This document shows, in pieces, positions 1 through 64,000 of a DNA stretch of 64,000 bases. The DNA is taken from assembly GCA_900105225.1 (NCBI GenBank), contig LT629764.1, positions 3,988,501-4,052,500 on the forward strand, read 5' to 3'. The notes beneath the pieces are model-generated. The model was given only the letters and a program-made list of their open reading frames with translations, did not search any database and was not told where the DNA came from. The stretch comes from Paenibacillaceae bacterium GAS479 (GTDB lineage: Bacteria; Bacillota; Bacilli; Paenibacillales; Paenibacillaceae). Numbering within the stretch: the first letter of the stretch is position 1; the number at the start of each line of letters is the position of its first letter. The position numbers and the translations under genes are program-made.

Positions 1-327
1 ACGAGCGCAGCTCTGGCTAAATTCCAGAGCGAGGGCGGGCTGTATATCTCGATTATGACTGATCCGACAACCGGGGGAGTCACGGCCAGCTTCGCATCTC
101 TTGGCGACTACAATTTGGCCGAGCCTGGAGCGCTCATCGGCTTTGCCGGTCGAATTGTTATCGAGCAGACGATTCGTCAGAAGCTGCCGGACAACTTCCA
201 GACAGCTGAGTTCAATCTACAGCATGGCCAGCTTGACCGCGTCGTCCACCGCAAGGACATGAAGTCCACGCTGACGCGTGTACTGGATATGCATGCTGTG
301 AAGGAGGATACGGTATATGGCGGGTGA
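1..327 (+). CDS. accD: Acetyl-CoA carboxylase carboxyltransferase beta subunit, C-terminal part
   Basis: The reading frame is open from the first base and ends at a TGA at 325-327, so only the last 108 codons of the gene lie in the window. The visible residues ([13 protein letters not shown], then [16 protein letters not shown]) are the conserved carboxyltransferase core of AccD. With AccA it transfers carboxyl from carboxybiotin to acetyl-CoA, giving malonyl-CoA for fatty acid synthesis in the cytoplasm. The stop overlaps the accA start by 11 bases, which implies translational coupling and one operon. The N-terminal zinc-binding part lies outside the window. Confidence 0.96.
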
Positions 328-1444
328 ACTGCCTTTTGAGAAGCCGCTAGGAGACCTCAGACGCAAGATTGAAGAGCTGAAGGGACTTAGCCAAGGAAAG
401 GGCATCGACTTCAGCGACGAGATCGCCCGACTTGAAGCCCGCTGCCGTCAGCTAGAAGAAGAGCTGTACAGCGAGCTTGGAGCCGCTGAAAAAATGCATC
501 TGGCTCGCCATCATCAGCGGCCTACATCGCTAGATTTTATCGGGGCGATCTTCACGGATTTCCTGGAGCTGCACGGCGATCGGCTGTTCGCCGATGATCT
601 GGCGATCGTTGGTGGATTGGCCAAGCTGAATGGTGTACCGGTAACCGTTATCGGACATCAGCGCGGCAAAGATACAAAGGACAATATCGCACGCTTTTTC
701 GGTAGTCCTCATCCGGAGGGCTTCCGCAAGGCGTTGCGTCTCATGCAGCAGGCACATAAATTCCATCGTCCGATCATTACCTTCATTGATACGAAGGGCG
801 CTTATCCCGGCAATACAGCCGAGGAGCGCGGTCAATCGGAGGCGATTGCCCGTAATCTGCGTGAGATGGCGTTGCTCGGCGTACCTGTGCTCTGCGTCGT
901 TATCGGTGAGGGCGGCAGCGGCGGCGCTTTGGCGCTCGGCGTAGGCAATCGGGTGCTCATGCTTGAGAATGCGATCTACTCTGTTATTTCGCCGAATGGA
1001 GCTGCTTCCATTCTATGGAAAGACGCTTCCAAGGCAGATCTAGCAGCCGAAGCGATGAAAATCACTGCCAAGGATTTGCTCGGATTCGGCATCATCGAGG
1101 AGATCATCCCCGAGCCGCAAGGCGGCGCACATCGGGATTACGCTGAGCAGGCTGATTACATCAAGGAAGCGCTGTGGCGCCATCTGCAGGAGCTTGGCTC
1201 CATGACATCGGAGGAACTGATCGAGGACCGATACATGAAGTTCCGCAAAATCGGACGGTTCACCTTTGCTCCAGATGCGGGCGGTTCACAGGATTCCGAG
1301 CGGCAGCCTGCTGAGGAAGTTACACAAGCAGAAGCAGCTTCGCCTGGTGATGCCAGCACAAGCGCAAGCTCGACTGATCCAATCACTGGAACTGTAACAG
1401 AGGCTGCGCCTTCACCAGCCGCTGAATCTGCTCGGGTGCATTGA
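317..1444 (+). CDS. accA: Acetyl-CoA carboxylase carboxyltransferase alpha subunit
   Basis: A 375-residue protein that partners AccD in malonyl-CoA formation. The body matches the AccA family: an N-terminal helical segment with [13 protein letters not shown], then the crotonase-like core with [15 protein letters not shown] and [20 protein letters not shown]. The start ATG at 317 lies inside accD, and GGAGG of the ribosome binding site is at 304-308. The usual AccA length is about 315-325 residues. Here the last 50 or so residues, after the [13 protein letters not shown] segment, are a low-complexity Ser/Ala/Thr/Glu tail that looks disordered. A strong terminator follows, so the acc unit ends here. 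In Bacillus pfkA comes next, but in this window it does not. Confidence 0.96.
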
Positions 1445-1476
1445 TTCAGGGTCTCCCATAGGTTGGTTCGCAAAGA

Positions 1477-1500
1477 GCGGCCGGCAATCGGCCGCTTTTT
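1477..1500 (+). terminator. Rho-independent terminator after accDA
   Basis: A 7-bp GC-only stem (GCGGCCG at 1477-1483 with CGGCCGC at 1489-1495) closes a 5-nt loop and is followed by five T residues. Confidence 0.9.
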
Positions 1501-1717
1501 CCTGTGCCCAGGATGTTTTTGACGGAGGTACAGTTCCGCTGACCATTTTTTCTCACCGGAATCAGTCTAAGTGATGGGATAAGTCCGGCTCAACAGTATG
1601 AGCTGAGGAGCCCTTCGGCATGTCAAAAGTCGCAAAGTTTTGCTTCCAAAGTCACGCCGAGCAATGAACAAATGTCTTGTAAAGTGCGTAAAGTCATGTC
1701 TATGTTGCCGTAAAATG

Positions 1718-1726
1718 TGGTAGAAT
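1718..1726 (+). promoter_or_regulatory. Extended -10 promoter for pyk
   Basis: TGG-TAGAAT forms an extended -10 box about 47 bases before the pyk start. The region 17 bases upstream has no good -35 hexamer, which is typical of extended -10 promoters. Confidence 0.5.
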
Positions 1727-1773
1727 GATTGATAGTGTTTAAGCAAGCTAATTGATGGAGGAATTATATACCC

Positions 1774-3528
1774 ATGCGCAAAACAAAAATTGTTTGTACG
1801 ATCGGTCCATCCAGCGAGTCGCTGGAAAATACAAAAAAACTGATTCTGGCTGGCATGAATGTTGCCCGTCTGAACTTTTCGCACGGTGATTTCGAGGAGC
1901 ACGGCAACCGGATTAAAAATATCCGTCAAGCCTGTGGTGAACTCGGCAAAACCGTTGCCATCCTGCTCGATACCAAAGGTCCTGAAATCCGTCTTGGCAA
2001 GTTGAAAGAAGAGCCAATCGAGCTCCAACAGGACGACTACATCACTTTGACTACAGAAGAGATTCTTGGCGACCGTCATCGCATTCCGGTAACGTACAAA
2101 AACCTCCCTGCAGACCTCAAAGTCGGCTCCACGGTTCTGATCGATGACGGCCTGATCGGCCTTACGGTTGTTGACATCCAAGGAACAGAAATCAACTGCA
2201 AAATCGTTAACAGCGGCCCGATCAAGAGCAAAAAAGGCGTTAACGTACCAGGCGTAGACATTTCCCTTCCAGGTATCACCGAGAAGGACGCGAATGATAT
2301 CGTGTTCGGTATCGAGCAAGGCGTTGATTTCATCGCTGCTTCTTTCGTGCGCAAAGCGTCCGACGTACTGGAAATCCGCGAGCTTCTGGAGCAGCATAAC
2401 GCTGGTCATATCCAGATTATTTCCAAGATCGAGAACCAGCAAGGTGTGGACAACCTCGATGCGATTCTGGAAGTTTCCGACGGACTGATGGTAGCTCGTG
2501 GCGACCTGGGCGTTGAGATTCCAGCGGAAGAAGTGCCGCTCGTTCAGAAAAACATGATTCAAAAGGCGAACCTGGCAGGCAAGCCGGTTATTACGGCGAC
2601 CCAAATGCTGGATTCCATGCAACGCAACCCGCGTCCTACGCGCGCTGAAGCAAGCGACGTAGCTAACGCTATTTTCGACGGTACAGATGCAATCATGCTG
2701 TCCGGCGAGACGGCAGCAGGAAAATACCCGATGGAATCCGTTCTGACGATGTCCCGCATCGCTGAGCGCGCTGAGTCCGCCCTGGACTACCGCGAGATTC
2801 TGACAAAGCAAGCTAGCGCACAACAGACGACGGTTACCGAAGCGATCAGCCAAGCTGTCGCTAACTCGGCATTGGATCTTAAAGCCAAAGCGATCGTAAC
2901 TTCCACGGAAAGTGGTTTTACAGCTCGCATGGTATCCAAATACCGTCCGAAAGCTCCAATTATTGCGGTTACAACAGATGAGCGCATCATGCGTCGCCTG
3001 AACCTTACTTGGGGCGTTATCCCGACTAAAGGTGTTCCAGCGGACACAACCGACGAAATGTTCAACTTTGCCGTTGATGGCGCGCTGAGCACGGGCTTGG
3101 TTGGCCTCGGCGATACGATTGTCATCACTGCAGGCGTACCAGTTGGCCGCGCAGGCACGACAAACCTGATCAAAGTTCATCATATCGGTGAGCTTGTTGC
3201 CAAAGGTCAAGGCATCGGCAGCCAAACAGCAACGGGCAAAGTTGTTGTTGCCCGCACGCCTGAGGAAGCAATCGCCAAAACGAAGGAAGGTTCCATTCTT
3301 GTGACGGTTTCCACCGACAAGGAATATATGCCTGCCATTCAGAAGGCTTCCGCGATTATTACCGTTACAGGCGGCATTACTAGCCATGCGGCTGTTGTTG
3401 GCCTCAACCTCGGTATCCCAGCCGTTATCGGCATTTCGGATGCACTTGAGCTTCTGCGTGACGGTATGGAAGTTACCGTTTATGGCGAGATGGGTGTCAT
3501 TTACACGGGACAATCCAAAGTTCTTTAA
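1774..3528 (+). CDS. pyk: Pyruvate kinase with C-terminal PEP-utiliser domain
   Basis: A 584-residue protein that transfers phosphate from phosphoenolpyruvate to ADP, the last step of glycolysis. Residues 1-10 ([10 protein letters not shown]), the catalytic signature ISKIENQQG at 216-224, and VARGDLGVE just after it show the (beta/alpha)8 core. The extra domain at about 500-584, with TSH near 538 and GIPAVIG, is the PEP-utilising mobile domain found in Bacillus and Geobacillus pyruvate kinases and absent from the roughly 470-residue enzymes of enterobacteria. The start has a GGAGG site 13 bases upstream. Codon use is strongly biased, as in a highly expressed gene. Confidence 0.97.
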
Positions 3529-3538
3529 GTTCATGATT

Positions 3539-3615
3539 AAGGCCGCGTTAATTGCGTCGTCCACTTCTTCCCCTTGGGGGGAACGATTGGATGCCGCCAT
3601 GCGCGGCCTTTTTTT
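3539..3615 (+). terminator. Compound terminator after pyk
   Basis: AAGGCCGCG (3539-3547) pairs perfectly with CGCGGCCTT (3602-3610), followed by a T run. The unusually long 54-base loop contains its own TTCCCC/GGGGAA hairpin, giving a two-tier structure. Confidence 0.75.
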
Positions 3616-3672
3616 GCATCCGAATGGGAATGCGTCGATAATAAGGGTAATAGAAAGGGGGCTTCCTCGCTT

Positions 3673-4191
3673 ATGGACAAAGTGGCTTGGCATGTTCATC
3701 CGCTCCGTGTGCGTTATCAGGAAACCGATGCAATGGGCGTCGTATACCATGCAAATTATATGACCTGGTTCGAGATCGGCCGCACAGAACTGATTCGCTC
3801 CGCTGGTTATTCTTATGGCCGGATTGAAGAGGAAGGACTCATGCTTCCTCTGACGGATTTGGACAGCAGCTTTAAGCTGCCGGCTCGCTACGATGATGCG
3901 GTTGCAATTTGCACCCGTGTGGAAAGCTATACACCGATGAGATTAGCTTTTCGTTATCAGATCCGTCGACTTCAGGCTAACTCGGAGGAGCTGTTATCAG
4001 AACTTAACACGGAGACAAAGGCGGCAGGGAATGGAGAGGGTTTGCCTGGGGAGATGCTCGCAAGTGGCGGGACTAGGCATGTCTGGGTAGATCGAAGCTT
4101 TAGGCCGATGCGACTGGACCGGCGACTGCCAGAACTATACGGACTTATTCAACAATACGGCGCTATGCCGGCAAAGGGGGACAAACGATGA
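3673..4191 (+). CDS. Acyl-CoA thioesterase, YbgC/4-hydroxybenzoyl-CoA thioesterase family
   Basis: A 172-residue hotdog-fold protein. The segment RYQETDAMGVVYHANYM near residues 12-28 carries the catalytic Asp and the HANY motif of the YbgC/4HBT thioesterases, and FEIGRTE follows as expected. It probably hydrolyses short or aromatic acyl-CoA esters; the natural substrate cannot be read from sequence. An ATG at 3673 preceded by GAAAGGGGG at 3654-3662 is the preferred start, because a longer frame would begin inside the pyk terminator. A region around residues 105-125 (NTETKAAGNGEG) is longer and more polar than usual. Its stop overlaps the fxsA start by 4 bases. Confidence 0.85.
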   Translation: MDKVAWHVHPLRVRYQETDAMGVVYHANYMTWFEIGRTELIRSAGYSYGRIEEEGLMLPLTDLDSSFKLPARYDDAVAICTRVESYTPMRLAFRYQIRRLQANSEELLSELNTETKAAGNGEGLPGEMLASGGTRHVWVDRSFRPMRLDRRLPELYGLIQQYGAMPAKGDKR

Positions 4192-4631
4192 AACGTCGGT
4201 GGGGACCGTTGCAGAAGGTTTTAGCTGGAGCAGCAGCTTATCTTTTGCTGGAGGTATTCGCAATGTCGTGGCTTGGCAGTTGGATCGGAATAGGCGGCGT
4301 TTTTCTGCTGCTGGCCGGCACCGCTGTAGTTGGCGGCGTCTTAATCCGCACTCGCGGTCGTCGTGTTTGGGATGAGATTCGGCTGAAAATGCAAGGTGGA
4401 GAACCTCCAGGGCATGCGTTGCTGAATGGGCTTTGCATTTTTGTTGGCAGTTTGCTTTTGATTTTTCCGGGTGTTCTCGGAGACCTGGTCGGACTGACCT
4501 TGTTGCTGCCGTTGACACGCCGTTTTTATCGCATGCGTTTATATCGTTGGATGGAGAAGTTGTTTCGTCGTGGCGGAGGCGGCTTCGGGGGAAACGGTGG
4601 AGGCCAGTTTTTCATGATTGGACGCCGCTGA
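4188..4631 (+). CDS. fxsA: FxsA family cytoplasmic membrane protein
   Basis: A 147-residue integral membrane protein. Hydrophobic segments lie at about residues 10-28, 33-50 and 80-108. GxxxLLLAG and LVGLTLLLPLTRR are typical of FxsA, the protein whose overexpression relieves F-plasmid exclusion of phage T7 in Escherichia coli. Its normal function is unknown. The C-terminus is basic and then glycine-rich (FRRGGGGFGGNGGG). The ATG overlaps the thioesterase stop (ATGA), so the two are translationally coupled. Confidence 0.85.
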   Translation: MKRRWGPLQKVLAGAAAYLLLEVFAMSWLGSWIGIGGVFLLLAGTAVVGGVLIRTRGRRVWDEIRLKMQGGEPPGHALLNGLCIFVGSLLLIFPGVLGDLVGLTLLLPLTRRFYRMRLYRWMEKLFRRGGGGFGGNGGGQFFMIGRR

Positions 4632-4645
4632 AAAAATTCAAGTAA

Positions 4646-4673
4646 TTTACTCTATATTTACAGCATCTTAATA
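4646..4673 (+). promoter_or_regulatory. Pho-box-like direct repeats upstream of ppk
   Basis: TTTACT (4646-4651), TTTACA (4657-4662) and TTAATA (4668-4673) repeat with an exact 11-bp period and 5-bp spacers. This is the layout of PhoP boxes in Bacillus (TTAACA-like hexamers one helical turn apart). They lie 20-48 bp upstream of the ppk -10 box. Confidence 0.6.
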
Positions 4674-4693
4674 TAGAAGAAATAGTCGTAAGG

Positions 4694-4699
4694 CATAAT
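4694..4699 (+). promoter_or_regulatory. -10 box of the ppk promoter
   Basis: CATAAT sits 35 bases before the ppk start. There is no consensus -35; the Pho-box-like repeats occupy that region, as at activator-dependent Pho promoters. Confidence 0.45.
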
Positions 4700-4728
4700 T
4701 GGGACAATGACAAGGAGGCTCCTCACCA

Positions 4729-6825
4729 ATGAGTAAAGTTTTGTCCCCCTATGTGAATCGAGATTTGAGCTGGATCGAATTCAATCGCCGGGTGCTGGAG
4801 GAAGCGCAGGACCCCTCTACGCCGCTGCTGGAGCGGGCCAAGTTCCTAGCCATCGTATCCAGCAACTTGGATGAGTTCATGAGCGTACGCATGGCGGGAA
4901 TTCAGGACCAGCTCAAAGCAGGTTATACCAAGATGGATTTTACCGGTTACACGCCCCAAGGACTATGGAAACGGCTGCTCAAACGGACAGGTCAGATGGT
5001 CACGGAGCAGTACCGTACCTATCGCGAAGTCATGCGGGGTCTGGCTAAAGAAAACATACATATCCGCGATATGGAGGATCTGAACGCCAGCCAGCAGGGC
5101 GCGATGGAAGATTATTTCCGTAAAATTGTCTTTCCGGTGCTTACGCCGATGGCGGTTGACCAGAGCCGACCGTTCCCACTGCTGCGCACAAAGGAGCTGT
5201 ACCTTGCGGTGCTGCTTCAGGAGCCGGATGCAGATGAGGATGCGGAGCCTTATTTTGCAATTGTGCAGGTGCCGTCCATTCTTCCACGCTGTGTTCCTAT
5301 ACCTGCCCACGGAAATAGCAAAAAGCAGGAGTTCGTACTGCTTGAGGATATCATTCAAACCTTTATTCAAAATCTGTTTAGTGGATATGAACTGACCGCT
5401 GTCGACCCTTTCCGTTTAACTCGCAATGCAGATTTGACGCTCAACGAGGAAGGTGCCGAGGATCTTCTCGAGGAGATTGAAAAGGAGCTTCGCCGCCGTC
5501 GCTGGGGCATGCCGGTCAGGCTTGAGCTCGAGGAAGGCTTCCATCCATATGCGCTTGATCTGCTGCGAGAAGAGCTGGAAATCGGTGATCATGTCGTTCC
5601 GATTAGCGGACCTCTTGATCTGAGCTTTTTAATGCGTTTTACGGGCGTATTGAAGGGGCGGGAAGATCTGCGCTATTCGAAGCTGGAGCCGGAATATCCG
5701 CGCGAGCTGGAGGAGCATGAGCTTATATTCGATACGATCCGGGAACGGGATGTGTTGCTGCATCATCCTTATGAATCGTTTGAGCCGTTGACGGAGTTCG
5801 TTCAGCAGGCAGCGGAGGACCCGCAAGTGCTTGCGGTCAAAATGACGCTCTACCGGGTAAGCGGCAAGAGCGAGATTGTGCAGGCGCTGGCCGCAGCGGC
5901 CGAGTCCGGCAAACAGGTAACGGTCGTCGTAGAGCTGAAAGCCCGCTTTGACGAGGAGCGCAACATCGCCTGGGCTCGCCAGTTGGAGAAGGCGGGGTGT
6001 CATGTCGTTTATGGCCTAGTTGGCCTCAAAACTCATGCCAAGATTCTGCTCGTCGTTCGACGGGAGGAAGATCAGCTGCGTCGCTACGTCCATGTTGGGA
6101 CGGGCAATTATAACGATAGCACGGCCAAGGCCTATACCGATATCGGGCTATTCACTTCGCATCCGGTCATCGGAGCGGATGCTTCCGCCCTTTTTAACGA
6201 GGTGACGGGTTATTCCTCGCCTTATGAGTGGCAGGCGTTCGGTGTTGCCCCAAGCGATCTGATGGAGAAGCTTTTTCGTTTGATCGATCGCGAGCGGGAG
6301 CATGCGCAGGCTGGGCGTGGCGGTTATATTGCGGCTAAAATGAACTCTCTCTCCAATCAGGAGATGATCGATAAATTGTACGAAGCTTCCCGTTCCGGGG
6401 TGCGCATCGATTTGATCGTGCGCGGCGTTTGCTGCCTGCGCCCGGGTGTTCCAGGTCTTAGCGAAAACATCCGGGTCATTAGCATCGTTGACCGTTTTCT
6501 GGAGCATTCCCGGTTGCTTTATGTGCGCAATGCTGGGGAGGAGCAAGTCTATCTTTCCAGCGCAGACTGGATGACGCGAAATCTGACTCGGCGGATCGAG
6601 CTGATGTGCCCTGTATTCGACCCGACTCTGCGTGAAAGTCTCATTTCGATCATTCGTCTGCAACTGAGCGACAATGTAAAGGCGCGCGAGCTGAAATCGA
6701 CTGGCGGGTATGAGCGCGTTCTCCCGGCGGAAGACGAGCAGCTGCTACGCAGCCAGTTCGAAGCAGAACGAAATCGCATTTGGAAAAAAGAAGAAGACGA
6801 AAAAGGTGCGAAGATAAGGGTTTGA
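4729..6825 (+). CDS. ppk: Polyphosphate kinase 1
   Basis: A 698-residue enzyme that polymerises the gamma phosphate of ATP into inorganic polyphosphate, reversibly. YVNRDLSWIEFNRRVLEEA near residues 8-26 opens the N domain. GLKTHAKILLVVRRE carries the His (residue 436) expected to be autophosphorylated, and VHVGTGNYND follows. Length matches the PPK1 family. AAGGAGG lies 12-18 bases before the start. Upstream are Pho-box-like repeats, suggesting induction by phosphate limitation. The opposing gene is the exopolyphosphatase, so the two face each other across a shared terminator and set polyphosphate turnover. Confidence 0.97.
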   Translation: MSKVLSPYVNRDLSWIEFNRRVLEEAQDPSTPLLERAKFLAIVSSNLDEFMSVRMAGIQDQLKAGYTKMDFTGYTPQGLWKRLLKRTGQMVTEQYRTYREVMRGLAKENIHIRDMEDLNASQQGAMEDYFRKIVFPVLTPMAVDQSRPFPLLRTKELYLAVLLQEPDADEDAEPYFAIVQVPSILPRCVPIPAHGNSKKQEFVLLEDIIQTFIQNLFSGYELTAVDPFRLTRNADLTLNEEGAEDLLEEIEKELRRRRWGMPVRLELEEGFHPYALDLLREELEIGDHVVPISGPLDLSFLMRFTGVLKGREDLRYSKLEPEYPRELEEHELIFDTIRERDVLLHHPYESFEPLTEFVQQAAEDPQVLAVKMTLYRVSGKSEIVQALAAAAESGKQVTVVVELKARFDEERNIAWARQLEKAGCHVVYGLVGLKTHAKILLVVRREEDQLRRYVHVGTGNYNDSTAKAYTDIGLFTSHPVIGADASALFNEVTGYSSPYEWQAFGVAPSDLMEKLFRLIDREREHAQAGRGGYIAAKMNSLSNQEMIDKLYEASRSGVRIDLIVRGVCCLRPGVPGLSENIRVISIVDRFLEHSRLLYVRNAGEEQVYLSSADWMTRNLTRRIELMCPVFDPTLRESLISIIRLQLSDNVKARELKSTGGYERVLPAEDEQLLRSQFEAERNRIWKKEEDEKGAKIRV

Positions 6826-6861
6826 TTAGCGAAAAGCACTGCGTAAATGCAGGAATACAAA

Positions 6862-6902
6862 AGCCGCTGAGGCCGCGCCCGTGAGGGACGGCTTCAGCGG
6901 CT
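6862..6902 (+). terminator. Bidirectional terminator between ppk and ppx
   Basis: AGCCGCTGA (6862-6870) pairs with TCAGCGGCT (6894-6902). The plus strand continues with CTTTCT; read in reverse the stem is followed by TTTTG. It therefore serves both convergent genes. Confidence 0.8.
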
Positions 6903-7008
6903 CTTTCTGTACAAATAGGTTGATGTAGACTGTACAAGCTGGAACACTGCAACGAGATGGTTCGTGCAGCGAGTTCCACCGTTTTATGCTTGGGCCAGCG
7001 CAGCAAAT

Positions 7009-8553
7009 TCAGCGAACCGACAAAACCGGATGAAGCCTCCACAGCTTCAGGAACTCTTTGCCTGCTTCCTCGACTTCCTGGGACTCCAGCGCGAGCGAGC
7101 CAGCAGGGTGGACGGCAGTGAGCTTCAACTGGCTGGAGGCCGTTGATAGCTCCGACTCCAGCCGGCTGATCGGCTGCGTCTCGCTGCGATCGAGCGCAAC
7201 GGCCAGCTGCAGCAAGCTGCCCAGCAATGCGGCAGCCTCGATGTCGCCGGGCTCAAGCAGAGCTGCATAAGGCTCAAGCTGGGCTTTGCAACGGCTGCGG
7301 CTGCGGAAGGCGGCGATGGCGGCAGTCAGAACATTTTCGCGATGGGACATGCCGTTCAGACTGCAATTGGTCAATAAATAAAAAGTATGCATCGAGTAAG
7401 CGGCATAGTCGATGGAAGCGCCGATGCGGTACAGCAAGGACGCGGCGTCCAGCAGCGTCGCGGCTCTCCCTCCCAGTCCCCTCAGGCCATAGTCCGGCGC
7501 AGCCCGCTGCAACTGCTCTAACAGTTGCAGTGCGAGGCGGTTGACTTGATTTAGATGGGGAAGGGGGGCCTCCGGGTAAAGGGCGTAAGTGTTGCGAACA
7601 CTGTAGTCTAGCACATTGTCGAGCCGAGGCCGATCCGGCGATTGTACAGAGAAAAACAACCCGTCACGCAGACCGGAGGCGCAAACACGGTACTCCGCAG
7701 CACCGGTCAAACGCTGGAATACCCGAAGTACAGCCAGACCCGGCACGATCAGATCAACGCGATCCTTGGACAGGCCAGGAAATTTGCGACGCTTGTCTAG
7801 CGGCATGTCCCGTAGCGTGTTAAAGAGGCGATCGGCATCTCCCGTTGGCATCGCATAGTTATGCGTTTGAGGGAAAGGATATTTTCGTACGGCCTGATGA
7901 ATCTTGGCCAGCGAGCGAATGGTGCCACCTACGCCGATCAGCGGCAGGCCGGGCGACCAGCGAAGCCAGTCCTCGCGCTCTGCGGTCTGGAGGGCCATCC
8001 GCTCTAGCTTTTGCAAACCTTCATCGCTCAGCATTCCGTTGTCCGCATAGTTGCGAGCAAGGCTTACGCAGCCAAATGGGAATGAAACGCTCTCTACGAG
8101 CGTGCGCTCTTTGAAAAGGGATATTTCGGTGCTGCCTCCGCCGATATCGATAAGGAAGCCGTCCCGGACATCCATCGTATTAACCATACCGAGGAAGCCG
8201 AATCCAGCCTCTTGTTCACCAGGCAGGAGCTCGATTTCGAGCCCGGTTTCGGCGGTCAGCGCCTCGAGCACTTCCTGTCCATTGACGGCGTTGCGCATGG
8301 CTGCCGTAGCTACCGCGCGCACGATGCGCGTCCGGTGATGGGTGCATAATAGGCGGAAATGGCCAAGTGTTTCGGCTAACTCCCGCACCGTGTCTTCATC
8401 GATACGGCCGTCTGCGGTGATCCTTTGGCTCAGCCGAGCCGGTCGCTTGCTGCCGTCAATGACGCGATGAGCTCCCGATGCCGTTTGCTCGTACACGACG
8501 AGACGGATGGAGTTGGAGCCTATATCGATGATGCCGATTCGTTGTTCATTCAT
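7009..8553 (-). CDS. ppx: Exopolyphosphatase, Ppx/GppA family
   Basis: A 514-residue protein of the ASKHA superfamily that removes terminal phosphate from polyphosphate or pppGpp. GIIDIGSNSIRLVVYE near residues 7-22 is the phosphate-1 motif, DGFLIDIGGGSTEISLF near 130-146 is the second, and GVGGTIRSLAKIHQ near 208-221 follows. The C-terminal third is an HD-like helical domain. The start is set by AGGAGG at 8561-8566, seven bases before the ATG at 8553. The placement opposite ppk favours polyphosphate as substrate, but GppA-type activity cannot be excluded. Confidence 0.93.
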   Translation of the reverse strand: MNEQRIGIIDIGSNSIRLVVYEQTASGAHRVIDGSKRPARLSQRITADGRIDEDTVRELAETLGHFRLLCTHHRTRIVRAVATAAMRNAVNGQEVLEALTAETGLEIELLPGEQEAGFGFLGMVNTMDVRDGFLIDIGGGSTEISLFKERTLVESVSFPFGCVSLARNYADNGMLSDEGLQKLERMALQTAEREDWLRWSPGLPLIGVGGTIRSLAKIHQAVRKYPFPQTHNYAMPTGDADRLFNTLRDMPLDKRRKFPGLSKDRVDLIVPGLAVLRVFQRLTGAAEYRVCASGLRDGLFFSVQSPDRPRLDNVLDYSVRNTYALYPEAPLPHLNQVNRLALQLLEQLQRAAPDYGLRGLGGRAATLLDAASLLYRIGASIDYAAYSMHTFYLLTNCSLNGMSHRENVLTAAIAAFRSRSRCKAQLEPYAALLEPGDIEAAALLGSLLQLAVALDRSETQPISRLESELSTASSQLKLTAVHPAGSLALESQEVEEAGKEFLKLWRLHPVLSVR

Positions 8554-8602
8554 TGGAGTTCCTCCTATCCGCCGCCGCAAGACAGCTAAATCTATAACCA
8601 AT

Positions 8603-8632
8603 AGTGTACCATTACGACATCCCAACGTCCAA
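8603..8632 (-). promoter_or_regulatory. Sigma-A promoter of ppx with overlapping palindrome
   Basis: On the minus strand TTGGAC (8632-8627) is 18 bp from TACACT (8608-8603), and the -10 is preceded by TGG (extended). The -35 lies inside a perfect palindrome, GTCCA-AAA-TGGAC, at 8627-8639. Confidence 0.65.
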
Positions 8633-8688
8633 AATGGACAGTCTCAGCGATGGTACGAAATGGGCGACAACTAAATTCTATGATGGCG

Positions 8689-8703
8689 ATAAAGCATTTT
8701 TAT
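8689..8703 (+). promoter_or_regulatory. CcpC-type operator (ATAA-N7-TTAT)
   Basis: ATAA at 8689-8692 and TTAT at 8700-8703 are separated by exactly 7 bases. This is the dyad bound by the LysR-type repressor CcpC at TCA-cycle promoters in Bacillus. It lies just upstream of the citZ -35. Confidence 0.55.
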
Positions 8704-8714
8704 GCGGTAATCTG

Positions 8715-8743
8715 TTGGATTCAGTAGGAAAATACTCTATGAT
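8715..8743 (+). promoter_or_regulatory. Sigma-A promoter of citZ
   Basis: TTGGAT (8715-8720), a 17-bp spacer and TATGAT (8738-8743) make a good vegetative promoter. Confidence 0.75.
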
Positions 8744-8926
8744 AGTAAAGACCACTGCGGTTTTGAGCTGATCTACGCCCTTCAAAATTCGTTCAGAATT
8801 CATCTTTATGTACTCTGAATGCGCTGTCAAGGTCAGAGAGGCGGCCCGTCATCTGCAGTTCCATGTTCGCTTGTCCCATTACCGGCCTCGGATTCTGCTA
8901 AGGCTGAAGACAAAGGAGAGAGTTCA

Positions 8927-10039
8927 ATGACAGCTACCAAAGGTCTCGAAGGCATTGTCGCCACGACCTCATCCATCAGCTCCATCATCGACGGAGTCCT
9001 GACTTATCGCGGCATCGACATTGACGATTTGGCCGTTAATGCGACGTTTGAAGAAGTTGCCTATCTTCTCTGGTATGGCAAGCTGCCTACGGCATCCGAG
9101 CTAGAGCAACTGAAATCCAAATTGGATGAATTTGCTCCTGTTCCTTCCGAAGTTATCGAAGCGATCAAGCTGTATCCAAAAGATGCGAACTCTATGGCGG
9201 CGCTCCGCACAGCGGTATCCGCTCTGGCCCTATACGATCCGGCAGCTCAAGATATGTCCCGCGAAGCCAATGTGGATAAAGCAATCCGTCTGCAGGCACA
9301 GCTGCCTACGATCATTGCCGCATTTTCGCGCATCCGCGAGGGTCAGGAGCCAGTCGCTCCTAAGGCAGGCCTCTCCGTAGCAGCGAACTTCCTCTACATG
9401 CTGTCCGGTGAGACTCCGGATGAGGTAGCTGTGAAGGCGCTTGATCAAGCGCTGGTGCTGCATGCCGACCATGAACTTAACGCTTCCACCTTTGCCGGCC
9501 GTGTTACGGTTGCAACACTCTCGGATATGTATTCCGGCGTTGTGTCTGCGATCGGCGCTCTTAAAGGTCCGCTGCACGGCGGAGCAAACGAAGCGGTAAT
9601 GGTAATGCTGGAGGAGATCGGAACTCCGGATCGCGTTGAGTCGGTCATCAACGAGAAGCTTAACAACAAAGAGAAAATCATGGGCTTCGGCCATCGCGTT
9701 TATAAAAACGGCGACCCGCGCGCCAAACATCTTCAAAAAATGTCCGAAGAGCTCGGCAAGCTGAAGGGCAATATGGACCTGTACAACATGAGCGTGCAGA
9801 TCGAAGAGATCGTAACCGGCCAAAAGGGTCTGAAGCCTAACGTAGACTTCTACTCCGCATCCGTGTACACAACTCTCGGTATCAAACGCGACTTGTTTAC
9901 GCCGATTTTTGCCATCAGCCGCCTGTCGGGCTGGACAGCGCATATCCTGGAGCAGTACGATAATAATCGTCTGATTCGTCCACGCGCAGAATACACGGGA
10001 CCAGTGAACGCCAAGTTCATTCCAATCGAACAGCGTTAA
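8927..10039 (+). CDS. citZ: Citrate synthase
   Basis: A 370-residue citrate synthase of the short Gram-positive type, condensing oxaloacetate and acetyl-CoA at the entry to the TCA cycle. Near the N-terminus are [19 protein letters not shown] and YLLWYGKLP. The catalytic histidines lie in [12 protein letters not shown] and [16 protein letters not shown], and [12 protein letters not shown] holds the catalytic Asp. The ATG at 8927 is chosen because AAAGGAGAG lies just upstream and the protein then has normal length; the frame is open a further 36 codons upstream without homologous content. icd and mdh follow on the same strand. Confidence 0.97.
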
Positions 10040-10119
10040 TCCCGAGGTCCCCCTGGCCGCTGTGTCGGGGGGTTCAGCTGTGCGCGCATATGTCCCAGTT
10101 TCGGAATCTCAACTCATGC

Positions 10120-10136
10120 GTCCTTATAATTAGGAC
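10120..10136 (+). promoter_or_regulatory. Probable icd promoter inside a palindrome
   Basis: A perfect TATAAT at 10125-10130 lies between the arms GTCCT (10120-10124) and AGGAC (10132-10136). The -35 region is poor. The palindrome covers the -10 box and could be an operator. Confidence 0.45.
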
Positions 10137-10170
10137 AAGCACCATTATTTTAAGAGGAGGAATTACCCTA

Positions 10171-11466
10171 ATGGCACAATTCGAAAAATACGCTCTTCCA
10201 ACCGAAGGCGAGCAAATTACGATTCAAGACGGCAAGCTGCAAGTTCCTAACAACCCGATCCTTCCTTTCATCGAAGGCGACGGCACTGGCCGCGACATCT
10301 GGCGCGCTTCCAAGCGCGTTCTTGACTCCGCTGTAGAAAAAGCTTACAAAGGCGAGAAGAAAATTGCTTGGTACGAAGTATTTGCAGGTGAAAAAGCTTT
10401 CAACCAATACGGCGAGTGGCTACCTGCCGACACGCTGACTGCGATTCGCGAATACATCGTTGCGATCAAAGGACCTCTGACGACGCCAATTGGCGGCGGT
10501 ATCCGTTCCCTGAACGTGGCTCTGCGTCAAGAGCTTGACCTGTACGTCTGCCTGCGTCCTGTGCGTTACTTCGATGGCGTGCCTTCCCCAGTGAAGCGCC
10601 CTGAGCTGGTCAACATGGTTATTTTCCGCGAGAACACGGAAGACATCTATGCTGGCATCGAGTACCAAGAAGGATCCGAAGCTGTGAAAAAAGTTCTGTC
10701 CTTCCTGCAAAATGAGATGGGCGTGAACAAAATCCGCTTCCCGGAAACATCCGGCATCGGCATCAAGCCAGTATCCGCAGAAGGCTCCAAACGCCTTGTG
10801 CGCGCAGCTATCGAGTACGCAATCGAGCATGGCCGCAAGTCCGTAACGCTCGTTCACAAAGGCAACATCATGAAGTTCACCGAAGGAGCCTTCAAAAACT
10901 GGGGTTACGAAGTGGCTGAAGCCGAGTTCGGCGACAAAGTGTTCACTTGGGATCAATATGACCGCATCAAAGAAGAGCAAGGCGTTGATGCAGCCAACAA
11001 AGCTCAAGAAGAAGCTCTCGCAGCTGGCAAAATCCTGATCAAGGACGCTATTGCCGACATTGCTCTGCAACAAGTTCTGACTCGTCCGACCGACTTCGAC
11101 GTTATCGCGACGCTGAACCTGAACGGCGACTACCTGTCTGACGCTCTGGCTGCTCAAGTTGGCGGCATCGGTATCGCTCCAGGCGCTAACATCAACTACT
11201 TGACTGGACATGCTATCTTCGAAGCTACGCACGGCACAGCTCCTAAGTATGCTGACAAGGACGTTGTAAACCCAGGTTCCGTTATTCTGTCCGGCGTTAT
11301 GATGCTTGAGCATCTGGGCTGGCAAGAAGCGGCTGACCTCATCTACAAAGGCATGGAAACTTCGATCAACAACAAAACAGTTACTTACGACTTTGCCCGT
11401 CTGATGGATGGCGCCAAAGAAGTGAAATGCTCCGAGTTCGCGGATCAAGTTATCGCCAACATGTAG
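10171..11466 (+). CDS. icd: Isocitrate dehydrogenase (NADP-dependent)
   Basis: A 431-residue enzyme that oxidatively decarboxylates isocitrate to 2-oxoglutarate. [11 protein letters not shown] near residues 32-42, then [24 protein letters not shown] carrying the substrate-binding serine and arginines. [18 protein letters not shown] and [22 protein letters not shown] are typical of the prokaryotic NADP-type family. AGAGGAGGAATT lies just before the ATG. Codon use is strongly biased (GGC, GCT, AAA, CGC), as expected for high expression. It has a possible promoter of its own and a strong terminator, so icd can be transcribed apart from mdh. Confidence 0.97.
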
Positions 11467-11475
11467 GACATACCG

Positions 11476-11501
11476 GGGCCCGCTTCGGCGGGCCCTTCAT
11501 T
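11476..11501 (+). terminator. Terminator after icd
   Basis: GGGCCCGC (11476-11483), a TTCG tetraloop and GCGGGCCC (11488-11495), then TTCATT. The stem is very stable; the T tract is short. Confidence 0.7.
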
Positions 11502-11592
11502 CTGCCCAGCCGGGATGACCGGTAACTGGCAGTATAGATGACATCCATAATCACGCGATAGACCATACCAACTTAAGCGGAGGTTTTTGATC

Positions 11593-12543
11593 ATGGCGAT
11601 TAGACGCAATAAAATCACGGTTGTAGGTGCAGGCTTCACAGGTGCAACGACGGCTCTTATGCTGGCTCAAAAGGAACTTGGCGACGTTGTACTTGTCGAC
11701 ATTCCACAGCTTGAGAATCCGACGAAGGGCAAAGCTCTCGATATGCTGGAGGCTTCCCCGGTTCAAGGTTTTGATTCCAAAATTACCGGAACATCCGACT
11801 ATGCCGACACGAAGGATTCCGACGTTGTCATCATTACGGCCGGTATTGCTCGCAAGCCTGGCATGAGCCGCGACGATCTCGTGAGCACAAACGCTGGCAT
11901 CGTGCGTTCCGTTTGCGAAAACATCAAAGTGACGAGCCCGAACGCTTATGTCATCATTTTGTCCAACCCGGTTGATGCGATGACTTATGCTGCTTTCGAA
12001 ACGCTTGGTTTCCCTAAAAACCGCGTTATCGGCCAATCCGGCGTACTCGACACAGCTCGCTACTGCACGTTCATCGCGCAAGAGCTGAACGTATCCGTTG
12101 AAGACGTACGTGGCTTCGTGCTCGGCGGCCATGGCGACGACATGGTACCGCTCGTGCGTTACTCCAATGTTGGCGGTATTCCAATCGAGAAGCTGATTCC
12201 AGCTGAGCGCATCGAAGCGATTGTACAACGCACCCGCGTTGGCGGCGGCGAGATCGTTAACCTGCTCGGCAATGGCAGCGCGTACTACGCTCCAGCAGCT
12301 TCCCTCGTGCAGATGGCTGAGGCGATTCTTAAGGACAAAAAACGGATCATTCCTGTTATCGCGCTTCTCGAAGGCGAGTATGGTTATGACGGCCTATTCC
12401 TCGGCGTACCTGCAATTCTGGGCGGCGACGGCATTGAGAAAGTATTCGAGCTGGAGCTGACGGCTGAAGAAAAAGCGGCTCTGGACAAGTCCGCTGACTC
12501 CGTGCGCAATGTCATTAAAGTTGTAGCAGGCGCTGAGGCGTAA
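11593..12543 (+). CDS. mdh: Malate dehydrogenase
   Basis: A 316-residue LDH-like malate dehydrogenase that interconverts malate and oxaloacetate with NAD. The Rossmann motif [15 protein letters not shown] is near residue 12, SNPVDAMTY near 120, and [12 protein letters not shown] followed by [14 protein letters not shown] carries the catalytic His. The ATG at 11593 is preferred over the TTG at 11587 because GCGGAGG (11577-11583) is then 9 bases away rather than 3. It completes a citZ-icd-mdh cluster as in other Firmicutes. Confidence 0.97.
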
Positions 12544-12553
12544 GGATTAAAAG

Positions 12554-12594
12554 GCTGCTTCCCTGTCTTTCCGACAGAGGAGCAGCTTTTTTTT
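12554..12594 (+). terminator. Terminator after mdh
   Basis: GCTGCT (12554-12559) pairs with AGCAGC (12581-12586) around an inner CTGTC/GACAG stem, followed by eight T residues. Confidence 0.9.
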
Positions 12595-12595
12595 G

Positions 12596-12871
12596 TTAAT
12601 CTATATCGTAAATTTTCCATTGCCCATTGATTTTGTGAAATACAAACATATAATAACTCTCGGATGAATTCTCTGTAGTTACTAATGCTGCAATCGTGCC
12701 CATTGTATCGGAAATATCACCAATATGATCAATACGGATGTCTATGAACTTTTTAGAACTCATCTGCCTAATTGGTGAATGCGGCTCTTCACTTATGAGA
12801 GCCATATATTTTTCTTCATCTCCCTCATTTCTGTATTTCGTTGACTGATTCAGTAATTTAATATGAGGCAT
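12596..12871 (-). CDS. Small AT-rich hypothetical protein, possibly a truncated remnant
   Basis: A 91-codon frame, much richer in A and T than its neighbours. The C-terminal half (residues 45-91, ending YYMFVFHKINGQWKIYDID) resembles the last beta strands of NTF2-like or DUF4829-type proteins, many of which are exported. The first residues give no signal peptide, and the ATG at 12871 has no clear ribosome binding site. Ten more codons are open upstream before a stop, ending IGC-M, which might be a relic of a lipobox. I cannot decide between a short intact gene and the 3' end of a decayed one. Confidence 0.35.
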   Translation of the reverse strand: MPHIKLLNQSTKYRNEGDEEKYMALISEEPHSPIRQMSSKKFIDIRIDHIGDISDTMGTIAALVTTENSSESYYMFVFHKINGQWKIYDID

Positions 12872-13279
12872 ACACCCAATAGACGATTTAAAAACCGGTT
12901 AGTTACATATTTGGATGAATTAACATTTGAAAAACGTCCGAATAATCCTGAGCTGTGCAGGATCATCGGGGCGGTTTTCTCCTCTCGATTTGAATTGAAT
13001 AGGGTTTGAACTCGGCTTTTGTGGGCAACGCAACTTTTTTTTGTGCGATTTATCGTATAAAATTCGGTTTATAACCGCCTCTTTTCAACACTTTGTATGA
13101 TAAAACATACAAAGCCCAGCTTTCGTCGCCTATGCCCAGCCATTTTGAATGATTTATCGTACAAAATCTAAAAAATCAGCTCGGCTCGAATGCATGTTGG
13201 GTGAAAAATCATACAAAATGTGCATGCCCACATCAATACGAGACTATGGACAAATATTATGCGGCGGGAGAAATATATA
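12872..13279 (+). other. Gene-free AT-rich region (408 bp) carrying a repeat array
   Basis: No coding frame is supported here. The right two-thirds holds the 52-bp-periodic repeat array (separate entry). The last 20 bases hold GGGAG, the ribosome binding site for the phosphatase gene. Composition differs from the flanking core genes. Confidence 0.6.
13042..13219. repeat. Four-unit degenerate repeat with exact 52-bp period
   Basis: A core of the form GATTTATCGTACAAAAT recurs with its C-R-TA-Y-AAA segment starting at 13054, 13106, 13158 and 13210, that is every 52 bases. Around 13091-13114 the core is a perfect inverted repeat, CTTTGTATG, 6 bases, CATACAAAG. The about 27 bases between cores are only weakly alike. 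Confidence 0.7.
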
Positions 13280-13852
13280 ATGACGGAAATTGCTTTCATT
13301 AGGCATGGAATGACCAACTGGAATAGGGAGAAAAGAGCACAAGGGCAATCTAATATCCCACTGAACGATGAAGGGAAGCATCAAGCAAAATTATTGGCAG
13401 AGCGGTTGAAAAATGAAACTTGGGATCTAATAATTTCTAGTGACTTGTCTCGTGCTAGTGAAACTGCAAGTATTATAGCCAGTTCCTTAGGTATGTCAGT
13501 TCAAGTAGATCAACGACTAAGAGAAATGCACAAAGGCGAGACCGAAGGGACTACACAAGAGGAACGCATAATAAAGTGGGGTGAACAGTGGGAGAGCCTA
13601 CCTCTAGGCATTGAAGACAAGGACTCCATAATAAACAGAGGTACTTCCTTTGTATCAGAAATAGTGGGGAAGTCTTTTGGGAAAAAAGTGTTGGTTGTAA
13701 GTCACGGTGCTTTAATCGGATTGACAGTAAAACATTTCATACCCGAACTGAATATTGCTCAGCACTTTCAAAATACTGCCATCACAAGTTTAATGCACTC
13801 TGAACTTGGATGGGAATGTACTCTTTTTAATTGTGCTAAACACTTGAATTAA
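13280..13852 (+). CDS. Histidine phosphatase family protein
   Basis: A 190-residue member of the phosphoglycerate-mutase-like branch. R8-H9-G10 in AFIRHGMTNW is the phospho-accepting His motif; SSDLSRASETA carries the second Arg, the acid is in LREMHKGETEG, and VVSHGALIG holds the second catalytic His. It probably dephosphorylates a small metabolite; the substrate is unknown. ATG 13280 is chosen because GGGAG lies 10 bases upstream and RHG then sits at its usual place. Base composition and codon use are clearly AT-richer than the core genes around it, suggesting acquisition. Confidence 0.85.
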   Translation: MTEIAFIRHGMTNWNREKRAQGQSNIPLNDEGKHQAKLLAERLKNETWDLIISSDLSRASETASIIASSLGMSVQVDQRLREMHKGETEGTTQEERIIKWGEQWESLPLGIEDKDSIINRGTSFVSEIVGKSFGKKVLVVSHGALIGLTVKHFIPELNIAQHFQNTAITSLMHSELGWECTLFNCAKHLN

Positions 13853-13947
13853 GTGAGTTATTGCGGGGCATTGTTCGGTCCAATAACGAATCGGCAGCAA
13901 AAATAGGCCTTAAAGAGGCGGTTGTGGAGGGCGGGCAGTGCCCGTCC

Positions 13948-14703
13948 TCACTCCGCAAACAGCTCCTCCAGCATCGCCTTTTTATGGTTGACGAACTGTT
14001 TCATCAGCGTGAAATGGGAGGTTTCCTCCAGCTCTACCTCTCGTATACCGTCTTGGTTCAGCTCGTAGATGATGGAATCCGGGTAGGCCATCAGAATGGG
14101 CGAATGAGTCGCGATGATGAACTGTGAATGTTTCTGGACGAGCTCATGTATCCGCGACAGCATCGACAGCTGGCGAAGAGGGGACAGCGCGGCTTCAGGC
14201 TCGTCGAGAATATACAATCCGCGGCCGCCAAAACGGTGCTGAAAGGTGGCAAAAAATGATTCGCCATGTGACTGTTCATGCAGCGATTTGCCCCCGTAGG
14301 ACGAGATGAGCGGGGGATCGCGACGGTCTTCATCATTGTCCATTCGATCAATCTCGCTGGCGAGATTGTAATAACTTTCAGCTCGGAAGAAGAAGCCATC
14401 CCGAGCCTTATGTATACCCCGCGCTAGACGCAAATGGCGATGCAGCTCGGAATGCGACTCAGCGGTGGCAAAATTAAAATTGATCGTGCCGCCCTCAGGG
14501 TTGAAGCCCCAGGCGACGGCGATCGCCTCCATAAGCGTCGATTTGCCGGTACCATTTTCACCGACAATGTAAGTCACCTTGGGATGAAGGCTGAGCCGCT
14601 CCAACGAGCGGACCGCAGGCAGGTGAAACGGGTACTCGCTAAGGTTAGATATACCTCCTCGCAGCAGCTCGATACTCTTCAGATATCCGGGACCAGAACT
14701 CAT
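13948..14703 (-). CDS. AAA family ATPase (SMC/ABC-like, predicted)
   Basis: A 251-residue single-domain ATPase. Walker A GENGTGKST is at residues 48-56, an ABC-like signature lies near HGESFFATFQHRF, Walker B is GLYILDEPEAALSP, and a following ATHSP is the switch His. This matches the small COG3910-type predicted ATPases. No nuclease or toxin partner is adjacent, so there is no reason to call it an OLD-type or defence protein. ATG 14703 is preferred, with AAGGAAGGTGAG upstream; the open frame extends 72 codons further without family resemblance. It is transcribed divergently from the next gene. Confidence 0.82.
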   Translation of the reverse strand: MSSGPGYLKSIELLRGGISNLSEYPFHLPAVRSLERLSLHPKVTYIVGENGTGKSTLMEAIAVAWGFNPEGGTINFNFATAESHSELHRHLRLARGIHKARDGFFFRAESYYNLASEIDRMDNDEDRRDPPLISSYGGKSLHEQSHGESFFATFQHRFGGRGLYILDEPEAALSPLRQLSMLSRIHELVQKHSQFIIATHSPILMAYPDSIIYELNQDGIREVELEETSHFTLMKQFVNHKKAMLEELFAE

Positions 14704-14803
14704 TTTAATCTCACCTTCCTTGAAAACCTCACTATGGAACCAGTATACTCGATAAACGGTTTCAAAAACGATCATCGACCATTGGCAAAGGGGGAAGCTC
14801 GGG

Positions 14804-15328
14804 ATGGAAGAGGAGTCCTGGATTACACATGAAGAATATTTGGCAGCTGCGGAGCTTTTCCGCTCGGCATTCCCAGCCTTTGCGGCTGAGGTGGCAAGGG
14901 TGGAAATAATCCGCGGCAAGCTGAATGACTTTCAGCTTAGCCGGGCTGTTACGATGGCGACGGACAGCATCGAGATTCTTGGCTGGGATAGCCGGCGTAC
15001 GGTGCTCGCGATCTTTGACGTATACGTGGAGCTTTATCGGGGTGAAGGACGCAATGCGGCGGACTGCTGGGTAGAAGCAACATTTGGAGCGGGACTTACT
15101 TGTTCCGGATCGGATGAGTCAGTACCAGCTGACCCTGGTCTTCTCGCGCGGCTTGCCGAGGTTGAGCTGGAAATCCAGGCTCGCGAGGCAGAGCTGCTGG
15201 AGCTGTATAGGGAGCTGACGAGGCTAAAGACGGCCGCCAGCGGCACATCCGGTGCGTCTGCAGCTGTCAGCGAGCAGCTGTCGGATCGGTGGACACTCTA
15301 CCCGGATCATGTCACAATAAAGGAATGA
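14804..15328 (+). CDS. Hypothetical protein with C-terminal coiled coil, upstream of recQ
   Basis: A 174-residue protein that I do not recognise. The N-terminal 100 residues are mixed helical, with EYLAAAELFRSAFPAFAAEVARVE and GWDSRRTVLAIFDVYVELYRGEGRNAADCW. Residues about 108-140 (ARLAEVELEIQAREAELLELYRELTRLK) form a clear heptad coiled coil. AAAGGGGG lies upstream of the start. The gene ends 47 bases before the recQ ATG, so the two are probably cotranscribed. Confidence 0.6.
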   Translation: MEEESWITHEEYLAAAELFRSAFPAFAAEVARVEIIRGKLNDFQLSRAVTMATDSIEILGWDSRRTVLAIFDVYVELYRGEGRNAADCWVEATFGAGLTCSGSDESVPADPGLLARLAEVELEIQAREAELLELYRELTRLKTAASGTSGASAAVSEQLSDRWTLYPDHVTIKE

Positions 15329-15375
15329 ACGCCGGGCGGCTCTCGTCCGGTTATCCAGGAGAGGAAGCTGAACCT

Positions 15376-17553
15376 ATGCTGCAGGAAGCGCGCGATTTGC
15401 TGAAGCGCGTCTACGGATACGACTCTTTTCGCCAAGGGCAGGAGGGTATTATTGAGGCGATAACGGGCGGCAGCGATACGCTGGCCATTTTGCCGACAGG
15501 CGGCGGTAAGTCCGTTTGTTATCAGATTCCGGCGATGCTGCTGACGGGTACGACCATCGTCGTTTCACCGCTTATTTCATTGATGAAAGACCAGGTCGAT
15601 GCTCTGCGAAGGGTTGGCGTACCGGCTGCCTTTCTGAACAGTTCACTCGGAGCTGCGGAATATCGGGAAGTGTTGCGCGCGGCGCTGAATGGAGAATATA
15701 AGCTGCTGTATGTCGCGCCCGAGCGACTTGATGGCTCGATGTTTGGGGAGCTGTCGGAGCGAATGCGCATCCCGATGATCGCCATCGATGAAGCGCATTG
15801 CGTATCGCAATGGGGCCATGATTTCCGGCCAAGCTATCGCCAGTTGGCGAACTGGATCGGCCGCATGGAGGATCGCCCGCTGGTGGCGGCGTTCACGGCA
15901 ACGGCCACGCCAGAGGTAGCCGAGGATATATCCGGCATGTTAGGTCTGCGTGATCCTAGCGTGTTCATCAGTGGTTTTGCCAGGGAGAATCTATCGCTGT
16001 CGGTCGTAACCGGCGTGGAAAAAAAGCGGTTTTTAACTCGCTTCTTGCAGGAGCGGCCGGATCAGTCCGGCATTATCTATGCCGCAACGCGCAAGGAGAC
16101 GGAGGCGGTCCATGAAGAACTGCTGCGCCAGGGCATCCCGGCAGGCAAGTATCATGGCGGACTTGGAGACGCAGAACGGGGCGACGCGCAGGAGAAGTTT
16201 CGTTTTGACGAGACGCGTGTGATGGTAGCAACGAACGCATTTGGCATGGGTATTGACAAGCCGAATGTGCGCTTTGTGCTGCACTGGCAAATGCCGGGCG
16301 ACGTGGAATCCTACTATCAGGAAGCGGGACGTGCGGGGCGCGACGGCGAGGAATCGGAATGTGTGCTGCTGTTCGAGCCGCAGGATGTGCAGATCCAGCG
16401 TTTTCTGATTGAACAGGGAGTCGGAGATGAGGGCAGGAAGTCTGTCCAGCTGTCCAAGCTATATTCGATGATGAATTTTGCGCGTACGGAGCGTTGTTTG
16501 CAGCAGTTCATCGTTGATTATTTCGGCGAAAAGGGTGTGCAGCCCTGCGGCAAATGCGGCAATTGCCTCGATAAGAGCGAGCGGCTTGATATGACCAGCG
16601 AAGCGCAGAAGGCGCTTAGCTGCGTCGGCCGCATGAAGGGCCGTTTCGGTGTCATAATGGCTGCCAAAGTGCTCAAGGGCTCTCGTGACAAAAAGATTAT
16701 TCAATTTGGCCTCGACCGGCTGTCGACCTACGGCCTGATGAGAGAGTGGCCGGAACGGGAAATTTCCGATTGGTTGTACTGGCTTGTAGCCGAAGGTTAT
16801 ATGCGGATGAGCGAGGGTCAATATCCGACCGTGTCACTTACGGCTGAGGCGCTGCCGGTGTTGGAAGGCAGCAAAACGGTCGTGCGGCGCAAGTCGACCT
16901 CGGTGCGGCGTGCCGCCTCAAATGCTGGGGCGGAAGCTTCACCATTGTTCGAGGCGCTGCGCCAGTGGCGTAAAGAAACGGCAGCCCGGGAGGGCGTGCC
17001 GCCTTTCATGCTGTTTTTCGACGCGACGCTGCGAGAGCTGGCTGCGGCCGCTCCAGCAACGCGGGATGAGCTGCTCCGCGTCAAAGGCATTGGAGCGGCC
17101 AAAGCGGACAAGTATGGCGACGCGCTGCTGGCTATTATGGCCGGTGAGGAAGGGGCAGCTTCTCGTGAGCCGGATCTCTTTAGCTCATCGGCCTCGGCTA
17201 CATCGACAAGGTCAGCGTCTCTCTCGGATAGCGGCGCTTCCGGCCGTGGTGAGAGTGGTAGCCATCTAGCCACGTACGAGATGTTCCAGGGGGGCGCTGA
17301 AGTGGCGGATATAGCTGCCGAACGCGGTATCAGCCGCGTTACGGCAGAGAATCATCTGATGCGCTGCGCTGATGAGGGCATGGAGCTGGACTGGAGCCGC
17401 ATTATTCCGGAGGAGCAGGAGCCGCTTATTTTGGAGGTGGTGGAACGCCTTGGAGGAGACAAGCTGCGTCCGCTCAAAGATGCTTTGCCGCCGGACGTCG
17501 ATTATTTCGCCATTCACGGTGTGCTGCGAAAACATGGGTTGAAGAGCGGGTGA
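15376..17553 (+). CDS. recQ: ATP-dependent DNA helicase RecQ
   Basis: A 725-residue 3'-5' DNA helicase for recombination and fork repair. Walker A LPTGGGKS is at residues 39-46 and the DEAH box is in IAIDEAHCVSQWGHDFRPSYRQL. HGGLGDAERG and GRAGRDGEESECVLL are helicase motifs V-VI. The zinc-binding RQC cysteines are in CGKCGNCLD, the HRDC domain lies at about 540-615 (RVKGIGAAKADKYG), and a C-terminal helix-turn-helix domain (VADIAAERGISRVTAENHL) follows a Ser-rich linker. ATG 15376 is preferred with CAGGAGAGG upstream; ATG 15325 in the same frame overlaps the previous stop but has no usable ribosome binding site. Confidence 0.95.
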   Translation: MLQEARDLLKRVYGYDSFRQGQEGIIEAITGGSDTLAILPTGGGKSVCYQIPAMLLTGTTIVVSPLISLMKDQVDALRRVGVPAAFLNSSLGAAEYREVLRAALNGEYKLLYVAPERLDGSMFGELSERMRIPMIAIDEAHCVSQWGHDFRPSYRQLANWIGRMEDRPLVAAFTATATPEVAEDISGMLGLRDPSVFISGFARENLSLSVVTGVEKKRFLTRFLQERPDQSGIIYAATRKETEAVHEELLRQGIPAGKYHGGLGDAERGDAQEKFRFDETRVMVATNAFGMGIDKPNVRFVLHWQMPGDVESYYQEAGRAGRDGEESECVLLFEPQDVQIQRFLIEQGVGDEGRKSVQLSKLYSMMNFARTERCLQQFIVDYFGEKGVQPCGKCGNCLDKSERLDMTSEAQKALSCVGRMKGRFGVIMAAKVLKGSRDKKIIQFGLDRLSTYGLMREWPEREISDWLYWLVAEGYMRMSEGQYPTVSLTAEALPVLEGSKTVVRRKSTSVRRAASNAGAEASPLFEALRQWRKETAAREGVPPFMLFFDATLRELAAAAPATRDELLRVKGIGAAKADKYGDALLAIMAGEEGAASREPDLFSSSASATSTRSASLSDSGASGRGESGSHLATYEMFQGGAEVADIAAERGISRVTAENHLMRCADEGMELDWSRIIPEEQEPLILEVVERLGGDKLRPLKDALPPDVDYFAIHGVLRKHGLKSG

Positions 17554-17718
17554 CATTGACTGTCAACACATTTCACCCCACTAGGCTCTGGGATCTGCGC
17601 ACGGTGCAGAAAGGCTCCCGAAGCTTGATTCCAAACGACCTATTAACGGACGTTTTTGGCAGACTTGCCCCGAAATCAGAGTAATCGGTCGTAAAAGGTA
17701 GATCGGAAGCGGTTTCTT

Positions 17719-17747
17719 TTGTAAAGGCAGGACTGATTTAGTATACT
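17719..17747 (+). promoter_or_regulatory. Sigma-A promoter for the 17777 gene
   Basis: TTGTAA (17719-17724), 17 bp, TATACT (17742-17747), thirty bases before the start codon. Confidence 0.75.
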
Positions 17748-17776
17748 TAAAGTAGAGAAGTTTAGGAGGATGAACA

Positions 17777-18205
17777 ATGACTGATGTAATGGTATTTTTG
17801 CATGTGCTAGGCGCGGGAGGTCTTGGATTTTACCTGATCCTTCCTTTCTTGGTCGGCCGTGCATCCCGTCTGGCGGGTGTCGGACAGCAAGGTCTTGCTG
17901 AAGGCCTCATTACGGGTAATCGAGTCGCTCAGTATTTCCTGATTGTGCAGTTTATTACCGGAGGATACCTTATCACGGCAGCGGGAGAATACACCGTTGT
18001 GTGGATGGTGATCTCGATCTTGTTGTTCCTGGCTATTGCTGCTCTCGGCGGCATTCAAACCAAACCGCTCAAAGGTATCGTCAGCCAGATCCAGGCTGGC
18101 CAAAGCGCTGCAGCTAGCATCGCCAAAGTACGCATGTTCAGCTTTATTTTGCTCGCTCTGTACGTAATCATCATGTACTTGATGGTTAATCCATTCTACA
18201 AGTAA
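17777..18205 (+). CDS. Small integral membrane protein, four predicted membrane segments
   Basis: A 142-residue hydrophobic protein. Membrane segments are likely at residues about 4-25, 52-68, 72-92 and 119-138. An early HVLGAGGLGFYLILP motif recalls the DUF2269/CopD-like group of four-helix membrane proteins, but I cannot make a firm assignment. It has its own good promoter and an AGGAGG site, and it stands alone on its strand before the large inverted repeat at 18309. Confidence 0.65.
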   Translation: MTDVMVFLHVLGAGGLGFYLILPFLVGRASRLAGVGQQGLAEGLITGNRVAQYFLIVQFITGGYLITAAGEYTVVWMVISILLFLAIAALGGIQTKPLKGIVSQIQAGQSAAASIAKVRMFSFILLALYVIIMYLMVNPFYK

Positions 18206-18308
18206 ATGGAACTGACCTTCCGGCCTGTCCTTAGACAAGCGGGAGAATTTAGACAAGGCTAGCTTATCCGAATTGGATACATTCTCGCATTGTCGCTGCA
18301 ACCTTATT

Positions 18309-18355
18309 GCAAGCAAACGTATGCCGTCCCAAAAGGGCGGCATACGTTTGCTTGC
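18309..18355. repeat. Large near-perfect inverted repeat before the sugar kinase
   Basis: A 22-base left arm (18309-18330) and a 21-base right arm (18335-18355) pair completely except for one bulged base, around an AAAA loop. The key core is AACGTATGCC/GGCATACGTT. No T tract follows on either strand, so it is not a standard terminator. Confidence 0.85.
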
Positions 18356-18400
18356 TGCATTAAATCCATGTTTCAGTTTGGGAGAGGGGAAGCTTTACCT

Positions 18401-19357
18401 ATGACTGCTGCATCACCTGATCTCGTTACATTCGGAGAAAGTATGGCTTTGTTCATGCCTCATGAGAACCGAACGCTTGAGCATGCGGACTCGCTTCAGT
18501 CTGCATTCGGCGGAGCAGAGAGCAATCTAGCGATTGGTCTGGCTCGGCTCGGCTGTTCGGTTGGCTGGTGCGGTGCGCTCGGCGACGATCCGTTCGGGCG
18601 CCGTATTCTGAAGGCGCTGCGCGGCGAAGGCGTAGATGTGTCAGGGGCTTCACTCAGCGGGGATGCCCCTACCGGCCTCATGTTCCGCGAAGAGGTTGCC
18701 GGTCGGCTGGCCGTCCATTACCATCGCAGAGGATCGGCTGCAAGCAGGATGACGCCGGGCCATTTAGATACCGCTTACTTGCAAGGCGCTCGGATATTGC
18801 ATGTTACAGGCATCACCATGGCTTTATCGAACAGCGCCCGTGAGTCTGTCCTTCATGCGATGAGAATCGCCAAGGAAGCAGGCGTGAAAATCAGCTTTGA
18901 TCCCAATCTGAGGCTCAAGCTGTGGAGCATCGAGGAGGCGCGTGAAGCGTTGCTGCCGGCTGCGGAGCTAGCGGATTACTTCCTCCCGGGATGGGATGAA
19001 CTGAAGCTGCTGTACGATACAGAAGACGAAGGATACATTCTGGATCGTGTCGGTGCTCTGGATGCAACAACCGTCATCAAAAGCAAAGGGGATGGTTCCC
19101 TGCTGCTCCAAGGCGGCTCAAGCGTCTTCATTCCCTTTTATCCGGCTGAAAAGGTCGTGGACACTGTAGGCGCGGGTGATGGCTTCTGTTCCGGTTTCCT
19201 GGCTGGAATTCTGAAGGAAATGACGCCAGAGGACGCTGTGCGTCTAGGCAGCATATGCGGATCTTTGGCTGTGCAGGGCCGCGGTGATTGGGAGTCGCTT
19301 CCGGACTGGAAAGCGGCCCGGCAGCGGCTGGACAACTCAGTATGGGTGGAGCGTTGA
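18401..19357 (+). CDS. PfkB family sugar kinase (2-dehydro-3-deoxygluconokinase-like)
   Basis: A 318-residue ribokinase-fold carbohydrate kinase. VTFGESMALFMP opens the protein, FGGAESNLAIGLARLG is the substrate-lid signature, and DTVGAGDGFCSGFLAGIL near residue 250 carries the anion hole and catalytic Asp. SFDPNLRLKLW is typical of KdgK-like members, which phosphorylate 2-keto-3-deoxygluconate, but related kinases use other sugars and no aldolase is adjacent. ATG 18401 has GGAGAGGGGA ten bases upstream. A DeoR-type regulator follows after 4 bases, so the pair is probably one operon. Confidence 0.85.
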   Translation: MTAASPDLVTFGESMALFMPHENRTLEHADSLQSAFGGAESNLAIGLARLGCSVGWCGALGDDPFGRRILKALRGEGVDVSGASLSGDAPTGLMFREEVAGRLAVHYHRRGSAASRMTPGHLDTAYLQGARILHVTGITMALSNSARESVLHAMRIAKEAGVKISFDPNLRLKLWSIEEAREALLPAAELADYFLPGWDELKLLYDTEDEGYILDRVGALDATTVIKSKGDGSLLLQGGSSVFIPFYPAEKVVDTVGAGDGFCSGFLAGILKEMTPEDAVRLGSICGSLAVQGRGDWESLPDWKAARQRLDNSVWVER

Positions 19358-19361
19358 TGTG

Positions 19362-20174
19362 ATGACTGAACTACCGAATAAAGGCGAGCGTCGGCGCGAG
19401 GGCATTCTGAATGTGCTTAAGCAGCAAGGACGTGTAACAATCGCTGAGATTGTGGAGAGATTCGGCTGCTCCGAAGCGACGGCCAGACGTGATCTTGAGC
19501 TGCTTGAGCGCACCGGCCCGCTCGTTCGGACGATCGGCGGAGCGCTGTATGACGGGATGAATCCGGTGCGTGACAGCTCTTTTGCCGAGCGCCAGGGCAT
19601 CTCCCTGCTGGAAAAAGAGAATATCGCCGCAGAAGCGGCACGCCATATCGTAGAAGGTGATGTCGTCGGTCTCTCCGGCGGTTCGACTAATTTTTTGATT
19701 GCCAAGCTGATTAAGATGCGGCGTGGCATCACGGTCGTAACCAATGCGGTCAACATCGCGATGGAGCTTGCCGGCAGCGATATTCAAGTTGTCGTGACTG
19801 GCGGCATGATGCGTCACAATAGCTTCGAGCTATGTGGACCGCTCGGTGAAGGCATGGTATCCCATCTGAACATCGGCAAGATGTTCATTGGCGTCGATGG
19901 AATATCCGAGAACGGCGGCATTACGACTTACTCCGAACAGGAAGCACAGATCGCCAAGGCGCTTATTAGCCGCTCCCAGATTACATATGCTGTATTCGAT
20001 CAGAGCAAGGTCGGACGCACTTCGCTGTTCTCCATCACGCAACTCAAGGATCTCAATGCTGTCATAACCGATCGACCGCTTGGGGCTTCCCTATCAGAGT
20101 ATGCGAGGCGCAGCGGCGTAACGGTTTATTTGGCCGGTGATGGGGAGTATGATGAGACGGATGAACAGGGCTGA
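19362..20174 (+). CDS. DeoR/GlpR family transcriptional regulator
   Basis: A 270-residue repressor-type regulator. The N-terminal winged helix (RRREGILNVLKQQGRVTIAEIVERFGCSEATARRDLELLE) binds DNA. The C-terminal part (NIAAEAARHIVEGDVVGLSGGSTNFLIAKLI, then VVTNAVNIAMELAG) is the sugar-phosphate sensor domain of the DeoRC family. It lies 4 bases after the sugar kinase gene, with GGTGGAG as ribosome binding site inside that gene, so it likely controls the kinase operon. The inverted repeat at 18309 is a candidate site. Confidence 0.9.
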   Translation: MTELPNKGERRREGILNVLKQQGRVTIAEIVERFGCSEATARRDLELLERTGPLVRTIGGALYDGMNPVRDSSFAERQGISLLEKENIAAEAARHIVEGDVVGLSGGSTNFLIAKLIKMRRGITVVTNAVNIAMELAGSDIQVVVTGGMMRHNSFELCGPLGEGMVSHLNIGKMFIGVDGISENGGITTYSEQEAQIAKALISRSQITYAVFDQSKVGRTSLFSITQLKDLNAVITDRPLGASLSEYARRSGVTVYLAGDGEYDETDEQG

Positions 20175-20200
20175 ACAGAGAGGGATGCATTCAAGAATAA

Positions 20201-20246
20201 ACGGCGAACGCTATCCGGTATTTAACCGGACAGCGTTCGCCGTTTT
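20201..20246 (+). terminator. Bidirectional terminator between the deoR-type gene and nagA
   Basis: ACGGCGAACGCT (20201-20212) pairs with AGCGTTCGCCGT (20232-20243), with inner TCCGGT/ACCGGA, followed by TTTT. The reverse strand gives TTTATT after the stem. Confidence 0.85.
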
Positions 20247-20271
20247 GCATTGTGAATGAGTAAAGTTGCGA

Positions 20272-21444
20272 TTAAGCCTCTCCTAATTGGAAAACACTTT
20301 GTCCGCGAACCCATGTTTGCTGTACTTCCAACTCGTTTGTCAACAGGACGAGATCGGCCCATTTGCCTGCATGGATGCTGCCAGTCTGCTCGGCAAGCCC
20401 GATCAGCGCTGCTGGATTGGCGCTTGTCAGCAAGCTGGCCTGCGGCACCGTCCAGCCGGAAGCTTGGATGAAGCGCTTCAGCGCCGCTTCCATCGTCAGC
20501 GTACTTCCGGCCAGGTTACCGCCAGTGGTAAGGCGGCATACGCCGTCCTTCATCGTGACGGCTTGGCCGCCGAGCTCATACTGGCCGTCCTGCAGGCCAG
20601 CGGCCGACATGGCATCCGTGATGAGAGACAGCTTGCCGGCTGGCTTCGCGCGTCCGATTAGTTTCATCACGGCATCATGCACATGATGACCGTCGGCGAT
20701 CAGCTCTGCATGGATGCGATCATCCGTCAGCACAGCTCCGACGGTGCCAGGCTCGCGGTGATGCAAGCCGCGACAAGCGTTGAACGTGTGCACCGCGCTG
20801 TTCAGTCCTGCATCGGCTGCAGCTTCCATAACGTCATAACGTGCATCCGTATGCCCTGCAGCCGCTACGATTCCATGCTCGGCAAGCCAAGCGATCATCT
20901 CCAGCGCGCCTTCACGCTCTGGTGCGAGCGTAAGCTGCTTGATCAGATCAGGGTAGGCGGCATGCCATCCCTTGAGCAAATCAAGATCTGGATCAATGCG
21001 GAATTCCGGATTCTGCGCACCCATCCAGTCTGGGCTTATGAATGGCCCTTCCAGGTGAACGCCGCCCAGACGGGCGTAAGGCATTGGCCCGTTGCGATAA
21101 TCATTAGCTGCTTCCAGCGCCTTGCGAATCCGCTCCGACGGTTCAGTCATCGTCGTGGCGAGCATCGTCGTAGTGCCATGCTGGGAGTGATATTTTGTAA
21201 TCGTGTCATAGGCTTCGCCATTCGCATCCATAAAGTCGGCGCCGAAGCCGCCATGAACATGAACGTCGATGAAACCTGGCAGCAGCCAGCCGCCGCGACC
21301 GTCAATGACCGGCTCGTCTGAAGCCGATACCTCGGCAACGCCTGCCTGGACCGAGGTGATGAGTCCATTCCTTACCGTGACGGAGCCGGAAACAGCTTCG
21401 CCGTCTACTGCGATATTTACATTGCTGATGCGAAATTGTTGCAT
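20272..21444 (-). CDS. nagA: N-acetylglucosamine-6-phosphate deacetylase
   Basis: A 390-residue amidohydrolase that removes acetate from N-acetylglucosamine 6-phosphate. GFIDVHVHGGFGADFMD near residues 57-73 holds the first metal motif, GVHLEGPF the acidic ligand, AAGHTDA and HTFNACRGLHHREPG the further histidines, and LITDAMSAAG the catalytic Asp. AAAGGAGGT precedes the start. Its first 28 bases overlap the end of nagB, so translation is coupled. The product glucosamine 6-phosphate is the NagB substrate. Confidence 0.96.
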   Translation of the reverse strand: MQQFRISNVNIAVDGEAVSGSVTVRNGLITSVQAGVAEVSASDEPVIDGRGGWLLPGFIDVHVHGGFGADFMDANGEAYDTITKYHSQHGTTTMLATTMTEPSERIRKALEAANDYRNGPMPYARLGGVHLEGPFISPDWMGAQNPEFRIDPDLDLLKGWHAAYPDLIKQLTLAPEREGALEMIAWLAEHGIVAAAGHTDARYDVMEAAADAGLNSAVHTFNACRGLHHREPGTVGAVLTDDRIHAELIADGHHVHDAVMKLIGRAKPAGKLSLITDAMSAAGLQDGQYELGGQAVTMKDGVCRLTTGGNLAGSTLTMEAALKRFIQASGWTVPQASLLTSANPAALIGLAEQTGSIHAGKWADLVLLTNELEVQQTWVRGQSVFQLGEA

Positions 21445-22184
21445 CCTTCATTACCTCCTTTAGCGAGCAAGCTAGCTGCTTCCCTATCCAGCAGAACCGT
21501 GACGCGGGCATGCAACTGCAGCAAGGAAGCCGGACAGTCGGTCGTAACCGGGCCGGTAAGCGCCCGCCGTACGATGGAAGCTTTATCAGCGCCGCGGACG
21601 ACAAGCAGAATCCGCTCCGCCTTGAGAATGGAACCGACTCCCATCGTAACGGCCTGGGTCGGCACCTCATCGATTGAGGCGAAGAAGCGTGCATTAGCTT
21701 CGCGAGTCGCCTCGTCGAGTGTCACGACATGTGTACCGGCGCTCAGCTCGGAAGCTGGCTCATTGAAGCCGATATGGCCGTTATGCCCCAGTCCGAGCAG
21801 CTGCAGATCTACGCGAGCACCTTCAAGCATACGGTCATACTTGTTGCAGAAGGCATCAAGATGGGAGGCCATGCCGTCTGGCAGATGCGTCTGGTTCAGT
21901 GGAATATCGATTTTGGAGAACAGATGCTCGTTCATGTAATAAGCGTAGCTCTGATCATTGTCCGGCGTCAATCCGACGTATTCATCGAGATTATAACTCG
22001 AAACTTCCTTGTAACTGATGCTTTCTTTGTTGGAGAGCTCGACCAGGCTGCGGTAGATGCCGATCGGAGTTGAGCCTGTAGCGAGGCCGAGTACAGCATT
22101 CGGCTTTGTTGTGACGAGGTCCGCAATGAGACGGGCCGCTGCCGTATCCAATTCCAGATTATCTTCAAATACACGAATATCCAT
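21417..22184 (-). CDS. nagB: Glucosamine-6-phosphate deaminase
   Basis: A 255-residue isomerase/deaminase producing fructose 6-phosphate and ammonia from glucosamine 6-phosphate. LGLATGSTPIGIYRSLVE binds phosphate, SYNLDEYVGL holds the catalytic acid, and LQLLGLGHNGHIGFNEP carries the active His. GGGAGG lies upstream of the ATG at 22184. The extension beyond GNEGCNNFASAM is translated through the nagA start region. The nagBA operon feeds amino sugars from peptidoglycan or chitin into glycolysis. Confidence 0.96.
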   Translation of the reverse strand: MDIRVFEDNLELDTAAARLIADLVTTKPNAVLGLATGSTPIGIYRSLVELSNKESISYKEVSSYNLDEYVGLTPDNDQSYAYYMNEHLFSKIDIPLNQTHLPDGMASHLDAFCNKYDRMLEGARVDLQLLGLGHNGHIGFNEPASELSAGTHVVTLDEATREANARFFASIDEVPTQAVTMGVGSILKAERILLVVRGADKASIVRRALTGPVTTDCPASLLQLHARVTVLLDREAASLLAKGGNEGCNNFASAM

Positions 22185-22274
22185 CTAAGTATCCTCCCGA
22201 AGTCACGCAATATTTTATAACTCTAGCTTACGCTTTTATTGGAGAAATGACAACAAAAATGATTGTCATGAACA

Positions 22275-22301
22275 ATAAAATGATTATACCAATCATTTTA
22301 T
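22275..22301. promoter_or_regulatory. Palindrome overlapping a nagB extended -10 promoter
   Basis: Arms of 11 bases (22275-22285 and 22291-22301, ATAAAATGATT and its complement) flank ATACC. On the minus strand TGG-TATAAT (22291-22283) is an extended -10 box within it. A second inverted repeat, ATGACAA-N9-TTGTCAT, lies at 22247-22269. Likely operators for nagBA; the regulator is not identified. Confidence 0.5.
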
Positions 22302-22393
22302 CTGTTCCATCGAGCTGATTTGCCCGGCCATCATCACAGCGGGTATGATGAAGGGAGTAAACATACACGAACGGATCTTGAAGGGAGATTATG

Positions 22394-23467
22394 ATGACTC
22401 TGAACAGCAATCGTCAGGCAGCAAGCAATGCGGATACAGAGACACGCAAAGCCGAGCATATCCGCATCTGTCTCGAAGAGCAGGTCGGAAGCTCAATCGG
22501 CGGCAGTGGTTTTGAACGGTACCGCTTCGAGCATGAGGCACTTCCTGAGCTGAATTGGAAGGAAGTAGATCTGTCAGCAAGCTGGCTCGGCAGAAGACTG
22601 AAGGCGCCTCTGTTAGTAAGCTCCATGACTGGAGGCACGGATGAGGCGGGACGCATCAATCGCGGTCTAGCCGAGGCGGCCCAAAAAAGGGGCTGGGCCA
22701 TCGGACTTGGCTCCATGCGCGCGGTGTGGGAAAAGCCGGAGCTGGCAGCCTCGTTCCAGATTCGGCGAGAAGCGCCTGATGTACCGATCATCGCCAATGT
22801 AGGTGCTGTGCAGCTCAATTATGGCCTGAACGCAGAAGCTTGCCGCAGGCTCGTGGAGCTGGCCGAGGCAGATGCACTTGTGCTGCATCTCAATGCGCTG
22901 CAGGAGGTGTTCCAGCCCGAAGGAGACATCAACTTCCGTCATCTGCTTCGCCTTATTGAGGAAGTATGCCGCAAGAGCGGCGTGCCGGTCGGCGTCAAAG
23001 AGGTTGGCTGGGGAATATCAGCCTCGACAGCGGCCAAGCTGGCGGATGCTGGAGCAGCCTTCATTGACTGCGCCGGAGCTGGAGGCACCTCCTGGAGCCA
23101 AGTTGAGAAATTCCGCGCTCGCAGTCCGCTGCATGCTTCAGCGGCAGAGGCATTCGCCGATTGGGGTATTCCTACCGCAGAAAGCGTACAGGCGATTCGG
23201 CTGCAGCTGCCCCATGCGACGCTCATCGCCTCTGGCGGGTTGAGCAGCGGGGTGGATGCCGCCAAGGCGATCGCTCTCGGCGCGGATCTGGCCGGTTACG
23301 GGCGCGTGCTGCTGCCGCAAGCGGCCTCAGGGCCGGATGCCGCAGAGGCAATCGGCAACCAGATGGAGCGGATCGAGTTTGAGCTGCGAACAGCGATGTT
23401 CGCCAGCGGCGCTGGCTCGATTCGGGAGCTGGCAAAGGGAGAAAAATTAAAGCCTGTCCGCCCATGA
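22394..23467 (+). CDS. fni: Isopentenyl-diphosphate delta-isomerase, type 2 (FMN-dependent)
   Basis: A 357-residue FMN enzyme that interconverts isopentenyl and dimethylallyl diphosphate. SSMTGGTDEAGRINRGLAEAA, GLGSMRA, NVGAVQL, HLNALQE, KEVGWGIS, AGAGGTSWSQVE and ASGGLSSGVDAAKAIALGADL follow the IDI-2 order. The ATG at 22394 lies 6 bases after AAGGGAG and is slightly preferred over the ATG at 22391. The stop codon lies in the loop of its own terminator. It works with the methylerythritol-phosphate pathway, of which ispG is at 46.4 kb. Confidence 0.93.
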   Translation: MTLNSNRQAASNADTETRKAEHIRICLEEQVGSSIGGSGFERYRFEHEALPELNWKEVDLSASWLGRRLKAPLLVSSMTGGTDEAGRINRGLAEAAQKRGWAIGLGSMRAVWEKPELAASFQIRREAPDVPIIANVGAVQLNYGLNAEACRRLVELAEADALVLHLNALQEVFQPEGDINFRHLLRLIEEVCRKSGVPVGVKEVGWGISASTAAKLADAGAAFIDCAGAGGTSWSQVEKFRARSPLHASAAEAFADWGIPTAESVQAIRLQLPHATLIASGGLSSGVDAAKAIALGADLAGYGRVLLPQAASGPDAAEAIGNQMERIEFELRTAMFASGAGSIRELAKGEKLKPVRP

Positions 23468-23485
23468 GGGGGATAGGCTTCTTTT
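23450..23485 (+). terminator. Bidirectional terminator enclosing the idi-2 stop codon
   Basis: AAGCCT (23450-23455) pairs with AGGCTT (23475-23480), and pairing continues inward to CCC/GGG around an ATGA loop that holds the TGA stop. CTTTT follows. In reverse the stem is followed by TTTAATTTTTC, serving the germination operon. Confidence 0.85.
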
Positions 23486-24593
23486 AATGGATTCGTCCTG
23501 CGCTCTGTATGTGTACGGTTGAGTGGACATCGAATTGCATCGTCGGGTACAATTCCTGCCATTCCTCAAAAGCGGTGCTGCTCTTATGAGTGGCTCGATA
23601 CCGAAGTCCAAAATGAAGCGGGTCGACGCCAGCCCGTTGGATTCGCTTGAGCAGCTTAACGGTGTTTTTTTCAACATCCTGCGCTAGCTTCCGCTCGACC
23701 TCTTCGGAATGTTGGCTAAGAATATCGTTTGGTCCTTCCTCGATCGTACCGCCTATATGAATGTGCATGGAGAGCTTCCCCCGTCCGTCCGGCAAACGTT
23801 GAATTTTATATTGAACACGCAGATCGGTCACCGCGAGCATGACGGAATTATCCTTGTAGGTAGTTTTGAACGTGGAGTTAATAGTCTCTTTATCAATTTG
23901 GTTGAACAACTGAGTTTCGTCCGCGCTCAATAACAGACGAATTCGCTTTTTATCCAACAGGTTCAATTGGTCGACCTCATAACCGTTTTTCGACACACGG
24001 ATGAGCGGCAGATAAGGGTCCATGCCATGTTCATTGATGCGCCGAAACAGATCGAATAGCTTCTCAGGGCGAATGAAGGAGGACTTGGTTCCGTCGCTTC
24101 CGAACGTCAGAAACAGCGTATTGCCGGAGTAGCGCTCAGATAGCGGCATCTTTTTCAAAATAGACATGCCGTCCGGATACCCCACCGCCACAAAAGCGGA
24201 GGATTGGATATCCCTGCGGCGAATCATCCATTCCGTTGCCGCCGTTATATCATCACGCGCCAGTTCGTCGCCAAGCACGAACACTTTGCAATGGCCGAGG
24301 TCGATCTCTTTGTCCACATGGGACTTGAGAATCCGCAAGCCCTCTGAGATTTCCTTGGCGTCGATAGTCTCAATCTGAGATTTTTCCATACCGGGTTCGG
24401 TTTTTGAGCTGGGAATGGATAGCCGAATCGTGACACGGTAAGGCTTCTTTTCGTTGCCGGACTTGTCAATAGCGATGGCGACTACAAAAAATCGCTTGTC
24501 AATATCGATGAAGCCGCAGCCTGCAGCTGGAACGAGCATCGCAAACGCCAGCATGAGACAGAGGAAGCGCACTCCAGTTTTGAAAATGTTCAT
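23484..24593 (-). CDS. Ger(x)C family spore germination lipoprotein
   Basis: A 369-residue C subunit of a germinant receptor. The signal peptide ends in a lipobox with Cys26 (PAAGCGF), so it should be lipid-anchored outside the inner spore membrane. DKRFFVVAIAIDKS, LGHCKVFVLGDELARD, AFVAVGYPDGMSILK and a C-terminal domain ending DPLHFGLRYRATHK are typical of GerAC/GerBC. It is the third gene of a germinant receptor operon in the order A-B-C, starting 2 bases beyond the GerB-type stop. Confidence 0.93.
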   Translation of the reverse strand: MNIFKTGVRFLCLMLAFAMLVPAAGCGFIDIDKRFFVVAIAIDKSGNEKKPYRVTIRLSIPSSKTEPGMEKSQIETIDAKEISEGLRILKSHVDKEIDLGHCKVFVLGDELARDDITAATEWMIRRRDIQSSAFVAVGYPDGMSILKKMPLSERYSGNTLFLTFGSDGTKSSFIRPEKLFDLFRRINEHGMDPYLPLIRVSKNGYEVDQLNLLDKKRIRLLLSADETQLFNQIDKETINSTFKTTYKDNSVMLAVTDLRVQYKIQRLPDGRGKLSMHIHIGGTIEEGPNDILSQHSEEVERKLAQDVEKNTVKLLKRIQRAGVDPLHFGLRYRATHKSSTAFEEWQELYPTMQFDVHSTVHIQSAGRIH

Positions 24594-24595
24594 GC

Positions 24596-25897
24596 TTATG
24601 AGTCCCCCTTCGCGCGCTCTTTTGAGTCGCCCTTGGAGTCGCCCTTGTTGTCGCTTTGCGAGTTGTCCTTGGAGTCGCCTTGCGAGTCGTCCTTGTTGTC
24701 GCTTTGCGAGTCGTCCTTTGAATTGCCCTGTACGTTTGCGTCGTTCTTCGCATCGCCTTTCGCAACTCCCTGCGCGTTCCCAATCGAGTCTCCCATCGCA
24801 ACGGCGGCAGGTCTCTTCCGGGTTAACACGAGCAAGAATATGGCGGTAGCCAGTTCAACGAACATGCGAAAGATGAGCCAGCGCTCAGCGATAATCTGAT
24901 TCGTTTGTTCATTCAGAATAAACATAGCCCCTACGCAAATGCAGAAAAAGACGCAGCTGATCCACCAGTTGGCTTTAGGTGTTTTGCTGAAGTCGACCTC
25001 GAACTTGTAGCTTTTGCTCATGCTTCTCAAAAATTCAATCGATTGATGCCAGCCCACGCTCGTATAGAGCAGCGTCAGACCTAGGAAAACGAACAGGAAA
25101 AGAAACAGTACCCGCTCGATGAAGCCAAAGCTCATCGTCATTGAGTCTGCAGTTTGAGCCCAAACATATGTATAGCGATCCACCGCCATTGTCCCATGGT
25201 ATCCAATTGGCAGAAAAAAGGTTGTCAGCAGGATGCCGCTGCCAAAAAGCGGAATGAGCCATCTTCCTTTCAGCCGGAAATTGGGGGGATTGAGCCGGTT
25301 AAAAATCGCCATATTGGTGTACCCGGTAAAAATAAACGTCCCCGCTGCAATACTCGAGAGGGTCGGAGGGACATTTACATAGCGAGCAACGGCGTAGATC
25401 GCATTCCAGGCGACATCAGGACTGCGGAAGCCTTTGAATAGGACGAACAGGACAAGCGGCGTTAACAGCAAGATCGTAATTTCCATCATGAACAGCAGCG
25501 TCATCGAAGAGCGTGTTGAGCCGTAGATGCATAAAACGCCGAGAATTAAAATCAGGTTCCAGACAGGCAGATCCGGCGTCAACACTCGGTTTAGAAGAAT
25601 CGTAAAGGCGATCAGCGCGAAGCTGGAAGCAAAAAAGAACATAAACGCGTAAATCGCGAGTATCGTTTTAACGATCCATTCTGGCAGACGAAGCCGTAGA
25701 ATTTCTGGCACTCCTCTACCCGGATAGCGCGCAAGAGCGCTAGTGGCTGCATATGCGGTCAAGGTGCCGACTACGATCGCGACCAGCATCGAGGAAACGG
25801 CGCCTGTCGTTCGATGGCTCAATAGCACGGACGGTACGAATAGCATCAGATTGAGCATAGCGACCATGACAAAGCTGTAGTAGAAGTAACGGTTCAT
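24596..25897 (-). CDS. GerB-type spore germination permease with repeat-rich C-terminal tail
   Basis: A 433-residue member of the amino acid-polyamine-organocation-like endospore germination permeases, the B subunit of the germinant receptor. Ten membrane segments are likely over residues 1-360. The usual length is about 365. Residues about 368-433 are a hydrophilic tail of Asp, Ser, Lys, Gln and Asn containing two near-identical 16-residue units (DDSQSDNKDDSQGDSK and a variant). The DNA behind them repeats with a 48-bp spacing. Start and stop overlap or nearly touch the neighbouring subunit genes. Confidence 0.92.
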   Translation of the reverse strand: MNRYFYYSFVMVAMLNLMLFVPSVLLSHRTTGAVSSMLVAIVVGTLTAYAATSALARYPGRGVPEILRLRLPEWIVKTILAIYAFMFFFASSFALIAFTILLNRVLTPDLPVWNLILILGVLCIYGSTRSSMTLLFMMEITILLLTPLVLFVLFKGFRSPDVAWNAIYAVARYVNVPPTLSSIAAGTFIFTGYTNMAIFNRLNPPNFRLKGRWLIPLFGSGILLTTFFLPIGYHGTMAVDRYTYVWAQTADSMTMSFGFIERVLFLFLFVFLGLTLLYTSVGWHQSIEFLRSMSKSYKFEVDFSKTPKANWWISCVFFCICVGAMFILNEQTNQIIAERWLIFRMFVELATAIFLLVLTRKRPAAVAMGDSIGNAQGVAKGDAKNDANVQGNSKDDSQSDNKDDSQGDSKDNSQSDNKGDSKGDSKERAKGDS

Positions 25898-27225
25898 TTC
25901 GACTTCACCTCGCCGACATCAGTATCCTTCCAGTCCGTAGGTAGGATCAGTCTAAAGTACGGTTTGCCGAAGCTGCGCTGGCTGCACAGATAGGTAAGCA
26001 GAGCAAACACACCGCAGGCTACACCGGGAAGGCCAAAAAAGATTGCGATTACGATAAGCGGGTATTTAAGAAAGCGGACGGAAAGCGACAAGGAATAGAC
26101 GGGAATAACAAAGTTGGAAATGGCCATTACGGAAGTGACGATAATCATAATGCTGCTGACAAGTCCCGCCTGCTGAGCGGCCTGGCCGAGAATGAGACCG
26201 CCGACGGTAGTTGCGGTAGAGCCGATATATTTGGGCAGGCGGACGCTGGCCTCCACGAGCATTTCGATCATGAACAGCATGATGAACACTTCAATGAAGG
26301 ATGGATAAGGCACGGACGCCCGGCTGCCGGCGATGGAAAAGGCCAGCTGCACGCGAAACAGCTCCGGGTTGTAGGAGATGACCGCAATGTACAGGGCAGG
26401 CAGCGTCGTCGTCATCAGCAACGCGATAAAGCGAAGCGACAAAAGCAGTGCAGAGGTCCAAAACGACTCATATCGGTCTTCGGTTGCTGTCATCAGCTCG
26501 GTAAAAGTAATCGGGAGCAGAATAGCAAACATGCTGCCCTGCATCATGACGATAATTTTTCCTTTGGACAGTCCTTTAGTTAGCCGATCAACCCGTTCTG
26601 TTATCATCTCAACCGGGAACAGCCGCTTGCGGTTGTCGTTCATGAACTTGGAGAGCTCACCCGATGCGCTTAGCACATCGGTTTGAATGCTGCGAAGCTT
26701 GAGGCGCGTAATGTCCAGCACTGCGGGATCTACGCGGGTGTGATCATAGAGAAGTACAACTCTGGTTTTGGATAAGGAGCCGACTGTAAACTCTTCACCC
26801 TCTAAGTCCGGACTTGCGTAGCGACTGCGGATGATATTGATGGAATCCATCAGATCCTCGCTGAGCGCGATCTGTGGTCCCTCAATCGTGCTCTCCACGC
26901 TGGTCAGAGGAGTTGCATTGCGGATGACACGCGCGGCATCCATGGTGTAAATGGTTGTTTCAAGCTTGATCAGCACGAAGCCGCGCAGCATCATATCCGT
27001 CCATCTGGCAGTGTCATCGAGTTTCGAGAAGTTCGGATTGGAACCGAGCAAATCGTTGAATGGAACCTCTTCCTTGGCAAAGGGGATGAGCACGAGCTCG
27101 CCGACTTTACTTTCGTCTACGAGCGTCGCGATGTAGGCTATCTCGGCAGAAAATTTGCTGTTGGTCATTCGATGGGTTTTGATATCCGATGAATTGGCGA
27201 AACGCTCGTGAATAGCCTGAAGCAT
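25894..27225 (-). CDS. GerA-type spore germination protein
   Basis: A 443-residue A subunit of the germinant receptor. The hydrophilic N-terminal half (FSAEIAYIATLVDESKVGELVLIPF) precedes VVLLYDHTRVDPAVLDITRLKLRSIQTD and the membrane half with GSMFAILLPITFTELMTATEDRYE, YIAVISYNPELF and SIAGSRASVPYPSFIEVFIMLFMIEMLVEASVRLPKYIGSTATTVGGLILGQAA, the hallmark of GerAA/SpoVAF proteins. It is somewhat shorter than the usual 480-500 residues at the N-terminus. AAGGAGGAGG lies upstream. The stop overlaps the GerB-type start (ATGA). A sigma-G-like promoter precedes it. Confidence 0.93.
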   Translation of the reverse strand: MLQAIHERFANSSDIKTHRMTNSKFSAEIAYIATLVDESKVGELVLIPFAKEEVPFNDLLGSNPNFSKLDDTARWTDMMLRGFVLIKLETTIYTMDAARVIRNATPLTSVESTIEGPQIALSEDLMDSINIIRSRYASPDLEGEEFTVGSLSKTRVVLLYDHTRVDPAVLDITRLKLRSIQTDVLSASGELSKFMNDNRKRLFPVEMITERVDRLTKGLSKGKIIVMMQGSMFAILLPITFTELMTATEDRYESFWTSALLLSLRFIALLMTTTLPALYIAVISYNPELFRVQLAFSIAGSRASVPYPSFIEVFIMLFMIEMLVEASVRLPKYIGSTATTVGGLILGQAAQQAGLVSSIMIIVTSVMAISNFVIPVYSLSLSVRFLKYPLIVIAIFFGLPGVACGVFALLTYLCSQRSFGKPYFRLILPTDWKDTDVGEVKSK

Positions 27226-27253
27226 CGTTTTCCTCCTCCTTCCAGTTCAGGAG

Positions 27254-27283
27254 TAGTATGCCGCCTCTGTCAATAAAGTATGT
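27254..27283 (-). promoter_or_regulatory. Sigma-G-type promoter of the germinant receptor operon
   Basis: On the minus strand ACATA (27283-27279), 18 bp, CATACTA (27260-27254). The -10 matches the forespore sigma-G consensus CATWHTA exactly and the -35 fits gHATR at four of five places. Confidence 0.65.
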
Positions 27284-27291
27284 TCCTGATT

Positions 27292-27321
27292 TTGCCGGAA
27301 TAGTGGGTCATGCAGTACAAT
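27292..27321 (+). promoter_or_regulatory. Sigma-A promoter for the methyltransferase operon
   Basis: TTGCCG (27292-27297), 18 bp, TACAAT (27316-27321), about 50 bases before the start codon. Confidence 0.6.
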
Positions 27322-27373
27322 AGCAGGACAAAGAGATAGGCGGGCCTATAGCCCGGACGAAGGAGTGGAAAGT

Positions 27374-28117
27374 TTGTCAGAATGGTATGAACGCAGTTTT
27401 GGTGAAGATTATTTGATCGTGTACCGACATCGTGACTGGGATCAGGCGAAGCGGGAGGTTGCCCTTATGGCAGCTGGTCTGGATCTTAGGCCGGGGGCGC
27501 GGATTGCTGATATTGGCTGCGGCATGGGCCGTCATTCCTTGGCGCTCAGTAAGCTCGGGTACAGCGTCGTTGGCATGGATCTGTCCGAAGCTCTGCTAGA
27601 GGAGGCTCGTAATCAGGAGGACAGCGAATCGGTAACGTGGGTACACGGCGATATGCGCCGGATTCCTTTTGGAGACGAGGAGTTTGACGCTGTGGTGAAT
27701 CTGTTCACTTCCTTTGGCTATTTTGAAAAGGACGAAGAGCATGTTCAGGTGCTGCGCGAAATGAGGCGTATTCTCAAGCCGGGAGGACGGTTCCTGATTG
27801 ATTTCTTGAATCCGGAGCAGGTAAAAGCGACGCTCGTACCGGAATCGCAGAGAATCGATGAGGATAGCGGTACAGAAATCATAGAGAAAAGAAAGATCGA
27901 GCAGGGCAGAGTCGTCAAAAGGATCCGACTTTCGAATTTGGATGGCGGGGATAGACGGGAATATACCGAAAGTGTCTCTCTGCTGGATGAGGACTGGTTC
28001 CGTGCTGCGCTTAAAGAAGCGGGGTTGGAGCTAGGTTTTGTATGCGGAGGTTATGGTCGGGAGCCTTATGATCGGGCGTCCTCGAAGCGACTGATTTTGA
28101 CTGGGAGGCGGCCATGA
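27374..28117 (+). CDS. Class I SAM-dependent methyltransferase
   Basis: A 247-residue Rossmann-fold methyltransferase. ARIADIGCGMGRHSLALSKLGYSVVGMDLS near residues 40-70 is the SAM-binding motif I plus the acidic end of strand 2, and FDAVVNLFTSFGYF and LKPGGRFLIDFLNPE are later motifs. The substrate is unknown. The TTG at 27374 is chosen because AAGGAG is 8 bases upstream; GTG at 27365 would overlap the ribosome binding site. The stop overlaps the next ATG by 4 bases. Confidence 0.88.
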   Translation: MSEWYERSFGEDYLIVYRHRDWDQAKREVALMAAGLDLRPGARIADIGCGMGRHSLALSKLGYSVVGMDLSEALLEEARNQEDSESVTWVHGDMRRIPFGDEEFDAVVNLFTSFGYFEKDEEHVQVLREMRRILKPGGRFLIDFLNPEQVKATLVPESQRIDEDSGTEIIEKRKIEQGRVVKRIRLSNLDGGDRREYTESVSLLDEDWFRAALKEAGLELGFVCGGYGREPYDRASSKRLILTGRRP

Positions 28118-29175
28118 CCGAGTGGCTTCCGGGTGGATCGCCAGGAGAGGCGGCTGTGGTGAGCGAACTGCTCCCGGGCGGTTGGCTGCGGGTATGCGTT
28201 CCGTTGCCGTATTCCTTACGTTTCGTCAATAGTTATCTTGTGCCGGAGCCGGAAGGCGACTGGACTGTTATCGATCCCGGTTTGAATACGGAGGAGTCCC
28301 GCGCTCTGTGGCTTGCGGAGCTGGATAAGCTGGGCATCCGGCAGGGAGCGCTTCGCCGCGTGTTATTGACGCATCAGCATCCAGACCATTATGGGCTGGC
28401 CGGATGGTTCCAGCAGCAGTATGCTTGTTCCGTATGGATGACGGAGAAGGCGCATCGATATGCCAAGCGTATGTGGGGAGCTGGCAGCCGTTTTCCATTG
28501 GAGCTTGCCGAATGGTTCGGGCGACATGGCATGCCGGCGGAGCTGCTGGCACAGCTGGAGCCCCATCTGCAATCGTTCCGGGAGCGAGTTGAGCCGCAGC
28601 CGGAGGTGTCCTATTTGACGGCGGGCAGTTGTATGGAGCTAGGAGGCGAGAGCTGGAGCTTGATTGATGCACCTGGCCATGCTGGCGGGGCGTTATGCTT
28701 CTATAGCGAGAGCAGCCGTTCGATAGTTGTGGGCGACCAGGTGTTACTGCGCATTACTCCGAACATCAGCCTTGTGCCGGGTCCGGAGGAAGACGCGAAT
28801 CCGTTGCAATCCTATTTAACTAGTCTACGGGAGCTATCCAGCTATGTGACGGAAAGAGTGTATCCTGGCCATCGCGAGCCATTCACGGATTTGGCCGGGC
28901 GGGCGCGGGAGATTACCGCGCATCATGAGCGCCGGCTGGAGCATCTACGAGGGTTGCTGCAGCAGCGCGATGCGGCGAGCGCATTCGAGTTATGCGAGCT
29001 TGAATTCGGCTCGCATTTGCGTCGCAACATCCACAATTTGCGGTTCGCCATGTCTGAAACGTTGGCCCATCTAGCCTATCTCGAATATGAAGGAGAGGCC
29101 GAACAGAGAGATGAAGGAGGTTTTGTACGCTTCCGGGCTGTGACGGCAGGAGATCCGGTGAGAGGTGGCGAGTAG
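28114..29175 (+). CDS. MBL fold metallo-hydrolase
   Basis: A 353-residue metallo-beta-lactamase-fold hydrolase. LLTHQHPDHYGLAGWF carries the HxHxDH metal motif near residues 87-95, DAPGHAGGALCFYSE the next His, VVGDQVL the bridging Asp, and YPGHREPFTDL the last His. A C-terminal helical domain follows, as in MBL proteins with an added winged-helix region. The start overlaps the methyltransferase stop. The last ten codons including the stop are duplicated 88 bases downstream in the intergenic DNA. Confidence 0.88.
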   Translation: MTEWLPGGSPGEAAVVSELLPGGWLRVCVPLPYSLRFVNSYLVPEPEGDWTVIDPGLNTEESRALWLAELDKLGIRQGALRRVLLTHQHPDHYGLAGWFQQQYACSVWMTEKAHRYAKRMWGAGSRFPLELAEWFGRHGMPAELLAQLEPHLQSFRERVEPQPEVSYLTAGSCMELGGESWSLIDAPGHAGGALCFYSESSRSIVVGDQVLLRITPNISLVPGPEEDANPLQSYLTSLRELSSYVTERVYPGHREPFTDLAGRAREITAHHERRLEHLRGLLQQRDAASAFELCELEFGSHLRRNIHNLRFAMSETLAHLAYLEYEGEAEQRDEGGFVRFRAVTAGDPVRGGE

Positions 29176-29302
29176 CCGCTGCTTCGGTGGCAAGAGTTCG
29201 AGACTGTGATGCCGATTCACCTGCACTTCGGCGGCAGGGAATCCGGTTAGAGATGGCGAATAGTCGTAGTCCGCAGCAGGTGCGGGAGGGGGATGAGAGC
29301 CG

Positions 29303-29659
29303 ATGAAGATCTATGAATTGCCGGGACAGGAACGTCCTGTAGATGCTTTTGAGAGCAAGGGCGTTATGTTCTCCGGTATTACTCGGCATGATGGCCGCAT
29401 CCAAATTAGCAGTTTACACTTGGAAGCGGGGGGAGTCGTCGGCCGTCATCCGGCTACGGTCAGCCAGCTGTTTCTGTTAATCGACGGAGAGGGCTGGGTC
29501 AGCGGACCGGACCGCCAGCGGATTGCAATTCGTGCTGGACAGGCAGCTTTTTGGGAGGCTGGAGAGGAACATGAATCCGGTACAAAAAGCGGCATGACCG
29601 TCATTATGGCTGAAGGCGAAGAGCTGGTCATCGAGATGGAGGAGCTGGCTTCATTTTGA
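29303..29659 (+). CDS. Cupin domain protein
   Basis: A 118-residue single cupin barrel. GGVVGRHPATVSQLFLLIDGEGWVSG near residues 44-69 is cupin motif 1 (with H-P-A in place of the usual HxH), and AGQAAFWEAGEEHESGT is motif 2 with a terminal His. Metal binding is likely but reduced by the changed motif; function is unknown. GGGAGGGGG lies upstream of the ATG. It follows the MBL gene on the same strand after 127 bases. Confidence 0.8.
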   Translation: MKIYELPGQERPVDAFESKGVMFSGITRHDGRIQISSLHLEAGGVVGRHPATVSQLFLLIDGEGWVSGPDRQRIAIRAGQAAFWEAGEEHESGTKSGMTVIMAEGEELVIEMEELASF

Positions 29660-29666
29660 AGAGGTA

Positions 29667-29824
29667 GTTCAAAAAGGCCACCATTGATCACGAAGTAAAC
29701 CAGGAAGCGAACTCGACATCGAATCTTGTATTCACCTTCGAAGTCCGGTGCTCATGTAGGTTTGCCAACCTCCTTCTTCCCGTTCATACAACCTTCTCGG
29801 TGCCCAATGGCGACCTTTTTGAAC
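29667..29824. mobile_element. Candidate MITE-like element with 20-bp terminal inverted repeats
   Basis: Outer ends GTTCAAAAAGG (left, from 29667) and its complement (right, to 29824) belong to 20-base inverted repeats that match at 18 of 20 positions. The 158-bp element has no coding capacity, and the interior shows an imperfect continuation of the symmetry (CACGAAG). No clear target-site duplication is seen. Confidence 0.5.
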
Positions 29825-29846
29825 ACGAAATTGAAGGGGAAACGAT

Positions 29847-29900
29847 AAAAAGACTGTTTCTGTTTGCCGCCAGTGGCGGTTTGCAGAAACAGTCTTTTTT
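29847..29900. terminator. Bidirectional terminator, cupin gene / PgpA-like gene
   Basis: AGACTGTTTCTG (29851-29862) pairs with CAGAAACAGTCT (29884-29895) with an inner GCCGCC/GGCGG stem. A runs and T runs flank it on both sides. Confidence 0.88.
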
Positions 29901-29914
29901 ATTCTATAACAACC

Positions 29915-30469
29915 TTAAGGGAGCGGAACATCCTCTCCGCGCTCTCCGCGGGCTTCTTCGCGCTGAGCCTGTTTGCGATGGGCGATACGGCTCGCTGCAG
30001 CAGCGGCAATTGCGCCGACGATGTCATCGAGGAACGTATGAATTTCCCCGTCATGTTTGTCGTTCAGACGCACGAGAATACCTGGCTTCAGCTTGTCGAC
30101 GTAACCGAAGTTCGTCAGTCCAATGCTTCCATATACATTAACGATGGATAGAGCAAGAATTTCGTCACAGCCGTAAAGGCCTTCATCGTTGTGGATCATC
30201 TCTTGCAGCGGAGCCATCAGCTTGCCTTCCTCGGCCAGCAAATCGAGCTGGATGCCGGTCAGAACCGCATTTTGCACCTCGCGCTTAGAGAGCACCGCAT
30301 CTACGTTCTCTTCACATTCTCGGAGCGAAAGATCGGGATAGTAATCCTTTTGCAAGAATAAGGTCAGCTCTGCAATCTCACTCTTGGTCACACCTCGCTT
30401 GGCCAGCCACTCTGCGGTAGCTTGGGCGACAGCTTTGCTGTTGAGGGCATATTCTCCGGGATTGGACAT
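29915..30469 (-). CDS. Phosphatidylglycerophosphatase A family protein
   Basis: A 184-residue PgpA-domain protein similar to YutG of Bacillus. ALSIVNVYGSIGLTNFGYVDKLKPG and HTFLDDIVGAIAAAAASRIAHR are the conserved PgpA motifs. Unlike PgpA of enterobacteria it has an N-terminal soluble helical part and few clear membrane segments, so the phosphatase role in phosphatidylglycerol synthesis is inferred from the family only. ATG 30469 is preferred, with AAGGGGGAT upstream. Confidence 0.82.
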   Translation of the reverse strand: MSNPGEYALNSKAVAQATAEWLAKRGVTKSEIAELTLFLQKDYYPDLSLRECEENVDAVLSKREVQNAVLTGIQLDLLAEEGKLMAPLQEMIHNDEGLYGCDEILALSIVNVYGSIGLTNFGYVDKLKPGILVRLNDKHDGEIHTFLDDIVGAIAAAAASRIAHRKQAQREEARGERGEDVPLP

Positions 30470-30515
30470 GCGGTTATCCCCCTTGGGTAGGTTTTTGTGT
30501 TTTTGGAACAAGCTG

Positions 30516-30544
30516 GTCTAAAAGTCTGGTACAACCCATACACA
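30516..30544 (+). promoter_or_regulatory. Candidate sigma-E promoter of gerM
   Basis: CATACACA (30537-30544) fits the sigma-E -10 consensus CATACAMT at seven of eight positions. The -35 (GTCTAAA, 30516-30522, 14 bp away) is weak. Confidence 0.4.
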
Positions 30545-30614
30545 TAGTACTACAAAAGGGCTAGTACCACCAGGCAGCGCAAAAGCGGCCGGTAACCAAG
30601 GGAGGATATAGGAA

Positions 30615-31697
30615 ATGAAAAAGCAGCGCTACAAATGGATTCGCAGGGCAGCTTTGACGGGGGCCCTTACATTGCCGGTCGTAGTTGCCGGTTGCGGTTG
30701 GTTCTCTCCATCTGAAAGTAAAGAAATCGACCCGCCTCAAGGAGTAAATGGCTCTGTTGTTACTGGAATAGACGGAGAGAACGCAGCAGCAGGAACCGGC
30801 TCCGCCGAAGTATCCGCACAAGGAACAGGGACTGGGCTAACGGTATACCTCAAAGACGCAAGCGGTTATTTGGCTCCCGTTACGATCCAGGCCAAGCTGG
30901 ACAGCAAGCTTACGCCTCAAGCACAGGCACTTGAGCTGCTCGTAGACGGCGGAGCTTATTCCAAGCTGTTGCCGGCAGGCTTCTCCGCTGTGTTGCCTAA
31001 AGGAACCCAGATTCTGAACGTCGCAGTTGATGCTAAAACAAAGCTGGCTTCGGTTGAATTTTCTAAGCAATTTGCCGATTACAATGAGCAGGATGAGCGC
31101 CGCATTCTCGAGGCTATTACCTATACGTTGACAGGAATGGAAGGCATTCAGAGCGTAGAACTATGGGAAGAAGGCGAAAAGTTGCCGGAAATGCCAATAG
31201 GTCAATTCCCGCTGGATCGCGCACTTTCCCGCTCTATCGGTATTAATCTGGAAGCGGAGGACGGCGTCGATTATACTCTGTCCACTCCGGTAACATTGTA
31301 TTTCTCCAGCAAGACGGAAGCCGGAGATTCGTACTTCGTACCAGTAACACGCCTCGTGCCACGCACAACCGACAAGCTGACCGCAGCGCTGGATCAGTTG
31401 GCAGCAGGCCCGCTGGAGGAGAGCAGTCTCATTCCGGTGTGGCTGCCTAATGTGAGCGCGAAAGTCACCCAGAACAAAGGTACTCTAACACTGGACTTGT
31501 TGGATGAAGAGTACAAAAAAGGTGATGTCGCTCCGTCCGAAATGATGAACGCCGTTGTGTTGTCGCTCACAGAGAACGCCGGAATTGGCCAGGTGCAGAT
31601 CAAGCTGAACGGTGCATCCGACTTCAAAGATGACCTGAATATGTCCTACACGGAGCCGGTTAGCCGTCCGGAACAGCTGAACGCATTTAAGTCCTGA
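30615..31697 (+). CDS. gerM: GerM-type sporulation lipoprotein with two GerMN domains
   Basis: A 360-residue exported lipoprotein with Cys27 in VVVAGCGW as lipobox. After a low-complexity linker come two GerMN (propeptide-like) domains at about residues 75-195 and 215-345; the second contains RLVPRTTDKLTAALDQLAAGP and DVAPSEMMNAVVLSLTEN. In Bacillus GerM is a mother-cell-produced protein needed for normal sporulation and germination. GGGAGGATATAGG precedes the ATG. rph and rdgB follow as in Bacillus. Confidence 0.92.
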   Translation: MKKQRYKWIRRAALTGALTLPVVVAGCGWFSPSESKEIDPPQGVNGSVVTGIDGENAAAGTGSAEVSAQGTGTGLTVYLKDASGYLAPVTIQAKLDSKLTPQAQALELLVDGGAYSKLLPAGFSAVLPKGTQILNVAVDAKTKLASVEFSKQFADYNEQDERRILEAITYTLTGMEGIQSVELWEEGEKLPEMPIGQFPLDRALSRSIGINLEAEDGVDYTLSTPVTLYFSSKTEAGDSYFVPVTRLVPRTTDKLTAALDQLAAGPLEESSLIPVWLPNVSAKVTQNKGTLTLDLLDEEYKKGDVAPSEMMNAVVLSLTENAGIGQVQIKLNGASDFKDDLNMSYTEPVSRPEQLNAFKS

Positions 31698-31741
31698 TCC
31701 AATTGACTCGCAAAGCGCTTTTTCGAATAGGATAAACTCAC

Positions 31742-31774
31742 AAGATCCATGCCGCTTGCGCATGGATCTTTCTT
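31742..31774 (+). terminator. Terminator after gerM
   Basis: AAGATCCATG (31742-31751) pairs with CATGGATCTT (31761-31770), then TTCTT. Confidence 0.75.
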
Positions 31775-31915
31775 GATTTCTCAAGCTTTTAACAAGTTGC
31801 CCGAAATCCTTCGATCCTTCGCTTCAAGGGGATCAATTTCTCGAAAAGGCCGATACCCCTCCGTGTTCCTGTCAGTCCGGCCGGGATGATTTTCCTGTTC
31901 GGGTCTGCTACAATG

Positions 31916-31924
31916 GGGGCTATT
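31916..31924 (+). promoter_or_regulatory. Extended -10 promoter of rph
   Basis: TGC-TACAAT, 34 bases before the start; no consensus -35. Confidence 0.5.
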
Positions 31925-31957
31925 GCAGTCAAGCCTTTAAGGAGGAGTACAATCAAG

Positions 31958-32704
31958 ATGAGATCCGATGGACGGGAACCAGGGCAGCTTAGACAGGTGC
32001 AGATGGCGATAAATGTGAATAAATACGCAGAGGGCTCCGTGTTGATTGAGGCCGGCGATACACGGGTGCTGTGCACCGCTTCTTTAGAAGAGCGGGTACC
32101 GCCCTTTATGAAAGGGCAGGGAAAGGGCTGGGTAACCGCCGAGTATTCCATGCTTCCTCGCGCCACGCATACACGTAACCAGCGCGAATCACAGCGCGGC
32201 AAGGTGAATGGCCGCACGATGGAAATTCAGCGGCTGATCGGACGTGCGCTGCGTTCAGTCGTCAATCTGCAGGCGCTCGGCGAGCGTACGCTGACGCTGG
32301 ATTGCGACGTGCTGCAGGCGGATGGCGGCACGCGTACAACCGCCATCACCGGCAGCTACGTCGCGCTTGCTTTGGCTATTGACAAGCTGGCCAAAACGGT
32401 CAATTTCCCCGTTTATCCTCTGACGGATTTTCTAGCCTCCACGAGCGTAGGAGTCATCGACGGGGAGCCGCGTCTGGATTTGCATTACGAGGAGGATTCC
32501 CGCGCCAAGGTCGATATGAATCTGGTCATGACTGGCAGCGGCAAGTTTGTCGAGCTGCAGGGCACTGGCGAGGACGAGCCTTTTTCCCGTGAGGAACTTA
32601 ACGCGCTTCTGGAGCTTGGAGAAAAAGGCATCCGCGATTTGATCGGCATTCAAAAAGAAACGCTCGGCGCTGCGGGAGCCCGTATCGGGACGGGATTGGC
32701 ATGA
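31958..32704 (+). CDS. rph: Ribonuclease PH
   Basis: A 248-residue phosphorolytic exoribonuclease that trims tRNA 3' ends. [16 protein letters not shown] is the usual N-terminus. [38 protein letters not shown] and [12 protein letters not shown]-like [14 protein letters not shown] carry the RNA- and phosphate-binding residues, and [27 protein letters not shown] the catalytic acids. AAGGAGGAG is ten bases before the ATG. The stop overlaps the rdgB start. Confidence 0.96.
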
Positions 32705-33354
32705 GCAAGGGGTATATCGTTGTCGCTACGGGTAACGCGGGCAAGGTGAAGGAATTCAGCCATGCTTTCGCCAAGCTCGGCTTGGAAGTGCGCAGCCTGA
32801 AGGATTTCTCCGGCATGCCGGACATTGTTGAAGATGGCGACAGCTTCGCCGCCAACGCCCGGATCAAGGCCGGCGTGATTGGCAGGCTGCTCAGCGCACC
32901 CGTGCTGGCTGATGACTCCGGCCTTTGCGTGGATGCGCTAGGCGGAGACCCGGGCATCTACTCAGCCCGCTACTCCGGGCCGGACGCCACGGATGCCGCC
33001 AACAACGCTAAGCTGTTGCAGGAACTGGCTGCTGTCGGTGCGGATTCCACCGGTGCCGCTGCGCCGCCGCCGGAAGGAGAGAGGTTGCTCAGTCCCGGCC
33101 GCTTCCGCTGCGCACTGGCGCTGTATGTGCCGGAGCAGGATGATTTTATGGAGAGCGAAGGCACGATGGAGGGCTTCATACTGGATCGGCCGCGCGGCAC
33201 AAAAGGCTTCGGCTACGACCCGCTGCTCTGGGTGCCGGAGCATGGACGAACCGCCGCTGAGCTTAGCGTCGAGGAGAAACAGCAGGTCAGCCACCGCGGC
33301 GAGGCGCTTCGTGAGCTGCTTGTTAAGCTGGAGGCGTCTGGCCTTCAACTGTAG
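32701..33354 (+). CDS. rdgB: RdgB/HAM1 family non-canonical purine NTP pyrophosphatase
   Basis: A 217-residue house-cleaning enzyme that hydrolyses dITP, ITP and [15 protein letters not shown] is the substrate-binding start, FAANARIKA and [26 protein letters not shown] the core, and [41 protein letters not shown] the C-terminal signature. A short Pro/Glu-rich insertion ([14 protein letters not shown], near residue 119) lengthens it compared with the usual 195-205 residues. It is coupled to rph by an ATGA overlap. Confidence 0.95.
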
Positions 33355-33501
33355 CAGCAGTCAGGGGAGTCGACGCTGCCCGCATCATACGCTAGCTACA
33401 TAAGGCCGATTCGAGCCAAATAACGTTTGGCAGATGCGCTGACTTGTCGCCAACTGTGCTTTGGTTACTTGCAATTATGCGCCGATAATTAGCAAGTGCG
33501 T

Positions 33502-33550
33502 AAAAAGCCTCCACATCCCGGCAACAAAGCGGGATGTGGAGGCTTTTTTT
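33502..33550. terminator. Bidirectional terminator, rdgB / asnO-like gene
   Basis: A 19-bp perfect stem (33502-33520 with 33530-33548; core CCTCCACATCCCG) closes a 9-base loop, with A and T runs on both sides. Confidence 0.92.
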
Positions 33551-33619
33551 GAACATTAGCAAGGATGCTGTGCAGAGGGGCGATTCCCCTTAATCGTGGA
33601 ATGGAAATGAGGGGAACGG

Positions 33620-35464
33620 CTAGTTCACAGAAACCTTGTACTGAATCAGCCAGCGATTCACCTGGTACAGGTAAGCGAACAACTGCGGGCCGCTCATCAG
33701 CTGGCCGAACCAGGGGATATTGGAGCTCGCCGCATCGGATTGGGCAATTTCGCGCACCTTGGCGGCATTGATCAGCGGCAAAATTGGGGAGCTGGAATCG
33801 TCCAGTATCTCGAGCAGCTTCGAACGAACCGCGTTCAAATAGTTTGGATTATGCGTCTTCGGATAGGGACTTTTTTTGCGGTAAAGCACATCATTCGGCA
33901 GTACGCCGCGTAACGCCTGGCGCAGAATGCCTTTCTCACGATCACCGGATGATTTGATCTCCCAAGGGACATTGAATACATACTCGATTAACCGATGATC
34001 GCAAAAGGGAACCCGAACCTCCAGCCCCGCCCCCATGCTCATGCGGTCCTTGCGATCGAGCAGTGTCGGCATAAAACGCGTAATGTTGAGGTACGACATT
34101 ACGCGCATTTTGCGCTGCAGCTCGTTCTCGCCGCTAAGATGAGGAACAGCTGTCACTGCTTCGCTGTAGCGGTCGCCGATATAATCGAGCGGTTTCGTCC
34201 ATTCGCGCATTTCTGGTGATAGCAGCTCAGCCCGCATCGGGGAAGCGAGCGCCCACGGGAACGTTTCGGCGTTCAACGACTCCTCGCGATGGAACCACGG
34301 ATAACCGCCGAACACCTCATCCGCCGCCTCGCCGGAGATGGCGACGGTAACATGCTTCTTAATTTCACGGCAGAACAGCAGCAGCGAGGCGTCAACGTCG
34401 GCCATGCCAGGCAGATCGCGTGCGCTCAAGGCGTCGTCCAGAGCGGCGACTAGCTCAGGTGTATCGAATTTGACGTTATGCTGCAAAGTGCCGAGATACT
34501 CCACCATTTTTTGAATCCAGGGCTCGTCGGCATTGGGCTGGAAGGCATGCGACTTGAAATGTTTGTCGTTGTCGACATAATCGACCGAGAATGTATCTAT
34601 TGATCCGGCGCCAGCCCGGTTGTAAAAGTCCACCGCAAGCGTCGTCAGCGCGCTGGAATCTAGCCCACCGGATAAAAGCGTGCCAACAGGCACATCGGAC
34701 GCCAACTGGCGCTCCACCGTATCCCGCAGCAGCTCGCCAATACGCTGTGCCGTCTCCTCGACGTTATGCTCATGCTCCCAGCTGGTCAGCTCCCAGTACG
34801 TATGCACGCGCGTGCCGCTGCGGTCAACAGTCATGCATTTGCCCGGCAGCAGCTCGGTCAAATCCTTATAGACGCCAACGCCCGGCGTGCGGGCTGGGCC
34901 AACGATGAACAGCTCGGCGATGCCTTCAGCGCCGACGTCGCTCTTAACCGCCGGGTGGGCCAGCAGCGCCTTCGGCTCCGAGCCAAAAATAAACTGTCCG
35001 CCAGCCTGGCTGACGAACAGCGGCTTGACGCCAACGCGGTCACGCGCAAGGAAAAGCTTCTGCTCCTTGTCGTCCCAGATGGCAAAAGCAAAAATGCCGT
35101 TGAATTTTTCTACGGCAGCCGGTCCCCACTCCATATAGGCGGTCAGCAGCACCTCGGTGTCGCAGGTTGTCGTGAAGCTGCGGCCTCTGCTCTCCAGCTC
35201 CCGCTTCAGCTCTGGGGCATTGTACAACTCTCCGTTATAAACGATGACGAATTTATTTTGGTCCTGACTCCGAATCATCGGCTGAGCGCCGTTTTCCGGG
35301 TCCATAACTGACAGTCGCCGATGGCCAAGGGCACATGGGCCCGAAATCCATGTTCCTGAAGCATCGGGTCCCCGGAGCGCTAAAGTTGTGGTCATTTTTT
35401 CCAAGTCCTCGCTGTGCAAGGTCAGGTCGCGAGTCCAATCGATCCATCCGGTGAATCCGCACAT
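33620..35464 (-). CDS. asnB: Asparagine synthase (glutamine-hydrolysing), AsnO-like
   Basis: A 614-residue class II amidotransferase. Cys2 after Met1 (MCGFTGWIDW) is the glutaminase nucleophile; RRLSVMDPENGAQPM, YNGELYN and CDTEVLL are glutaminase motifs. GTLLSGGLDSSALT is the ATP-pyrophosphatase P-loop, and SGEAADEVFGGYPWF follows. The length and the long C-terminal region fit the sporulation-linked AsnO of Bacillus. The ATG at 35464 is chosen because only it places Cys at position 2. A sigma-E-like promoter lies upstream. Confidence 0.93.
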   Translation of the reverse strand: MCGFTGWIDWTRDLTLHSEDLEKMTTTLALRGPDASGTWISGPCALGHRRLSVMDPENGAQPMIRSQDQNKFVIVYNGELYNAPELKRELESRGRSFTTTCDTEVLLTAYMEWGPAAVEKFNGIFAFAIWDDKEQKLFLARDRVGVKPLFVSQAGGQFIFGSEPKALLAHPAVKSDVGAEGIAELFIVGPARTPGVGVYKDLTELLPGKCMTVDRSGTRVHTYWELTSWEHEHNVEETAQRIGELLRDTVERQLASDVPVGTLLSGGLDSSALTTLAVDFYNRAGAGSIDTFSVDYVDNDKHFKSHAFQPNADEPWIQKMVEYLGTLQHNVKFDTPELVAALDDALSARDLPGMADVDASLLLFCREIKKHVTVAISGEAADEVFGGYPWFHREESLNAETFPWALASPMRAELLSPEMREWTKPLDYIGDRYSEAVTAVPHLSGENELQRKMRVMSYLNITRFMPTLLDRKDRMSMGAGLEVRVPFCDHRLIEYVFNVPWEIKSSGDREKGILRQALRGVLPNDVLYRKKSPYPKTHNPNYLNAVRSKLLEILDDSSSPILPLINAAKVREIAQSDAASSNIPWFGQLMSGPQLFAYLYQVNRWLIQYKVSVN

Positions 35465-35519
35465 GGGGGGTTCAGTCCTCTCTTGTTCGTAAGCTTGCGA
35501 CGCAAAGCGACATATGACC

Positions 35520-35549
35520 ATGAATATGCGGAATCGGGGCATAACATGT
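35520..35549 (-). promoter_or_regulatory. Candidate sigma-E promoter of the asnO-like gene
   Basis: Minus-strand ACATGTT (35549-35543), 14 bp, CATATTCAT (35528-35520). Spacing is right and both boxes are partial matches to sigma-E consensus. Confidence 0.35.
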
Positions 35550-35625
35550 CTGTCCGCAGGGAGAAACTACGGGGGAAATGACGGATTAACGCGGATGCGG
35601 AACGAGGAAGGAGCGTTGGCGAGCG

Positions 35626-35970
35626 ATGAGCCATAACGATCAGGAAGGTCAGCGCAAGACCTATTATGTGGCGGTTGGCGCTGGCCAGGTGTTGGAGGAT
35701 TCCGAGGCGGCCCCTTATGAGCTTGCCATCTATGCGACCGAGGAAGAAAAGGACGGACTCAAAGCGTTGTTTGCGGAGCTTTCCAGTATGGATGAAGCAT
35801 CGATGGTTCATTTTCATAGAAGCCCATTCGGCTCAGCAAGCCTAGAGGAAATCAATCAGGGATATGAAGGCATTCTCAAGCAAATTTACACGTTGGTCAA
35901 TCGGCTCGGCACAGAGGAAACAAAGCGGCATATCGCTACCATGAATCTCAACATTGGAGGGCTCCAGTAA
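35626..35970 (+). CDS. Hypothetical protein, first of a coupled pair
   Basis: A 114-residue soluble protein I do not recognise. Near the start is KTYYVAVGAGQVLEDSEAAPYELAIYATEEEKDGLKALF, a beta-alpha-like segment, and the C-terminal half is helical (EEINQGYEGILKQIYTLVNRLGTEETKRHIATMNL). GAAGGAGCG lies upstream. Its stop overlaps the next start (TAATG), so the two products probably act together or are needed in fixed ratio. Confidence 0.65.
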   Translation: MSHNDQEGQRKTYYVAVGAGQVLEDSEAAPYELAIYATEEEKDGLKALFAELSSMDEASMVHFHRSPFGSASLEEINQGYEGILKQIYTLVNRLGTEETKRHIATMNLNIGGLQ

Positions 35971-36311
35971 TGAATGTCATTGAGGCTCATGTCAGTCGCG
36001 TGGTGGATAAGGAAGGCAGCCCGAGCGGCGAGGTGCAGGTGCAGACGGATGACCCTCAGTGCGAGCAGGTGCTGGCTTATTTTCAACATTCGGAGGATGG
36101 GGACTACGATCTCGTATCCATTGTGCGCAGCGATGCCGATCTGCTGACAGACTGGTTCGACAACAGCATGCACACAGCTTATGAGGATATTACGATGCAA
36201 TGGTTTGAAAATGAAGCCCTAAAAACGGACTGGGGCCGCCGCGAGACGTTCAAGCAGCAAGTGCTGGAAAGCGGCCAAGTCCGTGAAGATTTGAAGCGAT
36301 TGCTCAGCTGA
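35970..36311 (+). CDS. Hypothetical protein, second of a coupled pair
   Basis: A 113-residue acidic protein not recognised. An N-terminal beta-rich part (VIEAHVSRVVDKEGSPSGEVQVQTD) is followed by helices with DYDLVSIVRSDADLLTDWFDNSMHTAYEDITMQWFENEALKTDW. No signal peptide or membrane segment is seen. It overlaps the preceding stop by one base and is followed by a strong terminator. Confidence 0.65.
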   Translation: MNVIEAHVSRVVDKEGSPSGEVQVQTDDPQCEQVLAYFQHSEDGDYDLVSIVRSDADLLTDWFDNSMHTAYEDITMQWFENEALKTDWGRRETFKQQVLESGQVREDLKRLLS

Positions 36312-36343
36312 ACGAGAGTTGTGGCTAGACGCATAAGCTGGAT

Positions 36344-36391
36344 ATAAAGAGCCCGCCGGGATGGGAATCCTGGCAGGCTCTTTATATTTTT
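36344..36391. terminator. Bidirectional terminator before the YihY-family gene
   Basis: ATAAAGAGCC (36344-36353) pairs with GGCTCTTTAT (36376-36385); inner GCC/GGC and GGAT/ATCC stems stack. ATTTTT follows. Confidence 0.85.
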
Positions 36392-36417
36392 AAGGCGCGA
36401 AGCGGGACACCGATTTT

Positions 36418-37350
36418 CTACAAGGGAATATGTTTATCACCACCTGGGCCTCGGTTGTCGGGTTTGCGGAAAAATTTGAACCCGAATGACTTGACGGGCG
36501 GTCTTTTTTTAATCCCCTCTTGATCGAAACGAAGCGCCGCATTGATCTCACCGCCCAGCACGATGATGATGGAGCTGAGATAGAGCCAGACCAGCAATAC
36601 GATGACGCCTCCAAGACTGCCGTAAGTTTTCGTATAATTGCCGAACTGACTGACATAAAACGAAAACAGAATAGAGGTGACGATCCAACCAATCGTGGCA
36701 AAACATGCTCCCGGCAGCACATCCCGAAAGTTCAGCTTGCGATTCGGCGTGATCCAGTAGAGTAGTGTGAATACCAGAATCATCGCGGCCAGCGGCAGCA
36801 AGAAGCTGACAACGGTCCAGATCGGTTCGAAGCCAGCGGGATAATCGAGCTTTTGAAACATATATTCACCGATGACACGACCAAAAATAAGCAGCACAAC
36901 GACAAGGATAATTACGATAGCCAGTACGATTGTAGCTAATAGAGAGATGCCGCGCACTTTCCAGAAAGGGCGGTTCTCTTCCTCGTCATAGGCTTTGTTG
37001 ATGCCTTTGATGACCGCATTAATTCCGTTGGAGGCTGCCCATATGGTGCCAATCATCCCGATCGACAGGAGCGTTCCGCTGCTTCCAACGGATACCTCGC
37101 TGAGAATAGTCCGAACTGTGTTGCCTCCATCTTCAGGCAGCATCAGAATGAATTCATTGATGAGCTCATCCCCGTTGAGATTCAAATATCCGAGCAAGCT
37201 GACCAGGAAAATGAGAAACGGGAAAAACGATAGCAGTAAATAATAGGTTAACTGAGCGCCCAGAGCGGGAACCTCATCATCTTGAAACCGGGAAAACATA
37301 TTTTTGCCGAAATCGATCGTTTTCGTCGTGAAGGACGGTTTTGGCGGCAT
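36418..37350 (-). CDS. YihY/BrkB family membrane protein
   Basis: A 310-residue polytopic membrane protein with about six hydrophobic segments. ALGAQLTYYLLLSFFPFLIFLVSLLGYLN near residues 29-57 and the C-terminal GGVIVLLVWLYLSSIIIVLGGEINAAL are signatures of the YihY/UPF0761 (formerly putative RNase BN) family. Its function is unknown; the old ribonuclease BN label for this family is not supported. Residues after 280 are basic and Pro/Gly-rich. AACGGAGGGG lies upstream. Confidence 0.88.
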   Translation of the reverse strand: MPPKPSFTTKTIDFGKNMFSRFQDDEVPALGAQLTYYLLLSFFPFLIFLVSLLGYLNLNGDELINEFILMLPEDGGNTVRTILSEVSVGSSGTLLSIGMIGTIWAASNGINAVIKGINKAYDEEENRPFWKVRGISLLATIVLAIVIILVVVLLIFGRVIGEYMFQKLDYPAGFEPIWTVVSFLLPLAAMILVFTLLYWITPNRKLNFRDVLPGACFATIGWIVTSILFSFYVSQFGNYTKTYGSLGGVIVLLVWLYLSSIIIVLGGEINAALRFDQEGIKKRPPVKSFGFKFFRKPDNRGPGGDKHIPL

Positions 37351-37456
37351 CGGAACCCCTCCGTTTCTAATCGGTTATTTGCAACTCCATTACCCCTCAA
37401 CTATGGACTGAAAACGCCGCAGCGGATAGCTTGTCAGACATGATCTGGAATTTTCA

Positions 37457-37486
37457 TTGCTTTTCACTACTAAAGGATTTTATAAT
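37457..37486 (+). promoter_or_regulatory. Sigma-A promoter of the SorC-type regulator gene
   Basis: TTGCTT (37457-37462), 18 bp, TATAAT (37481-37486). Confidence 0.6.
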
Positions 37487-37528
37487 TTACCCATTAATCC
37501 AGTTACGGATCGGATACGGAGTGGGGAT

Positions 37529-38482
37529 ATGTCAGAAAAGCTGGAGAAGATTGTGGAAGCGGCGAGACTTTACTATCAGATGGACTTCAGCCAGCAGGAC
37601 ATCGCCAAGAAGCTGGGAGTTTCACGGCCTACGGTATCGAGATTCCTTCAGCAGGCTAAGGCGGACGGCATCGTGCAGATTACGATTCATGATCCGCTGG
37701 AGAACAACGACATGATCTGTCGGCATCTGGAGCGGCGCTTTGGCTTAGAGAAAGCAATTGTCGTGAGCACCCCGTCCCATGAGGACAACATTGTTAAAAA
37801 GTATATTGGAGAAGCGGCAGCCCAATACCTATATGAGATCGTTCGGGACGGCGATACAATTGCCGTTACATGGGGAACAACGCTGTACGAGATCGCACAG
37901 CGACTGCCGGTCAAAAATGTGCGTGGCGTCAATGTCGTACAATTGAACGGCGGACTTAGCTATTCGGAGACGAATACCTATGCTTCCGAAATCATGCATC
38001 TTCTTGGAGGCGCATTCAATACGACACCACATCTGCTGCCGTTGCCGGCAATAGTTGACCAGCCGCTCGTTAAGCAAGCGATCGAGGCTGACCGTCATAT
38101 ATCCAAAATCCTCGAAATTGGACGGAAGGCGAATATTGCTGTATTTACGGTAGGCGTGCCTACTGTGGATTCCGTGCTTGTCAGAGCCAACTATCTTAGC
38201 CAAACGGAGCTTGATGTTATTCACCGCCTCGGTAAGGGAGACATCTGCTCGCGCTTCATCGATATCGACGGGGCGATCTGTCTTAAGGAATTGGATGCAC
38301 GCACGATTGGTATTGAGCTGGAAGAGCTAAAAAGCAAGAAACATGCGATTCTGGTCGCAGGCGGCATCAATAAAGCCGATGCAGTTTATGCCGCAGTTCG
38401 GGGTGGCTATCCCAAAACGATAGTAACCGATACCTTTACGGCCCTGTATTTGTTAGAGCGGGAACAGTCTGTTTCCGACTAG
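37529..38482 (+). CDS. Sugar-binding transcriptional regulator, SorC family (DeoR of Bacillus type)
   Basis: A 317-residue regulator. The N-terminal helix-turn-helix reads ARLYYQMDFSQQDIAKKLGVSRPTVSRFLQQAKADGIVQI near residues 11-50, very like Bacillus DeoR, the deoxyribonucleoside regulator. The rest is the SorC sugar-phosphate-binding domain (VTWGTTLYEIAQRLP, VVQLNGGLS, HLLGGAF, LVAGGINKADAVYAAVRGGYPKTIVTD). No deo genes are adjacent, so the effector is uncertain. ATG 37529 is preferred, with GGAGTGGGG upstream; the frame is open 24 codons further. Confidence 0.88.
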   Translation: MSEKLEKIVEAARLYYQMDFSQQDIAKKLGVSRPTVSRFLQQAKADGIVQITIHDPLENNDMICRHLERRFGLEKAIVVSTPSHEDNIVKKYIGEAAAQYLYEIVRDGDTIAVTWGTTLYEIAQRLPVKNVRGVNVVQLNGGLSYSETNTYASEIMHLLGGAFNTTPHLLPLPAIVDQPLVKQAIEADRHISKILEIGRKANIAVFTVGVPTVDSVLVRANYLSQTELDVIHRLGKGDICSRFIDIDGAICLKELDARTIGIELEELKSKKHAILVAGGINKADAVYAAVRGGYPKTIVTDTFTALYLLEREQSVSD

Positions 38483-38505
38483 GTGGACAGGTACGGTCCA
38501 ATTGG

Positions 38506-38540
38506 CGCCAGGCTGCCCCAAGGTAGCCTGGCGTAAGTTT
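38506..38540 (+). terminator. Probable terminator after the SorC-type regulator
   Basis: CGCCAGGCT (38506-38514) pairs with AGCCTGGCG (38525-38533) around a CCAA loop; the T tract is weak (AAGTTT). Confidence 0.6.
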
Positions 38541-38645
38541 GCGAATTGAATATTTTAACCAGTAACCGTGCAATTCCAAACGTCTCGACATACATTTGAG
38601 CGGACAAACTTACTACATGGGGTATCCATATGATCCATCATCGCT

Positions 38646-38673
38646 TATAATTACTTCTTGATAATGATAATCT
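38646..38673 (+). promoter_or_regulatory. Promoter -10 and Fur-box-like site of the siderophore permease operon
   Basis: TATAAT (38646-38651) is followed by TTGATAATGATAATC (38658-38672), in which two GATAAT hexamers are in tandem, as in Fur boxes. The left 7-base half matches TGATAAT exactly; the right half is poorer. Binding would cover the transcription start. Confidence 0.65.
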
Positions 38674-38704
38674 TTTTCATCTAGAAACGGGGATTGGATT
38701 TTTC

Positions 38705-39769
38705 ATGCCGACTAAATCACCATCTGCCTTCCAGGCAGGCGGCTCTAATCAGGGCAACACACCGCCCGTCAAAGCGAGACCGGCCGTTGCCGTTTTCGTC
38801 ATTTTGGGAGGGCTGATCGCATTAGCCTTCTCTCTGGCGCTCTCTATTGCGGTCGGCGCGGCGAATGTTTCGCTCGCTACAGTTTGGGATGCCGTGTTTG
38901 ATTACAATCCCGAGCTGCAAGAACATCTGATCGTTCATGAGCTGCGAATGCCCAGAGCACTGGCCGGAGCTTTAACCGGAGCTTGCTTCGCTGTCGCCGG
39001 AGCGCTGATGCAAGGGATGACGCGTAATCCACTGGCCGATTCCGGCCTGTTAGGGCTCAATTCAGGTGCTGCCTTGGCTTTGGCGCTCTGTTTTGCTTTT
39101 GCTCCTGGCATGCCGTTTATGTTGATCATTGTATGGTGTTTCGTTGGGGCAGGAGTAGCCGCAGGGATCGTCTATGGCATCGGATCGCTGTCGCGCGGCG
39201 GCTTGACGCCGGTACGTCTTGTGCTGGCTGGAGCAGCCGTTTCGGCCTTGTTTACGGCGCTTAGTGAAGGAATTGCGATTTATTACCGCATCGGGCAGGA
39301 ACTGGCCTTCTGGTATGCGGGTGGTTTGGCTGGCACCAAATGGGTGCAGCTCGATGCCATTCTTCCTTGGACTGCCGCAGCGCTGATCGGAGCGATGATG
39401 ATGTCACGCTCGATTACGATGTTAAGCCTCGGGGAGGAAGTCGCATCGGGCCTCGGTTTGAACATCGGGAGAACCCGTGTACTCGCTCTTATTCTGGTGC
39501 TTGTACTGGCAGGCACAGCTGTATCCGCTGTGGGCGCAGTTGCTTTTGTTGGCTTGCTAATTCCTCATGTAGCGCGCTATTTGGTCGGAGTGGATTATCG
39601 CTACATCATTCCGGCTTCCGCTGTGCTCGGCGCGCTTCTGATCGTGCTGGGCGATATCGCCTCCCGTATGATCGCTCCGCCTTTTGAATCTCCGATCGGG
39701 GCTTTGATTGCGCTGATCGGCGTTCCTTTCTTCCTCTATTTGGCGCGTCGCGAAAGGAGGGAGCTGTAA
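38705..39769 (+). CDS. FecCD-family iron-siderophore ABC transporter permease (first)
   Basis: A 354-residue permease of the BtuC/FecCD type with about nine membrane segments. ELRMPRALAGALTGACFAVAGALMQGMTRNPLADSGLLGLNSGAAL near residues 79-124 is the family signature, and AVAFVGLLIPHVARYLVGVDYR follows the ATPase-contacting helix. It should pair with the next gene as a heterodimeric channel for ferric siderophore. No ATPase or binding protein lies in the window, so those must be encoded elsewhere. A Fur-box-like site lies about 30 bases upstream. Confidence 0.93.
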   Translation: MPTKSPSAFQAGGSNQGNTPPVKARPAVAVFVILGGLIALAFSLALSIAVGAANVSLATVWDAVFDYNPELQEHLIVHELRMPRALAGALTGACFAVAGALMQGMTRNPLADSGLLGLNSGAALALALCFAFAPGMPFMLIIVWCFVGAGVAAGIVYGIGSLSRGGLTPVRLVLAGAAVSALFTALSEGIAIYYRIGQELAFWYAGGLAGTKWVQLDAILPWTAAALIGAMMMSRSITMLSLGEEVASGLGLNIGRTRVLALILVLVLAGTAVSAVGAVAFVGLLIPHVARYLVGVDYRYIIPASAVLGALLIVLGDIASRMIAPPFESPIGALIALIGVPFFLYLARRERREL

Positions 39770-40803
39770 TGGATTCTGAAATGCTGCATCAATCGGCACG
39801 CCGCCGCAGAAGTAAGGCGCTGTTTATGTTGGCTATGCTGCTCATTCTTATTGCGATTGTTTTCCTGATCAGTATGAATGCCGGGTCCTTCCGCATGTCA
39901 GCGGGAACGGTTCTGAACACTTTGTTCGGTGGCGGTACGGACAAGGAAAAGCTCATTCTATTCGAATTCCGATTACCGCGCATTTGTATTGCCCTGCTGG
40001 TGGGCGCCGGTCTGGCTCTGTCAGGCTGCGTCCTGCAAGGAATTTCGCGCAATGGCTTATCTGATCCCGGCATTCTCGGCATTAATGCCGGTTCGGGACT
40101 CGTCGTTTTGCTGTTCATCGGGTTTTATCCAACGGCGGAAGCGGCTCCCATCTTTGCTCTGCCGATACTAGCCCTTGTCGGGGCTTGCTTGACGGCGCTT
40201 ATTATTTTTGGACTAGCCTACAAAAAGGGAGAGGGAATCTTGCCGTCCGGGCTGATTCTGACCGGGATCGCAATCGCTGCCGCAATCAGCTCCGTGACCA
40301 TCGTACTGATGCTCCGGATCAGTCCGGAAAAATATCAATTCGCCGCCACCTGGATGGCGGGTAGCATCTGGGGTTCCACCTGGACGTTCGTGCTTGCCCT
40401 GTTACCTTGGCTTATAGTTTTAGGCGCCTACATGATGATGAAGGCTCGCTCTCTTAATGTGCTCGCTCTTGGCGATCAGCTCGCCAGCGGCCTTGGAGCT
40501 AGAGTCGGCGGTGATCGCAGCCGCCTGTTGCTGGTAGCCGCCGGCCTGGCTGGCGCCTGCGTCGCGGTGAGCGGCGGTATTGGCTTCGTCGGCCTGATCG
40601 GGCCTCATATCGCTCGCCGACTCGTCGGCCCGCGGCATGAGGCGCTGCTGCCGACTTCAGCGCTGTGCGGAGCATTGCTGATGCTCGTCGCCGATACGAT
40701 TTCCCGCGTCCTGCCGATGAGCTCCGAGGTTCCAACTGGAATCGTCGTCGCAGTCATCGGAGCTCCTTATTTCCTGTATCTGATGGCCCGCTCCCGTGCC
40801 TAA
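39769..40803 (+). CDS. FecCD-family iron-siderophore ABC transporter permease (second)
   Basis: A 344-residue permease of the same family. EFRLPRICIALLVGAGLALSGCVLQGISRNGLSDPGILGINAGSGL and GGIGFVGLIGPHIARRLVGPRHE are the conserved segments. The start overlaps the previous stop (TAATG), so the two subunits are made together. Like its partner it would sit in the cytoplasmic membrane and import iron under Fur control. A terminator follows, closing a two-gene unit. Confidence 0.93.
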   Translation: MDSEMLHQSARRRRSKALFMLAMLLILIAIVFLISMNAGSFRMSAGTVLNTLFGGGTDKEKLILFEFRLPRICIALLVGAGLALSGCVLQGISRNGLSDPGILGINAGSGLVVLLFIGFYPTAEAAPIFALPILALVGACLTALIIFGLAYKKGEGILPSGLILTGIAIAAAISSVTIVLMLRISPEKYQFAATWMAGSIWGSTWTFVLALLPWLIVLGAYMMMKARSLNVLALGDQLASGLGARVGGDRSRLLLVAAGLAGACVAVSGGIGFVGLIGPHIARRLVGPRHEALLPTSALCGALLMLVADTISRVLPMSSEVPTGIVVAVIGAPYFLYLMARSRA

Positions 40804-40821
40804 GTTACTCTCATGTACATC

Positions 40822-40880
40822 AAAGAGGCTCCATTCTGCTGCCGCAGCCATTGCGGTAGTAGATTGGAGCCTTGTTTTTG
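40822..40880. terminator. Terminator after the siderophore permeases
   Basis: AGGCTCCA (40826-40833) pairs with TGGAGCCT (40865-40872) with an inner GCCGCA/TTGCGG stem, then TGTTTTTG. Confidence 0.8.
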
Positions 40881-40883
40881 CAT

Positions 40884-41306
40884 CTATTTGAGCGAAGTCA
40901 GAATCGCGCCTACAGCGATCATGACAACGCCGATACCGTTCCACAATGTAATCTTTTCACCAAGAAACAGCATAGCGAGCACAATCGCAAACACGACGCT
41001 TAGCTTGTCGATCGGACCGACCTGGGATACAGTGCCAACCTTCAGCGCCAGAAAATAAAACAGCCAGGAGAGCGCACCAGCGGCGCCGCTCATGGCGATA
41101 AAGGTTAGTGCCTTGCGCTGGGCGAAAATTTCTCCCATCTGTCCGAATTTTCCTTGGACGATGACAACCACAACGAGGAAGGCCGCCATAATGATGGCGC
41201 GAAGCGCCGTAGCGGAATTCGCGTCCAGATCCTTAAGCCCGATTTTGCCGAAAATCGAGACAAGCGCTGCAAATACAGCGGAGAGCAAAGCGTAGGGAAG
41301 CCACAT
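40884..41306 (-). CDS. EamA-family transporter, half-size (single domain)
   Basis: A 140-residue protein with four to five membrane helices and one EamA unit, against two units in the usual 300-residue members. PYALLSAVFAALVSIFGKIGLKDLDANSATALRA and FYFLALKVGTVSQVGPIDKLSVVFAIVLAMLFLGEKIT are characteristic. Single-unit members are thought to work as dimers. Substrate is unknown. TAGGAGGTTTT precedes the ATG. Confidence 0.85.
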   Translation of the reverse strand: MWLPYALLSAVFAALVSIFGKIGLKDLDANSATALRAIIMAAFLVVVVIVQGKFGQMGEIFAQRKALTFIAMSGAAGALSWLFYFLALKVGTVSQVGPIDKLSVVFAIVLAMLFLGEKITLWNGIGVVMIAVGAILTSLK

Positions 41307-41487
41307 TATACGTAAAACCTCCTATGCCCAAGCGGGCTGGGTTACTGGTTCGGATGGTTTATAGTGTGTATGGTATGGCTGAAATCATCCACGATTCTAC
41401 ATAGTGTAAAATTTGTGCAAAACAAATCTAAAACAAATCTAAAACTGACCTATAAAAGGCACAAACTTGCCAAGTAAATAAAGAACC

Positions 41488-41531
41488 AAAAAAGCCCGAA
41501 ACTCCTTGATGTTCAAGGGTTACGGGCTTTT
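41488..41531 (-). terminator. Terminator of tRNA-Arg
   Basis: Downstream of the tRNA on the minus strand, AAAAGCCCG and CGGGCTTTT (41490-41498 and 41523-41531) pair, followed by a T run. Confidence 0.75.
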
Positions 41532-41566
41532 GCTTGATCTATTAAATTGAACTTAATTGAACGCTA

Positions 41567-41643
41567 TGGCGTCCCGGAAGGGATTCGAACCCCCGACCGT
41601 GCGCTTAGAAGGCGCATGCTCTATCCGACTGAGCTACCGGGAC
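41567..41643 (-). tRNA. tRNA-Arg (anticodon TCT)
   Basis: A 77-base gene on the minus strand. The acceptor stem GTCCCGG/CCGGGAC, D arm with AGCTCAGTCGGATAGAGC, anticodon loop CTTCTAA (TCT at 41609-41607), T arm GGTTCGAATCC and an encoded CCA (41569-41567) are all visible. It reads AGA and, by wobble, AGG codons. Confidence 0.95.
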
Positions 41644-41920
41644 AAAAACAAGCAGTGGCTCAAAGCCGACAAGATCAAAAAACGATACTTCCTGATATTA
41701 CAGGAAGATCATGTATTAATCAAGTCTTTTTCTACACGGCATGTCCACATTATTTGAATCAGGTAGGGGATCTGCCACAAGCACTGTAATTTTTCCTTTT
41801 AACGGGCGCGTGTTATAATGTAGCCAAACTTTGGTGAATGAAGGGCGTTACAGATGATGAGGCGGTGGTAGCATTACGACATCCAATGATTCTTCCCGCG
41901 GGGAAAAAGACAACATTTAC

Positions 41921-42796
41921 TTGTTTCCAAATACGCTGGATCATTACCAGGAACAGTTGACCCGTCTGCTGGAAGCGGAACAATACAGCGAGGCTAAACG
42001 TGTGCTCCAATTCCTCCTTCAATGCCGTGGAGAGGATCAGCGGCATTATGAAGAATGGGGCAATCTGCTCTCCTGGCTTGAGATGGCTTTTCCCGACAGC
42101 GACGGGCAAGACGCGGGTGAACCTGATGATCCAAGTGAGGAGGACCTTCGTCAAACAGCCCTGAATCCGTCGGAGCAAGATGAATCTTATGTGCAACAGG
42201 TGCTCTACATCATGAAGAATCATCCAATGTTGGATCAACAGTTGTTAGCATTGGAACGGGCCGCCCATCTGCGCAGTCCGGAGGTGGACGTGACGATTCG
42301 GGAATGGTTGGGGCAGGAGCCGCTGCATCCGGTCGTGCAATTCAAGGCTTTGCAATGTTTGCGTCGTCGGGGCGATTCCGGCACGCTTCGGCTGGATCGG
42401 CTTGGAGAGTCGGCTGAGCTAGAAATCGAGCGGACGCCGCTGGACCTGGATGACTATCCGGAGCCGGTACGTCGGATTCTTGGCCGAGTTGAGAGCGTGA
42501 CGGAGACGATGGATCCGACGCTGCCTCATTTTGCGCGCGAGTTATGGAAGGAATGTCTCCAATATCTATACGGCAGCTCCGCCTATACGCGCATGCTCAG
42601 TGAGGAGGAGGCTGTTGTCGATAGTTACGCGGCAGCTCTGCATCAAACGCTCCTGCTTGCGGTATACGGGACGGCAGATGAAGATGAGATCAGGCATACA
42701 TATGGCATCACCGATGAACTTCGCTTCCGCTATGAGCAGGCAAGCCGGTCCATGCGGCAAATTACGGATTTGCAGGAAGGTTACGGCGATAATTGA
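41921..42796 (+). CDS. YsoA-like TPR protein upstream of tig
   Basis: A 291-residue (from TTG 41921) largely helical protein. LEAEQYSEAKRVLQFLLQC and HYEEWGNLLSWLEMA near the N-terminus look like a tetratricopeptide pair; an acidic linker and further helices with HPVVQFKALQCLRRRG follow. Position directly before tig matches ysoA in Bacillus. The TTG has no good ribosome binding site. The frame is open 16 codons further to an ATT at 41873, which lies 7 bases after AGGCGG, so the true start may be that non-canonical codon, giving 307 residues. Confidence 0.75.
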   Translation: MFPNTLDHYQEQLTRLLEAEQYSEAKRVLQFLLQCRGEDQRHYEEWGNLLSWLEMAFPDSDGQDAGEPDDPSEEDLRQTALNPSEQDESYVQQVLYIMKNHPMLDQQLLALERAAHLRSPEVDVTIREWLGQEPLHPVVQFKALQCLRRRGDSGTLRLDRLGESAELEIERTPLDLDDYPEPVRRILGRVESVTETMDPTLPHFARELWKECLQYLYGSSAYTRMLSEEEAVVDSYAAALHQTLLLAVYGTADEDEIRHTYGITDELRFRYEQASRSMRQITDLQEGYGDN

Positions 42797-42802
42797 CTTG
42801 TC

Positions 42803-42831
42803 TTGTAATCATGCGCCCAGTTTATTATAAT
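42803..42831 (+). promoter_or_regulatory. Sigma-A promoter of tig
   Basis: TTGTAA (42803-42808), 17 bp, TATAAT (42826-42831). Confidence 0.85.
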
Positions 42832-42894
42832 GGAATGGTTTATTAAACGTGGATAATCAGCGCCTGGCGCCTATTTTTGGAGGGGAAAGCATAA

Positions 42895-44196
42895 ATGACA
42901 GCTACATGGGAGAAAATAGAAAAGAACGTCGTGTCTATCGACGTTGAAGTTGGGTCCGAGCAAGTAAAGGACGCACTTGATCAAGCTTTCAAAAAAGTGG
43001 TAGGAAAAGTTAATGTTCCTGGTTTCCGTAAAGGTAAAGTACCTCGCTCCATCTTTGAATCCCGCTTTGGCGTGGAAAGTCTGTACCAAGATGCGATCGA
43101 CATCCTTCTGCCTGTAGCTTACTCCGATGCTCTGAAGGAATCCGGCATCGAGCCAGTTGACCGTCCAGAGATCGACGTGGAGCAATTCGGCAAAGGCCAA
43201 TCGTTCAAGTTCAAGGCAAAAGTTACGGTTAAGCCTGAAGTAACACTCGGCGACTACAAAGGCATCGAAATTCCTGCAGCAAGCAGCGAAGTTTCCGAAG
43301 AGGAGCTGGCGGCTGAGCTGGAGCGCCTGCAACAGCGTCATGCAGAACTCGTTGTCGTTGAAGAAGGCGCAGCTGAGAATGGCGATACGGTTGTAATCGA
43401 CTTCGAAGGCTTCGTGGACGGAGAGGCTTTCGAAGGCGGCCAAGCGGAGCGTTACTCCCTTGAACTGGGTTCGAACTCCTTCATTCCTGGCTTCGAGGAG
43501 CAGGTTGTAGGTCTTGCTACCGGTGACTTCAAGGATGTTGAAGTTTCCTTCCCTGAGGACTACCATGCCGAGAACCTTGCTGGCAAGCCAGCCGTGTTCA
43601 AAGTGAAACTGCATGAGATCAAACGCAAAAACCTGCCAGCTCTTGACGATGAGTTCGCAAAAGACGTCAGCGAGTTCGACACGCTTGACGAGTACAAACA
43701 AGATCTTTCCGCTAAGCTGAAAGAGCGCAAAGAGAAAGAAGCCGAGCAAGCTCGCGAGACGGCTCTCGTTGACAAGATTGCTGCTGCCGCAGAAGTAGAA
43801 ATTCCGGAAGCAATGATCAACAGCGAAGTAGACTTCCTGCTGCGCGACTTCGAAAACCGCATCAAACAACAAGGTCTGAACATGGAGCTGTACTTCCAGT
43901 TCTCCGGCCAAGACGAAGCGGCTTTGCGCGATCAAATGCGTGCTGACGGCGAGAAGCGCGTTCTGAACAATCTTGTTCTTGACGCTATCGCTAAGCAAGA
44001 GTCCATCGAAGTTTCCGAAGAAGAAGTGAACGAGGAACTCGAGAACCTCTCCAAAATGTACAGCCGTCCGGCAGCTGAACTGCGCGAGATCTTCGAGCGC
44101 AATGGCAACCTAGACAACATGAAGGAAGATCTGAAGCTTCGCAAAACGATCAAGTTCCTTCTTGACAACAGCAAAACTGCAACGGAAGTCGCTTAA
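42895..44196 (+). CDS. tig: Trigger factor
   Basis: A 433-residue ribosome-associated chaperone and prolyl isomerase. [21 protein letters not shown] near residues 38-58 is the ribosome-binding signature. The FKBP-like domain ([22 protein letters not shown], then [46 protein letters not shown]) spans about 155-245, and the C-terminal chaperone arms follow. Length and order match the family. GGAGGGGAAAG precedes the ATG, and strong codon bias indicates high expression. Confidence 0.97.
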
Positions 44197-44217
44197 TTCG
44201 ACTTTCCATGCATTCCG

Positions 44218-44249
44218 TAAGGCACGTGTTCTGCACGTGTCTTATTTTT
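44218..44249 (+). terminator. Terminator after tig
   Basis: TAAGGCACGTG (44218-44228) pairs with CACGTGTCTTA (44234-44244) with one G-U pair, then TTTTT. Confidence 0.88.
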
Positions 44250-44356
44250 ACCAGTATATCTCACATAAGTTACACCTCCTGCCGTCCGCAGGAATGGGGA
44301 TGCTTCCCCGTACATAAGAATGGAATCACAGCAGCGCCAGCCTAGAATCGGCAAAA

Positions 44357-44386
44357 ATGACATGGGTACTCCAAACGTGTTAAAAT
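44357..44386 (+). promoter_or_regulatory. Promoter of clpP
   Basis: ATGACA (44357-44362), 18 bp, TAAAAT (44381-44386) preceded by TGT (extended -10). No CtsR heptad repeat (GGTCAAA) was noticed next to it. Confidence 0.6.
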
Positions 44387-44428
44387 GAAGATGTATCTGA
44401 ACTCCAAAGTGGAAAGTAGGTTGGTCGC

Positions 44429-45025
44429 ATGAATTTGGTACCGATTGTAGTCGAACAGACAAATCGCGGTGAGCGTTCTTACGATATCTATTCCCGTCTT
44501 CTCAAAGACAGGATCGTTTTCCTGGGCAGCGCAATCGATGATGATGTTGCGAATTCCATCATTGCCCAGCTGCTCTTCCTCGCGGCCGACGATCCGGAGA
44601 AAGATATTCATCTGTATATCAACTCTCCCGGCGGTTCGGTAACCGCGGGCATGGGTATCTATGATACAATGCAGTTTATCAAGCCGGATGTATCAACGAT
44701 CTGCGTTGGCATGGCGGCAAGCATGGGTTCCCTGCTGCTTACAGCAGGAACCAAGGGCAAGCGTTTCTCGCTTCCTAACAGTGAGGTTATGATCCATCAG
44801 CCGCTTGGCGGCGTGCGCGGTCAGGCTTCGGATATTAAGATCCACGCGGACTGGATTATCAAAACGAAGCAGAAGCTTAACCAGATTTACGTCGACCGTA
44901 CGGGTCAACCGTATGAGAAGATTGAGCGCGATACCGATCGCGACAACTTCCTCAGCGCCGACGAGGCTCTTGCCTACGGTCTGATCGACAAGGTCATTGC
45001 CGTTCCGGAAGCGGGTATCTTGTAA
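44429..45025 (+). CDS. clpP: ATP-dependent Clp protease proteolytic subunit
   Basis: A 198-residue serine peptidase forming the double-heptamer barrel. S98 in [12 protein letters not shown]123 in [10 protein letters not shown] and the acid in [21 protein letters not shown] make the catalytic triad. It is followed after 24 bases by clpX, its unfoldase partner. In Bacillus clpP is not next to clpX, so the arrangement here is like that of enterobacteria. The ribosome binding site (AGTAGGTTGG) is weak. Confidence 0.97.
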
Positions 45026-45049
45026 CATCTTCCTTTAAGGGGTGATTGA

Positions 45050-46306
45050 GTGTTTAAATTCAACGAAGAGAAGGGCCAGTTGAAGTGCTCTTTTTGCGGT
45101 AAGTCTCAGGATCAGGTCCGCAAGCTAGTTGCGGGTCCTGGCGTCTATATATGCGATGAATGTATCGAGCTTTGCACGGAGATCGTCGAAGAGGAGCTCG
45201 GCCATGAGGAAGAGCTTGACCTCAAGGACATTCCGAAGCCAAAAGATATTCGCGCCATTCTGGATTCCTATGTTATCGGCCAAGAAGCTGCTAAGAAGTC
45301 TCTGTCTGTAGCGGTTTACAACCACTACAAGCGGGTTAACTCGCAGAACAAGCTTGAAGATGTCGAGCTGCAGAAGAGTAATATTATGCTGGTTGGTCCT
45401 ACGGGCTCCGGTAAAACATTGCTTGCGCAGACGATGGCTAAAATTCTTAATGTTCCGTTTGCGATTGCTGATGCAACTTCCCTTACGGAAGCCGGCTACG
45501 TGGGCGAGGATGTTGAGAACATCTTGCTTAAGCTGATCCAAGCTGCGGATTACGATGTGGAGAAGGCCGAACGCGGTATCATCTACATTGATGAGATTGA
45601 TAAGGTCGCTCGCAAATCCGAAAACCCATCCATCACTCGTGATGTGTCCGGTGAAGGTGTACAGCAAGCGTTGCTCAAAATTCTCGAAGGTACGGTTGCA
45701 TCTGTTCCTCCTCAAGGTGGACGCAAGCATCCGCATCAAGAGTTCATTCAGATCGATACGACGAACATCCTGTTCATCTGCGGCGGTGCCTTTGACGGCC
45801 TGGAGCAGATCATCAAGCGTCGTATTGGCAAAAAAGTCATCGGCTTCAGCACTGGAGGCGACGGCACAAAAGATATGAAAGCCGGCGAGTATCTTTCCCT
45901 GGTGTTGCCAGAGGATCTGCTGAAGTTCGGTCTTATTCCAGAATTTGTCGGCCGTCTGCCGGTCATCTCCACTTTGGAGCCATTGGATGAGCCAGCTTTG
46001 GTACGTATTCTGTCCGAGCCGAAGAACGCATTGGTGAAGCAATACCAGAAGCTACTTGAGATGGATAATGTGAAGCTTGAGTTTGAAGCTAGCGCGCTTG
46101 ATGCCATCGCCAAGGAAGCGATCAAGCGTAATACAGGAGCTCGTGGCTTACGTGCGATCATCGAAGGCATCATGCTGGAGATTATGTACGAAGCGCCGTC
46201 TCGCGAAGAGCTTAGCACTTGCGTCATTACTGAGAAGGTTGTGCAGGATCGGGTTATTCCGGAGCTCACGGCCAAAAAAGGCAAGAAAAAAGAAGAGAGC
46301 GCCTGA
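45050..46306 (+). CDS. clpX: ATP-dependent Clp protease ATP-binding subunit ClpX
   Basis: A 418-residue AAA+ unfoldase. The zinc-binding domain has Cys13, Cys16, Cys35 and Cys38 (CSFCGK ... CDEC). Walker A is VGPTGSGKT, the pore loop [14 protein letters not shown], Walker [14 protein letters not shown], and a sensor-2 arginine lies in [12 protein letters not shown]. It feeds substrates to ClpP. The start is GTG at 45050, with AAGGGGTGA just upstream. clpP and clpX should be cotranscribed. Confidence 0.97.
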
Positions 46307-46431
46307 TCTGAACGCTGTAAAGGCATAGGATGACGGCTGCACCGTCCAACCCGTCATCGTTCCACCCTCCCTGGCTGCTAGGCAGCTGGGATGGGGTGGA
46401 CTTTGACATTTCATAGGGAGAGATGAAGTCT

Positions 46432-47541
46432 ATGTATTCTCGTAAGGACACTGTCCCCGTCCGTGTTGGTGATTTGACCATCGGCGGCAGCAATGAAGTA
46501 ATCATCCAGAGTATGTGTACAACAAAAACGGCGGATGTGGAAGCGACTGTCGCCGAGATTCTTCGTCTTGAGGAAGCCGGTTGCCAGGTTGTACGTGTAA
46601 CGGTTAACAACAAAGAGGCAGCTGAGGCGATCAAGGCCATCAAAAGCCGGATCAATATTCCGCTAGTTGCTGATATTCACTTTGACTACCGCCTTGCCCT
46701 GCTCTCCATTGAAAATGGGGTAGACAAGGTCCGTATTAATCCTGGCAATATCGGTCGTCGCGAGAAAGTGGAAGCCGTCGTTAAGGCTTGTAAGGAAAAA
46801 GGCATCCCAATTCGAATCGGCGTTAACGCGGGTTCTCTAGAGAATCATTTGCTGGAGAAGTACGGTTATCCGACGCCAGAGGCGATGGTGGAAAGTGCTT
46901 TGTTCCATATTGGTATTCTCGAAGAGCTCGATTTCCACGACATCATCGTGTCTCTGAAGGCATCCGATGTGCCGATGGCAATCGCCGCTTACAGTATGGC
47001 TGCCGAGAAAATCAAGTACCCGCTCCATCTCGGTATCACTGAGGCCGGTACGCTGCACTCCGGTACAATCAAAAGCTCCGCTGGCATTGGAGCGCTACTC
47101 GCGATGGGCATCGGCAACACGGTGCGTATCTCGCTCAGCGCCGATCCAGTTGAGGAAGTTAAAGTTGCCCGCGAACTGCTCAAAACGTTCGGTCTTATTA
47201 CGAACGCGGCGACGCTCATTTCTTGCCCGACTTGCGGCAGACTTGATATCGATCTGTTCTCCATTGCCAATGAGGTAGAGGAGTACATTTCCAAAATCAA
47301 GGTACCGATCAAAGTATCGGTGCTTGGCTGCGCAGTTAATGGACCTGGTGAAGCTCGCGAGGCTGATATCGGTATCGCAGGTGCGCGCGGAGAGGGTATG
47401 CTCTTCCGTTATGGGGAGATGATCCGCAAAGTTCCGGAGGCTGAGCTGCTGTCCGAGCTCAAAAAAGAGATCGACGAGATCGTCCGGGTGTTTGAAGCGA
47501 CGGGAGAAATTCCTGGCCGCAAAGAGCATTTGCCTGCCTAA
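46432..47541 (+). CDS. ispG: 4-hydroxy-3-methylbut-2-en-1-yl diphosphate synthase
   Basis: A 369-residue iron-sulfur enzyme of the methylerythritol-phosphate isoprenoid pathway. [17 protein letters not shown] opens it; [19 protein letters not shown] and GAL-type [28 protein letters not shown] follow. The cluster cysteines are in SCPTCGR and [23 protein letters not shown] 46432 is preferred over ATG 46423 because AGGGAG (46415-46420) is too close to the latter. Its place between clpX and lonB breaks an otherwise conserved protease cluster. Confidence 0.95.
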
Positions 47542-47552
47542 TTCTTATGAAC

Positions 47553-47588
47553 AAGCCGTTCGGCCCATTTGGGTTGGACGGCTTTTTA
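47553..47588 (+). terminator. Terminator after ispG
   Basis: AAGCCGT (47553-47559) pairs with ACGGCTT (47578-47584) with an inner CCC/GGG pair, then TTT. Confidence 0.8.
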
Positions 47589-47626
47589 GCAATTGCTCCT
47601 CAAATTATTCAATTTATTGCCGCAAC

Positions 47627-47656
47627 GACTAACACCTGCCGGTGCAGGCAATACTA
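47627..47656 (+). promoter_or_regulatory. Candidate sigma-F promoter of lonB
   Basis: GGCAATACTA (47647-47656) matches the sigma-F -10 consensus GGnnAnAnTR at every defined position. The -35 candidate GACTA lies 15 bp upstream and matches three of five. Confidence 0.5.
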
Positions 47657-47704
47657 TCCGGTATGGGTCTTTTATTCCGGCAAGCTTGAGAGGAGCGGTT
47701 GAGC

Positions 47705-49408
47705 ATGACATTAAGTTTATTTTTGATGTTGGTGCAGGTATTTTTCGCGGTCGTAATCGGGGTTTACTTTTGGAATATGCTGCGCAGCCAGCGCACGAAC
47801 AAGTCGGCTGTAGACAAGGAATCCCGCAAGGAAATGGACAAGCTGCGTAAGCTCCGTTCCATCTCCCTGACTAAGCCGCTTGCGGAGAAAACTCGCCCGC
47901 AGTCGATGCAGGACATCGTCGGCCAGCGTGATGGACTACGTGCGATGAAGGCCGCTCTATGCAGCGCCAATCCGCAACATGTTATCGTTTATGGACCACC
48001 GGGTGTCGGCAAAACGGCTGCAGCCCGTGTTGTGCTTGAGGAAGCGAAGAAAAATCCGACTTCGCCATTTCTGGCCGAAGCCAAATTCACTGAAATTGAC
48101 GCGACGACAGCCCGCTTCGACGAGCGGGGCATTGCCGATCCGCTGATCGGCTCGGTTCATGATCCGATTTATCAAGGCGCGGGGGCGATGGGTGTAGCAG
48201 GAATTCCCCAGCCTAAGCCCGGAGCGGTGACCAAAGCGCATGGCGGCATGCTGTTTATTGACGAGATCGGGGAATTACACCCCATCCAAATGAATAAATT
48301 GTTAAAAGTGCTGGAGGATCGCAAAGTATTTCTCGAGAGTGCCTACTATCACTCCGAGGACCCCAACATTCCGATGTATATTCATGACATTTTCCAAAAC
48401 GGGCTTCCGGCAGACTTCCGGTTAGTTGGGGCGACGACGCGTTCACCACAGGAGCTTCCGCCTGCTCTGCGGTCGCGTTGTATGGAAATTTATTTCCGAC
48501 CGTTGCTGCCTGAGGAAATTTCGGAAATTGCCGACAATGCCGTTAAAAAGATCGGTTTCGCTCCTTGCCCAGAGGCGGTCGGCGTTGTGAAGCGCTATGC
48601 TACAAATGGACGCGAGGCTGTAAACATTATCCAGCTCGCTGCCGGTCTTGCCTTGTCCGAGAAACGCGAAACGATCAGTGCCGCCGACATTGAGTGGGTT
48701 GTTAACAGTAGCCAGATTCCACCGCGCCCAGACCGCAAGGTTCCAGCTGCGCCGCAGGTCGGTTTCGTCAACGGCCTCGCCGTATATGGCCCGAATATGG
48801 GTACGTTGCTGGAGATTGAAGTGAGCGCTATTCCAACCGCAGCTGGCAAAGGAAACTTTACCATCACCGGTGTTGTGGATGAAGAGGAGCTCGGAGGTGG
48901 TCAGCGCACGCTGCGTCGTAAGAGCATGGCCAAGGGTTCGGTCGAAAATGTTATCACCATGCTCCGCCGCACTGGCTTACGTCCGCATGACTACGATCTT
49001 CACATTAATTTCCCTGGGGGCACACCGATTGATGGGCCGTCCGCTGGAGTGGCAATGGCGACAGCAATTACCTCGGCTATCCGCGGCATACCTGTTGAGC
49101 ATACCATTGCTATGACAGGCGAGGTTGGCATCCACGGCAATGTCAAGCCGGTTGGGGGCGTACTTGCAAAGGTAGAGGCAGCTTTTCAGGCTGGCGCACT
49201 TACCGTGTACATTCCAAAAGACAATTGGCAGGCTATTTTTGCCGATCTGAACGGGCTGAAAGTTATTGCCGTCGATCGGGTCGAGGAGATTTTCAGCGAT
49301 CTTTTCCCAGGAGAAAGTCGGCCGGACGAGGCGCAGGAGCTATCGCCAATCGCGGATCTGTTCCTAACTCCGCAAGTACCTTATTTGCAGGCGGATTCCC
49401 GAGAATGA
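47705..49408 (+). CDS. lonB: ATP-dependent protease LonB
   Basis: A 567-residue Lon-type protease without the Lon N domain. Residues about 3-22 are a membrane segment (LSLFLMLVQVFFAVVIGVYFW). Walker A is [18 protein letters not shown], Walker B GGMLFIDEIGELHPIQ, and the Ser of the Ser-Lys dyad is in GTPIDGPSAGVAMATA. In Bacillus LonB is forespore-specific and lies next to lonA, as here. ATG 47705 is preferred with GAGGAGCGG upstream over the TTG at 47699. Confidence 0.95.
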   Translation: MTLSLFLMLVQVFFAVVIGVYFWNMLRSQRTNKSAVDKESRKEMDKLRKLRSISLTKPLAEKTRPQSMQDIVGQRDGLRAMKAALCSANPQHVIVYGPPGVGKTAAARVVLEEAKKNPTSPFLAEAKFTEIDATTARFDERGIADPLIGSVHDPIYQGAGAMGVAGIPQPKPGAVTKAHGGMLFIDEIGELHPIQMNKLLKVLEDRKVFLESAYYHSEDPNIPMYIHDIFQNGLPADFRLVGATTRSPQELPPALRSRCMEIYFRPLLPEEISEIADNAVKKIGFAPCPEAVGVVKRYATNGREAVNIIQLAAGLALSEKRETISAADIEWVVNSSQIPPRPDRKVPAAPQVGFVNGLAVYGPNMGTLLEIEVSAIPTAAGKGNFTITGVVDEEELGGGQRTLRRKSMAKGSVENVITMLRRTGLRPHDYDLHINFPGGTPIDGPSAGVAMATAITSAIRGIPVEHTIAMTGEVGIHGNVKPVGGVLAKVEAAFQAGALTVYIPKDNWQAIFADLNGLKVIAVDRVEEIFSDLFPGESRPDEAQELSPIADLFLTPQVPYLQADSRE

Positions 49409-49414
49409 TACAAT
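49385..49414 (+). promoter_or_regulatory. Promoter of lonA within the 3' end of lonB
   Basis: TTGCAG (49385-49390), 18 bp, TACAAT (49409-49414) preceded by TGA (extended -10). It overlaps the lonB stop codon region. Confidence 0.6.
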
Positions 49415-49446
49415 AGGAAGACTATCTTAAGGTGGGAGGTATTGGC

Positions 49447-51837
49447 ATGGGACCTGCCAAAGGAAGAGGCCGTCGATTGCCGCTGCTCCCTCTGCGGGGA
49501 CTTCTGGTTTACCCCAGCATGGTGCTTCATCTCGACGTGGGAAGGGAAAAATCCGTCAAGGCGCTTGATCGGGCAATGCTCGATGATCATATGATTTTGT
49601 TATGCTCCCAATCCGAAGTCAACATTGAGGAGCCGAACGAGGAAGATATCTATCGTATCGGTACGATTGCCAAGGTGCGGCAGATGCTCAAGCTGCCCAA
49701 CGGCACGATTCGCGTACTAGTTGAGGGAGTAACTCGGGCGGAGATTCAGGACTATCTACCGCAAGAGGACTTCTACGAGGTATCCGTTCGTGAGCTGCCG
49801 GAAGAAGAATCGACCGATCCTGAGATCGATGCGCTGATGCGCACGGTACTCAATCAGTTTGAGCATTACATCACGCTTTCCAAAAAGGTTACGCCAGAGA
49901 CGCATGCTGCAGTTTCCGACATCGATGAGCCGGGTCGGCTCGCCGATGTCATCACCAGTCATCTATCGCTCAAGATCAAGGACAAACAGGAAATTCTGGA
50001 GACGGTGGATGTACGCGCCAGACTGGAAAAGCTGCTTGATCTGCTCGGCAACGAGCGCGAAGTGCTGGAGCTTGAGCGCAAGATCAGTCAGCGCGTCAAG
50101 AAGCAGATGGAGAAAACGCAGAAAGAATACTATCTGCGCGAACAGATGAAAGCAATTCAGAAGGAGCTTGGCGACCGTGAAGGCCGCGCCGGAGAAGTTG
50201 AGGAGCTTCGCTCCCAGCTTGAAAGCGCGCAGTTGCCCGAGAAGGTGAACGAGAAGGTCCTCAAGGAGATTGACCGTTTGGAAAAGATGCCGGCGTCCTC
50301 AGCCGAGGGCGGCGTCATCCGCAATTATATCGATTGGTTGTTATCGCTTCCATGGGGTAAAAAGACAGAAGACCATCTGGATCTGGCCAAAGCCGAAGAG
50401 GTTCTTGAAGAGGATCATTACGGCCTGGAAAAACCGAAAGAGCGGGTGCTTGAATATTTGGCCGTCCAGCAACTCGTCCAGAAGCTGAAGGGGCCGATTC
50501 TATGCCTCGTCGGACCGCCAGGCGTTGGTAAAACATCGCTGGCTCGCTCTATCGGCAAATCGCTTGGCCGTGAATTCGTCCGCATCTCGCTCGGCGGCGT
50601 TCGTGACGAAGCAGAAATCCGCGGCCATCGGCGCACCTATGTAGGCGCGATGCCTGGGCGGATCATTCAAGGCATGAAAACAGCCGGTTCTATGAACCCC
50701 GTTTTCCTGCTTGATGAGATCGATAAGATGGCTTCAGACTTCCGCGGTGATCCTGCATCGGCGCTTTTGGAGGTGCTGGATCCAGAGCAGAACAATAGCT
50801 TCAGCGACCATTTCATTGAGACTCCGTTTGACCTCAGCTCCGTTATGTTCGTTACGACGGCTAATGCGCTGCACAATATTCCGCGTCCGCTGCTCGATCG
50901 GATGGAAGTGCTGTACATCCCCGGGTATACGGAGCTGGAGAAGGAGCAGATCTCCCGTCGCTACTTGCTGCCTAAGCAGAAGCGCGAGCATGGCCTGCGG
51001 GAAGATCAACTGGAGCTGCAACCAGAAGCACTGCTCGCACTTATCCGGGAGTATACCCGCGAGTCTGGTGTTCGGAACCTCGAGCAACAGGTTGCTTCGA
51101 TTTGCCGAAAGGCGGCCAAGCGACTTGTGTCCAATCCGGACAGTGAATTGCTCACGGTAGATTTGCCGCTGCTAAGGGAATGGCTCGGCCCGGCCAAGTT
51201 CCGTTACGGCCTAGCTGAAGCAGAAGATCAGATCGGCGCAGTGACCGGTCTCGCGTGGACCGAGGTTGGCGGAGATACGCTCGTTATCGAGGTAACCGTG
51301 CTTCCTGGCACCGGCAAGCTGACGCTTACCGGCAAGCTTGGTGATGTTATGAAGGAATCTGCACAGGCGGCGTTCAGCTATACCCGTTCCCGCGCAGCGG
51401 AGCTTGGTCTTGATCCCCAGTTCCATGAGAAAAACGATATTCACATCCATATACCTGAAGGGGCAATCCCGAAGGATGGCCCTTCTGCTGGCATCACGAT
51501 GGCCACTGCGCTCATCTCGGCGCTGACTGGCCGCAAGGTGAGCAAAACAGTGGCAATGACCGGAGAGATTACGCTGCGCGGTAGAGTATTGCCAATCGGC
51601 GGCCTCAAGGAGAAGTCACTGGCCGCGCATCGCGCCGGCATCCGCAAAATTTTGCTCCCTGCTGACAACGAGCGGGATCTGCGGGACATTCCGGAAAGCG
51701 TGCGGGTTGACATGGAGTTTGTGCCTGTCGCTCATATGGATGAGGTGCTCAGCCATGCGCTGTTGCCGAAAGAAACACCAGCCGAGGCCAGTGGCGCCGA
51801 AGCGACCGAAGAGAAAGCAGGGACACCAATTTTATGA
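49447..51837 (+). CDS. lon: ATP-dependent protease La (LonA)
   Basis: A 796-residue soluble Lon protease for misfolded and regulatory proteins. The N domain begins [23 protein letters not shown], a long coiled coil covers about 185-260, Walker A is [22 protein letters not shown], Walker [11 protein letters not shown], and the catalytic Ser is in [22 protein letters not shown] with the dyad Lys after it. ATG 49447 is chosen because GGGAGGT ends 6 bases upstream. A short Ala/Glu-rich tail ends the protein. It overlaps engB by 4 bases. Confidence 0.97.
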
Positions 51838-52454
51838 AAATTATGAATGCTGAATTTATCATCAGTGCGGTTGAGCCGCATCAATATCCTAGCGACGCCT
51901 TGCCAGAGATTGCTCTGGCAGGGCGTTCCAATGTAGGCAAGTCCTCTTTGATTAACAAGCTTATTTTGCGTAAAAATCTGGCTCGGACAAGCTCTCAGCC
52001 CGGTAAAACCCAGCAGCTCAACTATTACCGCGTCAATGAAGCGCTCTATTTTGTCGACTTTCCTGGTTACGGCTACGCCAAAGTATCCAAAACCGAGCGC
52101 GAAGCTTGGGGCAAAATGATCGAGCGCTACTTGCAGAACCGGGATGAACTGAAGCTGGTGCTGCTTATTATCGATATCCGGCATGATCCGTCTAAGGATG
52201 ATATTTTGATGTATCAGTGGCTCAAGCATTATGATATTCCACTATGCATCGTATGTACCAAAGCGGACAAGATTCCAAGAAGCAAATGGGACAAGCACAA
52301 AAAGGCTGTCAGGACGACACTCGGAGCTGATCCGCGCGACCTGTTCGTTTTATTCTCCTCCGAAACGGGTATGGGAAGAGAAGAGCTTTGGAATATACTT
52401 GCCGAATCTGCTGAAATAGCTAAAGAAGAGCCGCAAGTGAGGCCGGAATCGTAA
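51834..52454 (+). CDS. engB: Ribosome biogenesis GTP-binding protein EngB/YsxC
   Basis: A 206-residue GTPase needed for assembly of the 50S subunit. G1 is [17 protein letters not shown] near residues 28-43, the G3 region is [13 protein letters not shown], and G4 is CTKADKI. Length matches the family. The ATG overlaps the lonA stop (ATGA), the same coupling as in Bacillus lonA-ysxC. Confidence 0.96.
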
Positions 52455-52607
52455 GGAAACTGCATCCTATCTCCTTCCAATCGCGGCTGGCAGCGGAAAA
52501 TTCTGAAATACGGCGGATTATAAGGGTCGGCAGGCAGGAAACAATGATCTGAATCACGTATAATGGAAGCAGGCAAGTTTTCAAAACAAAGAATTGAGGA
52601 GATTTTT

Positions 52608-53198
52608 ATGGCTCAGCGGATAGCCACAGAGTATGTAAACGCCAAACTGCAATTGACCCGTGAAGAGATGACCCGTTTTTACCGTTTTATCAAGGAGCAG
52701 CAAGTGCGCTTTAGCGTCATGGTGCTTGATAACGGCAGCCAAGAGGCGGTTCTCGAAGACAGCGCAGGGAGGGAAAAAGTCCGCTTTGTATTCCAACAAG
52801 AGGATGACCGCTTCATATGCCAATGGTCCTGCCGAATTACTGGGCCAGCACTGACCAACGTCATGCGCAAAGTTGTTTCGGCATTCAAGGGCGATGCGGT
52901 TGTCAACAGAATCTACAGCCATTATACGATGATTTATCATTATCAGGCCGGTGCCGTGCAGCGCATCGTTGAGCAGACTGCCAAGGGAGACCGCCTTGTG
53001 TTCCAGTTTAAGGACACGCTAGGCGAGCTGGAGCGGACCTTCCATATGAAATCGGTGGAAGGCGAGATTGAGTGGTTGAAGAGAGCCGTCAATCGACTGT
53101 TGGATCAACGGCTGGTTGCTTCTACGGAGCAAGCTAAACAGGAAGTTGATCAACAGCTAGCGGAGTTATCCAACCGACTGTTCGCCTTGGAAGCTTAA
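52608..53198 (+). CDS. Conserved-looking hypothetical protein between engB and speD
   Basis: A 196-residue soluble protein I do not recognise. Residues 1-60 contain helix plus strand (LTREEMTRFYRFIKEQQVRFSVMVLDNGSQEAVLED), a beta-rich middle follows (KVRFVFQQEDDRFICQWSCRITGPALTNVMRKVVSAFKGDAVVNRIYSHYTMIYHYQ), and the C-terminus is a helix or coiled coil (QAKQEVDQQLAELSNRLFALEA). ATG 52608 has TGAGGAGA upstream. A TATAAT at 52559-52564 may be its -10 box. Confidence 0.65.
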   Translation: MAQRIATEYVNAKLQLTREEMTRFYRFIKEQQVRFSVMVLDNGSQEAVLEDSAGREKVRFVFQQEDDRFICQWSCRITGPALTNVMRKVVSAFKGDAVVNRIYSHYTMIYHYQAGAVQRIVEQTAKGDRLVFQFKDTLGELERTFHMKSVEGEIEWLKRAVNRLLDQRLVASTEQAKQEVDQQLAELSNRLFALEA

Positions 53199-53240
53199 GC
53201 CCGCTTTAAACTTAATTAGACTTAATTGATTTAATCATTG

Positions 53241-53268
53241 AACCGCCTCTTCGGAGGCGGTTTCTTTC
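53241..53268 (+). terminator. Terminator after the 52608 gene
   Basis: AACCGCCTC (53241-53249), TTCG loop, GAGGCGGTT (53254-53262), then TCTTT. Confidence 0.9.
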
Positions 53269-53414
53269 ATAATTAGGGGTGTGGCGCTCGCTGCAACTGG
53301 GATTTGTGAAAAATGCTGATCAACGGGGCCGAGGCGCCGCCCGATTTACCGAAAAAAAGGTTGCAATTAAGTGGTATAGATGTTATTTTTAATTTCGTTG
53401 AAAAAAACCCAATA

Positions 53415-53527
53415 TAGGAACCAGGATTCACTCAGGACATGGATATGTTGCGAGAGAGAGTTATCCCTCGGGAAGTGAATGACGTAGGTCCTAGCGGATG
53501 AAATTTCTAATCATTTTATTCCTAGGA
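53415..53527 (+). ncRNA. Candidate structured cis-regulatory leader of speD
   Basis: Nested helices: TAGGAACC (53415-53422) with GGTCCTA (53487-53493, one bulged A); ATTCACT (53426-53432) with AGTGAAT (53474-53480); and inside ACAT/ATGT (53437-53448) and CGAG/CTCG (53451-53470), or alternatively GGATA/TATCC. TCCTAG (53489-53494), the 3' strand of the outer helix, can instead pair with CTAGGA (53522-53527) touching the speD ribosome binding site. I do not recognise it as a known riboswitch class. Confidence 0.45.
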
Positions 53528-53542
53528 AGGGGGAACCGGAAG

Positions 53543-53941
53543 ATGGAATACTCAACTTTCGGAAGACATGTTGCGGTTGATGCTTGGGGAGTAGATTTCG
53601 AACTCATTAACAATGCAGAGTTTCTGCAAGCCCACATGGTAGAGGCGGCAGAAGCATGCGGCGCATCTGTACTCTCAGTTCAAGCCCAGCAATTCGAGCC
53701 ACAAGGCGCAACGGTACTGGTGCTCTTGTCAGAGAGTCATCTCTCGATTCACACGTATCCAGAAAGAGGCTTTGCCGCGCTTGATTGTTACACTTGCGGC
53801 GAGACGGTGGATCCGCAGCTGGCGATTGATTATATGCTCGCTGTTCTCAAACCTAAAACGACTCACGCCAAGAAGCTTATCCGCGGCATGGGAGAGCTTC
53901 AGGTAGTAGAACCGGAAATGAAAGCAACTGAACTGGTTTAA
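53543..53941 (+). CDS. speD: S-adenosylmethionine decarboxylase proenzyme
   Basis: A 132-residue proenzyme of the small prokaryotic class that makes decarboxylated SAM for spermidine synthesis. LLSESHLSIHTYPE near residues 61-74 is the self-cleavage site; Ser65 should become the pyruvoyl group. DCYTCG supplies the catalytic Cys. ATG 53543 follows AAGGGGGAA. No spermidine synthase is adjacent. Position between engB and hemA is an insertion relative to Bacillus order. Confidence 0.95.
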   Translation: MEYSTFGRHVAVDAWGVDFELINNAEFLQAHMVEAAEACGASVLSVQAQQFEPQGATVLVLLSESHLSIHTYPERGFAALDCYTCGETVDPQLAIDYMLAVLKPKTTHAKKLIRGMGELQVVEPEMKATELV

Positions 53942-53958
53942 TAACCGGGACTCTTTAC

Positions 53959-53993
53959 AAATAACCATGGAGCGCTCCATGGTTATTTTTTTT
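53959..53993 (+). terminator. Terminator after speD
   Basis: A perfect palindrome, AAATAACCATGGAGC and its complement (53959-53988), then a run of T residues. Confidence 0.9.
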
Positions 53994-54136
53994 AGCCTGT
54001 GACATATTCCAACTGTGGAATAGAAAGCCAAAACGCAGTCAACACTATTTCATAGACCATACATGAAGGCTGTCCAGCACCGGAAAATGCCTTCAACAAT
54101 CCGTCATAAATCGCTTAAATCGGTCTTGTCGAACTA

Positions 54137-54145
54137 TGCTATACT
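54137..54145 (+). promoter_or_regulatory. Extended -10 promoter of the hem cluster
   Basis: TGC-TATACT, 65 bases before the hemA start; no clear -35. Confidence 0.55.
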
Positions 54146-54210
54146 AGTGAACGAACCTTTTGTACGCTTTTTTTGTTTGGAATTTTCTTGTGGAGGGGCG
54201 GTGATGTCAC

Positions 54211-55578
54211 ATGCATATTGTTGTGGTCGGTCTCAATTATCGGACATCTCCAGTTGAGGTGCGCGAAAACTTCGCGATCTCGGACGAGGAACTGCCGCGC
54301 GCAGTAGAAGCGCTCAAGGCGACCCCAAGCATTCTTGAATGTGTCATCGTCGCGACCTGCAACCGAACGGAAATTTATGCGGTCGTTGACCGGCATCAAC
54401 TCTGCGCCCACCATATCCGTACGTTCATGGAGCAGTGGTTCCGTTTGCCGCGGCAGGAATTTACAAATCATTTATATATGTACGAAGACGATCGGGCCAT
54501 CGAGCATCTATTCCGCGTTACGAGCGGTCTCGACTCTATGGTTATCGGTGAGACGCAGATTCTGGGACAGGTTCGTAGCGCATGGCTGCTTTCCCAGCAG
54601 AAGCGGGCCACCGGTACGATTTTCAACATGTTGTTCAAACAGGCGGTTACGCTCGCCAAAACAGCTCACTCCGAAACGTCGATCGGCGAGTCCGCCGTGT
54701 CGGTAAGTTATGCGGCAGTTGAGCTTGGCAAGCGTATTTTCGGCCAATTCAATCGCAAGACGGTAATGATTATCGGAGCGGGTAAGATGAGCGAACTTAC
54801 TGCCAAGCATTTGTATGCAAACGGTGCTGACCGTGTGCTTGTCGTCAATCGTACCTTCGAGCGAGCTTCGGAGCTTGCCGATAAGTTCAACGGCATTCCA
54901 TGCTCGATGGAAGAGGCGGAGCGTAGGCTGCACGAAGCCGATATTATTATCAGCTCTACGGGGGCTTCCCGTTATGTACTGCGTCGCGATCAGGTCGCTG
55001 CTGCTATGCAGCGCCGCCGTTCACGGCCGATGTTCATGATCGATATCGCAGTTCCGCGCGATCTGGATCCGGCAATTGCTTCGGTGGACAATGTGTTCCT
55101 TTATGATATTGACGACCTGGAGGGAATTGTGGAAATGAATCTGGAGCATCGCCGCCAAGAGGCGGAAAAGATAGAAACCATGATTGCTTCCACACTGGAC
55201 GAGTTCCACCAGTGGTACCGCACGCTTGGTGTCGTACCGCTTATTCGTTCCCTCCAGGAGAAGGCGGATGATATTCATCGTCAGACGATGGACAGTCTGT
55301 CCAAAAAACTGCCTGGCTTGGATGAGCGAGAGCTCAAGGTTATTCAAAAGCTGACCAAGAGCATGTTAAATCAAATGGTTCAAGATCCGATCCACGGCAT
55401 CAAAGAGCTTGCAGGCGAGAAAAAAGCGGACGAGGCAATGGAATTATTCGCTAAGCTGTTTGACCTGCAGGAGCAGCCCTCGGAACCAAAAGGCGCAGCC
55501 AAAGGGGATACTCTATCTGCCAAATCAGGCAGCGTACAACCTCTAGCCAAGTCTACTCTCGCGGTCGCAACTCCTTAA
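54211..55578 (+). CDS. hemA: Glutamyl-tRNA reductase
   Basis: A 455-residue enzyme that reduces glutamyl-tRNA to glutamate-1-semialdehyde, the first committed step of tetrapyrrole synthesis. HIVVVGLNYRTSPVEVRE opens it; Cys50 in VIVATCNRTEIYAV is the catalytic nucleophile. MIIGAGKMSELTAKHL near residue 190 binds NADPH, and the C-terminal dimerisation helix precedes a Ser/Lys/Ala-rich tail of about 30 residues. GGAGGGG lies upstream at some distance. First gene of the hem cluster. Confidence 0.97.
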   Translation: MHIVVVGLNYRTSPVEVRENFAISDEELPRAVEALKATPSILECVIVATCNRTEIYAVVDRHQLCAHHIRTFMEQWFRLPRQEFTNHLYMYEDDRAIEHLFRVTSGLDSMVIGETQILGQVRSAWLLSQQKRATGTIFNMLFKQAVTLAKTAHSETSIGESAVSVSYAAVELGKRIFGQFNRKTVMIIGAGKMSELTAKHLYANGADRVLVVNRTFERASELADKFNGIPCSMEEAERRLHEADIIISSTGASRYVLRRDQVAAAMQRRRSRPMFMIDIAVPRDLDPAIASVDNVFLYDIDDLEGIVEMNLEHRRQEAEKIETMIASTLDEFHQWYRTLGVVPLIRSLQEKADDIHRQTMDSLSKKLPGLDERELKVIQKLTKSMLNQMVQDPIHGIKELAGEKKADEAMELFAKLFDLQEQPSEPKGAAKGDTLSAKSGSVQPLAKSTLAVATP

Positions 55579-55634
55579 GTATTGTTGACCGCATCGAGGT
55601 CCAGCCCTGCATCTTTAGCGGACAGGAGGGCGCC

Positions 55635-56456
55635 ATGGATACCACATATTGGTTATATGATATGATTTTGTATATATACGCCCTGGGCCTTCTGTTTTAC
55701 TTCTCTGACTTCGTGGATGCGAACCGGAGAGCGAAGCGGATGGGTGCAGGGCTGCTTGTGTTCGTATGGATGCTACAGACAGGCTTTGTACTGAGTCGGA
55801 TCTGGAAGCATATGGACATGTCGCTGTTTTCGCGATTTGAATATTGGCTAGGCGTGTCCTGGCTATTACTTACCGCATCTCTAGTTATAAGCCGCTTTTT
55901 CCGGATCGAATTTATCGTTTTTCTCGTCAATCTGATCGGTTTCAGCGTTCTGGCGCTCAATTTATTCAGCAATCCGAGCTCTGAAATTCCGCTCGAGCCG
56001 TGGAAGCTGGCCCAAGAGCTGCTTATTTTACATATCAGCCTTGTGCTTTGTTCCTTCGCGGTGTTGGCGATCGCGGCCGTATTTTCCGGCATGTACCTGT
56101 TTCTCCACAGCAGGCTTAAGTCTCGCAAATGGAGCCGCTCTATGGCCAGGCTGCCGAGTCTAGATCAGCTTGACCGCTTTTCCTATCGGCTTGTGTTGAT
56201 TGGTGTGCCGCTGCTAGCCCTGTCCTTATCCGTTGCTGTTTCCTCGGTCATTGTGGAAGATCGTTTAAATTATCTGCTGGACTGGAAAGTAATCACTTCT
56301 TTCGGAGCATTGATCATGTACGCATTTTATCTGTTCAAAAGAGTTGTGCAGCATAAGCCGGGCATGGAGGCAGCGCGTTGGAATCTGATCTGCTTCGCGC
56401 TTCTCGTTTTGAATACGTTGATTAATCCGGCTTCGAATTTTCATCGCTGGTCCTGA
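55635..56456 (+). CDS. hemX: HemX/CcsA-family membrane protein
   Basis: A 273-residue protein with about eight membrane segments of the cytochrome c assembly family. LLFYFSDFVDANRRAKRMGAGLL and HISLVLCSFAVLAIAAVFSGMYLFLHSRLKSRKWS resemble HemX of Bacillus, which lies at this position and lowers HemA levels. A regulatory role on glutamyl-tRNA reductase is inferred from synteny. ACAGGAGGGCG precedes the ATG. Confidence 0.9.
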   Translation: MDTTYWLYDMILYIYALGLLFYFSDFVDANRRAKRMGAGLLVFVWMLQTGFVLSRIWKHMDMSLFSRFEYWLGVSWLLLTASLVISRFFRIEFIVFLVNLIGFSVLALNLFSNPSSEIPLEPWKLAQELLILHISLVLCSFAVLAIAAVFSGMYLFLHSRLKSRKWSRSMARLPSLDQLDRFSYRLVLIGVPLLALSLSVAVSSVIVEDRLNYLLDWKVITSFGALIMYAFYLFKRVVQHKPGMEAARWNLICFALLVLNTLINPASNFHRWS

Positions 56457-56480
56457 AGCTTGTGCTAGGAGGTCGCCTTG

Positions 56481-57143
56481 ATGAATGGTTATCCCGTGGT
56501 GCTTCGCTTAAAGGGCAGGCGTTGTTTGATTGCGGGTGGAGGGCCGATTGCCGAGCGTAAGGCGCTAGGCTTGCTGGACGGAGGAGCGGATCAATTGACC
56601 GCGATCAGTCTATCTTTCACACCGCAGCTATTGCAGTTGGCTAATGAGGGGCGGCTTGAGCTGATCCAGAGAGAGTATCAGTCCGGAGACGCTGGAGGAC
56701 AATTCCTGATCATTGCCGCTACAGGAGATATTGCTATTAATCGGCAAATTGGGCTTGAGGCAGAGGAAGCAGGCGCGCTGTTCAACGATGCGTCGAACGC
56801 AGAGCTCAGTGCTTTTGCGACCTCGGCTACAGTTCGACAAGGCAATCTGCTTCTGTCGGTCAACACAGGAGGCCAAGCACCGGCGCTCGCAGCCGTACTG
56901 CGCGAGGAACTGGCGCAGCTTTACGGCAGTTCGCGGTACGCGGAAGCGACTGCCCTGTTGGGCGAGCTGCGCCACTCGCTCGCCGCTGAGGAACGGCCGG
57001 CGGCCGAGCGTCGGGAGCTGCTTCGCCTCGAGGCACGGCGACTGGCCCACTGGGCTGCCGCTGATCGGCAGCGTCAAGCAGAGCAGGATGGAACGCTGAT
57101 GAGGGATTATTTTAAACCGGCTAAGGAAGGCTTGGATGAATAA
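56481..57143 (+). CDS. Precorrin-2 dehydrogenase / sirohydrochlorin ferrochelatase family
   Basis: A 220-residue NAD-binding protein of the SirC/Met8/CysG-N type. VVLRLKGRRCLIAGGGPIAERKALGLLDGGA near residues 5-35 is the Rossmann start, and FNDASNAELSAFATSATVRQGNLLLSVNTGGQAPALAAVLREEL carries the active-site Asp and family motif. It oxidises precorrin-2 on the way to sirohaem; chelatase activity is uncertain. ATG 56481 lies 8 bases after AGGAGG. Its presence within the hem cluster links uroporphyrinogen III methylation by CobA to sirohaem. Confidence 0.88.
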   Translation: MNGYPVVLRLKGRRCLIAGGGPIAERKALGLLDGGADQLTAISLSFTPQLLQLANEGRLELIQREYQSGDAGGQFLIIAATGDIAINRQIGLEAEEAGALFNDASNAELSAFATSATVRQGNLLLSVNTGGQAPALAAVLREELAQLYGSSRYAEATALLGELRHSLAAEERPAAERRELLRLEARRLAHWAAADRQRQAEQDGTLMRDYFKPAKEGLDE

Positions 57144-57173
57144 AAGTTCTCATAACTAGGAGGGAGCGACAAC

Positions 57174-58136
57174 ATGGGGCATAATTCGACGGGCGGGCGC
57201 GTGATCGTTGTCGGCACACGCCAAAGCGCACTTGCACTTACCCAGACCGGTCATGTCATCGATGCGCTTAAGCAGCTATGCGAGCTGCATGGTCTCAGCC
57301 ATACATTCGAGATTCGCAAAATAGTGACCAAGGGAGATCGGATTCTCGATGTCAGCTTGTCCAAGGTTGGAGGCAAGGGACTGTTCGTCAAGGAAATCGA
57401 GCAGGCATTGCTAGACGGGGAGATCGATTTGGCTGTGCACAGCATGAAAGACATGCCTTCCGAGCTACCGGATGGTCTGTTGAACGGTGCGGTGCCAAAA
57501 CGCGAGGATCCACGGGACTGCCTTATTACTCGCAGCGGCGGCGGAATCGAAGACTTGCCGAGAGGGGCTTCGGTTGGGACGAGCAGTCTGCGGCGGGCGA
57601 GCCAGCTCAAGGCTTACCGTCCAGATTTGGAAATCCGCTCGATTCGCGGCAATATCGATTCTCGCATCCGCAAGCTGGAGACGGAAGGTCTGGATGCGAT
57701 CGTTTTGGCAACTGCAGGCCTGAAGCGGATGGGCTGGGAGGAGCGGATCAGCGCTCCGGTTGGTGTCGATATTTGTATTCCTGCTGTTGGGCAGGGAGCA
57801 CTCGGTATCGAATGTCGCGAAGCGGATGCTGAAGTTCGTGCGCTGCTTGCGTTGCTCAACGATTCGGATACGGAGCAAACAGTTGCGGCCGAGCGGACGT
57901 TTCTCGCAGCGCTCAACGGAGGCTGCCAGATTCCGATCGGCGCTCATGCGGTCATTACCGACCGAGATGACAACGGCCTGACAATCATGCTGACGGGCAT
58001 GGTAGGATCGCCGGATGGTAGTACCATTCTCAAGGAGATCCGCAGCGGACGGGATCCGCAGCAGTTGGGCCTGGAAGTGGCGCAAGCGCTGCGCGACCAA
58101 GGAGCAGACCGCATTTTGGCGGATATCGGAGGCTAA
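57174..58136 (+). CDS. hemC: Porphobilinogen deaminase (hydroxymethylbilane synthase)
   Basis: A 320-residue enzyme that joins four porphobilinogens. VVGTRQSALALTQT opens the domain, VHSMKDMP holds the catalytic Asp region, GTSSLRRASQL the substrate-binding arginines, and Cys251 in NGGCQIPIGAHA binds the dipyrromethane cofactor. AGGAGGGAG precedes the ATG. The cobA/hemD gene follows almost immediately. Confidence 0.97.
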   Translation: MGHNSTGGRVIVVGTRQSALALTQTGHVIDALKQLCELHGLSHTFEIRKIVTKGDRILDVSLSKVGGKGLFVKEIEQALLDGEIDLAVHSMKDMPSELPDGLLNGAVPKREDPRDCLITRSGGGIEDLPRGASVGTSSLRRASQLKAYRPDLEIRSIRGNIDSRIRKLETEGLDAIVLATAGLKRMGWEERISAPVGVDICIPAVGQGALGIECREADAEVRALLALLNDSDTEQTVAAERTFLAALNGGCQIPIGAHAVITDRDDNGLTIMLTGMVGSPDGSTILKEIRSGRDPQQLGLEVAQALRDQGADRILADIGG

Positions 58137-58137
58137 C

Positions 58138-59694
58138 ATGTCGAAGGGGATTGTTTATTTAGTGGGCGCGGGGCCGGGAGACCCTAAGCTCATTACTGTA
58201 CGCGGCATGGAGCTGCTCTCCCGCAGCGATGTAATCGTTTATGACCGGCTGGCAAGCCCGAGATTGCTGCGCAAGCTGAAGCCAGGTGCAGAGAAAATCT
58301 ATGTGGGCAAACTGCCGGACCGCCACACCATGAAGCAAGAAGAGATCAATCAGTTGCTCGTGGACCTTGCTCTGCAAGGTAAAACGGTCACCCGCCTCAA
58401 AGGTGGAGATCCCACTATTTTCGGTCGTGTAGGCGAGGAAGCGGGTTTGCTTGCCGAACACGATATTCCGTTTGAGATCGTACCGGGTATTACTTCGGCG
58501 ATCGCTGTTCCGGCGTATGCAGGCATGCCGGTGACTCATCGCGACCATGCCTCTTCTTTTTCCGTCATAACGGGACATGAGAGCCCTGACAAGCTTGATC
58601 AGGTTATCGATTGGGACAAAGTGACCAACGCGACTGGAACGCTGCTGTTCTTGATGGGCGTCGCCAAAATTGGTTATATAAGCGGTCAGCTCATCAAGCA
58701 TGGCCGCCCCCCGGAGACGCCTGTGGCGCTAGTACGCTGGGGGACGAGACCGGAGCAGCAGACGTTGACCGGGACACTCGGCGACATCGCAGAGAAGGTG
58801 GAGGCGGCTGGCTTCATGCCCCCGGCTGTTATCATCGTCGGCGAAGTCGTCAAGCAGCGCGAAATGCTGCAATGGTACGAAAGCAAGCCGCTTTTTGGAT
58901 GCAGAGTGTTAGTTACTCGCTCGCGTGATCAAGCCAGTACGCTTTCGGATCTGATTGAAGAGATGGGCGGCGAGCCCTGCGAGTATCCGGTGATCGAAAC
59001 GAGAGCTTTATCTGACGCCTCTCTGGCTGCCGTAATGGATGCCGCTCCGTCTTATGACTGGATGTTTTTCACAAGCGTGAACGGAGTCGAGTATTTCTTC
59101 CGCCAGTTGTCGGAAGCGGGTTATGATATTCGTCGTTTCCATCGGGCCCGGATCGCAGCAGTTGGACCCAAAACGAGAGATGCGCTGCAGGCGCGAGGCC
59201 TTCAGGCCGAGACGCTGCCCGGCTCATTCCAGGCGGAGGGCATGCTGGAGCATCTGGCGCCGCTTCTCTTGCCGGGACAGCGCGCGTTGTTTGTACGAGG
59301 CGCGCTGGCGCGTGATACGCTCCTGCAGGATTTTGAGCAACGCGGTATGGAAGCCGACACTTTGACGGTGTATGAGACGCTGCTCCCCGAGCAGCAGGAC
59401 GAGTATGCGCTGGAATGCATTCGCGAAGGGCGCGTCCATGCTATTACTTTTACGAGCTCGTCGACGGTGACCAATCTGCTGGAGATGCTGCGGCGCGCAG
59501 GCGAGCATAATCCTCTGCAATTGCTTGTCGGCTGCGAGATTGCCTGCATCGGCCCCATTACCGCACAGACTGCCCGCGAGGCCGGCCTGGAGCCGACCGT
59601 GCTCTCACAGGAGGCGACGATGGAATCGCTTGCCGCCGCGCTGGCGGAGCGGATGGCACTTCGGCGGCTGAACAGCAGACCGACCGGCCATTAA
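58138..59694 (+). CDS. cobA-hemD: Fused uroporphyrinogen-III C-methyltransferase / uroporphyrinogen-III synthase
   Basis: A 518-residue two-domain protein. Residues 1-250 are the CobA/SUMT methyltransferase (VYLVGAGPGDPKLITVRGMELL, VTRLKGGDPTIFGRVGEEA, TSAIAVPAYAGMPVTHR, LMGVAKI). Residues about 258-518 are HemD (VLVTRSRDQASTLSDLIEEMGGEPCEYPVIE, FTSVNGVEYFF, TFTSSSTVTNL). HemD closes hydroxymethylbilane to uroporphyrinogen III, which CobA methylates twice to precorrin-2. The fusion is common in Paenibacillus and clostridia. ATG 58138 starts one base after the hemC stop. Confidence 0.95.
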   Translation: MSKGIVYLVGAGPGDPKLITVRGMELLSRSDVIVYDRLASPRLLRKLKPGAEKIYVGKLPDRHTMKQEEINQLLVDLALQGKTVTRLKGGDPTIFGRVGEEAGLLAEHDIPFEIVPGITSAIAVPAYAGMPVTHRDHASSFSVITGHESPDKLDQVIDWDKVTNATGTLLFLMGVAKIGYISGQLIKHGRPPETPVALVRWGTRPEQQTLTGTLGDIAEKVEAAGFMPPAVIIVGEVVKQREMLQWYESKPLFGCRVLVTRSRDQASTLSDLIEEMGGEPCEYPVIETRALSDASLAAVMDAAPSYDWMFFTSVNGVEYFFRQLSEAGYDIRRFHRARIAAVGPKTRDALQARGLQAETLPGSFQAEGMLEHLAPLLLPGQRALFVRGALARDTLLQDFEQRGMEADTLTVYETLLPEQQDEYALECIREGRVHAITFTSSSTVTNLLEMLRRAGEHNPLQLLVGCEIACIGPITAQTAREAGLEPTVLSQEATMESLAAALAERMALRRLNSRPTGH

Positions 59695-59711
59695 CGATTT
59701 AGTCCGCATGA

Positions 59712-59745
59712 ACGGCGGCGGCCACTTGCCGCCGTCGTTTTCATT
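59712..59745 (+). terminator. Possible terminator after cobA/hemD
   Basis: ACGGCGGC (59712-59719) pairs with GCCGCCGT (59728-59735), then CGTTTTC. A second small hairpin, AAGCGCC/GGCGCTT (59793-59810), lies before hemB. Confidence 0.55.
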
Positions 59746-59841
59746 AGGCTATTTGAGATGCAATAGAGAATCGAACACTACTCCGTTCCTGCAAGCGCCC
59801 ATCGGCGCTTAGCCTGATATTTTGATAAGGAGGCTGTACCT

Positions 59842-60846
59842 ATGACTTATCCTCTCGTACGTCACCGCCGTCTGCGCCGCACATCCGTGCTGCGCTCCAT
59901 GGTGCGAGAAACGATTCTGACAGCAAGCGACTTCATCTATCCGGTCTATGTTACTCATGGCGAGAACAAGGTGGAGGAAATCTCCTCTATGCCGGGTGTA
60001 TACCGTTATACTTTGGACCGTCTAGAGGCGGAGATCCGCGACATCGTAGCTCACGGTATTCCGTCTATCATGTTGTTCGGCATTCCGGAACATAAGGACG
60101 AGGTTGGAACGTCGGCATATGACAGCAACGGAATCGTGCAGCAAGCGACGCGCCGGATTAAGGAATGGGCGCCGGAGCTGATCGTTATGGCTGATACCTG
60201 TCTTTGCCAATTCACGGATCATGGTCATTGCGGAGTTGTAAAAAAGAACGAGCACACAGGTGAAGCTGAGGTGGACAATGATCCATCGCTTGAGCTGCTT
60301 GTTCGTACTGCGGTATCCCAGGCCCAGGCGGGCGCTGATGTGATCGCTCCTTCCAACATGATGGACGGTTTTGTCACGGGCATCCGCGCCGGGCTGGATA
60401 AAGCGGGTTACAGTGAAATACCGATTCTGTCCTATTCGGTCAAATATGCGTCTGCCTACTATGGTCCTTTCCGTGAGGCGGCGAATTCCGCTCCTCAATA
60501 TGGAGACCGCAAATCGTATCAGATGGACCCGGCGAACTTCCGGGAAGCGCTGCGCGAAGCGGAGTCTGATGTGGCCGAAGGTGCAGACATGCTGATGGTT
60601 AAGCCTGCACTCGCTTATTTGGACGTTGTGCGTGCCTTGAAGGAGAATTTCGATCTTCCGCTTGTTGCTTACAATGTCAGCGGAGAATACGCGATGGTTA
60701 AGGCGGCTGCTGCGAATGGCTGGGTTGATGAGCGTAAAATTGTGCTTGAGACGCTGCTCGGCATGAAGCGTGCTGGAGCGGATTTGATTATAACGTACCA
60801 TGCCAAGGATGCGGCACGGTGGCTGCGGGAGGTGCAGAACGGATGA
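59842..60846 (+). CDS. hemB: Delta-aminolevulinic acid dehydratase (porphobilinogen synthase)
   Basis: A 334-residue enzyme condensing two 5-aminolevulinates to porphobilinogen. [18 protein letters not shown] opens it; [17 protein letters not shown] carries the metal-binding cysteines (zinc type), and the two Schiff-base lysines are in [17 protein letters not shown] and [23 protein letters not shown] precedes the ATG. The stop overlaps the hemL start. Confidence 0.97.
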
Positions 60847-62168
60847 GCGAGCAGGAGCAAGTAAGGAACGAAGCCGCTTTTGGGCGGAAGGACGATGCGC
60901 GGTCCAGCGCTGCTTTTGAGGAGGCTAAGCGCTTCATTCCCGGCGGTGTAAATAGCCCGGTGCGCGCGTTCAAGTCGGTTGGGCTGACACCAGCTTATAT
61001 GGAGCGCGGCGAGGGACCGATTGTATACGACATCGACGGCAACAAGTATATCGACTATATCGGTTCCTGGGGGCCGCTCATTCTCGGTCATGCTCATCCG
61101 GAAGTGGTCGAGGCGATTAAGCGCGCAGCCGAAAAAGGTACCAGCTTCGGCGCGCCGACGCTGATCGAGACTGAAATGGCCAAGCTCGTCTGCGAGCGAG
61201 TGCCTTCCTGCGATATCGTGCGCATGGTCAACAGCGGCACGGAAGCGACGATGAGTGCGCTGCGTCTAGCGCGCGGGTATACGGGCCGCAGCAAGATTTT
61301 GAAATTCGAAGGCTCGTATCATGGTCATGCCGACAGCTTGCTTATCAAAGCGGGTTCTGGCGTTGCTACGCTCGGCTTGCCAGACAGCCCAGGCGTGCCG
61401 GAGACGGTCGCTGCGCATACGATTACCGTTCCTTACAATGATCTGGAATCGGTGGAGCTGGCATTCCAGAAGTTCGGCGAGCAGATTGCCTGCATCATCG
61501 TTGAGCCGATCGCCGGCAATATGGGCGTCGTGCCGCCGCTGCCTGGCTTCTTACAAGGACTGCGCGACGTGACTACGCAGTATGGCAGCCTTTTGATTTT
61601 TGACGAGGTGATGACTGGCTTCCGTGTCCACTACAACTGTGCACAAGGGTTGTATGGCATTACACCGGATTTGACCTGCCTCGGCAAAGTTATCGGCGGC
61701 GGGCTTCCGGTCGGAGCCTATGGCGGACGCCGCGATATTATGGAGCGTATGGCTCCAGCGGGACCGATTTATCAGGCGGGTACGCTTTCGGGCAATCCGC
61801 TAGCGATGGCGGCAGGTTATACAACCCTCAGCCTGATGACGCCACAGACATATGAGCTGCTGGAGCGCCTCTCGGTGCGCTTGCAAGCAGGTTTTGAGGA
61901 CAATGCACGCGAGCTTGGCATACCGGTGACAATCAACCGTGTTGGCTCCATGGTATGTCCGTTCTTCAGCGAGACGCATGTGATCAATTTTGATACGGCT
62001 CAGTCGAGCGATCTCGGACGGTTCCGCGCTTATTTTGGCTCGATGCTCCAGCTTGGAGTGAGCATTGCTCCTTCTCAATATGAAGGCATGTTCGTGTCCG
62101 CAGCACATACGCCGGAGTTGATCGACCGTACGATCGAGGCGAACCGCGAAGCGCTGAGACGTCTGTAA
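60843..62168 (+). CDS. hemL: Glutamate-1-semialdehyde 2,1-aminomutase
   Basis: A 441-residue PLP enzyme that makes 5-aminolevulinate from the HemA product. [19 protein letters not shown] is typical of the N-terminus, [22 protein letters not shown] binds phosphate, and the PLP lysine is in [18 protein letters not shown]. The ATG at 60843 overlaps the hemB stop (ATGA). With hemA and hemB it completes the C5 pathway in this cluster. Confidence 0.97.
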
Positions 62169-62172
62169 CCGC

Positions 62173-63282
62173 ATGGCGACAGTTAATGTGTTGAGCATGG
62201 AGGGGGCGCGCCGCCGAGGTGAATGGCTGCATGTTCCACTTCTCCCGGATGCGGAGGCTATTGGGCTTAGACCAGGACTTCATGCGCATGAGGTCAGGCT
62301 GCGGCTAATGGAGCTCGGTATATGGCCGTCAAAATGGCTCGGAGCCCTGCTCTCCACCGGCGGTATTCGCTGGAGCGAGGAGCCGGGGGAAGAGCCGGCT
62401 CTGATGGTAAAGGCTTTCCCGGCGGCCGATGCGGCCGCCGATCCTTTGTTGCGCCGCGCCCGCGAACTGCTGGCGGGTAGCGGCGGCAGCTATGCAACGG
62501 CATGGCCGGAAGTGCTGTACGAGGACGACTGGTGCCTCGTACTGAGCAAGCCGGCCGGCTTGCCGGTGCATGGTAGTGGAGCTCCTCCCGGGCATGGATC
62601 GGGAGGAGGTAGCGGCGCGCCGGCTGGAGCGCGGCGCGAAGGCTTTGCCCCCGCCGCCGCCGGGAAGCGGCGGGTTGGCGCTGGGGATGCGGCGTCTGCG
62701 CCGGCAACGCTGGACGAGGCTGCGGCTTGTGTTTGCTTGGCGGCAGGAGATCCGTTACTGGTCCGGCATGTGCATCGGCTCGACGACGATACCTCCGGGC
62801 CGGTTCTTTACACGAAGAACGACCTGGCTCAGCAGGTGCTCGATGCGGCGATGCGTGACAAAGCGATCGGTAGGATTTACTGGGCGGCCGTGCAAGGCGT
62901 TCCACGCCCCGCTTCAGGAGTCATCAACGCAGATATCGGCCGCGACCGTCATCACCCGTCGCGCCGCCGCGTTTCTCCGGGCGGCGATCACGCCGTTACC
63001 CGCTACGAAGTGCTGGAAGCATGGGGAAGAGCGGCACTGGTCGAGTTAGAACTGGAAACAGGACGTACACATCAAATTCGCGTTCATATGAGCCATGCCG
63101 GCCACCCGCTGATCGGCGACGCTCTCTACGGCGGCTCCACGCAGCTGTTGTCGCGTCAGGCGCTGCATGGGCGGCGGCTGGAGTTCTGCCACCCGTGGAG
63201 CGGGCTGGCGATGGCCGTGGATTGCCCGTTGCCAACTGATATGGCCGAGCTGCTCCAGCAGTTGGGAAGCCCGCGTGGGTAG
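62173..63282 (+). CDS. RluA-type RNA pseudouridine synthase with Gly/Ala-rich insertion
   Basis: A 369-residue pseudouridine synthase. YEDDWCLVLSKPAGLPVHG near residues 116-134 and VRHVHRLDDDTSGPVLYTKND near 196-216 carry the family motifs with the catalytic Asp; LELETGRTHQIRVHMSHAGHPLIGDALYGG follows. Between the first two, about 55 residues (135-190) are Gly-, Ala- and Pro-rich and very GC-rich, where other members have a short loop. The N-terminal 100 residues are a poorly conserved S4-like region. ATG 62173 has no good ribosome binding site. It starts 4 bases after hemL. Confidence 0.88.
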   Translation: MATVNVLSMEGARRRGEWLHVPLLPDAEAIGLRPGLHAHEVRLRLMELGIWPSKWLGALLSTGGIRWSEEPGEEPALMVKAFPAADAAADPLLRRARELLAGSGGSYATAWPEVLYEDDWCLVLSKPAGLPVHGSGAPPGHGSGGGSGAPAGARREGFAPAAAGKRRVGAGDAASAPATLDEAAACVCLAAGDPLLVRHVHRLDDDTSGPVLYTKNDLAQQVLDAAMRDKAIGRIYWAAVQGVPRPASGVINADIGRDRHHPSRRRVSPGGDHAVTRYEVLEAWGRAALVELELETGRTHQIRVHMSHAGHPLIGDALYGGSTQLLSRQALHGRRLEFCHPWSGLAMAVDCPLPTDMAELLQQLGSPRG

Positions 63283-63345
63283 CTTAGCTCGCTCGTGAGA
63301 ACAGCAATGTGGTTAGCGAATTAATTTGCATCCGGGATGAACACG

Positions 63346-63493
63346 ACTGAGTTTCGCTTGTGCATGCAATTGAAGCAAATCCATACGTAACGGTACTGAG
63401 AAGCCTTATTTCAGCAATATCGAAGGTTATCGAGGCGTAACGAAACTCAGAGACGTTATGGTTGCGCTGAGGCGCTCCGAAATTCGCTTGTGC
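63346..63493. repeat. Degenerate repeats with 49-50-bp period
   Basis: ACTGAG or ACTCAG recurs at 63346, 63395 and 63445, the last two preceded by CGTAACG. TTCGCTTGTGC occurs at 63353-63363 and again at 63483-63493. Confidence 0.5.
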
Positions 63494-63517
63494 TTTTGCT
63501 ACCAAATGACCATTAGG

Positions 63518-63566
63518 AAAGATGCCGGAAAGACAGTTTAATCCTGTCTTTTCGGCATCTTTTTTT
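63518..63566 (+). terminator. Terminator after the pseudouridine synthase gene
   Basis: A stem of about 19 bp (AAAGATGCC ... AGACAG from 63518, with CTGTCT ... GGCATCTTT) and a long T run. Confidence 0.92.
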
Positions 63567-63618
63567 GTTTTCAGTGACATTGTCATTCCGGTCTCTTGCG
63601 GCTTAAATGGCAAAGTAG

Positions 63619-63647
63619 TCATGTCCCCAGCATCCCAGCCATATAGA
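63619..63647 (+). promoter_or_regulatory. Candidate sigma-E promoter of spoVID
   Basis: TCATGTC (63619-63625), 14 bp, CATATAGA (63640-63647). Spacing fits; both boxes are partial matches to the mother-cell sigma-E consensus. Confidence 0.45.
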
Positions 63648-63702
63648 TGGTAGGGAGTAAACCTATTTGCCCAAGCATTAGCAAGGGAAGGGAGGCTTTA
63701 GC

Positions 63703-64000
63703 GTGAGCGAACAATCGCAAGGGCTGCGCTTTGATGTTTATGAGCGCGTGCATTTGCCAGAAGAAGTAGCTGCAATCGAGGAGCTGGAAGAGATTGAGCT
63801 TGTCCCCCGCATCCAGGTCATCCAGCAGGGGGAGCAGGCCATTCTACGGGGCCAGCTGCTGCTCAGCGGTGTGTATCGGACTGCGGATCGTGCGGAGGCT
63901 GCACAATCGATGGAGCATCAGATTCCGGTCGAAATTACGCTTCCAATGAACCGCATTGAGAGCCTAGAGGATATTTCTGTTGAGATCGACAACTTTGATG
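63703..64000 (+). CDS. spoVID: Stage VI sporulation protein D, N-terminal part
   Basis: The frame opens at GTG 63703 after GGAAGGGAGG and runs off the window, giving 99 complete codons. SQGLRFDVYERVHLPEEVAAIEELEEIELVPRIQVIQQGEQAILRGQLLLSGVY resembles the N-terminal domain of SpoVID, a coat morphogenesis protein that guides coat encasement of the forespore. In Bacillus spoVID also follows hemL. The C-terminal LysM domain, if present, lies beyond the window. Assignment rests on local similarity, a sigma-E-like promoter and gene order. Confidence 0.8.
   Translation, partial: MSEQSQGLRFDVYERVHLPEEVAAIEELEEIELVPRIQVIQQGEQAILRGQLLLSGVYRTADRAEAAQSMEHQIPVEITLPMNRIESLEDISVEIDNFD

Follow-up and report, generated by a model that had tools for sequence, protein, structure and literature searches.

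The leader of speD in the window, that is, in the 64,000-nucleotide stretch of DNA analysed here, appears to be one form of an uncatalogued RNA through which Bacilli control how much speD is translated. A riboswitch that senses a metabolite is the most likely identity, and we hold this reading with moderate confidence. That a real, widespread and uncatalogued cis-regulatory RNA exists before speD we regard as practically certain; that it is a translational riboswitch, and that it binds a ligand, we consider probable. Judging from the genomes compared, nearly every speD-bearing Bacilli genome examined carries a conserved folded RNA before this gene.

The window belongs to a Paenibacillus-group chromosome, whose nearest named relatives are P. 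herberti, P. pasadenensis, and P. humicus. The promoter, the parts of the leader, and speD all lie on the + strand. The gene speD (53543–53941, start codon ATG at 53543) encodes an S-adenosylmethionine (SAM) decarboxylase of 132 amino acids belonging to the B. subtilis-type family (TIGR03330, 139.5 bits against a cut-off of 75.65), and it is flanked by a 211-aa open reading frame (ORF) on one side and by hemA on the other. The step catalysed by this enzyme commits SAM to the synthesis of spermidine. A likely promoter was located at 53361–53389, with the −35 element TTGCAA (53361–53366), a 17-nt spacer, and the −10 element TATTTT (53384–53389) preceded by TG; it is conserved in Paenibacillaceae as read from the alignments, and the call rests on conservation and spacing, the consensus scanner having given none. 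A terminator-like hairpin with a T-rich tail (AACCGCCTCTTCGGAGGCGGTTTCTTTC) is found at 53240–53268, 3′ of the upstream 211-aa ORF, where the consensus scanner was also silent; the weak PhotoRC-I and Hrs13 matches upstream were attributed to this hairpin of the preceding gene and not to the leader. Outside the window, the same genome has a second SAM-decarboxylase-family match (G000:C1:3547694-3547891, 36.5 bits, below the cut-off, in a 273-aa frame), where no match of the leader RNA was detected.

Read directly, the two long helices of the initial annotation, and the helix proposed there to compete, sit exactly at the positions given. The outer helix, P1, joins TAGGAACC (53415–53422) and GGTCCTA (53487–53493), although its pairing had to be corrected: the five base pairs UAGGA/UCCUA are followed by an A·G mismatch (53420·53488) and then by a C-G pair. 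The 5′ strand of P1 is thus 53415–53421 (UAGGA, A53420 as mismatch or pair, and C53421); it changes together with 53487–53493 (UA to CG, AU to GC, and A·G to U-A), the mismatch being a U-A pair in other families. The inner helix, P2, pairs ATTCACT (53426–53432) with AGTGAAT (53474–53480), as RNA AUUCACU and AGUGAAU, both strands with compensatory changes. Between P1 and P2 there is an internal loop that is near-invariant, formed by ACCAGG on the 5′ side (53420–53425, across families) and by GACGUAGG on the 3′ side (53481–53488); ACCAGG is a candidate ligand pocket of this outer module. The competing helix, HB, is the alternative to P1. Its 5′ strand (TCCTAG, 53489–53494, with two-sided changes in three pairs) overlaps the P1 3′ strand GGUCCUA, common to the two helices, and its 3′ strand (CTAGGA, 53522–53527) lies immediately 5′ of the Shine-Dalgarno sequence (SD) of speD, AAGGGGG (53527–53533), kept as such in most relatives. 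Inside HB, the MFE fold places a hairpin H (53496–53521; GGAUGAAAU at 53496–53504 with AUUUUAUUC at 53513–53521), which differs in sequence and length among families. From the SD to the start codon (53534–53542), the window and its relatives have a ACCGAAAG-like stretch, conserved in the outer-module group and with no obvious pairing partner.

Within P2, the pair of small hairpins that had been drawn as a three-way junction is not conserved beyond close relatives. The hairpins exist in the window in their Paenibacillaceae form (53437–53470; ACAU/AUGU at 53437–53448 and CGAG/CUCG at 53451–53470); the first is removed by a 9-nt deletion in L034/L036, and genus g12 is without both forms. The junction is not conserved because the window lineage, which keeps the outer module, has variable hairpins at the position where an inner core, described below, sits elsewhere. 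Single-sequence folding gave an unremarkable energy (MFE −30.6 kcal/mol, z = +0.21). In the ViennaRNA ensemble without pseudoknots HB reached 0.80 and P1 0.07, so that the formation of P1 would depend on tertiary contacts or on a ligand.

The competing helix had been proposed to switch to the ribosome binding site, and it does lie immediately beside this site, but it ends shortly before the SD. A segment within the structure that could mask the ribosome binding site most directly had been missed: the anti-SD UCCCUC (53464–53469), complementary to GGGGGA (53529–53534) and paired with it in the MFE fold. All 75 aligned relatives have a C-rich segment 0–7 nt before the P2 3′ strand, able to form 4–9 contiguous base pairs with the SD. 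Where the SD is GAGGGGGG, GAGAGGGG, or GGGAGGGG, the anti-SD becomes CUCCUC, and this class reaches −11.4 kcal/mol with its own SDs versus −7.6 with those of the other class. The A-type anti-SDs (C-runs) pair about equally well with either SD class, so this test of anti-SD/SD co-evolution is one-sided. The anti-SD/SD helix makes a pseudoknot if P2 is formed and encloses HB if P2 is absent. Taking into account that no terminator-like site or U-run terminator was found in the leader (53190–53560 scanned), and that an anti-SD faces the SD, translational control is the economical reading. General features of translational riboswitches are present: a conserved structured leader adjoining a metabolic gene, and two exclusive structures, one of which is predicted to affect the ribosome binding site.

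The P1, P2, and HB helices were examined on an alignment (A3) of the 75 relatives. P1 and P2 together showed standard pairs in 91.2% of the cells, compared with 24–39% in slid controls, and two-sided changes in six pairs, and HB was paired in 92.0% of the cells; the helices exceeded the slid and shuffled controls as well as a null that preserves the tree, the number of substitutions on each branch, and the rates of the columns. Double compensatory events on the same branch numbered three for P1 (null mean 0.11), two for P2 (0.13), and two for HB (0.05), and for none of the helices did more than 1 in 300 nulls reach the observed count. Clear examples of paired changes in P1 are U-A to C-G and A-U to G-C in L152, A-U to G-C in L301/L302, and the A·G mismatch turned into U-A, both sides together, in 14 sequences; those in P2 are C-G to U-A in L259/L265, L278, and L301/L302; and those in HB are U-A to C-G in L152 and L301/L302. 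In the all-pairs covariation test against the tree-preserving null, no P1, P2, or HB pair was significant after correction, because these helices barely vary in the outer-module group. The outer-module helices are thus supported by a small number of independent events. The initial annotation would have been contradicted by a lack of compensatory changes among relatives; such changes were found in P1, P2, and HB, and both of the mutually exclusive helices it had put forward, P1 and the one with CUAGGA, are kept by them. On this comparative evidence we take P1, P2, and HB to be real helices, of which P1 and HB cannot coexist. Considering that they share 53489–53493 and that both have compensatory changes, both seem to be under selection, which is the signature of a switch.

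The primary sequence is conserved as well. The blocks TAGGAACC[A/C]GGATTCACT, GTGAATGACGTAGGTCCTAGCGGATGAAA, and TTTTATT[C/G]CTAGGAAGGGGG match in 80 of 80 named Paenibacillus-group loci, and in the same comparison the third codon positions of speD have a mean pairwise identity of 57%; by this measure the conservation of the leader is far beyond chance. Its central segments vary, as does the downstream hairpin in its loop, both with insertions and deletions.

The distribution of the RNA follows that of speD. A DNA match to the 135-nt leader was found in 219 of 300 Paenibacillaceae genomes and speD in 225, the leader-positive genomes being almost the speD-positive set. A covariance model (R1) built on P1, P2, and the hairpin downstream of them matched 151 of 201 genomes within the order and, at the level of the class, 105 of 301 Bacilli genomes, across many families. 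In a sample of the phylum (379 genomes), the only genomes with the RNA outside Bacilli were two from one family of another class, and in both it precedes a speD of ~70% identity. Nearly all the matches that were read (91 of 93) sit directly upstream of speD. Of the 122 closely related speD loci in the class sample, 113 carry the RNA, and of the nine that seem to lack it, L308 clearly has a divergent copy, which scored under the cut-off of the search; conversely, 113 of 115 matches precede a closely related speD, one precedes a distant speD, and one is due to chance. A general absence of the segment before other speD genes, which would have spoken against the original proposal, was therefore not observed, and the RNA is strictly linked to speD. 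The weak model match in G658 (L283), where there is no speD, was put down to chance, and so was that in G1004 (L303). The plasmid and phage collections gave no copy of the leader by DNA similarity.

Some loci depart from the single arrangement. In G186 (L235, 101–216) there is a remnant of the leader, intact from P1 to P1′, whose downstream half is gone together with speD, with hemA coming next; this is consistent with decay of the leader after the loss of speD. Family f22 has two RNA copies per genome, and there (L203, L206–L208, L236–L241, L293–L296) two speD genes are found whose leaders differ in type: the anti-SD is CCCCC in one and CUCCUC, matched by the SD, in the other. In family f28, L310, L311, and L312 have second speD-like copies with other leaders and without either module. 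These copies may encode neofunctionalised decarboxylases. Ornithine or arginine takes the place of SAM as the substrate of some bacterial SpeD homologues (PMC10407285), so that second copies without the RNA may be different enzymes.

Before the more distant speD genes of Bacilli, whose products have about 37–45% identity to the SpeD of the window, the outer module is mostly missing, and a different element, which the initial annotation had not noticed, is found. Between the P2 strands of these loci lies a near-invariant core, CUUAAAGGGUURGGACCUC-N4-GGACUAACYUUCCCCCGUGGU, and the SD is again AAGGGGG. This inner core was seen in all 27 distant loci inspected; a covariance model built on it (R2) found it in 40 of 45 further genomes, one copy each, and in 31 of 31 fetched loci the core is directly before speD. 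The enclosing P2, homologous to that of the window, covaries strongly: 252 of 270 cells are paired (shuffled mean 189.2, maximum 209), with 11 double compensatory branch events. In L331 (G450) there is a long insertion exactly in the apical N4 loop, which supports the hairpin model of the inner core. One of these loci, in Anoxybacillus amylolyticus (NZ_CP015439.1, L341), has the gene order gapB-speD-nrdR, which is also that of B. subtilis; the sequences compared come from genomes other than B. subtilis itself.

It was also possible to see both modules together, the inner within the outer, in families f28, f41, f47, f24, and f16 and at the distant-speD loci L278, L313, L320, L321, L342, L348, L350, L351, and L371. 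A tentative explanation, which we consider possible rather than probable, is that two ligand-binding modules are nested concentrically around P2 and share a single anti-SD/SD output before speD. The outer sensor would consist of ACCAGG/GACGYAGG with the P1/HB exchange and the inner one of AAAGGGUURGGACCUC-N4-GGACUAAC, each of which could be lost; the outer sensor would have remained in Paenibacillales and the inner one in Bacillaceae-like genomes, with several families keeping both. If this were true, one gene would read two signals of the SAM/polyamine pathway, an unusual architecture.

Whether with one module or two, the proposed riboswitch would close the ribosome binding site when the anti-SD pairs with GGGGG, with HB probably stacked beside the anti-SD/SD helix and P2 forming a pseudoknot with that helix. 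A ligand bound to the conserved internal loop in the outer form, or in other Bacilli to the inner core, would shift this balance and so set the amount of SpeD. The ligand would most likely be a compound of the SAM/spermidine pathway, our first guess being spermidine (end-product repression) and the second SAM (the substrate). Candidate sites for a response to the ligand are ACCAGG/GACGUAGG in the window leader and AAAGGGUUAGGACC in the inner-core leader. In the inner-core form the ligand-bound state is expected to be OFF, because the anti-SD belongs to the invariant core. For the outer form, the predominance of HB in the ensemble suggests that this helix, stacked at one nucleotide's distance from the anti-SD/SD helix, may be the default closed state, and P1 stabilised by a ligand would open the ribosome binding site; alternatively, the closed state would be that of P1, P2, and the pseudoknot.

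The initial annotation described a structured speD leader that matches none of the SAM, purine, TPP, preQ1, or guanidine classes; the comparison of leaders shows that it is conserved, and the Rfam 15 scans of the window region and the relatives place it in no family. A cmscan of 52800–54200 up to E = 10 gave chance-level matches only and no SAM family; at gathering cut-offs there were 0 matches in 28 relatives (12 + 16 loci); and a permissive scan of inner-core loci up to E = 5 yielded nothing beyond microRNA-type and sRNA matches at chance level. Neither the SAM-I (RF00162) nor the SMK box (RF01767) covariance model matched the leader, be it in the window region or in the relatives. In the SMK box (SAM-III), an internal anti-SD hides a G-rich SD; the speD leader is alike in outline, with anti-SD and SD in one RNA and proposed translational control, but its anti-SD lies near the P2 3′ strand and not in a three-way junction, and the gene is speD and not metK. 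With preQ1-II, SAM-II, and SAM-V the likeness is in topology only, a possible H-type pseudoknot with the SD as 3′ strand; no covariance model of these matches, and the speD RNA adds the P1/HB strand exchange and the nested inner core. Another close known system is the spermidine riboswitch, a SAM-I variant found before speD, speE, and speB in some Bacilli, with a SAM-I-like four-stem junction, transcription termination as its mode of action, and 13 known examples (Salvail et al. 2023, PMC10853860), a study that also used B. subtilis with speD or speE removed. Both are cis-regulatory RNAs before polyamine genes including speD in Bacilli, and the ligand route proposed here would resemble the feedback on spermidine described there; the RNA of the window leader differs in that neither a SAM-I match nor a terminator was found in it and that it precedes speD almost universally in the sampled Bacilli. 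The odc1 motif, a uORF-linked conserved RNA domain before an ornithine decarboxylase gene (PMC8632094), is also a conserved RNA before a polyamine-biosynthesis gene, but the gene is another one and the speD leader has no comparable maintained uORF. In RNA discovery surveys (PMC8632094, PMC11109978, PMC6429828, PMC7266159) this unrelated motif was the only polyamine or decarboxylase entry. A 79-nt region of the B. subtilis speD leader is listed in a table of Hfq co-immunoprecipitated RNAs (PMC3574147), so that the leader had been noticed, while the passage in question is silent on its structure, conservation, ligand, and family. No description of the speD RNA was found in the open-access literature searched, the conserved sequences being absent from its main texts; it is absent from Rfam 15 and looks undescribed as far as that literature goes.

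Among the alternatives to a new riboswitch, membership in a known class, as a SAM-I-derived spermidine riboswitch or an SMK box, is hardly credible: hiding the SD by an internal anti-SD is common to the SMK box, and pathway and target gene type are shared with the SAM-I variants (PMC10853860), yet the Rfam matches of the window, the relatives, and the inner-core loci stay at chance level, and topology and motifs differ. Control by a leader peptide, in which a ribosome on a translated leader ORF would alter the folding of the RNA, is very improbable. The window has a short ORF at 53439–53501 (MDMLRERVIPREVNDVGPSG; peptide MLRERVIPREVNDVGPSG and a stop), and an ATG ORF starts at the same site, with AGGA a few bases upstream, in 78 of 80 named Paenibacillus loci. 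Most Paenibacillus relatives encode MLREIIPSGSE and a stop, in a frame that differs at the 3′ end from that of the window ORF; a 2-nt insertion in the genus of the window gives a different C-terminus, a frame used also in L220 and L230, and the ATG or the frame is missing in L221, L223, L225, L227, and L226. The constant residues fall in RNA-constrained bases, free positions change amino acid freely, and the inner-core families have no such ORF. With start codon and frame variable or missing and the ORF absent from those families, a leader-peptide attenuator was rejected.

A constitutive structured 5′ UTR, serving stability, tuning of translation rate, or temperature sensing with no dedicated ligand, is improbable. 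It would agree with the high A+U content, the SD-adjacent hairpin, and the general stabilisation of RNA by spermidine and Mg2+, but the segments ACCAGG, GACGYAGG, AAAGGGUURGGACCUC, and GGACUAAC are near-invariant at sites that need no simple pairing, which a simple thermometer or stability stem would not require. Unpaired core sequences as invariant as these are a usual feature of metabolite aptamers, and they also argue against the strongest of these alternatives, that SpeD itself or another RNA-binding protein blocks the entry of the ribosome without a small-molecule aptamer. We consider this protein control unlikely, although less so than the preceding explanations. The RNA is found before speD and no other gene, as in ribosomal-protein leaders, which would fit autoregulation by SpeD; the two conserved modules broadly track two SpeD subgroups; and the B. 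subtilis speD-leader region is among the Hfq-enriched RNAs in the table mentioned above. Against it, both modules occur before close SpeDs (L257, L263, and L274, with 67–74% identity) and before distant ones (L278, L313, L320, and L342), so the modules do not strictly follow the SpeD type. To our knowledge, SpeD has no recognised RNA-binding domain, which also weighs against this explanation.

The papers searched leave the control of SpeD level in Bacilli unexplained. A near-universal RNA before speD, absent from Rfam 15, would be a sizeable candidate for a new riboswitch class in a well-studied group of bacteria.
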